A DNA stretch of 29,657 nucleotides from a virus, in the IMG/VR virus record IMGVR_UViG_3300032116_000978, positions 1-29,657 of that record. One strand, 5' to 3'. A model generated the notes under the pieces. That model was not told the origin of the DNA. It saw only the letters and a program-made list of their open reading frames with translations, and searched no databases. This document shows positions 1 through 29,657 of the stretch, piece after piece; the first letter of the stretch is position 1; the number at the start of each line of letters is the position of its first letter. A program made the position numbers and the translations under genes.

Positions 1-1752
1 AAAGGTAACATTTCCGCCCATCATGTTTTGCAATTTGCTTAAAGGTGCAATAACTTCAGGATTTGTGCGCGCTCCTGTATATTCACCAACTAGCGCGGAG
101 GTTGGACCGCTTACAATACCACCAGCCGCAAAGGGCGTAAGGCCGCCAATTCCCATCGATTTACCACCTTTTAACAAAGCACCAAAACCGCTTTTGGCTC
201 CAGCCGCTTTACCAGCTGACATGACCGCACCGCCTGTTAAAATGTTTAATGTTATGGCCGCAGCAATTGCCGCCGCAAATCTTATAACCATTTGTTTTAA
301 CGCATCGAAAATGCCTTGAAAAGATATTTTACCAGTCTCGGCAAGTTGTCCAAGCGCTTGGCCAAACAAATCCCCAACCATTAAAGCTGCGTTCATGTTT
401 TGAGCAACTAAACCAGTTTCGTAAGCCAATTGCGATTGTGCCGTATTGTAAGCCTGTAACCTTGCAACCGCGTCCTCAGGAATCGTTATGCCTGGCATTG
501 TTAAAGCAATTTGTTTATTCATTGCCAAAATGCTTGCCGATGCGTTTTGGATCATGTTTAAACGCTCGGGAGTCATTTGTTGCGTTTGGTCGGTTGGTTG
601 TCCGCCAAATGCATCCCTTGTGCCAACTTTTCCAAGTGTTGCGTTTTGAGTTTTAATAAACTCCTCGGACTCTTTTCTAAGTTGCTTTATTTTTTGGTCG
701 TGGTCCTTTTTTAGTTGCTTAGCTAGTTGATCGCTGACTTGTTTAGAGGCTTCTTTTGTCTCATTTTCCTTTTTTAGCGCTTGCTCTGCCTCAACCGCTG
801 CCTTTTTAGTTGCGTTAATTCCAATTGCAACGCCTTCCATTGTTGCCGCGTAAGCTGGATCAATGAAAGAAAGTAATTGGCGGCCAAAAGCTTGCAAACC
901 ACTATCGCCAGCCTCTTGCGCAACTGTATTAACAGAATTTAAAGAGGTTACTAAATCGCCAAGTATTGTGTTGGATAATTGTAAAACGCTAGATATTAAA
1001 CCGCTAGAGGACGATCCAATTGCCAATTGTAATTGAGAAAAATTGTCTTGCAAGTTGGAAATTTGACCGCCAACAGTTTCCGAAATTGCAGCCATTGAGC
1101 CGCTGACACCTTCAGCATTTCCAAGGCTAATTAAATAATCCTTAATCGCTTCGTCTGTCTTTTCTACCTCCGTTGTTACGCCTTTAAAAGTAAACGCAAC
1201 CTTATCGCCCTCAGCTTTTGCACGAATACCAAATTCTTTTAAACGCTCAAATTCGCCAGTCATTGCGTCCAATGCCGCCTCTGTTAATTGGTCAAAAGAT
1301 TTACCAGTTGAGGAGGCAAGGTCACCCAACGCAGTCATTTGATCTAAAGTAGGTCTAAAACCTCTATTAGCTAATTTTACAAATGAGTCTGTTAATTCGT
1401 TTACTTGAAAAGGTGTTTTTGATGCAAACTCAACAATTTGAGTCATCGCAACCTGAGCCGCTGATTTACTGCCAAGCGTTGTTGTTAAAACGGCTTCCAT
1501 TTTTTGGAACTCGGCAGTTGTTGAAACAACCGCTTTGCCAAAACTCAAAAGCATATCGGCGGCAAATAGACCGCCCATAGTTTTACCTAAATTTCCAAAG
1601 GCGCTGGATAATGCATTTGTTGATTTTGTGCTTTCGCTATTTCCTTTCCCAACCTTTTGGTTTAAATCGTCAACCTCCGATTTTATGTCGGCCATTGCTT
1701 TGTTAAACTCTTTTAGTTGGGCGACAATGTCAACGTTTAATTTTGCGCTCAT
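1..1752 (-). CDS. Tape measure protein (C-terminus cut by window edge)
   Basis: This long frame runs from ATG at 1752 to the window edge without a stop, giving 584 codons. Tape measure proteins set tail length and later help DNA enter the cell. The N-terminus (about 1-30) is a helical start typical of the family. A charged coiled-coil stretch rich in K, E and Q lies at about residues 314-365. A hydrophobic Ala/Ile-rich segment lies at about 486-505, followed by Gly/Ala-rich sequence, the usual membrane-interacting part. Its start overlaps the stop of the tail chaperone frame as ATGA (1749-1752), so translation is probably coupled. The position straight after the frameshifted chaperones is the classic siphovirus order. 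The length beyond position 1 is unknown. Confidence 0.9.
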   Translation of the reverse strand, partial: MSAKLNVDIVAQLKEFNKAMADIKSEVDDLNQKVGKGNSESTKSTNALSSAFGNLGKTMGGLFAADMLLSFGKAVVSTTAEFQKMEAVLTTTLGSKSAAQVAMTQIVEFASKTPFQVNELTDSFVKLANRGFRPTLDQMTALGDLASSTGKSFDQLTEAALDAMTGEFERLKEFGIRAKAEGDKVAFTFKGVTTEVEKTDEAIKDYLISLGNAEGVSGSMAAISETVGGQISNLQDNFSQLQLAIGSSSSGLISSVLQLSNTILGDLVTSLNSVNTVAQEAGDSGLQAFGRQLLSFIDPAYAATMEGVAIGINATKKAAVEAEQALKKENETKEASKQVSDQLAKQLKKDHDQKIKQLRKESEEFIKTQNATLGKVGTRDAFGGQPTDQTQQMTPERLNMIQNASASILAMNKQIALTMPGITIPEDAVARLQAYNTAQSQLAYETGLVAQNMNAALMVGDLFGQALGQLAETGKISFQGIFDALKQMVIRFAAAIAAAITLNILTGGAVMSAGKAAGAKSGFGALLKGGKSMGIGGLTPFAAGGIVSGPTSALVGEYTGARTNPEVIAPLSKLQNMMGGNVTF

Positions 1753-2111
1753 TGTATTTTATTTGTTATCGTGTCGAAACTGGCTTGTTCTTCAAATTTA
1801 AGGTTTTGCCAAGTAAGTCCAATTTCATAGGCTTTAGCCTTTTCTTCAGCGGTTGGAATTACAATTGGTTTAGCGTCTAGTAAAGGAATGCGCCAATACT
1901 TATCAGGCTTTCTAATTAAATCCCCTTTTTTAGTAACATTAACGTTGTTTAACTGCACCCAAATAGTCCTAAATAAATTCTCTTCTTTGCTTTGCCTAAT
2001 TTGGTAACCGTATGCAATGGATTGATACTCGGCAAAAGACATAAAATAAAAGGAGTTAGGTGCAATACCTAACTCCCCAATGGCGTAATGGCAAACGTCT
2101 TTAAATGTTAT
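1749..2111 (-). CDS. Tail assembly chaperone, -1 frameshift extension (T-like part)
   Basis: The frame has an ATG at 2042 (97 codons), but it is open without a stop back through 2111, where it meets the A10 run at the end of the upstream chaperone gene. Reading from 2111, the extra 23 residues contain HYAIGELGIAPNSFYFMSF, which resembles the conserved core of phage tail assembly chaperones (a small residue, L-G, aromatic, then a 'TPAE'-like turn). The natural product is therefore probably the C-terminal part of a fusion of about 242 residues, made by a -1 slip, as with lambda G-GT. Independent initiation at 2042 is possible but would omit the conserved core. The stop overlaps the tape measure ATG. 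The fusion would hold the tape measure during tail tube assembly. Confidence 0.8.
   Translation of the reverse strand: MTFKDVCHYAIGELGIAPNSFYFMSFAEYQSIAYGYQIRQSKEENLFRTIWVQLNNVNVTKKGDLIRKPDKYWRIPLLDAKPIVIPTAEEKAKAYEIGLTWQNLKFEEQASFDTITNKIQ
2052..2076 (-). terminator. Perfect 10-bp hairpin with U-rich tail inside the chaperone fusion
   Basis: On the minus strand GGAGTTAGGT (2076-2067) pairs perfectly with ACCTAACTCC (2061-2052) around a 5-base loop. It is followed at once by TTTTATTTTAT, which looks like an intrinsic terminator. It lies 34 bases downstream of the A10 slip site and inside the frame read only by frameshifted ribosomes. It may act as a polar attenuator before the tape measure gene, or be a side effect of coding sequence. 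Confidence 0.5.
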
Positions 2112-2476
2112 TTTTTTTTTGACTCGCCAGCTTCAGCGCTTGGGTAATCAATTTTGGTGATTGAGCTTATGCCTTGCATAATTACTTGGATAACTTTGCC
2201 AACCTCGTCCGCTGGATTAGAATCCACCCAGTCAATAATATCTATTTGATCTAAGGTAAATTCTTTGTCGTTGTAAAGCGCATCGACATAAAGAGCCGCG
2301 TAAATAAACTTTGCGATTGATTTAATTTGACCAACACCTGGCTTGGTTAAAGCCTCGATTGTTTCTTGGACGTCGTAGCCAAGGCCTTCGCTAAAATGCA
2401 ACAAGGCACCCATCCCAAATTTAACAGGATAGGTGCCGCCATTAATTGTGATTATTGTTCTGCCTGAATGATTCAT
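2108..2476 (-). CDS. Tail assembly chaperone (G-like, pre-frameshift)
   Basis: The protein has 122 residues and ends in ESKKK, encoded by TCA followed by ten A and the stop TAA. It contains a short beta start (TIITINGGTYPVKFGMGAL) and helices typical of small tail chaperones encoded between tail tube and tape measure. In siphoviruses this protein coats the tape measure before tail polymerisation, and a minority of ribosomes slip to make a longer form. Here the slip site is A-AAA-AAA within A10 (2111-2120), and the -1 frame is open into the downstream gene. Function is assigned mainly by gene position, length and slip site; the sequence itself is weakly conserved in this family. Confidence 0.78.
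   Translation of the reverse strand: MNHSGRTIITINGGTYPVKFGMGALLHFSEGLGYDVQETIEALTKPGVGQIKSIAKFIYAALYVDALYNDKEFTLDQIDIIDWVDSNPADEVGKVIQVIMQGISSITKIDYPSAEAGESKKK
2111..2120 (-). promoter_or_regulatory. A10 slippery site for -1 frameshift
   Basis: Ten consecutive A on the minus strand directly before the TAA stop of the upstream chaperone. Codon starts upstream are 1 mod 3 and downstream 2 mod 3 (minus-strand coordinates), so a one-base backward slip joins the two frames exactly. Transcriptional slippage on the same run could give the same product. Confidence 0.75.
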
Positions 2477-2495
2477 AGGCGAAAGATAATACTAA

Positions 2496-2918
2496 TTAAG
2501 TAGATGCTGGTACTACGGTTGCCTTAAGTAATGGACCTTTTCCTGTAAATTCTACGGAATAGGTAACCGCGGCCTCCATTTCAGCTGATACGCTGATTGA
2601 TGCAACGCTAGCGTTTCCGTAAAATACAAGGTCTCCAGTTACGTTGGTGGTAAACTTCAACGCCACAACAGTACGACCGCTCAAAAGCGTGTAAATGTCG
2701 CCAACGTTGTTTGTGTCGTCAAATGCAACCAATCCGTCAGTAGAAACTGACCAATCACGCAATCCAGCGATATGGTCGGCCCATCCGCCATCGTCTTTGC
2801 AAGTTGCATCCGCAAGGTCAACGTTTACGGATAATTCTGAAGAGGTTGCGCATCCAATCATTACGTTGTTAAGGTAAACGTTTAAAAGGGTGCCGTTAAA
2901 TTTGCCAGCAGTTGCCAT
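2496..2918 (-). CDS. Major tail tube protein (TP901-1-like), copy 1
   Basis: This 140-residue protein resembles the TP901-1 type major tail protein: N-terminal GTLLNVYLNNVMIGCATSSELS, a central WADHIAGLRDWSVSTDGL segment, and an alternating beta-strand C-terminus. It would polymerise as hexameric rings to form the tail tube. It is paralogous to the gene directly upstream (2990-3454): both share ELS near residue 27 and [F/W]ADHI..L..WS[VL]S.[DE][GS]L. Its start is preceded by TTTAACCTAACACAAATATG, an A/C-rich leader that recurs before other genes in this genome. An intergenic gap of about 70 bases separates it from its paralogue, the longest gap in the tail module. Confidence 0.85.
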   Translation of the reverse strand: MATAGKFNGTLLNVYLNNVMIGCATSSELSVNVDLADATCKDDGGWADHIAGLRDWSVSTDGLVAFDDTNNVGDIYTLLSGRTVVALKFTTNVTGDLVFYGNASVASISVSAEMEAAVTYSVEFTGKGPLLKATVVPAST

Positions 2919-2989
2919 ATTTGTGTTAGGTTAAATTCTAATTTTTTTTAAAAATAAAAGGACTTTGAATAATTGCAAAACAATAAATT

Positions 2990-3454
2990 TTAAGTGTAGA
3001 CCAAAAAGTTACCGTCTTGATCTATAATTATTTCGAATAATTCGTCAATAATAAAGCGTTCCGCTGGTAAAATTGTTGGATAAAGTCCGCCAACACCTTT
3101 AAAGGTTGCCGAAATAGTTGCAACATTTTCCATAGGCGCCGACTGGCTCAACGATTCAATCATAGCCAAGCCAATAAACGTTAAATTGTCTTCTTGCCCA
3201 GCTGACAAATAAACGCGCTCACGATTAACGTAAGCGTTGAATAAATCGCCAAAGGAAAAGCCGTCTTGAATGTATAAGGACTCGCTAGATAGGGACCAGG
3301 AGGCAAGCTTGGAAATATGGTCAGCAAAAAAGCCCGATTCGTTGCTTGTTCTATCAAGTTGTCCCATTTCAGCGGACAACTCGTAAGCGGTTGATTTGGC
3401 AACTTGATTAAGTCCAACCGTTACAAATAAAGCGGAGCCGTTAACTTTAGCCAT
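2990..3454 (-). CDS. Tail tube paralogue (TP901-1-like), copy 2
   Basis: This 154-residue protein has the same fold signature as the neighbouring tail tube protein: ELSAEMGQLD..., FFADHISKLASWSLSSESL, then beta-rich sequence with ISATFKGVG. It is about 14 residues longer, with an acidic C-terminal extension (FIIDELFEIIIDQDGNFLVYT region). Two adjacent tube-like genes suggest one main tube subunit and one minor subunit, for example at the tail tip or the head-proximal end, or a decorated variant. It is not clear which of the two is the abundant one. Its start overlaps the stop of the tail terminator gene by 8 bases. Confidence 0.78.
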   Translation of the reverse strand: MAKVNGSALFVTVGLNQVAKSTAYELSAEMGQLDRTSNESGFFADHISKLASWSLSSESLYIQDGFSFGDLFNAYVNRERVYLSAGQEDNLTFIGLAMIESLSQSAPMENVATISATFKGVGGLYPTILPAERFIIDELFEIIIDQDGNFLVYT

Positions 3455-3872
3455 TTATCCAGTTCTCAATTGTCATTATTTCACGATGCACAATGTTTGT
3501 GTCGGTAATACTTGAAAGGCTAGTTTGTTGAACAAGCTTTGCCGTAACAATTTTGCCAACCTGGAGCGCCAAATAATTTTCGGGATAAAGGCAAACGATT
3601 TGCAAAATAGAGTCGGCGATTAGATCAGCGTCAATGCGTCCGTATGGCGCAATACCAGCCGTTACAACGTCCAAAGTAATTGTGGTAATGTAATTATATT
3701 CCTGGTTGTCTTTGTCGTCTTCTTGCGTTTGGTTTCCGATTAAAATGTAAGGAAAAACCGCCGTGTCAGGCGCAAAAGTATCGTAACAAGGTACAGGCGC
3801 ACCTTTGTAAGTAATTGTATTATTTAAAGCCGTCCAATAAGCCTTTCGAATAAATGGTTTTATATTTCTCAT
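3447..3872 (-). CDS. Tail terminator / tail completion protein
   Basis: The protein has 141 residues. By position, between the gp10-like protein and the tail tube, and by pattern (N-terminal helix, AVFPYILIGNQTQEDD, beta strand, then a helix-strand C-terminus with alternating hydrophobics), it matches the DUF3168 / gpU-like tail terminator group, which caps the finished tail tube and joins it to the neck. The segment Y-x-Y-I-T-T-I-T-L-D-V-V fits the central beta strand of this fold. Start and stop overlap both neighbours by 4 to 8 bases, consistent with one co-translated neck-tail operon. Confidence 0.7.
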   Translation of the reverse strand: MRNIKPFIRKAYWTALNNTITYKGAPVPCYDTFAPDTAVFPYILIGNQTQEDDKDNQEYNYITTITLDVVTAGIAPYGRIDADLIADSILQIVCLYPENYLALQVGKIVTAKLVQQTSLSSITDTNIVHREIMTIENWING

Positions 3873-4312
3873 TTAGCAAGTAATTTTTTTAAGGTGCGCT
3901 CAATATTTTTTGGCAATTCCGTACGTTGTTTAAAAACTTCAGGATAAAAAAACGGCCTTGCTGGTAAGTTTACTTCTTTTATTCCGTCGCCTTTAAATTG
4001 GGCCGCGAAATCGCTTAACTCGCTTGGGACCTTTACCCTGGTACCAGTTCCAAACTCGACATAAGCCGCGTAATTAGCGCCAACCTCCACGCCTCCAGTA
4101 ATTTCGTTTTTACTTACTTTAATTGGCGTTGATTGAATACTATTTTTTAACGCGCCCGTATCAACGGCCACATTGCTTGCAGCCTCGCTTTCAATTGCCA
4201 GTATTGAATCCTCAACCTCTGCCCGTACATAGTCGGCAACGTCGTCCTCTAAGTTTTTTAAATACTTATAAAACGTGTTAAGGCTTTGCTTGTTAAATTC
4301 AATGCTTAGCAT
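3869..4312 (-). CDS. HK97 gp10-like neck protein
   Basis: I choose ATG at 4312 (147 residues, MLSIEFNKQSL), because it follows the upstream stop TAA by one base. A longer in-frame reading from 4369 would overlap the upstream adaptor gene by 56 bases. The sequence has the hallmarks of the HK97 gp10 family: helical N-terminus, DTGALKNSI, then GANYAAYVEFGTGTR and a C-terminal ARPFFYP motif. These proteins act in head-tail joining. It sits in canonical order between the head-tail adaptor and the tail terminator. Its stop overlaps the next ATG by 4 bases. Confidence 0.88.
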   Translation of the reverse strand: MLSIEFNKQSLNTFYKYLKNLEDDVADYVRAEVEDSILAIESEAASNVAVDTGALKNSIQSTPIKVSKNEITGGVEVGANYAAYVEFGTGTRVKVPSELSDFAAQFKGDGIKEVNLPARPFFYPEVFKQRTELPKNIERTLKKLLAK

Positions 4313-4313
4313 T

Positions 4314-4655
4314 TTAGTCTCGTTGGATTGCAATAAATTTAAGCATTCGGTCGTATTCGTTAACGTCAATTATTTCGCTAATTACCAGGACTCGACCGCC
4401 GTAATTAATATGCATTGACTTGGTAATTGTAACCAAAGGATTGTCGCGAATAATTACCTCCCATTGGTTTTTAATAACCATTTGGTCCTCGCTATTTTGA
4501 CGCGCACCGCTAAGATTTGTAACCTTTGCCCAGCAAATGTAGGTTACGCTCATCTGCGAATAAAAACCGCCATATCCGTCCCCAAATAAATTTGGATTTA
4601 AGAATTGGATTCGCTCGCGTAAATCGCCAGCCTTAATTTGTTTATTAGTCCTCAC
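4314..4655 (-). CDS. Head-tail adaptor (SPP1 gp16-like stopper)
   Basis: The protein has 113 residues with the typical features of the phage head-tail joining family: GDLRERIQF near the N-terminus, then a Y-GGF-S segment, CWAKVTNLSGAR (the usual 'WA.v..lsG.e' strand), and a C-terminal RMLKFIAIQRD. It would close the portal channel after packaging and bind the tail. Start overlaps the connector gene stop by 4 bases. Confidence 0.88.
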   Translation of the reverse strand: MRTNKQIKAGDLRERIQFLNPNLFGDGYGGFYSQMSVTYICWAKVTNLSGARQNSEDQMVIKNQWEVIIRDNPLVTITKSMHINYGGRVLVISEIIDVNEYDRMLKFIAIQRD

Positions 4656-5242
4656 GCGCCAAACCAGTTATAAGTCTTATAAGGCATTAAGATTGCCTTT
4701 ACTCCCAAAGGCGATGGAATAGCCTGTAAGTCGCTAAAATCTTCTCGTCTTTCATACAAGGTATTAACCATCATTTTAACTGCAAGCTTTATGTCCTCGG
4801 GAACCGTTGTAAATCCAGCCGTATAAACCATTTTAAACTTATAAGATTGTGCGCCTCCTATAATGTTAATCTTTGGAAATAATCCAACGTTTAGCTGGTA
4901 ATTTAAAGCCGTCTCAGCATTGTTTTGATCTAGCGTTACAACCTTAGTAACATCCCCAGCAGCAAGCAAAGGACCGTAAGGAATTTGCCATTGGTAAGGA
5001 AATCCAAACGATTCAATCGTAACTGTCTTGCGAATAATTGCCTTACCCATGTACGACTCACAATGTAAGCGCGCGACTTTTATAAGGCTAGTAATTAGGG
5101 TGTCCTCGGCAGCTCCGTCGATTCTAGCGTATTCTTTTGCCTCTGCCAATGTAATTGGCTCGGTAACTGGCGCTACGTCGGCAAACTGGATTGAATAACC
5201 AGTAAAACTGCCATTGCTTGGACTATATAATAAATCACTCAT
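4652..5242 (-). CDS. Head-tail connector (HK97 gp6-like)
   Basis: I choose ATG at 5242 (MSDLLYSP, 196 residues), since the upstream glycosyltransferase stop overlaps it by 8 bases (ATGAGTGA). The ATG at 5266 adds only a lysine/asparagine-rich lead inside the neighbour. The core PITLAEAKEYARIDGAAEDTL, the helix with HCESYMGKAI and a late helical VKMMVNTLYERRE are typical of gp6-like connectors that form a ring under the portal. It is followed immediately by the adaptor gene, as expected. Confidence 0.87.
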   Translation of the reverse strand: MSDLLYSPSNGSFTGYSIQFADVAPVTEPITLAEAKEYARIDGAAEDTLITSLIKVARLHCESYMGKAIIRKTVTIESFGFPYQWQIPYGPLLAAGDVTKVVTLDQNNAETALNYQLNVGLFPKINIIGGAQSYKFKMVYTAGFTTVPEDIKLAVKMMVNTLYERREDFSDLQAIPSPLGVKAILMPYKTYNWFGA

Positions 5243-6221
5243 TGTATTGTTTTTTTGCTTTGTCAACGATAAAATTAAAGAATCTTTCTAGTTCTTGGTC
5301 TTGGTATTTTAGGCGTTCCTCTGCAAGGTTGCGCATAATGTTTTGGTGAAAGTCGTATAAAATTTCGTCGCTCATCAATTCCTCAATCTTTGCAGCCATG
5401 CCTTCTATGTCGTTACGATCAAAGTAAAGGCCAGCGGCTCCAAGACATTCCTTTAAACCATCCGTAGGCGTGCAAATAACTGGCAGCCGATTAATTGCCG
5501 CCTCCAAACCAACGCGCCCGTAGGACTCATAAAATGAGGGCACAAGCACAATGTTTGTTTTGCCATAAATCAAATGGACGTCAGGCGTTTGGGCTACATA
5601 CTTTAAATTTTTTAACGTGTCGTCCATGATTTGCTCGCCGTAGCTTCCAAGTACGCCAAGAAATTTGCGCTTAGGCAATCGTTTTGCCAATTCAATTAAT
5701 ATATGTCCGCCTTTGTTCTCGTTGCAATTAATAAGGGTAATGTATTGCCCATGCTTGCGGTTGTACTTTACATCCTCGGGAAAAATTGGCGGTTTGCAAA
5801 CAATTGACGCATTTGGGTAAGGCCCGTTTTGTACGTTTTTTTCGTTTGCCTTATTGTTGTAAACAACGTGAATATTTTGTTGTTTAAAACGGACGTTTCT
5901 ATAATCGGAATCGTTATGGCTTAAAAAAATCAATTGCTTTTTAAAATGTCTTGCCCAATTAATTGCAACGCCTGTATTATCTAAATGGGTAAATATTACG
6001 CTCGCATTTTGTAAGGCTAGAAAAAAATCGTTTGAATAATAACCAGTAATAAACTTTATAAAAGCAAACTTTTCGCCGTCGGGATAAATTTGGCTTTCAG
6101 GTAAAATGACTTCAACGTTGCATCCTTTTTCGTGAAAATATTTGGCGTAATGTTGAACGGTCCACTCGGCGCCTGAGTTATGCGTTCCCGCCCACGCGTG
6201 TACAAAAAAAACGATATTCAT
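5235..6221 (-). CDS. GT4-type glycosyltransferase
   Basis: This 328-residue protein has a GT-B layout. The N-terminal half starts with a Rossmann strand MNIVFFVHAW followed by a GAEW turn; the C-terminal nucleotide-sugar half has NENKGG (about 167-172) and the E-x7-E motif in SFYESYGRVGLEAA (E232, E240). Family members move a sugar from an activated donor to an acceptor; the acceptor here is unknown. It sits between major capsid and connector, preceded by a strong terminator and overlapping the connector start, so it is an insertion in an otherwise canonical head order. Candidate targets are the virion surface, host glycans or modified DNA. It is unlike typical DNA glucosyltransferases in length and motif, but I cannot exclude that role. 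Confidence 0.82.
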   Translation of the reverse strand: MNIVFFVHAWAGTHNSGAEWTVQHYAKYFHEKGCNVEVILPESQIYPDGEKFAFIKFITGYYSNDFFLALQNASVIFTHLDNTGVAINWARHFKKQLIFLSHNDSDYRNVRFKQQNIHVVYNNKANEKNVQNGPYPNASIVCKPPIFPEDVKYNRKHGQYITLINCNENKGGHILIELAKRLPKRKFLGVLGSYGEQIMDDTLKNLKYVAQTPDVHLIYGKTNIVLVPSFYESYGRVGLEAAINRLPVICTPTDGLKECLGAAGLYFDRNDIEGMAAKIEELMSDEILYDFHQNIMRNLAEERLKYQDQELERFFNFIVDKAKKQYNE

Positions 6222-6267
6222 GTTTTTTATTTTTGATTCTTTGAAAGGTATTGATTTTTAGATAAAT

Positions 6268-6299
6268 AAAAAAAGGCCGCCAATATTTGGCGACCCTTT
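6268..6299 (-). terminator. Intrinsic terminator after the capsid gene
   Basis: On the minus strand GGTCGCCAA (6295-6287) pairs with TTGGCGGCC (6283-6275), one G-U pair, three-base loop, followed by TTTTTTTATTT. It would end most capsid transcripts before the glycosyltransferase gene. Confidence 0.85.
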
Positions 6300-6321
6300 T
6301 ATAAACAAACACCTATTTTAC

Positions 6322-7524
6322 TTATGATGCTGAACCGTTAGCCAAAGCCGCTGCAAATGTTCCGTAAACAATTGATTGAGTTGTGTAAACTGCAAGTGCA
6401 ATTCTTTCCTCAACTCTAACTGTTACAAAGTTCTTAGTTACGTTGTCAGCGTCTTGCTCGAAAAACTCCAAAGTAACTCCCTGACGAACGAACAATTGGG
6501 AACCTAGTGCAAAGTCTCCAACAAAGAAATCGCCAACAACAACGCCGTTAATTGCGTAAACTGGAACGCCCATTATAAACATTTGTCCGCCAGTCATAGT
6601 GACATAAGAAGGCAAAATATAAGCTCCAGCGGTTTCCTTAGTAGATACTAATTTAAGGTAATCCGTTGGGTTAATCATAATTGCGTTTGGTGCGTACTCG
6701 TTCTTAGTAGTTTGAACTACCGCAGCAGCCAAAACGTCAAATCTGTTAACAGATGCTCCAAAAGAAACAGTTGTCCAAGCCGATCCGTCAGTTGCAAAAC
6801 CGTTCAAGTTTTGACCGCTTCCATTTCCGTACAAAAGTTGGGTATCTTCTACGTTCAACAATTTGCTAGGCGCACGGCTAGAAAGGTAAGCAATTAAGCC
6901 AGGGGTGTCGTCCAACATCTCTTTTGTCAATCGCATGAAAGTTGGGATTGTACGGATGCTACGATCTACCGCGGTCAAATCGAAGTCGGATTGCGGTTTT
7001 GCGGAACCTTGCGCGGTTGGAGCCGCTGCGTTGTCGTAAGCTGACTCGCGTACGAAACGGATAAGGTTTGAGCTAGTCTGTCCAACTGGCAACAACTGAC
7101 GAACGTTAACCTTACGGTTAGGAACAAACTTTAAATCAGGAACTCTGTCCGCTGGGATAACTTCGCCAGTATAAGCGTTTCCAACTGTCATGTCAGAGCC
7201 TTTCAATTCAAGGTCCAACTTTACTTTATTAGCGTTCCCGCTTTTGTAGTTTCCGAATGCGTCAGAGTTAAAAGCTTTCTCTAGTTCGCTAGAAAAAGAG
7301 TAACCTTTTGCAGATTTAGAAAAACTAGCCTGGGTGCGTGCATCTACGCCGTCAAGTTGAGCCTGGAGGGCGTCAGCTTTCTCGTTTAACTTAGCGGTTT
7401 CGGCAGAAAGGTTTTTTCTGAATTCTTCGCCAGCTTCTTTCATAGCCTTTACGTCGGAAATCAACGCCTCGTTGCCTTCCAATTTCGCAAGTACTGAATC
7501 TAATTGTGATTTAATTGCTTCCAT
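6322..7524 (-). CDS. Major capsid protein (HK97 fold)
   Basis: The protein has 400 residues. The first 65 or so are a charged helical region (delta-like scaffold domain) with many E, K, A and L, which the neighbouring protease would remove. The remainder is HK97-like: RKVNVRQLLPVG near 138, then SNLIRFVRES, RTIPTFMRLTKEMLDD, a long P-domain helix, INPTDYLKL and a beta-rich C-terminus ending in AVYTTQSIVYGTF. It follows the protease gene by only six bases. The downstream hairpin terminator suits a gene expressed far above its neighbours. Confidence 0.95.
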   Translation of the reverse strand: MEAIKSQLDSVLAKLEGNEALISDVKAMKEAGEEFRKNLSAETAKLNEKADALQAQLDGVDARTQASFSKSAKGYSFSSELEKAFNSDAFGNYKSGNANKVKLDLELKGSDMTVGNAYTGEVIPADRVPDLKFVPNRKVNVRQLLPVGQTSSNLIRFVRESAYDNAAAPTAQGSAKPQSDFDLTAVDRSIRTIPTFMRLTKEMLDDTPGLIAYLSSRAPSKLLNVEDTQLLYGNGSGQNLNGFATDGSAWTTVSFGASVNRFDVLAAAVVQTTKNEYAPNAIMINPTDYLKLVSTKETAGAYILPSYVTMTGGQMFIMGVPVYAINGVVVGDFFVGDFALGSQLFVRQGVTLEFFEQDADNVTKNFVTVRVEERIALAVYTTQSIVYGTFAAALANGSAS

Positions 7525-7530
7525 TTTGTT

Positions 7531-8244
7531 TTAGATAAATTTTTTGAGTTTAGGTATATATTCGAACTCTAAAGCCATTGACAAAGTCGGGTCTTGTACG
7601 GTGGTGAATTGACTTGCGTCGGATTCTACGGCCAAAACTGATTTAGTGTTCAATGCCTTTAAATGTTCTTGAATTTGCTTTAATCCGATTTCTAACTGGA
7701 TCATTGACTCGTCGGTAAGGTTGCCGTTTCTAAGAATTCCACAAAACTTGGCAATCATGTCCTCGGTCTTTGGCTTATCCCAGCCTTTCATTGATTCAAT
7801 CGGCGTGTTTGGATTGGCTCCCCAGGTAACGGTAGAGCCTTCCCAAAGTTTAATCTCTCTTATTTCCCGATAACCAGCCTTATTGTCGCTCTTTACAATT
7901 TCAAACCCTACGCTATGCTCGTTAAAAACGCCTTCTTTGTAAAGCTTTATTACGTCCTTTCCGTAGCTAGTTTCTGTAATCTTTGAAGTAAAACGCAAAC
8001 CTTTCGCGTCTTCCATTAACTCCATAGGCTTAGCCAATGGCATCAAAGGATTGTGCTGGAGCAAGTGCATTATTCTATTTCGGCCCATTGGTCCATTCTC
8101 TGCAACTGTCTTTTTGTAAGCGCCTGAAACGATAACGTCGCCGTCAGAATCAATATTGTTAAACGCGGAAAAATATCCCGTAACGATTCCTTTAACGTCG
8201 TCGACGTCTTCAATTATTCCCTCGCTTAAATTCTTGTAAATCAT
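7531..8244 (-). CDS. Prohead protease (HK97 family)
   Basis: This 237-residue protein matches the phage prohead serine protease family. It opens with a strand leading to GIVTGYFSAFNNIDSDGDVIVSGA, the usual 'G.a..f.n.D..gD.i..Ga' start. The catalytic His is in LLQHNP (H64) and the catalytic Ser in NEHSVGF (S111). It would cleave the scaffold domain of the capsid protein. The C-terminal 60 residues are less conserved and may carry its own self-cleavage region. Start at 8244 gives the shortest plausible leader to the conserved core. Confidence 0.93.
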   Translation of the reverse strand: MIYKNLSEGIIEDVDDVKGIVTGYFSAFNNIDSDGDVIVSGAYKKTVAENGPMGRNRIMHLLQHNPLMPLAKPMELMEDAKGLRFTSKITETSYGKDVIKLYKEGVFNEHSVGFEIVKSDNKAGYREIREIKLWEGSTVTWGANPNTPIESMKGWDKPKTEDMIAKFCGILRNGNLTDESMIQLEIGLKQIQEHLKALNTKSVLAVESDASQFTTVQDPTLSMALEFEYIPKLKKFI

Positions 8245-8272
8245 TGCGTCTTTTTTTGTAAAAATAAAAAGG

Positions 8273-8306
8273 TTGAAAAAAAATGCAAACCAATAAATTA
8301 TTGGTT
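8273..8306 (-). terminator. AT-rich hairpin with T-tract after GT25 gene
   Basis: AACCAATA and TATTGGTT form an 8-bp stem with a 3-base loop (8288-8306), overlapping the stop codon. On the minus strand it is followed by TGCATTTTTTTT. The stem is AT-rich, so termination is probably partial. Confidence 0.5.
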
Positions 8307-8876
8307 AATAAAATGCATTGCTTTTGCCTCGCTATCGTCAAAGATACTTGTATAATTTTTATAAACGCCTTCAATGTCACTTTCGCTTGGTCGCTGATAA
8401 GATAAAAAAGGTACGCAAATATATGAGTTACCTTTTGGGTGGACTTTTGTCCTGAAATATTCGTCAATTGGAATATCCAAATCTAACTGGGCCATTTCTT
8501 TTGCAAATCGATACGAGTACAAAATGCCATGAGTTGTCCACGATCCATAGGTGCGAACCAATCCCTTGCTTACCCGGTCAAGTCTTGAGTCTTTAATATT
8601 GGCGCCAAGCATTAACATATCCCAGCCTCCGGGTAAGTCATTGATTGCATTTTGTAAACTGGTCGCCCAGCCTCGGTAAGTTGCGTCGTCTTCAAAAATC
8701 AAAACATCGCCCTCGCATTCTTGAAAAATCTTTTTAAAGGTTTGCCACAATCCAAGCCAACCCCATTCGTTTTTAATTGCGCTTACCCTTTCCAAATTAA
8801 AGTGCGGTGCCAATTCTTGCATTGACGCGCGCCATTTGTCTTTGCGATGATCTAAGTTGATAACGTAAGCAATCAT
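8298..8876 (-). CDS. GT25-like glycosyltransferase
   Basis: The protein has 192 residues and starts with YVINLDHRKDKW, the diagnostic GT25 opening (family 25 enzymes act in LPS and glycan synthesis). The metal/donor motif FEDDA is at 61-65 (EDD 62-64). Further conserved patches are GWDMLMLGAN near 83-92 and a late PIDEYFR typical of the second half of the fold. It is overlapped by the MuF gene stop as ATGA and ends at a hairpin, so it forms the tail of a packaging-portal transcript just before the protease. It is the second glycosyltransferase inserted into the head cluster. The acceptor is unknown; virion proteins or host surface glycans are the natural candidates. Confidence 0.85.
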   Translation of the reverse strand: MIAYVINLDHRKDKWRASMQELAPHFNLERVSAIKNEWGWLGLWQTFKKIFQECEGDVLIFEDDATYRGWATSLQNAINDLPGGWDMLMLGANIKDSRLDRVSKGLVRTYGSWTTHGILYSYRFAKEMAQLDLDIPIDEYFRTKVHPKGNSYICVPFLSYQRPSESDIEGVYKNYTSIFDDSEAKAMHFINQ

Positions 8877-9664
8877 TTACGCATAGGTAAACCGTCAACG
8901 TCTCGCATAATTCTAAAAACAACCTTGCATCTGCAATTACATATTTGTTCTGCTGGCGCATTTTTTGAACTGTCCCCTGGTTGCGCCATGTCATAACCTC
9001 CAACAACAAAGTCTTGATTAAAAGGAATCCAAGGCTTTGCCCTCATTTCTGCATGGTCAGGACGCGTGCGGTTGTCGGTCGCTGGAATCCATTTCTTTTC
9101 GTACATAAAATCTGAAGACTTTGACGATTCCATTGCAGCAACGTTGGTTGCAATAACCATTTCAGTCCTGGCAATTAACTTGGCACGATTTCTAAATATT
9201 AAAGAAATGCTTTGTTGTATGTTTGTGGCTATTTCTAGCGCGCCAAGGCCCTCGTTTAATCCAGCAAGTACAATGGCTCGAATTATCTTTTGGCTTGTGT
9301 CGCTAATACCTATTAACGTTTTAGGCAAGTTCCTAACTGCAAACAAACGCATAAAGTCACGCCAGCCAGCGCGTAACGCTTCTTTAGTTGCTTTTGTTGG
9401 CGGTTGGATTGCGTTATACATTGCTTCGGCGTAAGCCGTGCCAGCTACAACGTAAAGGCTTTCCAAGGTGTCAGCCAAAGGCGCTGGCGTTATTAAATCA
9501 AAGCGGTTAATATTTCCGTCGGCTTGTTTAATTGCATCCAAATAAGGTTGCATTTGCTTTTTAAGAGCGGTAAATATTTGCTTTTCGTATCGCCTTTCAT
9601 AACGCCTTTGCAATGCGTCCAATTGCTTTGCAAGTGCTAAATCCTTTTTAGTTGGCTGGGGCAT
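8873..9664 (-). CDS. Minor head protein, MuF / SPP1 gp7-like
   Basis: The 263-residue protein has a Lys/Arg-rich helical N-terminus and a C-terminal MuF domain: ARTEMVIATNVAAM (about 165-178), KWIPATDNRTRPDHAEM (191-207), then CNCRC (242-246). SPP1 gp7-type proteins bind the portal, enter the prohead and influence DNA ejection. It overlaps the portal stop by 17 bases and the GT25 start by 4 bases. The cysteine cluster near the C-terminus is normal for the family. Confidence 0.9.
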   Translation of the reverse strand: MPQPTKKDLALAKQLDALQRRYERRYEKQIFTALKKQMQPYLDAIKQADGNINRFDLITPAPLADTLESLYVVAGTAYAEAMYNAIQPPTKATKEALRAGWRDFMRLFAVRNLPKTLIGISDTSQKIIRAIVLAGLNEGLGALEIATNIQQSISLIFRNRAKLIARTEMVIATNVAAMESSKSSDFMYEKKWIPATDNRTRPDHAEMRAKPWIPFNQDFVVGGYDMAQPGDSSKNAPAEQICNCRCKVVFRIMRDVDGLPMRK

Positions 9665-11024
9665 AGTCTCCCATATTGTCTATGTTGTCAATCTCTGACG
9701 CTTGGAACTCGGCCAAAGTCATTAGGCCCTGGGGAATAAATGGTTGTTCCATCAAAGTATTTTCATACTCGCCGTAATTCATGGCCGCGCGCTTTTCGTT
9801 TGGAGTCAACCACCAAGCCGCCGACAATTGGTTTACAAGCTTGTCCATGTCGTCTTGCATTTCAGGGTAAGCCATGTAATCGAAATCCAAGAATAGATTT
9901 TTATTACCGTACGATTCCAAAAGCCAGTTGTTAAGCACGTCTCGGATTTCAATATGCAACGGACGGACAACGTTATTAATTAGCGCCTTGTAAGCCGTTT
10001 CAGTATTGTTAAACGTGCTTGCCTCTGTGTCGCCTAGTAACTTAGCATCGACGCCATAAACGCGGCACAACGACCTTAAAATTATTTTTTGCGTGTCAAT
10101 GATTGACATATCAACGGCATTCATTCCCATTTGCACCCAACTCAATTTGGCTGGCGTTATAATTACGTCGCCAGCGCGGTTGGCGCCTTGGTAATTGGAT
10201 TTATAATCCTCTTTAAGACCTTGCGCTTGCTCTCGCGTAATGTTTACCGTTCCATCGCCTGTAAGTATTCCACGCGCTCCCATGTTTTGAAGCATAGATA
10301 AAAGCGCTTGCTTTCCATCGTTTGAAGTGGTTAGATCGCGGACCGCAGAGCGCAAAGGTGATGCGCCGTAAAGGTGGTTAGCCGTGCCAGCTGTGTAACT
10401 TAAATTAATATTTTTTAGGTGTCCAACGTTGTGAGCGCTTATTCGCTCGTAACCATTATACGTCAATCGATATTCCTTAATAGGCTGATTTAAACCGCCC
10501 GAAATGATTTCCATGTATTGCGCGGGCAAAGAATACAACGCAATGATTGGCGCGTTTGGTTGTTCACCACGTCTAGCGCCATAAATGTAAGCGTTGCCAG
10601 TTATTAGACGAAATGCGGCAATTTCTTTTAAAAGGTTGTCCCACGTTTGGAACTCATTTGGCTTTTTAAATAGTCGGTCCAATTCAGGAATGCTAACCTC
10701 TTCCAATGCCCTTTCTTTAAATTGCTGAGCTTGAAATTTAGCGCCTGAATTTTCAAAGCTGCCCGACATACTTTTATAGTACTTCAATGCCTTTTGGTCC
10801 TTTACCTCATAGACCACAATTGGCGCCGTGCTTACCTTGTTGATGATTAGGTTTATAATGGCGTAAAGGTCAGAATTAAGATATAAACCTTTCTCAATAA
10901 AATTTTGCGTTGTTGGGGCGGTCCAAATAACATTATTACCCAAATAAGGAAAAACCGCGTTTAAATAGGTGGAATCTTTTTGGTTAAAGCCTAGCGCGGC
11001 TTTAATTCTGTCGATATAATTCAT
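9648..11024 (-). CDS. Portal protein (HK97 family)
   Basis: I start at ATG 11024 (MNYIDRIKAALGF, 458 residues). An in-frame ATG at 11105 would overlap the terminase gene by 26 bases and add a hydrophobic lead unlike portal proteins. Family features: INLIINKVSTAPIVVYEV early, a central LTGNAYIYGAR-like segment (RLITGNAYIYGARR), then YRLTYNGYERIS, DGKQALLSML, AKLSWVQMG and a final long helical part. It forms the dodecameric ring through which DNA is packaged. It directly follows the large terminase gene, as is usual. Confidence 0.92.
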   Translation of the reverse strand: MNYIDRIKAALGFNQKDSTYLNAVFPYLGNNVIWTAPTTQNFIEKGLYLNSDLYAIINLIINKVSTAPIVVYEVKDQKALKYYKSMSGSFENSGAKFQAQQFKERALEEVSIPELDRLFKKPNEFQTWDNLLKEIAAFRLITGNAYIYGARRGEQPNAPIIALYSLPAQYMEIISGGLNQPIKEYRLTYNGYERISAHNVGHLKNINLSYTAGTANHLYGASPLRSAVRDLTTSNDGKQALLSMLQNMGARGILTGDGTVNITREQAQGLKEDYKSNYQGANRAGDVIITPAKLSWVQMGMNAVDMSIIDTQKIILRSLCRVYGVDAKLLGDTEASTFNNTETAYKALINNVVRPLHIEIRDVLNNWLLESYGNKNLFLDFDYMAYPEMQDDMDKLVNQLSAAWWLTPNEKRAAMNYGEYENTLMEQPFIPQGLMTLAEFQASEIDNIDNMGDYAPAN

Positions 11025-11079
11025 TCCGTTTTCTTTTTTGTAAAAATAGGGTAATAAAATAAAAAAATGATTCAATATT

Positions 11080-12297
11080 CTAAACGTGCCAAAATTCTTG
11101 GCCACTAACCATTAATTCAGTAAATCCCCAAACCATTGCATCGACGCGGTCAGGCGATTTGCCTTTGTCAGGCTCAAAGGTAACCATTTGATTTTCCAGT
11201 ATTGGGAAACTACCAACGTGGAAAATTTTGTGTTGCTCATAAAGCGAATATATTGGCTCGGCCCTGACATACTTACCTTTTGTTGCCGTTACAAGCTTAA
11301 TTCTTGCGGTCGTATTTTGCGACCTCAAAACGCTTTCGACCATGTCGCCGCCTTGGTTTTTTTCTGCAACTATGCAATCAGCATTCCAATTTTTAAACGC
11401 TTGCAATGAAACGGTTGCCCATTCAGTTGGTGAATATTTGCCGCTTAAATCCTCGAGTACATATCCCTTGCCGTTGGCATCCGTACCGCAAACAATTATA
11501 CCAGTTTCGTCGCTATTCATTAAGGCGGTTGTTGCTGGATCAATAGCAACCACAATGCGCGACAAGTCAGGTTTGGCGCTTACCCTTGCGCGTTCAATAA
11601 TTGGTCGATTCCAAAGCAATCCCTCGGCATCGTCTAGCCATTTGCCCAAAAATAAATGCTCGTAACGATGGAGGTTTTCTTGCTCAACGCGCTTTGCCTG
11701 GTCAATAAATGACTGGCTTAAATTCTGTTCATTGTCTAAATAGGTTGTATGAATGTAGCTAGTATCGTCGCGCGTTACCTTCACAAAACGCCCATAAATC
11801 CAATGGCTTTTATACGACGGATTCATTACCAGGATAACGCGGTTGGGTTTGTTAATTGCTCTAATCGATAAGTCGATGCGGTCAAATACATCCTCGTCCA
11901 TTAACTCCTCGGACTCGTCAAGAATAAAAGTAGTAACGCCAGCAATTGACTTTAAATTAGCCGTTGCCGTCCCTTGGCTGGTCTTAATGCCACGAAATAA
12001 AATCTTTGATCCAGTTGCCTTGTTTATAATTTCGGACTGTGTTATTTCGAAATCGTCCAACTTATTCATTAACTCGATTTTGTCAATGAATTCAGGGATA
12101 ATGGAAATAAACGCCGACGTTAAAGTCCAACGGGTAAAGAGGATAACGTGGCCATCCTGGTAAGTAAGATTTAAAAGAAACATTGAAAGCGTCCAAGACT
12201 TACCACTACCGCGACCGCCAGTCATTAAAAAATAACGGGTTTTAGGCACCTCTAAAAATAAAGGTTTGTATTTGTCTATGATTCGGATTGAATCCAC
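11080..12297 (-). CDS. terL: Terminase large subunit
   Basis: This 405-residue packaging motor has an ATPase domain with Walker A GGRGSGKS (27-34) and Walker B FILDESEE (124-131). The C-terminal RNase H-like nuclease has VVAIDPAT (D253) and the closing SPDRVDAMVWGFTEL (D386). It would pump DNA into proheads and cut the concatemer. Start overlaps the small terminase stop by 22 bases. I cannot tell cos from headful packaging from this sequence alone; no cos-like site was recognised. Confidence 0.95.
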   Translation of the reverse strand: MDSIRIIDKYKPLFLEVPKTRYFLMTGGRGSGKSWTLSMFLLNLTYQDGHVILFTRWTLTSAFISIIPEFIDKIELMNKLDDFEITQSEIINKATGSKILFRGIKTSQGTATANLKSIAGVTTFILDESEELMDEDVFDRIDLSIRAINKPNRVILVMNPSYKSHWIYGRFVKVTRDDTSYIHTTYLDNEQNLSQSFIDQAKRVEQENLHRYEHLFLGKWLDDAEGLLWNRPIIERARVSAKPDLSRIVVAIDPATTALMNSDETGIIVCGTDANGKGYVLEDLSGKYSPTEWATVSLQAFKNWNADCIVAEKNQGGDMVESVLRSQNTTARIKLVTATKGKYVRAEPIYSLYEQHKIFHVGSFPILENQMVTFEPDKGKSPDRVDAMVWGFTELMVSGQEFWHV

Positions 12298-12629
12298 TCG
12301 ATTGGTGGCGTTATCTTGTCGCCTTTGGTTGTATGGTCATGGTCAAACTTATCACGCTGGCCAAGTCTTTGTTTACCTAGCCATATAAGCATACCACGGT
12401 CTTTATCCTTTAAAGCTGACTCATATTGCTTTGCAAGTAGCAACGCATCGCCCTTGCTTCTATTTTGCCGTAAAAACTCGGTAAAACCCATTGCGAGGTC
12501 ATCCTTGCAGCGGTTGTAAAATGTCTCCTCGTCAATGCCTAAATAAGCAGCGCATTGGACTCCTGTGCATCCAGCTTGGACAAGTCGTCCCATTTCAATC
12601 CAGTCGATTGTTGATTTTGGTCGTGCCAT
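12276..12629 (-). CDS. terS: Terminase small subunit (HTH)
   Basis: The 117-residue protein begins ARPKSTIDWIEMGRLVQAGCTGVQCAAYLGIDEETFYNR, a helix-turn-helix with the order seen in small terminases that recognise pac/cos DNA. The C-terminal half is helical and charged (SALKDKDRGMLIWLGKQRLGQRDK) and ends in an acidic tail. It lies directly before the large subunit and overlaps it. It starts two bases after the methyltransferase stop. Confidence 0.85.
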   Translation of the reverse strand: MARPKSTIDWIEMGRLVQAGCTGVQCAAYLGIDEETFYNRCKDDLAMGFTEFLRQNRSKGDALLLAKQYESALKDKDRGMLIWLGKQRLGQRDKFDHDHTTKGDKITPPIEWIQSES

Positions 12630-12630
12630 A

Positions 12631-14142
12631 TTACAAAGTTACTCCGTTTTTCTTAATGACTAAAGCTGGGTCTAATTTACGCATTCTGTCTACAATGACT
12701 TGGCAATACTTTGGGTCTAGTTCAATCCCGTAGCACTTGCGATTTAGTTGGTGGCTTGCTACCATTGTAGACCCTGAACCAAGAAACATATCTAAAATTA
12801 AACCCTTATCAGGGCAGCTTGATTTTATTGCCCTTTCGCATAAAGGTATTGGCTTAGGTGTTGCGTGACCTCCTTCATCTCCTTGCCTTAAATGTCTTTC
12901 AAACTTCCAAACGTTATTAAAATTATCGTGCGTGTTATTAAAGTAGGCGCGGGTTGAGTAAAAACTATTTTTGTATTCATCATGGCCGTACTTTATTTTT
13001 TCATATTCTTTTTTTATTTCTAAATATGGTTTTTCAAAAGCATTAATATTATTTTTAGCGCAATAATTTTTCCAAGAGTTGTAGGTTTCTTCAGTTGGCA
13101 TCATCCATTGACTTTTGTCAAACCAATGGCAACCGCTTTTTTCGCTATGTCCCGCCAACCTTTTACAATCCTTTATTGTAAAATTCGCCTTATTTTTCTC
13201 TTGATCTAAATAGTTAACAATAGAATCCCAGCCATGAAAATAATTATCTGCATTATTGTTAAATCCCTGAACTCCTAACATAACAAACAAACATTTTTCG
13301 TCTGCTATTGCATAGCTTCTAGTATTTTCACTATTCTGCCCTTGTCCGTTTCCTTTGTCCCAAGTTATCAAATTCCTAAATGTGGCTTTTTGCTCTTGAA
13401 TATACGGCTTAAGTATTTCACTATAAATATCCATTAAAGGCTCATCTATTCCCCAACAATACCAGCTACCGCTTTCTTTAAGGTGCATAAATTGCAAAGC
13501 AATCCATTCACGATTAAAATCAAGAAGGTCATCATAATTAAGGTTATCATTAAGCACCCCGTCTTTTTCTTTCTTCATTCCATAGGGAGGATCATTGTGG
13601 GCCATGTCCGCCTTCTCTCCATTCATTAGCTTATCAATCGCATCACTATCCGTACTATCTCCGCAAAGCAATCGATGGTCTCCTATTTGAATTAAATCCC
13701 CTAAAACAATATCGGTGTGCAGTTCCTCTGGCATCTCGTAATCATCCTCTTCAGCTGCTGGTATTTCGGTCACTCCAAAATCAGGAATATCTAAACCCCA
13801 TTCTTGAAGTTGGACCTCATCCCAATCGTTTGCTAATTGCTCCCAGTCCCATTCACCAAACCCCACGTTGTCTTTAATTATAAATTGTTTCTGCTCCTCC
13901 TCCGTTAACTCGTCTGCAAAAATGATTGGGATTTCTTTTAAACCCGCTTCTTTGCAAGCCTTTAGCCTCATGTTTCCACCTAGCACAATCATGTCAGCAT
14001 TTACAACAATGGGCCTAATTTCCAGCATCTTTGGAAACTCCTTTATTGATTTAACTAGCTTTTCAAACTTGTCATCCTTAATTAATCTTGGATTGTTTGG
14101 ATTGCTTTTTACTTCTGTAATTTTTACTTTTTGCGTTTTCAT
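12631..14142 (-). CDS. ParB-like domain fused to DNA methyltransferase
   Basis: The protein has 503 residues. Residues 5-95 form a ParB-like domain with GGNMRLKACKEAG (55-67). The methyltransferase part has NDPPY (183-187), then HATPKP (426-431) and the SAM-binding DMFLGSGST (451-459) followed by YGIELDPKYC, so the catalytic motif precedes the SAM motif. DPPY points to amino-methylation of adenine or cytosine N4. A long insertion (about 320-410) with GHSEKSGCHWFDKSQW separates the two and may carry target recognition. Phages use such enzymes to resist host restriction or mark pac sites. It lies directly upstream of the terminase genes and overlaps the second methyltransferase by ATGA. Confidence 0.9.
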   Translation of the reverse strand: MKTQKVKITEVKSNPNNPRLIKDDKFEKLVKSIKEFPKMLEIRPIVVNADMIVLGGNMRLKACKEAGLKEIPIIFADELTEEEQKQFIIKDNVGFGEWDWEQLANDWDEVQLQEWGLDIPDFGVTEIPAAEEDDYEMPEELHTDIVLGDLIQIGDHRLLCGDSTDSDAIDKLMNGEKADMAHNDPPYGMKKEKDGVLNDNLNYDDLLDFNREWIALQFMHLKESGSWYCWGIDEPLMDIYSEILKPYIQEQKATFRNLITWDKGNGQGQNSENTRSYAIADEKCLFVMLGVQGFNNNADNYFHGWDSIVNYLDQEKNKANFTIKDCKRLAGHSEKSGCHWFDKSQWMMPTEETYNSWKNYCAKNNINAFEKPYLEIKKEYEKIKYGHDEYKNSFYSTRAYFNNTHDNFNNVWKFERHLRQGDEGGHATPKPIPLCERAIKSSCPDKGLILDMFLGSGSTMVASHQLNRKCYGIELDPKYCQVIVDRMRKLDPALVIKKNGVTL

Positions 14143-14699
14143 ATTCTATCAAAAACCATAATTGTGTATCCAAACCAAGAGGCATTTGTTGCGGCCTTTC
14201 TAATCTTTTCGCTATCGTTAAAATTAAATTTAAAGCCACGATCCTCAACTTGGCCAATTATATAGTTGTTATTTCTGCAATTAACGTGTCCGCTTCCGCC
14301 TTGGCCCTCAATTGCCCAGCTAATAACCAAATGCTTTTTTGCGTGTTTACAAATGTTGTCAATAAATTGTTGCTCAAATTCCGCTGGTATATGTTCGCCA
14401 ACTTCCAGCGACAAAACAACATCAAACATTTTACACAAATAAAACGGCTTGGATAAATCTAGCACCTTGCCAATTCCATCGCTTAGCGTTTCCGTATTTG
14501 GGTTGCCGTCGTATGCCTCGACCTTATAGCCGTCAGCTTTAAAAGCTTTTGCATAGTCACCCATCCCACAACCAAAGTCTACAACTGTCTTGGCTTGTTT
14601 TTCTGCTAAATAATTGGACAAAGCTGCGGCAATGCTGCGATCGTGAATGTGCCCAGTTTCGTCCGTGGTCTCCCAAAATCCTAAATTGTTTATTTTCAT
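14139..14699 (-). CDS. Class I SAM-dependent methyltransferase
   Basis: The 186-residue protein has the class I SAM-binding motif VVDFGCGMGDY (about 39-49), an acidic strand end VEAYDGNP (59-66), and DVVLSLEVGEHIP (93-105) as post-motif strand. HIHDRSIAAAL near the N-terminus is a family feature. It has no DPPY motif and no target-recognition domain, so it is unlikely to be a classic DNA amino-methylase. It may methylate a small molecule, glycan or base. It is the first gene after the terminator at 14722-14751, and is coupled to the ParB-methyltransferase gene by ATGA. Confidence 0.8.
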   Translation of the reverse strand: MKINNLGFWETTDETGHIHDRSIAAALSNYLAEKQAKTVVDFGCGMGDYAKAFKADGYKVEAYDGNPNTETLSDGIGKVLDLSKPFYLCKMFDVVLSLEVGEHIPAEFEQQFIDNICKHAKKHLVISWAIEGQGGSGHVNCRNNNYIIGQVEDRGFKFNFNDSEKIRKAATNASWFGYTIMVFDRI

Positions 14700-14721
14700 A
14701 TTTAATTTTTTTTAAAAGTTA

Positions 14722-14751
14722 GAAAAAAAAGCTTGAGCATAACCCAAGCCT
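14722..14751 (-). terminator. Intrinsic terminator ending the early operon
   Basis: On the minus strand GCTTGGG (14749-14743) pairs with CTCAAGC (14737-14731), one G-U pair and a 5-base loop, followed by eight T. It separates the XRE/83-residue gene pair from the methyltransferase and packaging genes. Confidence 0.85.
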
Positions 14752-14777
14752 TTTAAACATCAACAAACCCAAAATAA

Positions 14778-15029
14778 CTACATTAATATAATTGTTTGCC
14801 CTGTTGGATCGCCAGTAAAACTGCAAAGTTTTCCGTTCCATTCAAAGCGCACCTCTTTTTCTCGGCCCTGGTAAGACGCGGCCAGCGTTCTAATCTGTCG
14901 CTGGACTAATTCGATTGTTTCAAATTTACCTTTGCCTTTATTAGACCAAGGCGACCATTGTCCGTCCCTTAGTCGGTACCTAATCTCAAGCGAATAATCA
15001 GGCTTAGAAATCGGGTAACCTTTAGTCAT
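14778..15029 (-). CDS. Small protein paired with XRE regulator
   Basis: This 83-residue protein was not recognised. It reads as a compact alpha/beta unit: SLEIRYRLRDGQWSPWSNKG, a helix with IELVQRQIRTLAASYQ, then a basic REKEVRFEWNGKL strand pair. There is no membrane segment. It overlaps the XRE gene by 8 bases and is the last gene before a terminator, so the pair forms a promoter-to-terminator unit. This arrangement suggests a partner or co-regulator of the XRE protein, but a toxin role is not supported by any motif. Confidence 0.7.
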   Translation of the reverse strand: MTKGYPISKPDYSLEIRYRLRDGQWSPWSNKGKGKFETIELVQRQIRTLAASYQGREKEVRFEWNGKLCSFTGDPTGQTIILM

Positions 15030-15225
15030 CTTTTCGTCTAATTATAACCTCCAAACCAATTGCCTCGCAAATCTGTCTAAGTCTGTTTAGGCTTATAGAT
15101 TCCCAACCATTTTCCACCTGGTTAATTGGGGCCAAAGATAATCCTATTTTGTCGGCCAATTGCTCCTGGGTGTAGCCAGCGGCTTTGCGCGCTTTTCGTA
15201 TAAATAAACCCTCGTATATGCTCAT
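15022..15225 (-). CDS. XRE-family HTH regulator
   Basis: The 67-residue protein is almost entirely a Cro/CI-type helix-turn-helix: IRKARKAAGYTQEQLADKIGLSLAP.., with VENG at about 37-40 and LRQICEAIGLEVIIRRKDD. It lacks a protease or dimerisation domain, so it is Cro-like in size. It has its own promoter at 15242-15269, which contains two GGAATC sites one helical turn apart, a plausible autoregulatory operator. The same 11-base motif occurs upstream of the early operon at 20172-20182. Confidence 0.88.
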   Translation of the reverse strand: MSIYEGLFIRKARKAAGYTQEQLADKIGLSLAPINQVENGWESISLNRLRQICEAIGLEVIIRRKDD

Positions 15226-15241
15226 CGTTTTAATCTTTAGG

Positions 15242-15269
15242 CAAATATAGGATTCCGATATGATTCCAA
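15242..15269 (-). promoter_or_regulatory. Bacteroidota-type promoter of XRE gene with operator-like repeats
   Basis: TTG (15269-15267), 17-base spacer, TATATTTG (15249-15242), matching the TAnnTTTG class. The start would fall near 15235, about 10 bases before the ATG. GGAATC is repeated at 15267-15262 and 15256-15251, an 11-base period. TTGGAATCATA (15269-15259) overlaps the upstream box. Confidence 0.65.
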
Positions 15270-15289
15270 GTTAAAAACAAGATTTTTGT

Positions 15290-15631
15290 TTAAAATGGGA
15301 CCAATTTATAAATGCCCATGTGTATAAACTCCTCGCCTTTTTTTACCAGGCATTTACGAACGTTTAACTCAAAAACGTTTTTATCGTTAAATCCGTATTT
15401 CTTTTGCGCAATATCAATAAGCAACTTGACTGGGTTATCTAGATCGCTGGCCTTGTTGCTAAACCCAAAAAAAAACTCAATCCTCAACATTTCTTTAGGG
15501 TCAATTTCGGCTTTTGGCAACATAAATGAAATCGTGCGCTCGTAATGCTTATATGCTTCGGTTTTAAAGCGTTTGCCTTGCCAGGCTTCGTTAACGCTTA
15601 ACGGTTTCTCGTTTAACTTAAACTGGATCAT
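15290..15631 (-). CDS. rusA: RusA-like Holliday junction resolvase
   Basis: The 113-residue protein fits the RusA endonuclease family: an early LNEKPLSVNEAW strand-loop, then the acidic core SDLDNPVKLLIDIAQKKYGFNDKNV with D63, D65 and D83 placed as the metal-binding residues, followed by a final strand. RusA proteins are dimeric and cut four-way junctions to prepare concatemers for packaging. The start overlaps the upstream membrane microprotein stop as ATGA. It is the last gene of the recombination/replication operon. Confidence 0.9.
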   Translation of the reverse strand: MIQFKLNEKPLSVNEAWQGKRFKTEAYKHYERTISFMLPKAEIDPKEMLRIEFFFGFSNKASDLDNPVKLLIDIAQKKYGFNDKNVFELNVRKCLVKKGEEFIHMGIYKLVPF

Positions 15632-15777
15632 TTACATTTGCTATAAATCCAAGACCAGGCCAAGGTCCACAAAGCCAAAGCCACTACAAATAGCAGCAAA
15701 CTAGAAACCTTTAGGAGCGCCAGTAGGGTAATACCTACCAACGCCGCAAATATTGCGTATAAATCATTTTTTTTCAT
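15628..15777 (-). CDS. 49-residue membrane microprotein
   Basis: This short frame encodes MKKNDLYAIFAALVGITLL and continues hydrophobic to about residue 45 (LLLFVVALALWTLAWSWIY), ending KCK. It would form two short or one long membrane helix. The ATG overlaps the upstream stop as TAATG, and its stop overlaps the RusA ATG as ATGA, so it is fully coupled on both sides and is very likely a real gene. Function is unknown. Confidence 0.78.
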   Translation of the reverse strand: MKKNDLYAIFAALVGITLLALLKVSSLLLFVVALALWTLAWSWIYSKCK

Positions 15778-16097
15778 TAGAACGGTAAACTATCGTTTTC
15801 AACAATTCGCTTCTCTGTCAAATTAACTTTTGCAGATTTTAGCTTTTCCAAAAGTTCTTGTTGTGTTGGCTGGTTTGCCACTTGTACAATTTCCTTTTGC
15901 CAAACTTGTAAATAATGGGTTGGCTTACCTTCCACAATTTGCGGTTTTTCTTTAATATCAAGGTTTACCCATTCAGCATCGTTGTCGTTAAGGTATTGTA
16001 AAAGTCCTTCCAAGTCTTTTCTTGATTGACTTACTTTCCAAATTTCTCCAAATTTGGTTTGAACGAGTTTTGCGTTTCCGCCGTAAATTTTTGACAT
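15777..16097 (-). CDS. Small protein with SSB-like C-terminal tip
   Basis: This 106-residue protein has a beta-rich N-terminus (KIYGGNAKLVQTKFGEIWKVS), a short helical DLEGLLQYLNDNDAEWVNLDI segment, a helical linker (about 78-90), and ends VENDSLPF. The last six residues resemble the acidic tip of bacterial SSB proteins (D-D-x-[LI]-P-F), which recruits recombination and repair partners. With RusA, ERF and Gp157 in the same operon, a single-stranded DNA or SSB-mimic role is plausible, but no OB-fold motif is clear. The leader AATTTAAACAAAACAACTATG matches other starts in this genome. Confidence 0.72.
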   Translation of the reverse strand: MSKIYGGNAKLVQTKFGEIWKVSQSRKDLEGLLQYLNDNDAEWVNLDIKEKPQIVEGKPTHYLQVWQKEIVQVANQPTQQELLEKLKSAKVNLTEKRIVENDSLPF

Positions 16098-16108
16098 AGT
16101 TGTTTTGT

Positions 16109-16738
16109 TTAAATTAATTGATCTAAATTTTTATTGTCCTTAATTGCCTGTAAAATAAACAATTTCCAAATCTTATTCTTTGTCTTGGCGCCAACTGTCG
16201 ACTCCTCAACGTACCTGGTTGTTAACCGCAATTCCTTACGAACGTCGCTTTCTATTTCTTGCACGTTAAACTCCCAAGGTTTTAAAATTCCTTTCTCTTG
16301 GAACTTGTTAAACCAGTACATCCCCCAATCAGCTAAATGCTTGCAATTTCCAGTTTCTTTGGCTTCCTGGTAATTGTCTCTAAAGGTTTGCTTTCCAACT
16401 TCAATCCAGTACGCAATCTCTTCATTGGTTGGCTCTTTTTCTTTATTGTTTAAAGCTTGGACCTCCTGGACAATTTGACTTTGGTGATGGGCGTAATATT
16501 GATTGATCCAAACGCTTACGGTCTTTTCGTTAACGTGGTAAAAATCGCCGTACTGGCCACGCATTCCAGCGTGTAGAATATAGTTTACTCGGTCCTCGGT
16601 CATCCAGCCATAAGAGCCAAATAATTTGCTGAGGCATCCAAGTAATTCGTTTCCCTCTTCTTTTTTGTATTCCTTAAATTGTTTAAGGCCACAAACAAAC
16701 TCCATTTTTCGGAGGTGCGTTAAAATTGTCTCATTCAT
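16109..16738 (-). CDS. Early protein of unknown function, 209 residues
   Basis: The protein was not recognised. It is soluble and mostly helical, with a conserved-looking aromatic core: LFGSYGWMTEDRVNYILHAGMRGQYGDFYHV and KTVSVWINQYYAHH, followed by a charged helix (EEIAYWIEVGKQTF) and a C-terminal helical part. The first segments could form a DNA-binding helix cluster. It overlaps the upstream replication-type gene by 8 bases and precedes the SSB-tip protein, which puts it with replication/recombination functions. No nucleotide-binding loop, zinc motif or membrane segment is visible. Confidence 0.7.
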   Translation of the reverse strand: MNETILTHLRKMEFVCGLKQFKEYKKEEGNELLGCLSKLFGSYGWMTEDRVNYILHAGMRGQYGDFYHVNEKTVSVWINQYYAHHQSQIVQEVQALNNKEKEPTNEEIAYWIEVGKQTFRDNYQEAKETGNCKHLADWGMYWFNKFQEKGILKPWEFNVQEIESDVRKELRLTTRYVEESTVGAKTKNKIWKLFILQAIKDNKNLDQLI

Positions 16739-17420
16739 TTTTTAGTAGTTTTTGTTTTTGTAAATCCTCGTAAAGCTCATCAAAGACGTTGTATGTTTTT
16801 GACTTTTCCGCTGTCTTGTAATTAGTTTTTAAATTATTGCCAATGTAAAGATTAAAACTATTTTCGGCCTTGGCAATTGTCATGCTTTCGCCTTCTTTTA
16901 AAACCGCCCATTTTTTAAACAATTTTTTAATGGTATCTGAATCCGTCGAATGTACCTCGGCCATTCTTTCAAAGTAAGGACGTTTTAAAGGCTTTTCTTT
17001 TTTAAAATCATTAAAAATATCCTCTAAAGAAAAAAGCGCGCCAGCGCCTATTTGTTTATTTACATTTCCATTTACATTAACATTATCATTTACATTACCA
17101 TTTACATTTACATTTACATTATCACCGAACGAAATTGAACGCTCGTTAACGCTCGTTAAAGTTCGTTGCCGCGATTCAACGGATTTTTTTGCCGCATCCT
17201 TTCGTTGTTCTTGCTTATTTTCCCAAGTTTTAAGGTCTCTTTTAAGCTGGGTCTTAATTGGTAAAAATGCCACCTTTAAAAGTTTGTCGTTTGTTATTGG
17301 GTCCTCATCGTTAACATAAGCGAAAATATGCTTAATTAACTTGCCAGCATCCTCGTCGGAAAGCTCATCAAATACTTCTCTTTGATCCGTGTAAAGTAAA
17401 AATGATTTTTTGCCTTGCAT
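16731..17420 (-). CDS. DUF6291-like phage replication protein
   Basis: The 229-residue protein starts MQGKKSFLLYTDQREVFDELSD.., DAGKLIKHIFAYVNDE, resembling the N-terminal DUF6291 domain found in replication modules of Bacteroidota phages. Residues about 99-122 are a low-complexity Asn/Val run (NVNGNVNDNVN), from tandem hexamers. The C-terminal domain (about 135-205) has KKEKPLKRPYFERMAEVH and helices similar in style to replication initiator or loader proteins. Just before the Asn/Val run, the coding DNA carries three iteron-like 10-mers (17138-17167). The gene is preceded by the structured RNA leader and terminator at 17431-17515, so its expression is probably attenuated. Confidence 0.72.
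   Translation of the reverse strand: MQGKKSFLLYTDQREVFDELSDEDAGKLIKHIFAYVNDEDPITNDKLLKVAFLPIKTQLKRDLKTWENKQEQRKDAAKKSVESRQRTLTSVNERSISFGDNVNVNVNGNVNDNVNVNGNVNKQIGAGALFSLEDIFNDFKKEKPLKRPYFERMAEVHSTDSDTIKKLFKKWAVLKEGESMTIAKAENSFNLYIGNNLKTNYKTAEKSKTYNVFDELYEDLQKQKLLKNE
17056..17123. repeat. Degenerate TTTACA hexamer tract, AT-rich
   Basis: About eleven hexamers of the TTTACA/TTACAT type, degenerate at some copies, in frame with the coding sequence. They encode alternating Asn-Val with Gly, Asp or Lys. Copy changes would keep the frame, so this is a length-variable linker rather than a phase switch. The tract is AT-rich and adjoins the 10-mer repeats at 17138-17167. Confidence 0.75.
17138..17167. 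repeat. Three tandem iteron-like 10-mers
   Basis: AACGCTCGTT (17138-17147), AACGCTCGTT (17148-17157) and AAAGTTCGTT (17158-17167) in tandem. The first two are themselves dyads (AACG-CT-CGTT). The 10-base period equals about one helical turn, a common form for initiator-binding sites. They lie next to the AT-rich hexamer tract, inside the putative replication gene. Confidence 0.65.
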
Positions 17421-17430
17421 TTTTTTAAAT

Positions 17431-17463
17431 AAAAAAACCCAACTGGTGGTAGACAGTCGGGTT
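17431..17463 (-). terminator. Terminator hairpin P3 of the leader
   Basis: The 8-bp stem CCCGACTG/CAGTTGGG, extended by A-U pairs at its base, is followed by TTTTTTTATTT on the minus strand. It lies only 18 bases before the ATG at 17420. Confidence 0.75.
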
Positions 17464-17515
17464 CAGGTTAAGGTTAACCTATGGAATTATTCTAGCTACC
17501 ACCCTGGAATAATTC
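17431..17515 (-). ncRNA. Structured leader RNA / attenuator with loop-loop pairing
   Basis: An 85-base RNA is predicted between a promoter (17522-17549) and the ATG at 17420. Stem P1: GAATTATTC (17515-17507) with GAATAATTC (17492-17484), 14-base loop. P2: AGGTTA with TAACCT (17480-17466). P3: CCCGACTG (17461-17454) with CAGTTGGG (17445-17438), one G-U pair, followed by seven T, an intrinsic terminator. The P1 loop contains GTGGTAG (17502-17496), which is exactly complementary to CTACCAC (17452-17446) in the P3 loop. The predicted transcription start falls at the first base of P1. This could be a ligand- or protein-controlled attenuator of the replication gene, or a free small RNA. I do not recognise a known riboswitch class. 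Confidence 0.7.
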
Positions 17516-17521
17516 GATACA

Positions 17522-17549
17522 CAAATATAAATCTTTTTGATTTATCCAA
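17522..17549 (-). promoter_or_regulatory. Bacteroidota-type promoter of the leader RNA
   Basis: TTG (17549-17547), 17-base spacer, TATATTTG (17529-17522). This is the same layout and the same -7 box as the XRE promoter at 15242-15269. It overlaps the last codons of the 49-residue HTH gene. Confidence 0.65.
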
Positions 17550-17691
17550 CCAGGCAACGCTTCTTTAGTTGAAAATAAATACAACCGTATGAAAGACCCA
17601 TTTCTTGCGCAATGACTTTAATTTGCTTTCGGTCTTGCCAGGCTTCAAAGATTAACTCTTTTTCGTATTCTGTTAAATTGCGTCCCCTCAT
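17542..17691 (-). CDS. 49-residue HTH microprotein
   Basis: The frame encodes MRGRNLTEYEKELIFEAW.. with a likely helix-turn-helix QIKVIAQEMGLSYGCIYFQLKKR (about 23-45), reminiscent of resolvase or sigma region 4 type HTH units. Its ATG overlaps the stop of the upstream gene as ATGA, which supports it as a translated gene. The start of the downstream leader promoter lies in its 3' end. It could act on nearby early promoters. Confidence 0.72.
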   Translation of the reverse strand: MRGRNLTEYEKELIFEAWQDRKQIKVIAQEMGLSYGCIYFQLKKRCLVG

Positions 17692-17897
17692 CTTTTTACA
17701 AAATAACGTGCAACTCGTTTGCCATTCTCTAGCGTAACCATGTCGGTCACAACGTTTAAACCTTTGTCTCTTAGATCAGCGATTCTAGCCGCCAGTCTAA
17801 AGCATCCAAACTGGGTCAAAGCCTCTAGCTGCGTAATGGAATAGCCATTTAAAAGCCAGCCTTTTATTAGCGCGTTTTGGGAGTCGGTCGATTCCAT
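17688..17897 (-). CDS. Winged-helix-like small protein
   Basis: The 69-residue protein reads ALIKGWLLNGYSITQLEALTQFGCFRLAARIADLRDKGLNVVTDMVTLENGKRVARYFVKR: helices followed by a two-strand wing, as in the small HTH_39-like winged-helix proteins of phages. The first residues MESTDSQN are typical of this group. It is coupled upstream by TAATG and downstream by ATGA. A regulatory or replication accessory role is likely. Confidence 0.78.
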   Translation of the reverse strand: MESTDSQNALIKGWLLNGYSITQLEALTQFGCFRLAARIADLRDKGLNVVTDMVTLENGKRVARYFVKR

Positions 17898-18184
17898 TAT
17901 TGTATAAGATTAGAAATTTTTAAAACTGCATCGGTATATACTTTTCTAAATTCCGATTCTGTCATTGGCTCCAATTCATTTTTTGCCCAAAAATCCGAAT
18001 GCCATCTAACTTGGTCAACTTTTATATAAGCGTAACTTAGCAATTCAGACAAGTAAAAAGGATTTACAACAAGCACGTCCGTTTCATTAATAATCATGTA
18101 ATGCAAATGGACGATTTTAAAGTACCTTGGGACTTCCATGTGCAACTCGAGTACTTTGGTCGTTTTAATTAAATAATTTTCCAT
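17897..18184 (-). CDS. Early protein of unknown function, 95 residues
   Basis: The protein was not recognised. It has an N-terminal beta-like segment (TTKVLELHMEVPRYFKIVHLHYMIIN), then a helical part (FYLSELLSYAYIKVDQV) and a C-terminal helix. There is no membrane segment or clear motif. Its stop overlaps the next ATG (TAATG), so it belongs to the early operon. Confidence 0.68.
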   Translation of the reverse strand: MENYLIKTTKVLELHMEVPRYFKIVHLHYMIINETDVLVVNPFYLSELLSYAYIKVDQVRWHSDFWAKNELEPMTESEFRKVYTDAVLKISNLIQ

Positions 18185-18204
18185 AAGAGTTTGGTTTTAG
18201 GTGT

Positions 18205-18306
18205 TTAAGAAAGTTTTAAGCCAAGCATATAACCCAGCGCAAAGATTGGCGACAAAGCCAGGATTGTGTAAATGATTTTTCCGATTACTTTAACTGCTTT
18301 TTTCAT
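18205..18306 (-). CDS. 33-residue membrane microprotein
   Basis: The frame reads MKKAVKVIGKIIYTILALSP.. IFALGYMLGLKLS, a basic N-terminus followed by one hydrophobic helix. It is too short to be called by usual cutoffs, but its leader TTTAAACAAACACCAATG matches the genome's recurrent start leader, and it fills an otherwise empty gap between two operon genes. A hairpin (TTTGTTAAA / TTTAAACAAA) lies just before the ATG. Confidence 0.6.
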   Translation of the reverse strand: MKKAVKVIGKIIYTILALSPIFALGYMLGLKLS

Positions 18307-18363
18307 TGGTGTTTGTTTAAATGTTTAACAAATATTAAAAGAATCTTAGGAATAAAAAAGAAT

Positions 18364-18696
18364 TTATACTTTTTTCTCAATCATGTTTTTAGCCTGGGCA
18401 ACGTCTAGCAGCTTTTTAACCTTGCGAAATTCCAAGTTTTGATCCTCTGCTATTTCTCGGCAATCATAGCCATAAGTTGCCAAAGTTAAGATTCTGCTTA
18501 TTTGGTGATCCGTGAGAATTTGGAATATATTTTCGTCCATTAACTTTCGAGGGTAAAGCTCGTGCAACCTCATTTTAGTATAAAGCAAATACCCGACTTT
18601 TTGGTGATCTAGTCCAACAAGCTTTGCAATTTTCTTGCGCGTTAAACCTTCCAAGTAAAGCGCTTTAATTTTAATCATGACTTCATCAAGTTCCAT
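18364..18696 (-). CDS. Protein with two HTH-like segments
   Basis: The 110-residue protein has a helix-turn-helix near 17-39 (GLTRKKIAKLVGLDHQKVGYLLY) and a second, similar segment near 74-99 (YGYDCREIAEDQNLEFRKVKKLL). Such tandem units suggest a small DNA-binding regulator. The 46-residue gene upstream overlaps its start by 22 bases. The basic C-terminus KNMIEKKV also fits DNA binding. Target sites are not known. Confidence 0.75.
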   Translation of the reverse strand: MELDEVMIKIKALYLEGLTRKKIAKLVGLDHQKVGYLLYTKMRLHELYPRKLMDENIFQILTDHQISRILTLATYGYDCREIAEDQNLEFRKVKKLLDVAQAKNMIEKKV

Positions 18697-18815
18697 AATC
18701 TTTCGAATGTTTCGTTAAAAGGTAATTTCTCTTCGTTGTAGGTGGAGGCCACGCCCCTGGGCGCTAGGTCCCCAGGGCGTTGGATAAATTTGCCTAAATA
18801 CAGATAGCTTTTCAT
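18675..18815 (-). CDS. 46-residue coupled microprotein
   Basis: The frame encodes MKSYLYLGKFIQRPGDLAPR and ends LWNLMKS. Its ATG overlaps the Gp157 gene stop as ATGA, supporting translation, and its 3' end overlaps the next gene by 22 bases. The codons for RPGDLAPRG form a GC-rich hairpin (18751-18780). No known family was recognised. Confidence 0.6.
   Translation of the reverse strand: MKSYLYLGKFIQRPGDLAPRGVASTYNEEKLPFNETFERLWNLMKS
18751..18780. repeat. GC-rich 10-bp hairpin
   Basis: On the plus strand ACGC-CCCTGGG pairs with CCCAGGG-CGT around a 9-base loop with one bulged C. The stem is nearly all G/C, which stands out in this AT-rich genome. There is no T-tract on either side, so it is not a typical terminator. 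Confidence 0.7.
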
Positions 18816-19297
18816 TTTATTTGTAAATTAAAGTTTTCGATTATTCTCGCACCAGTAATATTTTCGCCGCGTTTAATGGCTTCTTTGATTGCGACCTTGT
18901 CAGCGGTTACCACGTTTTTAATGTTTATAAACTCGCTAGGTAAAGCCTCCACAATGTCAACCTCGACCGACTCGCTACGACGCAATGAAAGCTTAAATAA
19001 AGGACTTTCTATCTTGTCGATTGTACTTACTAGCATTGCCTCCCTAAGCGCGTCCTTTAGCCTTGTAATGGCTCGGTCCTTACTGTCCTTCATTGTTTTT
19101 AATCGCTTAATTTCTTGGTCGATTGCGTCGCTATCGCTTTGAATGTTTGCGATTACCTTGGCATAGTTGCCAGCCTTTGCCTGGAGTTGTTCCTGGTTAA
19201 TTACCAGCATTTGCTCCAATTCAGGCGTCAGCTCTTCAGTTTCAAGTAGGGAGGCAAGCTCTAGCGCCTCCCTTGTTATTTCATATAAGTTTGCCAT
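18812..19297 (-). CDS. Gp157-like siphovirus protein
   Basis: The 161-residue protein matches the Siphovirus Gp157 family in length and pattern: N-terminal LYEITREALELASLLE, a long coiled-coil middle (about 45-85, KVIANIQSDSDAIDQEIKRLKTMK), and the conserved C-terminal VTADKVAIKEAIKRGENITGARI. It is usually encoded beside single-strand annealing proteins. Its start overlaps the ERF gene stop, matching this link. The role is in phage replication/recombination; in streptococcal phages it was linked to resistance against infection. Confidence 0.88.
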   Translation of the reverse strand: MANLYEITREALELASLLETEELTPELEQMLVINQEQLQAKAGNYAKVIANIQSDSDAIDQEIKRLKTMKDSKDRAITRLKDALREAMLVSTIDKIESPLFKLSLRRSESVEVDIVEALPSEFINIKNVVTADKVAIKEAIKRGENITGARIIENFNLQIK

Positions 19298-19839
19298 TAT
19301 ATTAATCCGTCTAAAGTGTCCTTTTGATCCTGTGTAAATTCGTATTTAGTTATCGCCTCTTTAGCTTGCTTTTGCTGGGCGTCCGTTCCGTTAAGATATT
19401 TAACTATAAAAGCAAATTGCTCGTCGGTTGGCTTGGGTTTTACAACCGCTGGCGCTTTGCCGTGGTCGTTTGTCGAGTCAGGGTCTTTTGTATCGTCAAT
19501 TAAAAACAAACCATTAAGCGCGTATTTACGCGCATAGCTAGACGATGATCCAAAGGATTGCGCCACGTCCATTCCTTTGCGGTTAATGTCGATGCCAGCC
19601 TGGGCCGTTACCGCTCTGCCTTCCATGTCCTTTTGAATGCTGGCGGTTGCCTCAATAAAAACAATGCCGCCAACCTCTTTAACCTCGTCCTCGATAATCA
19701 AGGTGCATTCGTATTTTAAAAGCAACGGTTTTACCGCCTCAAGTATATCCTCGACGGAACGGTACTTATATTTCCCAAAGGAATTATACTGGTTTTTGGG
19801 AGCTTTTAACTCCGCTTGAATTAAAATTAATTCTTTCAT
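19297..19839 (-). CDS. erf: ERF-family single-strand annealing protein
   Basis: I choose ATG 19839 (MKELILIQAEL, 180 residues), because it has the leader TTTAAACAACAAACACCTATG shared by other starts, and the ATG at 19869 overlaps the upstream gene. ERF features: APKNQYNSFGKYKYRSVEDILEAVKPLL and the later SFGSSSSYARKYALNGLFLIDD.KDPD. It would bind single-stranded DNA ends and anneal complementary strands during phage recombination. The C-terminal 50 residues are a flexible linker plus helices. Its partners here are Gp157, RusA and perhaps the SSB-tip protein. Confidence 0.92.
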   Translation of the reverse strand: MKELILIQAELKAPKNQYNSFGKYKYRSVEDILEAVKPLLLKYECTLIIEDEVKEVGGIVFIEATASIQKDMEGRAVTAQAGIDINRKGMDVAQSFGSSSSYARKYALNGLFLIDDTKDPDSTNDHGKAPAVVKPKPTDEQFAFIVKYLNGTDAQQKQAKEAITKYEFTQDQKDTLDGLI

Positions 19840-19852
19840 AGGTGTTTGTTGT

Positions 19853-20128
19853 TTAAAGGTTGCGTTCAATATTTATTACTAATTCATAAATAAGAGAGTT
19901 GGTAGGCGTTACCTCGTCCCAGCCGTTGGTCTCTTCGTTAAACTTTGTAATTGTTTTGGTTGTCTCAATTTCAACCTCAATCTCGGAGTCGCCGCAGTAA
20001 TCCCAGTCTGACTCTTCGCCGCATTGCTTGACCTCGTAATGGCCAGTCCAGCAATACTCTTCGCCCTCGTAAAAGAATAGCACTTCTTGGTCGAGGTACA
20101 TTTCAGAATCGTTAAATAGTTTTCCCAT
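19853..20128 (-). CDS. Acidic small early protein
   Basis: The 91-residue protein is strongly acidic with four cysteines-or-near pairs (EYCWTGHYEVKQCGEESDWDYCGDSEIEV...) and an alternating strand pattern; it was not recognised. It is the first gene of the leftward early operon. Acidic early proteins can act as DNA mimics, but no such identity is shown here. A promoter-like pair lies upstream (20153-20182). Confidence 0.72.
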   Translation of the reverse strand: MGKLFNDSEMYLDQEVLFFYEGEEYCWTGHYEVKQCGEESDWDYCGDSEIEVEIETTKTITKFNEETNGWDEVTPTNSLIYELVINIERNL

Positions 20129-20139
20129 AGGTATGTTTG
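20112..20139 (+). promoter_or_regulatory. Candidate plus-strand promoter of the opposite-strand island
   Basis: TTA (20112-20114), 17-base spacer, TATGTTTG (20132-20139), an exact TAnnTTTG box. Transcription would start near 20146 and run to the plus-strand genes. The box coincides with the recurrent translation leader of the opposite gene, so it may be fortuitous. Confidence 0.35.
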
Positions 20140-20152
20140 TTAAATGTATACC

Positions 20153-20182
20153 CGAAATTATTACTTATTTCTATGATTCCAA
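20153..20182 (-). promoter_or_regulatory. Candidate early-operon promoter with shared operator motif
   Basis: TTG (20182-20180), 19-base spacer, TAATTTCG (20160-20153), one mismatch to TAnnTTTG. TTGGAATCATA (20182-20172) is identical to the site over the XRE promoter at 15259-15269. Confidence 0.5.
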
Positions 20183-20227
20183 ACAATTTCTAAAAATACT
20201 TTTAACAAAAGGCAATCTTTTTTTTCC

Positions 20228-20584
20228 ATGTCATTTATTATGCTTTTATCTTGCAGCATGAATGAGGACCAAATAATAAATCCGTTTGGCTACGGAATAG
20301 CATCAAAGGTGCTAGACGAAAACCGAAAGCCAGTAGATTGGTGGATGCAATACTTGGAGCTTAACCAGGCGGTCGACGAAAACGAATTTTACGTTTTGTT
20401 TGCCGATGGTTTGCTAGTAAAAAAAGGACGATCTAAATACAAAAGTAGCCAATACACATTTGGCGACCATTACAAATCATTCCAGCAATATTATGACGAA
20501 AAAAAGACTTTTAAGAATGACCCCAACGCTGGTTGGTATTGGATTGCTCATGGCATTATTGATAAAGATTTGCCTATAAAGTAA
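20228..20584 (+). CDS. Possible lipoprotein on the opposite strand
   Basis: From ATG 20228 the protein has 118 residues with FIMLLSCSMNEDQ, a lipobox-like LLSC, but no positive N-region. The frame stays open upstream, and starting from ATT at 20186 gives ISKNTFNKRQSFFSMSFIML before LSC: a basic stretch and hydrophobic core of normal length for a lipoprotein signal. Acidic residues after the Cys fit surface sorting in Bacteroidota. The mature part has aromatic-rich sequence (WWMQYLEL, YYDEKKTF, GWYWIAHG) and was not recognised. It lies between lysis and early genes on the opposite strand, a typical place for a 'moron' gene that changes the host surface, for example to block superinfection. Start choice is uncertain. 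Confidence 0.6.
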   Translation: MSFIMLLSCSMNEDQIINPFGYGIASKVLDENRKPVDWWMQYLELNQAVDENEFYVLFADGLLVKKGRSKYKSSQYTFGDHYKSFQQYYDEKKTFKNDPNAGWYWIAHGIIDKDLPIK

Positions 20585-20596
20585 ACTATAGTTTAC
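20581..20596. repeat. Perfect 16-bp palindrome
   Basis: GTAAACTATAGTTTAC is a perfect palindrome that covers the stop codon of the lipoprotein-like gene. It is followed by a second dyad at 20601-20624. Confidence 0.8.
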
Positions 20597-20600
20597 AAAA

Positions 20601-20624
20601 AGGATATGAAATGTAAGATATCCT
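20601..20624. repeat. 7-bp inverted repeat between the plus-strand genes
   Basis: AGGATAT and ATATCCT separated by 10 bases. With the palindrome just before it, this gives two dyads in about 45 bases. No T-tract follows, so a terminator role is doubtful. Confidence 0.6.
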
Positions 20625-20665
20625 ACGCATTATAGACAAAAAATAAACTTAATCTATGAAAAATC

Positions 20666-20863
20666 ATGCCTGATATCACAATGTGCCCAGGGACAAACTG
20701 TCCCTACAAAGAAAGCTGCTACAGATTTACCGCTAAGCCAAGCGAGTATATGCAATCCTATTTTATTAATTCACCAATTAAGGACGGCAAATGTGATATG
20801 TATTGGGGTGATTTAAGCGAGTCTATTTGGGGTCAACTTCAAGACATAATAAAACCTAAATAA
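20666..20863 (+). CDS. Cysteine-rich small protein
   Basis: The 65-residue protein has four cysteines: C7, C12 and C18 in MCPGTNCPYKESCYRF, and C43 in DGKCDMYWG, with QSYFINSP between. This layout is seen in widespread small phage/bacterial proteins of unknown role and may bind zinc or an Fe-S centre. It is on the plus strand after the lipoprotein-like gene and faces the spanin gene head-on. A dyad at 20975-20995 separates the convergent units. Confidence 0.75.
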   Translation: MPDITMCPGTNCPYKESCYRFTAKPSEYMQSYFINSPIKDGKCDMYWGDLSESIWGQLQDIIKPK

Positions 20864-20974
20864 GGCGAATCTGCCACAATTAGTAAAAATTCATGCAAGT
20901 GTCGACAAAATGGAGACGGTTTGCCATTTATATTGTCGATTTTTGGGACGAATATATGTAAAAAGGTAACAAAC

Positions 20975-20995
20975 AATTCGGATAATTTCCGAATT
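20975..20995. repeat. 8-bp dyad between convergent genes
   Basis: AATTCGGA and TCCGAATT around a 5-base loop, at the 3' end of the spanin-like gene. It may act as a weak bidirectional terminator, but neither side has a strong T-tract. The rest of 20864-20974 holds no gene; it includes the palindrome TGTCGACA. Confidence 0.55.
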
Positions 20996-21542
20996 AAAAT
21001 AACTTTTTAGAAATCCCTATCTGATGTACTTTTTGCAAAGGCTGGAATTGATATTGAAAAATGTATTTGTTATCCAGGTAGCTAACCGACGCGCTCGGCT
21101 GGATCAATGAATTAACGCCAGCACCCAGGTAAATTCCTTTCGGCTTTTGCACAATTGTTTTTGTTTCTGTGTTGGTTATTGTATTCGTAACGACTGGTAT
21201 TTTAAAATCGCTTGTTGCGGTCATTTTAAGCACCTCTCCAAGGACTTCGCCGCTTACGTTGGTACTTCCATACTCAAAAGGAAAAGACGCGTTAAACTGG
21301 CTTATTTTAGGCTTAAAATCGATTAGTACTGTATCCCTTAAAACTTCCGTTTTTATCTTTGTTTTAGGGACGTAAACGGTGTCCTTTACTTCAACAATCA
21401 AAGTGTCCGTTTTTGTCACGCTTTCAAACTTATATACGGTTTCGCTTTCAGGTCTTGGAAAAATTACAAAAGCCAGCAAAACACCAATTAAAAACGAAAT
21501 AATTGCAATTCGTATGCGTTCGTCGTCAAGTAACTGTCTCAT
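20994..21542 (-). CDS. Spanin-like inner-membrane protein
   Basis: The 182-residue protein has a short N-terminus, one membrane helix (about 11-28, IAIISFLIGVLLAFVIFP) and a long periplasmic part with strand- and coil-forming sequence (TVYVPKTKIKTEVLRDTV, TNTITNTETKTIVQKP) that ends in a beta-rich region. This single-helix anchor plus extended domain is the layout of phage i-spanin-like proteins of Bacteroidota phages. It is the last gene of the lysis operon, coupled to the 47-residue gene by ATGA. Spanins join inner and outer membranes to finish lysis. No separate outer-membrane spanin lipoprotein was seen on this strand. Confidence 0.7.
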   Translation of the reverse strand: MRQLLDDERIRIAIISFLIGVLLAFVIFPRPESETVYKFESVTKTDTLIVEVKDTVYVPKTKIKTEVLRDTVLIDFKPKISQFNASFPFEYGSTNVSGEVLGEVLKMTATSDFKIPVVTNTITNTETKTIVQKPKGIYLGAGVNSLIQPSASVSYLDNKYIFQYQFQPLQKVHQIGISKKLF

Positions 21543-21682
21543 TTTTTGGCTTTAAATTGTAGGTAACAAACAACCAGGCGCTGATCCATACGCGGAAAGT
21601 CTCGCTCCATTACTGGGTCAGTTACACAACGAGCGACAAAATCGCTTTGGCTTTCGGCTGGCTTTGGCTTCGGTAGTGGCAT
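21539..21682 (-). CDS. 47-residue phage protein with CxxDPVM..CY motif
   Basis: The frame encodes MPLPKPKPAESQSDFVARCV, then DPVMERDFPRMDQRLVVCY. The pattern PKP..ES..DF..RC..D..M...FP...QR..VCY recurs in many phages, alone or as a short domain near structural genes; its role is not established. ATG overlaps the upstream stop (TAATG) and its stop overlaps the spanin ATG (ATGA), so it is a real coupled gene. Confidence 0.78.
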   Translation of the reverse strand: MPLPKPKPAESQSDFVARCVTDPVMERDFPRMDQRLVVCYLQFKAKK

Positions 21683-21903
21683 TATTGTTCAATATAAAGG
21701 TTGTCTTGTTCTAGTATTTTTCTCAGCTCTTCGCGGCACCATTCGTAAGCCTGGTAAGTATCGTTCGATAATTCTTTGTACTTCATTTCGGACCTTAACA
21801 ATTGGTCAAAATCCCAAATGGCGCTCTTATAGTTATGGCCGTTGATTGCCGCTTGGAAATCGTCGTTTTCCTCGGGTAAATAAAATTCTAAAATTGCTTT
21901 CAT
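21682..21903 (-). CDS. Small conserved phage protein, 73 residues
   Basis: The sequence reads MKAILEFYLPEENDDFQAAI.., YKSAIWDFDQLLRSEMKY, YEWCREELRKILEQ: a beta strand, then helices with many aromatic and acidic residues. Similar short proteins (LPEE..EF..A..G......L.dFd..LR...K) are common in phages of many hosts; their role is unknown. It is coupled to the metallophosphoesterase gene by 4 bases and to the next gene by TAATG. Confidence 0.78.
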   Translation of the reverse strand: MKAILEFYLPEENDDFQAAINGHNYKSAIWDFDQLLRSEMKYKELSNDTYQAYEWCREELRKILEQDNLYIEQ

Positions 21904-22781
21904 AACGGAAATTTACAACTGTCTACTAACAATTCCCAAGTGTCAAGATTTTTGGCTCTAATTCGTCGAGCGTCTAAGGTTAAAATTCGACCGCCAGTTG
22001 GTTTTACAGGCGCACCACGTTCAACGTGCCAGCCACCAAATCCATCCTCGTATTCTTCTTTGTACGATCCAGTAATTGCCAAGTGAATTTGTTTCTGTAT
22101 TAACTCATGGTAATGCTTACCTGGGTTGTATTGGACCGCGTCCCTGGCATCGTTACGGCTTGAATTTTCGTGGATGTGTCCCATAACAAAAATATCCATG
22201 TTTTCATACATTTCCAGCGCTCTAGTCAAGTTAATCGCTCCCTTTGTAACAACACCACCGCCGCCGCTTCCATGAAAGTATTTGAGCATTTTGGTCATAA
22301 AGGTATTTGTCTCAATTTGCTTTTTTATTACAAGCCAGCCGCCATAACCTCCAGTATATACGCTAGTATTATTATTGTAATTAAGCAAATCCACAAACCT
22401 TTGCAATGGATCAGTTTCCAAATTTTTAATAATTGCCGTCTCGTGGTTGCCGTAACCAATAACCGTAATTAAATGCGCGTAAGGTGTCCACCAATTTACG
22501 GCATCCTCAATTACTGCGTCTATGTAATTAGCTTTATTATGCTCAGGTAATACGTCTTTTTTGCTTCGCCTTGGGTCATATTTCCCTTGCATGAGGCATA
22601 GGAAATCGCCCGCGATAAAGACGGGAATTGCTTGTTGTTTGCAGTAGTCTAAATGCCTCTTTAATTTCTCGCGATCACATTTGGGATTGTCCCAATGTAT
22701 GTCCGATAATAAAGCAATTTTGGACTCCGTATGGCCGAGGTTTATTTGGTGCAAATTCCTCGAGATTTTTTTGATTTCCAT
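21900..22781 (-). CDS. Calcineurin-like metallophosphoesterase
   Basis: The 293-residue protein has all core motifs of the metallophosphoesterase fold: LLSDIHWD (D27, H29), AGDF (D59), YGNHET (N112, H113), KYFHG (H170) and MGHIHE (H202, H204), which bind two metal ions. Its substrate is unknown; phage homologues could act on nucleic acid ends, cyclic nucleotides or other phosphodiesters. It sits between endolysin and spanin, where such an enzyme would not be predicted from lysis alone. A role against nucleotide-signal defence is possible but not shown. Confidence 0.9.
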   Translation of the reverse strand: MEIKKISRNLHQINLGHTESKIALLSDIHWDNPKCDREKLKRHLDYCKQQAIPVFIAGDFLCLMQGKYDPRRSKKDVLPEHNKANYIDAVIEDAVNWWTPYAHLITVIGYGNHETAIIKNLETDPLQRFVDLLNYNNNTSVYTGGYGGWLVIKKQIETNTFMTKMLKYFHGSGGGGVVTKGAINLTRALEMYENMDIFVMGHIHENSSRNDARDAVQYNPGKHYHELIQKQIHLAITGSYKEEYEDGFGGWHVERGAPVKPTGGRILTLDARRIRAKNLDTWELLVDSCKFPL

Positions 22782-23242
22782 TAAATAGGAATATAGGTTG
22801 TTTTGCCTCCCGACCGAACGGCCTTTAGCTTTTGCTTTCTATTTCCGCTTTTAACATAGCTAACGTGTACCCAGTCGGGGTTAAAATCCGTTCCAAACTC
22901 CCATATTAGCTGGTCAAAATCTAGCTTATTTTTAATAAAATCGAAAACCATTCTATTTGTGACCTCGCCGTTACTTCCATCCATGTCAATGTCGATGGCT
23001 TGTCCTTTGCAATGCTGGGAGCTTGCGCTACCTTTTATAAAATCATTTAAAGCCTTGGAACGGTAACCGCTAGAAATAAAAATAGGCGTTTTAAAATGCT
23101 CCCTTATTGGCTCAAAAACTTTATCAGCTAATAACTTGAAATTTTCCAAATGCTCCGCCGTTGGCGTGTTGTCAATGCCTTGGCGCTTGGCCGTATCGCT
23201 CCTAGTAATTTCGGCTAAATTTAAATGGGTGCTTATTTTCAT
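22781..23242 (-). CDS. Peptidase M15 endolysin
   Basis: The 153-residue protein has the M15 (D-Ala-D-Ala carboxypeptidase-like) zinc motifs: SSGYRS (57-62), GSASSQHCKGQAIDID (H77, D84) and WVHVS (H126). It has no signal peptide, so it needs a holin. It would cut peptidoglycan peptides at lysis. Gene overlaps: 4 bases with the PAS-membrane gene, TAATG with the phosphoesterase. Confidence 0.92.
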   Translation of the reverse strand: MKISTHLNLAEITRSDTAKRQGIDNTPTAEHLENFKLLADKVFEPIREHFKTPIFISSGYRSKALNDFIKGSASSQHCKGQAIDIDMDGSNGEVTNRMVFDFIKNKLDFDQLIWEFGTDFNPDWVHVSYVKSGNRKQKLKAVRSGGKTTYIPI

Positions 23243-23991
23243 GATTTTTCCTTTTTTTCTTCTGAGGTTGCGTACTTAATTCCCATAATTGTTCCAACTA
23301 TTGAAAACGCATTTGTTAATAAAACCGAAAACATATTGGACCAGGTCGAGCCAATTATTTGCGTGTCTTTATTTGATAGGATTGCAAAAGAGTACATGAT
23401 TGTTGTAATAAACCCAACGCTCATAATAACAAACAAGGCGGACTTTACAATTACTTTAATTAGTTCGTTTTGGCTTTTCTTAATTGTTGCATCCAAGTCA
23501 TTAACCGCAGCGTCCTTTTCTATTTCAATAGCCGCCCTTAGCTTGTTGGAATTTTCCAATTCGCTTTGCAAGCTTTTTGAAAGTTCGACAATTTTATTTT
23601 TGCTTTTAATTGTCTCGCTTATGTCGGTCGCGATTTTCATTATCTTAGTAATGGTTCCGCTTTCGTCAAATATTGGGTTATAAGTTGCTTGCAAGTAAAT
23701 AGGCGAACCGTCGATTTTTCGTCTTTCAAATTCGCCTTCATAAAATTTGCCAGCTTTAAGAGTTTCCCAAAATTTAGTATAATCTTCGCTTTTTGAATAT
23801 TCGTAGCTTACAAAAATTGAATGATGTTTACCAATTAGCTTGTTGTGTTCGTCCTCTGCCAATCCCATTGCCTCCAAAAAAATATTATTTACCCCAAGAA
23901 TAAAACCATTAAGATCAAAGTAAATAATCGCATTGCTCCGATTAATTGCTTCCATTCTGCTCAATAGTTCTTCTTTGGATAGGTTTTTCAT
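23239..23991 (-). CDS. PAS-coiled coil-two-TM protein in lysis cassette
   Basis: This 250-residue protein joins three parts. Residues about 15-125 form a PAS domain (AIIYFDLNGFILGVN, LIGKHHSIFVS, FYEGEFERRKIDGSPIYLQATYNPIFD, IMKIATDIS), much like the PAS units of chemotaxis receptors and aerotaxis or dispersion sensors. Residues 126-178 are a charged coiled coil. Two membrane helices follow (about 180-204 and 216-240) with a basic cytosolic end. There is no kinase, cyclase or chemotaxis output domain. It lies between a holin-like gene and the endolysin with tight overlaps. I infer a sensor-controlled lysis membrane protein, for example a holin or holin partner; a signalling role is the alternative. 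PAS assignment is sure, lysis role is inferred. Confidence 0.8.
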   Translation of the reverse strand: MKNLSKEELLSRMEAINRSNAIIYFDLNGFILGVNNIFLEAMGLAEDEHNKLIGKHHSIFVSYEYSKSEDYTKFWETLKAGKFYEGEFERRKIDGSPIYLQATYNPIFDESGTITKIMKIATDISETIKSKNKIVELSKSLQSELENSNKLRAAIEIEKDAAVNDLDATIKKSQNELIKVIVKSALFVIMSVGFITTIMYSFAILSNKDTQIIGSTWSNMFSVLLTNAFSIVGTIMGIKYATSEEKKEKS

Positions 23992-24221
23992 TCGTTGCTC
24001 GGCTTCTTAAATATTTTTTCCGCGGCCGTAATTCCTAAAGCGGCGGCAGACAAAGCCGCAACTGAATAAACCAAAGCCTCAGATGGCTCATTTATTGCAT
24101 CGTGATTGGCGTACAATGTCCAGCACAAAGCTATTGCGCTAACTACGCCAACAAATCTTTTGCTGGATGCTTCGCCGTTCTCAGATAAAAATCCTTTTGC
24201 CCATGTAAAAAACTTTCTCAT
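23988..24221 (-). CDS. Holin-like small membrane protein
   Basis: The 77-residue protein has a basic N-terminus (MRKFFTWAKGFLSENGEASSKRF), then two hydrophobic helices (about 23-40 and 50-68) with a charged turn between and a basic C-terminus. This is the topology of class II holins. It lies directly before the PAS-membrane protein and the endolysin, with a 4-base overlap, which supports the assignment. No diagnostic family motif was recognised. Confidence 0.7.
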   Translation of the reverse strand: MRKFFTWAKGFLSENGEASSKRFVGVVSAIALCWTLYANHDAINEPSEALVYSVAALSAAALGITAAEKIFKKPSNE

Positions 24222-24346
24222 CGTCCCTGGCCTCTGTATTTTTTTGGTTTGTTAATGTTTTTAGAATAGGCTTTTTTTGCTTTGCCATTTCGACGTGTCC
24301 CAAAGGTCACTTTTATTGAACTTGTCGCCGCTTTAGCCTTTGCCAT
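24218..24346 (-). CDS. 42-residue basic microprotein
   Basis: The frame encodes MAKAKAATSSIKVTFGTRRN and ends KYRGQGR, with 14 K/R residues. Similar short basic proteins (KVSFG.R..GKA.K.Y.K...KKYRGQGR) occur in Bacteroidota phages. Its stop overlaps the holin-like ATG as ATGA and its start overlaps the upstream gene by 14 bases. It may bind nucleic acid or help membrane protein function; role unknown. Confidence 0.78.
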   Translation of the reverse strand: MAKAKAATSSIKVTFGTRRNGKAKKAYSKNINKPKKYRGQGR

Positions 24347-24527
24347 TATTTTTAAGCTTCTTGATTTCGTTTCTTATTTTGTAAACCAAATAAACAATCG
24401 ATAAAATAGAAATTATCGAAGTAAAAACGACGTTTACCATTTGTAGACCAGCCATTGCCGTGACATTTGCAAAGATTGCTAGGAAAGTAGACGGCACCCC
24501 TAACTCATCGCTTTTCAATAAATTCAT
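24333..24527 (-). CDS. Small membrane protein, possible holin/antiholin
   Basis: The 64-residue protein has a hydrophobic core with two helices (about 14-30 and 33-50) and a basic C-terminus (KIRNEIKKLKNNGKG). It opens the lysis operon after the terminator at 24571-24601, near a promoter-like box (24551-24578). It may be a holin, antiholin or pinholin partner. Three membrane genes in one cassette suggest staged control of lysis. Confidence 0.68.
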   Translation of the reverse strand: MNLLKSDELGVPSTFLAIFANVTAMAGLQMVNVVFTSIISILSIVYLVYKIRNEIKKLKNNGKG

Positions 24528-24550
24528 TTAAGTAATTGCTTTTCGTTTAC

Positions 24551-24578
24551 CAAAAATAAGGCATTTTAAAGCAAATAA
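24551..24578 (-). promoter_or_regulatory. Candidate lysis-operon promoter
   Basis: TATTTTTG (24558-24551) matches TAnnTTTG. TTA lies 17 bases upstream in the -33 position, one base off TTG. It lies just after a terminator and 24 bases before the first lysis gene. Confidence 0.42.
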
Positions 24579-24601
24579 AAAAGGGCTAAAATTTAGCCCT
24601 T
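24571..24601 (-). terminator. Intrinsic terminator after the adhesion genes
   Basis: On the minus strand AAGGGCTAA pairs with TTAGCCCTT (24601-24581), followed by TTTTATT. The stem is perfect. It separates tail-fibre genes from the lysis operon. Confidence 0.88.
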
Positions 24602-24610
24602 GTATTACCA

Positions 24611-24898
24611 TTACTTTTCCTTTAAAGCCTCGTAAAGCGGCCCTAAAACAAGCACAGTAAAGCCTTTGGCCTTTACCTTTTCCTTTACTAGATCAGCGTC
24701 CGATTTGCTTAGCTCAATGTCTCTTTCGGAATAGTAAATTTTCTTAGCCAGCTCGTAAAGTCTAATCGGGTCGTCCTTTTCCTCGGCTGAAAATAAGGCG
24801 TTTCCAACCATCTTAGAAAGAAACATAAACTCGCCGTTTTCATTGGTAATTTTGTTGCCTTCGATGTCAGTCAAGGCAATTGCTAGGTTTACAATCAT
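24611..24898 (-). CDS. Small protein near tail fibre, 95 residues
   Basis: It reads LAIALTDIEGNKITNENGEFMFLSKMVGNAL.., DDPIRLYELAKKIYYSERDIELSKSDADLVKEKV, a short strand pair and helical parts. The pattern 'LY.LA..IY.....ELsksD..L.K' is found in small phage proteins of unknown role. The start has the leader ATTAAACCTAACACTTATATG, matching the tail tube leader at 2918. It ends before the terminator. Confidence 0.7.
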   Translation of the reverse strand: MIVNLAIALTDIEGNKITNENGEFMFLSKMVGNALFSAEEKDDPIRLYELAKKIYYSERDIELSKSDADLVKEKVKAKGFTVLVLGPLYEALKEK

Positions 24899-25176
24899 AT
24901 AAGTGTTAGGTTTAATTTTTCGGCAATATAAACATACGCCGCCTCGTTTGAATTATCCCAAGCCAAATAATCTTCGCCAGTCATTGCAATATTTCCCTCT
25001 GCAAGTGTTTGGCCAATTACCAAAGGCATTGCCTCTGTTCCTTCGCCTCCAGCATTTAGCGAATAGTAAAAAGCGCAAGACGATTGCAAGTTGTCGTTAA
25101 TAATGTAGGCGTTTAATAAATTTGCCTCTTGACTTTCTCCATTTTTCCAAATAGTTACTGTTTCAATTTTTTTCAT
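24895..25176 (-). CDS. Small protein after tail fibre, 93 residues
   Basis: Not recognised. The N-terminus is beta-like (KIETVTIWKNGESQEANLLNAYIINDN) and the C-terminus is acidic with a DYLAWDNSNEAAYVYIAEKL segment. It overlaps the fibre gene stop by 4 bases and the next gene by 4. Its position suggests a fibre accessory or chaperone, but there is no motif to prove it. Confidence 0.68.
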   Translation of the reverse strand: MKKIETVTIWKNGESQEANLLNAYIINDNLQSSCAFYYSLNAGGEGTEAMPLVIGQTLAEGNIAMTGEDYLAWDNSNEAAYVYIAEKLNLTLI

Positions 25177-28100
25177 TTTATTTTTTGTTTTAAGTCGTTT
25201 ATAATTTCTTGCTGCTCTTGTATCGCTTTTACAATAACTGCGCTAAAACTCTCATATTGCTCAATTCCCCATGTATCTTGGCTTTGATTATACCAAGCTA
25301 AATAGTCATCTGCTTGCATTGTTTCTTGGGCGATAAAACCATATTGTCGCAATCTTCCCGAAACGCTTGTGCTATGGCTTGTTCCATCCTTCCAAGTAAA
25401 TTTCAAAGGCTTTAGTTTTTTAATGGTTTCAAGTCCTTTAATGTTATAATCAAAATCCTTTTTTGCTCGAATATCGGAAATGTTGTTTACAACAATTAAA
25501 TCCCCTGTTCCACCATTCCAATAAACACTCCATCTGTTTGCGTCTGCACCTGAAGAAGAAAAACGAACTCCTCCAGCAACTGTAACACTTCCGCCACTAA
25601 TTTGAAGCTTACCTACTCCATTATCTGTTGTCGTTCCAATTAGCACGCTACCGCCTGAAGTAACGCTAATATTGTGTCTTCCGGCGGTATTATCGTAACA
25701 CATATAAAAATTTCCGTCACCAACACCCATTGAGTATTTGCGTGAGGTTGACCCTGTTAAATTTATTACTGCATAACCTGACGCATCAATAGATAATTGC
25801 TTTGTGGATGAATCAGTTCCCCAAGCTGAATTCATTGGTGAGGTATTATTAATGCCAATTGAGCCACCTGATGAGATACGCATTCGTTCGGTTACACCTG
25901 TTCCGCTATTAGTTCCGTTTGTGTAAAAATTTAAATCGCTACCATTTAAAGAAGCAATTGCAGCGTGCCTGATTGTGTTATTACCAAAATCTATTTCGCC
26001 ACCATTACCACTAGAGCCAGCCACTTGAATTGTTGAGTATCCACTTGATGCTAATATTCCAACGGCTCTTCCCCATCCTGAACCATATATTTCAGGCGTA
26101 GTTGTCCCAATCCCAACATTTCCTACAAAATTTGCAATAGTTGTACCTGTTAAAACTCTAAATGTCTCAGCACCATTTTTATTGGTAATAACCATATCAT
26201 ATGTTGAACCACGACCAGCCAAAATCATTCCACCCGTACTATTTGCATAGATTTGAAACTCCCCGTTATTTGCAGTATTAAAACTAAAAGTACCTTCTCC
26301 GTTACTTCTTAAATTAGTTGCAATTAAAGTACTAGTAAACCGACCAGTTCCGTTGACATCTAGCTTAAAACCAGCATCACTTGGACTTGTGCTTATTACT
26401 ACGTTACCGTTCTCAAATATTTTAACTTTTTCTGAATAGGTTGTGCCTGTAAAAATTGATAAAGTTTGGGATTGAATAGTTAAAGGTCTAGCATTACCTC
26501 CAGCCAAAGAAATAATTGATTGGTCATAAATATAAACTCCGTTTTTAGTGTTACCACTTAAAGAAGTTCCGCTAAATAAAGCAACGCCATTAATCTCCAA
26601 AGTTGTGGCTGGAGTTGTTGTATTAATACCAACATTTCCATTTGGATACTTAATAGTCAATCTTGGCGTTGTTCCAGCCTCGATAATTTGGAAATCATCT
26701 CCAGTAGTTTGTAAATCGTAATAATAAGCCGTTGAAGAGCCAATTCTTACATATCTATTTGCTCCAGTTGTTAAAATTATATTTCCAGAAAAACTACTAT
26801 TACCAGCAGTTGAAATTGATAAATAATCGGTAGTATTAACCCCTAAATTTAAAGCATAGTTATTTTGAGAACGAATATAAGTTATTGTTCCACTTGATAC
26901 AGTCCCAACGTGTAGCCTTGAATTTACGCCAGCTAAAACAGAAAAAATAATGCTATTATCTGAGCCGCTAACTGTTAAATTACTATTTGCAGTTCCTGCA
27001 CCAATATTTAATCTGTCGTTTGTCGCATCCCAAGTTAAACCGCTTTCTCCAGTTATTGCACTTGTTCCGTTAAAATACGCAACTTGGCCGCTTGTCCCTG
27101 TTCCCGTTACTGGGTTAGTCAAAGCGTTTTGTTTGCCATTAAAAGTCGTCCAATCCGCCGAGCTTAAAGCGCCTCGATTTGTCGCGCTTGCCGTTGGTAA
27201 GTTAAACGTATGAGTATCGCTTGCGCTAGAAATCGCAAAATCCGTTCCGCTAGTTCCAACCGTTAAATATTGCACTTGGTTTGTCAATCCATTTAAAGCG
27301 GTCAAGCCAGTTGTAAACGTGGTAATAACTTGGCATAAATGGTTGTTTTCAGTATGTAAAGTTATTGTACGGCCTGAATGAGTAACGTAATATCTAAGTG
27401 CCAACCTATCTGTTAAAGCTAGGACTGTTTCAGGAACGGCAAGCGTGGTAAAATATGGATTTATGTTTGTGCCAAAAGCAATCAATTCAGGCGTTCCGCT
27501 GCTTGTTGCAATTAAAGTAAATGTTGTGCCATTATATTTGTAAAGCTCAACATAAAAAGTCGGTGAGCCTCCGCCTGAATTAGCCGAAAAATAGGTTTCT
27601 AAGTTCCAGTTTCCAGCTGGGATTAGTAGCTTATTAGGGTCTAAAGCGTCCGTAATAAACGAGGCAATATATCCGTCGGCGTTTATAGTAATATCCGTTC
27701 CAGCGCCAAAAATTGGCGTTCTGTTAATTTCACGATAAGCAACTCCGCCGATTGTTCCTTGCGAAACAGAGCCGTTTAAATAGTAGCTAACCGAAGAGCC
27801 TCCGCCAGTAGTTGCTGGAAAGTCAGCTAAACTACCATCGCCTCGAATGTATTGCCCAACCGTGCCAGCGCCAGTAACTGCCAAAGTTCCAGCCGTAGTA
27901 ATTGGACTTCCACCAACGCTAAAAGCCGACGGCATGGTTAACGCAACCGAGGTTACTGTTCCCGTGCCGTAAACCGTTGAATCAACCGAGCCATTAGCTT
28001 TTAAAAATTGCGCGGACGTTCCGCCAGCCTTGACAAAAGAGCCAGCTTGTATGGTTTGTGCGCCCAGGTTAACCGTAGTTACCGCGCCAGTATAAGGGAC

Positions 28101-28442
28101 ATAACCGCCGCTTGAATTTTCCCATTTAGAGGTTGACGAATTGTAAACCAATACCTGGCCATTTGCTGGCGCCACAATTGTAACGTCGCCCAACTCTGAC
28201 AAATTTATGTCGGTCCTATCTACGTTCTCCCATTTGCTTGTGGTCGAATTGTATTGCAAAATCTGACCATTGTTGAGCGCTGAAATGTCAACGTCAGTAA
28301 GTCCAGCCAGGCTTTGCGGTGATCCTTGCAAAAGCGTTTCCTTTGTAGTCTGTTTATTTAAACCGTCTTGCCAAATTAATACAATGTCATTGTTGCCAAC
28401 ACTTGCGGCAATTGGAAAGTCTATATATCGTCTATTAGCCAT
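25173..28442 (-). CDS. Tail fibre with self-cleaving S74 chaperone domain
   Basis: The 1089-residue protein has an N-terminal part with two related repeats (LxxLxDVxIxxxxNGQxLxYNSxTSKWEN), long Gly/Thr/Ser-rich beta sequence with VGI.TTTP-type repeats (GNVGINTTTP, GNVGIGTTTP), and a C-terminal S74 intramolecular chaperone. In the latter, NISDIRAKKDF has the catalytic pair Ser989 and Lys994 (S-D-x-R-x-K), then GFIAQE and AVIVKAIQEQQ. Family members trimerise, then cut off the last 100 residues. The middle region (about 260-400) is likely the receptor-binding part. It would decide host range. Confidence 0.92.
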   Translation of the reverse strand: MANRRYIDFPIAASVGNNDIVLIWQDGLNKQTTKETLLQGSPQSLAGLTDVDISALNNGQILQYNSTTSKWENVDRTDINLSELGDVTIVAPANGQVLVYNSSTSKWENSSGGYVPYTGAVTTVNLGAQTIQAGSFVKAGGTSAQFLKANGSVDSTVYGTGTVTSVALTMPSAFSVGGSPITTAGTLAVTGAGTVGQYIRGDGSLADFPATTGGGSSVSYYLNGSVSQGTIGGVAYREINRTPIFGAGTDITINADGYIASFITDALDPNKLLIPAGNWNLETYFSANSGGGSPTFYVELYKYNGTTFTLIATSSGTPELIAFGTNINPYFTTLAVPETVLALTDRLALRYYVTHSGRTITLHTENNHLCQVITTFTTGLTALNGLTNQVQYLTVGTSGTDFAISSASDTHTFNLPTASATNRGALSSADWTTFNGKQNALTNPVTGTGTSGQVAYFNGTSAITGESGLTWDATNDRLNIGAGTANSNLTVSGSDNSIIFSVLAGVNSRLHVGTVSSGTITYIRSQNNYALNLGVNTTDYLSISTAGNSSFSGNIILTTGANRYVRIGSSTAYYYDLQTTGDDFQIIEAGTTPRLTIKYPNGNVGINTTTPATTLEINGVALFSGTSLSGNTKNGVYIYDQSIISLAGGNARPLTIQSQTLSIFTGTTYSEKVKIFENGNVVISTSPSDAGFKLDVNGTGRFTSTLIATNLRSNGEGTFSFNTANNGEFQIYANSTGGMILAGRGSTYDMVITNKNGAETFRVLTGTTIANFVGNVGIGTTTPEIYGSGWGRAVGILASSGYSTIQVAGSSGNGGEIDFGNNTIRHAAIASLNGSDLNFYTNGTNSGTGVTERMRISSGGSIGINNTSPMNSAWGTDSSTKQLSIDASGYAVINLTGSTSRKYSMGVGDGNFYMCYDNTAGRHNISVTSGGSVLIGTTTDNGVGKLQISGGSVTVAGGVRFSSSGADANRWSVYWNGGTGDLIVVNNISDIRAKKDFDYNIKGLETIKKLKPLKFTWKDGTSHSTSVSGRLRQYGFIAQETMQADDYLAWYNQSQDTWGIEQYESFSAVIVKAIQEQQEIINDLKQKIK

Positions 28443-28444
28443 GT

Positions 28445-29657
28445 TTAATTAATTGGGTAAACGTACGCCGTCGGTACTTGTCCAAAGGTAATTCTTGCCA
28501 CGCGACTTGCCAAGTCGTATTCCCATCCAATTACTTGCAAACGTACGGTTGAGAATCCAGTATATACTAATTGTGTACCTATATAACCATTTCCAAACGT
28601 GTCGCCCTTGCGTCTAAATGAGCCTTCCAGGCGATAGCTTAAAGCGTTGTATATAGTCAACACATTACGAGCGTAACAATCGCGCAATCGTGGTGAATAG
28701 CCGCCTAGTAAAGCTTGGTTTTCAAATGTTATATTGGTTTGCGAATAGGTAATTGTCCCGTTGGCGTTTACTTGCAAAAGGAAAGTCGAGGTTTGGTAAT
28801 TATTGCCGTTCGAATCTTTTAAAAAGACTTGGATTTGAATATTTGCCTCGCCTGTATAATCGTAGCCGTTAAAGGTAACTGTTAAATTTCTTTGTTGGCT
28901 TGAAATAGTCGTGACGACCGCGTTTAATTGGGCGCCTGGAGGTGGCGGACTACCGCTTAAACTGCTAATTAAAACAGAGGTTGAGTCAATAGTAAACCCA
29001 GCAGCCGCAACAAATTGACGCTGGTAAGTTCCAGTAACAGTACCGCCGCTGAAGTTAAGCGTATTGGCTCCCAACGTGTCAGTCAATCTGTTTACTTGCG
29101 TAACGGCTCCGCTTGGCACTTGGATAATGCCAGGCGTTGCAGCCAAAGATTTTTCGACAAATACAATGGCTGGCAAATCGCCAATTTTTAGCCAGTTTTT
29201 AGATGCCGTTATTGCTAGATCGCTAAATCTTAAAGTATCGTCACGCAAACTGGTATAAGCTCGCGCCGTCTCATAAATTTTTGTTACTTCGCTTGGATTA
29301 CGTCGCCCTTCAAACGTTGGAATTATTTTAGCCGCAGTTACAATTGCGCTGCCAGCAATTCCAAAGTATTTAAGCTCAAGAGACAGAAAGCCAGCGGTTG
29401 GCAAAACAAAAGACGAAAGTTTAAACTTTCTTGTATCGTCGTTTCTTGTCGAATAAAAAACAAAAGTATTGTAAGCCGCGTCCCATGCCAAAATATTTAA
29501 AGAGCCAACAATGGCCGTTCCTAAATATCTACTTGTCCCGCTACTATCGACATGTTTTAATGCAATACCTAATCCGCTAGACGAGGTTGTATAATTAATG
29601 TCAACCTCCAAATCCAAACTTAATCCAGCGAAGTCTAAGAAAATTGGCTTTGATATT
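28445..29657 (-). CDS. Tail tip/fibre protein (N-terminus cut by window edge)
   Basis: The frame is open to the window edge; at least 403 codons are visible. TTG at 29617 is not a real start, since the same frame continues as SKPIFLDFAGLSLD upstream. The sequence is beta-rich, with LDLEVDINYTTSSSG, repeated Ser/Thr-Gly turns and a C-terminal part with FRRKGDTFGNGY. A proline run (GSPPPPGA) may be a hinge. It ends two bases before the fibre gene, so it is a tail-tip, baseplate or fibre-connector protein. Confidence 0.72.
   Translation of the reverse strand, partial: ISKPIFLDFAGLSLDLEVDINYTTSSSGLGIALKHVDSSGTSRYLGTAIVGSLNILAWDAAYNTFVFYSTRNDDTRKFKLSSFVLPTAGFLSLELKYFGIAGSAIVTAAKIIPTFEGRRNPSEVTKIYETARAYTSLRDDTLRFSDLAITASKNWLKIGDLPAIVFVEKSLAATPGIIQVPSGAVTQVNRLTDTLGANTLNFSGGTVTGTYQRQFVAAAGFTIDSTSVLISSLSGSPPPPGAQLNAVVTTISSQQRNLTVTFNGYDYTGEANIQIQVFLKDSNGNNYQTSTFLLQVNANGTITYSQTNITFENQALLGGYSPRLRDCYARNVLTIYNALSYRLEGSFRRKGDTFGNGYIGTQLVYTGFSTVRLQVIGWEYDLASRVARITFGQVPTAYVYPIN

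Follow-up and report, generated by a model that had tools for sequence, protein, structure and literature searches.

Many uncultured phages of Bacteroidota carry a small, promoter-driven RNA with mutually matching hairpin loops ahead of a replication-initiator gene. The RNA described here is encoded on the minus strand of a 29,657-base IMG/VR phage record, which was analysed over its whole length (the window). In the absence of RNA or functional data, we assign a probability of about 0.52 to the reading preferred here, namely that this terminated RNA of ~87 nt controls the replication initiator via type-specific loop-loop pairing. No account of the RNA was found in the literature, subscription publications being outside the scope of the search.

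Results

A short terminated transcript is predicted ahead of a replication-initiator gene

The original prediction placed a promoter, three stems, a terminator ending in seven T residues and an ATG at positions 17549 to 17431, and all of these elements were located, on the minus strand. The promoter, TTG-N17-TATATTTG, is of the sigma-A type. Its -33 element TTG (17547-17549) overlaps the end of a directly upstream gene for a small HTH protein (17542-17691, minus strand; 49 aa; weak, sub-cut-off match to PF13518), and its -7 element TATATTTG (17522-17529) fits the consensus TAnnTTTG, which together meets the criterion for Bacteroidota sigma-A promoters. Since the flavobacterial consensus has been mapped at -12 to -5 in Flavobacterium (PMC9723704), the -7 box was set accordingly, which yields a predicted +1 at 17517. 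A transcript start at the first base of hairpin P1, as originally proposed, is thereby met to within ~2 nt but not exactly, the predicted +1 lying two bases before P1. The -7 box was found in 116 of 118 distinct loci, when T/C and G/A were tolerated at the last two bases, and a TTG is present 16-21 nt ahead of the box in 81 of these 116. From +1 to the end of the T-run (17431-17437), the predicted small RNA or leader transcript comprises ~87 nt (17431-17517, both ends predicted). Hairpin P3 and the T-run fulfil the criterion for an intrinsic (Rho-independent) terminator, i.e. a G+C-rich hairpin followed by T residues, termination itself being inferred, and the T-run is kept in the displayed protein-fetched relatives. 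The ATG start codon (17420-17418) follows 18 nt past the P3 stem, which is the distance originally given, and 10 nt past the T-run.

Folding of positions 17520-17425 yielded -30.3 kcal/mol (z = -4.25 versus dinucleotide shuffles; 0 of 200 shuffles equally stable) and three hairpins. P1 (17484-17515; fold and covariation) exposes the word GTGGTAG (17502-17496) in its loop (17503-17496), P2 (17465-17480; fold and relatives) has the sequence AGGTTA-ACCT-TAACCT, its stem changing from GGTTAA..TTAACC to GGTGAA..TTCACC in relatives, and the terminator stem P3 (17435-17464; fold and covariation) presents CTACCAC (17452-17446) in its loop (17453-17446). Sequence and fold bore out the predicted exact complementarity of the two loops, which extends to 8 bp when P3 opens by one pair and its closing C is included. 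Neither word occurs again anywhere in the window. No known class had been recognised by eye, and a comparison with Rfam 15 gave zero matches at gathering score, while a permissive search returned chance-level weak matches only. The criterion of a conserved unpaired ligand core, typical of riboswitches, failed in our alignment (A1), in which conserved bases left unpaired belong mainly to the words GU..AG and CU..AC, which pair mutually. The original prediction had not decided between an attenuator, a ligand- or protein-bound RNA and a small RNA; the allele-swap data given below speak for a device of RNA-RNA recognition rather than for a riboswitch that binds a ligand.

The gene following the RNA (16731-17420, minus strand) encodes a replication-initiator-type, primosomal-type protein of 229 aa with a DUF6291 N-terminus (PF19808, E 3e-24; phrog_6451, primosomal protein, E 1e-5). 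Across relatives, at least four families that share no N-terminal homology are represented among the downstream initiators (DUF6291; Lin1244_N/replication initiation protein; DnaD-like helicase loader; a MANKF..ENHL family), and their matches to primosomal, replication-initiation and DnaD-like helicase-loader PHROGs support the earlier assignment of the RNA to a position before a replication gene. By eye, a C-terminal tail, NVFDE.YEDLQKQKHL.NE, is common to the N-terminally unrelated replication proteins of two relatives (L082, L081) and of the window, as if origin-specific N-terminal domains had been swapped onto one helicase-contact tail. The initiator operon also encodes Erf, a Gam-like protein, HTH proteins and a RusA-like protein. 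The record derives from a Caudoviricetes phage, because genes for capsid, portal, terminase, S74 tail fibre and M15 peptidase are present. Elsewhere, the window encodes a small Cro-like HTH_3 protein (15049-15201, minus strand), shared by 29 of the 30 related phage records, and a fusion of a ParB-N domain with an N6/N4 DNA methyltransferase (12631-14142, minus strand; observed in the window). Tyrosine or serine integrases (PF00589, PF00239) were detected in none of the 30 related records, which are possibly incomplete.

The RNA keeps its place in related phages

Two protein searches blind to the RNA were carried out. Where upstream sequence had been retained, the RNA precedes the initiator gene in 71 of 71 relatives of the DUF6291 protein, and it lies at the same place, directly downstream of the HTH gene, in all 80 relatives fetched by means of the upstream HTH protein. 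Our claims on conservation rest on these protein-fetched sets, because loci fetched by pattern are biased to known loops. The search of related phages with a covariance model, advised in the original prediction, recovered the RNA in every one of 30 phage records, with exactly one copy in each; in the window the model matched 17517-17432 with 87.8 bits. The spacing to the initiator genes is fixed at 5-13 nt, and the RNA keeps its place despite the non-homologous N-termini encoded behind it. As far as sequence can tell, these data establish a structured RNA whose position at the start of the replication module is fixed. In more distant members, inspection of the sequences revealed the RNA before other small genes or initiators, with helicase, helicase-loader or initiator-like genes often next.

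No credible copy was obtained with the covariance model in 395 Bacteroidota genomes. Three weak matches therein were spurious, as they have no kissing pair and adjoin an apparent L11 ribosomal gene, and a pattern match in a Bacteroidales MAG (L162) was likewise discarded, the kissing terminator being missing. The RNA is absent from five cultured phages of Flavobacteriaceae whose DUF6291 proteins are distant, and no DUF6291 relatives were found on plasmids.

The two loops covary as an exact pair

In P1, changes on both sides were observed in 7 of 11 pairs, and 99.2% of the cells of P1 plus the kissing interaction are paired, versus 83.7% in shuffles and 40-54% when the alignment was slid. Direct use of RNAalifold on the MAFFT alignment recovered P1 only, because P3 was misaligned between groups. 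Covariation of P3 was therefore counted on a gapless subset of 30 sequences, in which 98.3% of cells are paired versus 87.7% in shuffles. When the alignment of the kissing words was anchored at the 3' G of the P1 word, 336 of 336 cells were Watson-Crick pairs without a single G-U, and each of the three central pairs was changed on both sides. The rows underlying these 336 cells had been pre-selected for an exact 7-base match; the blind, protein-fetched leaders all show the 7-bp match too. G-U pairs do occur in the stems of P1 and P3, but never in the kiss. Thus, neither a lack of covariation in homologues nor a loss of the loop match in relatives, each named beforehand as refuting, was encountered: covariation is strong in P1, P3 and the kiss, and the match is kept in all relatives.

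The loop pair always reads 5'-GU-NNN-AG-3' with 5'-CU-N'N'N'-AC-3', and six triplets (AGG, GGU, GAG, GGA, CGG and CGC) account for 89 distinct RNAs. Patterns with other triplets or loop frames brought up no new address; one distant locus (L368) repeats AGG in another loop frame. In a 6x6 matrix of loop-only duplex energies, cognate combinations ranged from -9.0 to -14.3 and non-cognate ones from -1.4 to -9.3 kcal/mol, the cognate loops pairing best in every row and column. The loop match is far beyond chance, because complementarity is kept in every relative across six loop sequences, and on this comparative evidence the kissing complementarity is under selection.

Five distant, pattern-found and hence biased loci (L368:2065, L220, L178, L174 and L173) have the same kissing words in the context of other P1 and P2 stems, i.e. 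the loop words outlast the stems in these distant members; the genes after the RNA are cytosine methyltransferase-like, HNH-like, YopX-like or of the initiator type. A different short RNA-like element was noticed in L358:322 and L362:2663, where the complementary 7-base words GTCGAAG/CTTCGAC and a T-run precede a gene that is antirepressor-like. It adjoins tRNA genes in a C4-like layout and has no Rfam match.

Loop pairs are exchanged as units between near-identical phages

On a tree of 65 DUF6291 proteins comprising all six types, the loop type changed at least 24 times, and at least 17 and 7 changes were counted on two other initiator trees. The loci L024 and L025 illustrate how such changes come about: both flanks are ~97% identical, while the RNAs are only 68% identical and carry different loop pairs. 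The same pattern is seen for L122/L132, L159/L295, L070/L071 and L040/L041. Altogether, 45 pairs of loci, not all of them independent, have both flanks at least 90% identical (90-97%). In the 33 pairs of the same type, RNA identity is 0.968-1.0 and on average at or above that of the flanks, whereas it drops to 0.643-0.806 in the 12 pairs of different type, where the RNA is the lowest window in 12 of 12. Another route of type change is represented by L057 and L058, in which a change from GGU to GGA is matched by compensating changes in P3 and the partner loop. These comparisons demonstrate, from sequence alone, that the loop pair is exchanged as a unit between near-identical phages. We infer that the RNA variants are discrete alleles of a specificity tag, with conservation within types and replacement between types as under diversifying selection, although alleles could instead travel by recombination for other reasons.

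Pairing between molecules is favored over pairing in cis

A separate target search detected no enrichment of the loop words elsewhere in the phage genomes. An antisense promoter is not conserved either, an opposite-strand TAnnTTTG, the only promoter type scanned, being present in 8 of 118 loci. Therefore, the two loops appear to be each other's partner. Pairing in cis is possible, as both loops reside on one RNA. However, by a crude estimate, the linkers with P2 formed span at most 31-70 Å, while a coaxial cis arrangement of P1, kiss and P3 needs 78-90 Å (96 of 96 folds). In a reciprocal dimer, in which P1 pairs with P3' and P3 with P1', the two bases of one molecule would lie side by side, which is compatible with short linkers. 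The modeled distances thus favor pairing between molecules, and kissing probably takes place in trans; cis versus trans pairing is untested, and since a bent complex or a melted P2 could overturn the linker estimate, kissing in cis is not excluded.

These considerations bear directly on the best-surviving alternative, an attenuator operating in cis only. Here, the P1-P3 kiss within one molecule would steady the terminator, a phage protein, a host protein or the upstream HTH protein would open it, and the loop pair would drift by compensation and recombination. Covariation alone is equally expected in this case, and both loops are always found on one short RNA. Apart from the linkers, which look too short with P2 formed, it is the lack of G-U intermediates in the kiss, as opposed to the stems, and the replacement of whole alleles amid near-identical flanks, unlike neutral compensation, that make us regard a purely cis-acting device as unlikely, if still a serious contender.

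Discussion

We infer that the RNA attenuates the replication initiator by way of RNA-RNA kissing and, in doing so, is type-specific and senses dose. According to this model, most transcripts would end at P3 and release free RNA, while read-through would generate the initiator mRNA. As the terminator is located directly before the start codon of the initiator gene, transcription from the RNA's own promoter as well as from upstream genes must read through it. The terminated RNA would build up with genome copies. Upon rising copy number, or once a second phage that shares the loop type has entered, free RNA would kiss leaders of its own type, its P1 loop pairing with the P3 (terminator) loop of the leader and its P3 loop with the P1 loop. 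On nascent leaders, this homotypic kiss may strengthen termination, or it may occlude the start codon ~20 nt downstream or otherwise hinder translation initiation. Replication initiation would be turned down as the outcome, in a copy-dependent and type-specific manner. The negative sign of this control is a guess from the P4 and plasmid analogues; the Gifsy-1 IsrK RNA acts positively in trans (PMC4825925), i.e. with the opposite sign. The three variable loop bases would serve as address, to which phages with another address would not respond, and address swaps would therefore permit escape from cross-control in co-infection.

Set-wise swapping of the loop pair suggests a self/non-self recognition tag controlling phage replication. 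Immunity of the classical prophage kind is unlikely, and the benefit must be gained in the course of infection, because no integrase was found in the 30 records and no credible copy in the 395 genomes. Since these phages appear to lack lysogeny, the address would count during co-infection and for shutting down early replication. We therefore put forward, tentatively and with somewhat more doubt than belief, that one sense RNA, on which the two halves of a three-base address are combined, pairs with its own second copy and shuts off its own initiator, such that phages sort into replication-compatibility groups in co-infection, without lysogeny or antisense RNA.

Other roles were considered. The RNA could be a free small RNA with another target, or one to which a phage or host protein binds, an arms race with a host factor then accounting for the diversity of the loops. 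Its own promoter and terminator and its hypervariability would fit, but the rest of the phage genome shows no enrichment of the loop words (host transcripts were outside the scope), the two loops keep their mutual match, and the fixed place 5-13 nt before initiator genes would not be expected, which renders such a role distinctly unlikely. Still less probable is an origin-linked RNA, acting as primer or forming an R-loop in a ColE1-like manner at an origin near the initiator gene. The RNA sits at the head of the replication module, the initiator gene contains iteron-like repeats (17058-17167; 10.5 copies of ATTTAC and three of AACGCTCGTT), from which a possible origin can only be inferred, and RNA-based origins occur in extrachromosomal mycobacteriophage prophages (PMC7157519). 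However, a strong terminator with T-run separates the RNA from the iterons, an initiator protein is present, and the kissing types would be left unexplained. Both hexamer repeats code for an N/V-rich linker of the initiator. A covarying, intermolecular pair of complementary loops is also a feature of the phi29 pRNA, by which a packaging RNA multimerises, but there is no Rfam match to pRNA, the packaging genes are of the siphophage kind, with portal and a Terminase_3 large subunit, rather than encoding a phi29-type ATPase, and the neighbours are replication and not packaging genes, so that we give this explanation hardly any credit. Finally, intrinsic terminators are common between operons, but an ordinary terminator with a chance loop match is refuted by complementarity conserved with six loop sequences and 0 mismatches.

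The proposed kissing attenuator resembles several known systems. The CI RNA of satellite phage P4, a product of the replication-operon leader, pairs with complementary sequences in that leader and thereby causes premature termination of replication genes (PMC4825925). The phage RNA similarly is a small RNA complementary to sites in a replication-gene leader, as its P1 and P3 loops meet this criterion. Unlike CI, which is processed from a longer transcript and whose targets flank it (seqA and seqC), it has its own promoter, its target loop is the terminator loop within the RNA, and neither integrase nor lysogeny was detected (0 of 30 possibly incomplete records). In the C4 RNA of phages P1 and P7, the complementary sequences probably reside in loops and allelic differences underlie heteroimmunity (PMC12197685), which parallels the complementary, allelic loops described here; however, C4 blocks translation of an antirepressor, whereas the gene controlled here would be a replication initiator, and neither criterion for C4 (Rfam C4 match, downstream ant gene) is met. 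Control of a replication initiator by kissing loops is known from plasmid RNAI-type incompatibility RNAs: pT181 attenuates via a kissing hairpin (PMC3753616), in IncB/O three bases of the top loop are crucial for the initial kiss, and a single base change renders IncK1 and IncK2 compatible (PMC10724649). These three bases closely parallel the three variable loop bases of the phage RNA, but the plasmids employ an antisense RNA from the opposite strand, while the phage RNA carries both partners on the sense strand. The use of a single promoter for a terminated small RNA and a read-through mRNA, on which the former acts in trans, has been described for IsrK (PMC4825925) and is proposed here as well; IsrK, however, activates translation through an upstream ORF and differs in target gene and structure. 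Natural homo-oligomeric RNAs with covarying intermolecular contacts including kissing loops are exemplified by the phage RNAs ROOL and GOLLD and by OLE (PMC12286853), but these are large, ornate RNAs that form cages or dimers and have unknown function, unlike an attenuator leader of ~87 nt. The phage RNA thus resembles P4 CI, P1/P7 C4 and plasmid RNAI but belongs to none of them, as there is no Rfam match, antisense strand or integrase.

If our model is true, a compatibility system encoded in RNA would have to be counted among the features of a large group of uncultured phages of Bacteroidota. With a specificity of three base pairs and six natural alleles, self-recognition, competition in co-infection and turnover of alleles would become directly testable, and the RNAs would offer ready-made orthogonal attenuators.
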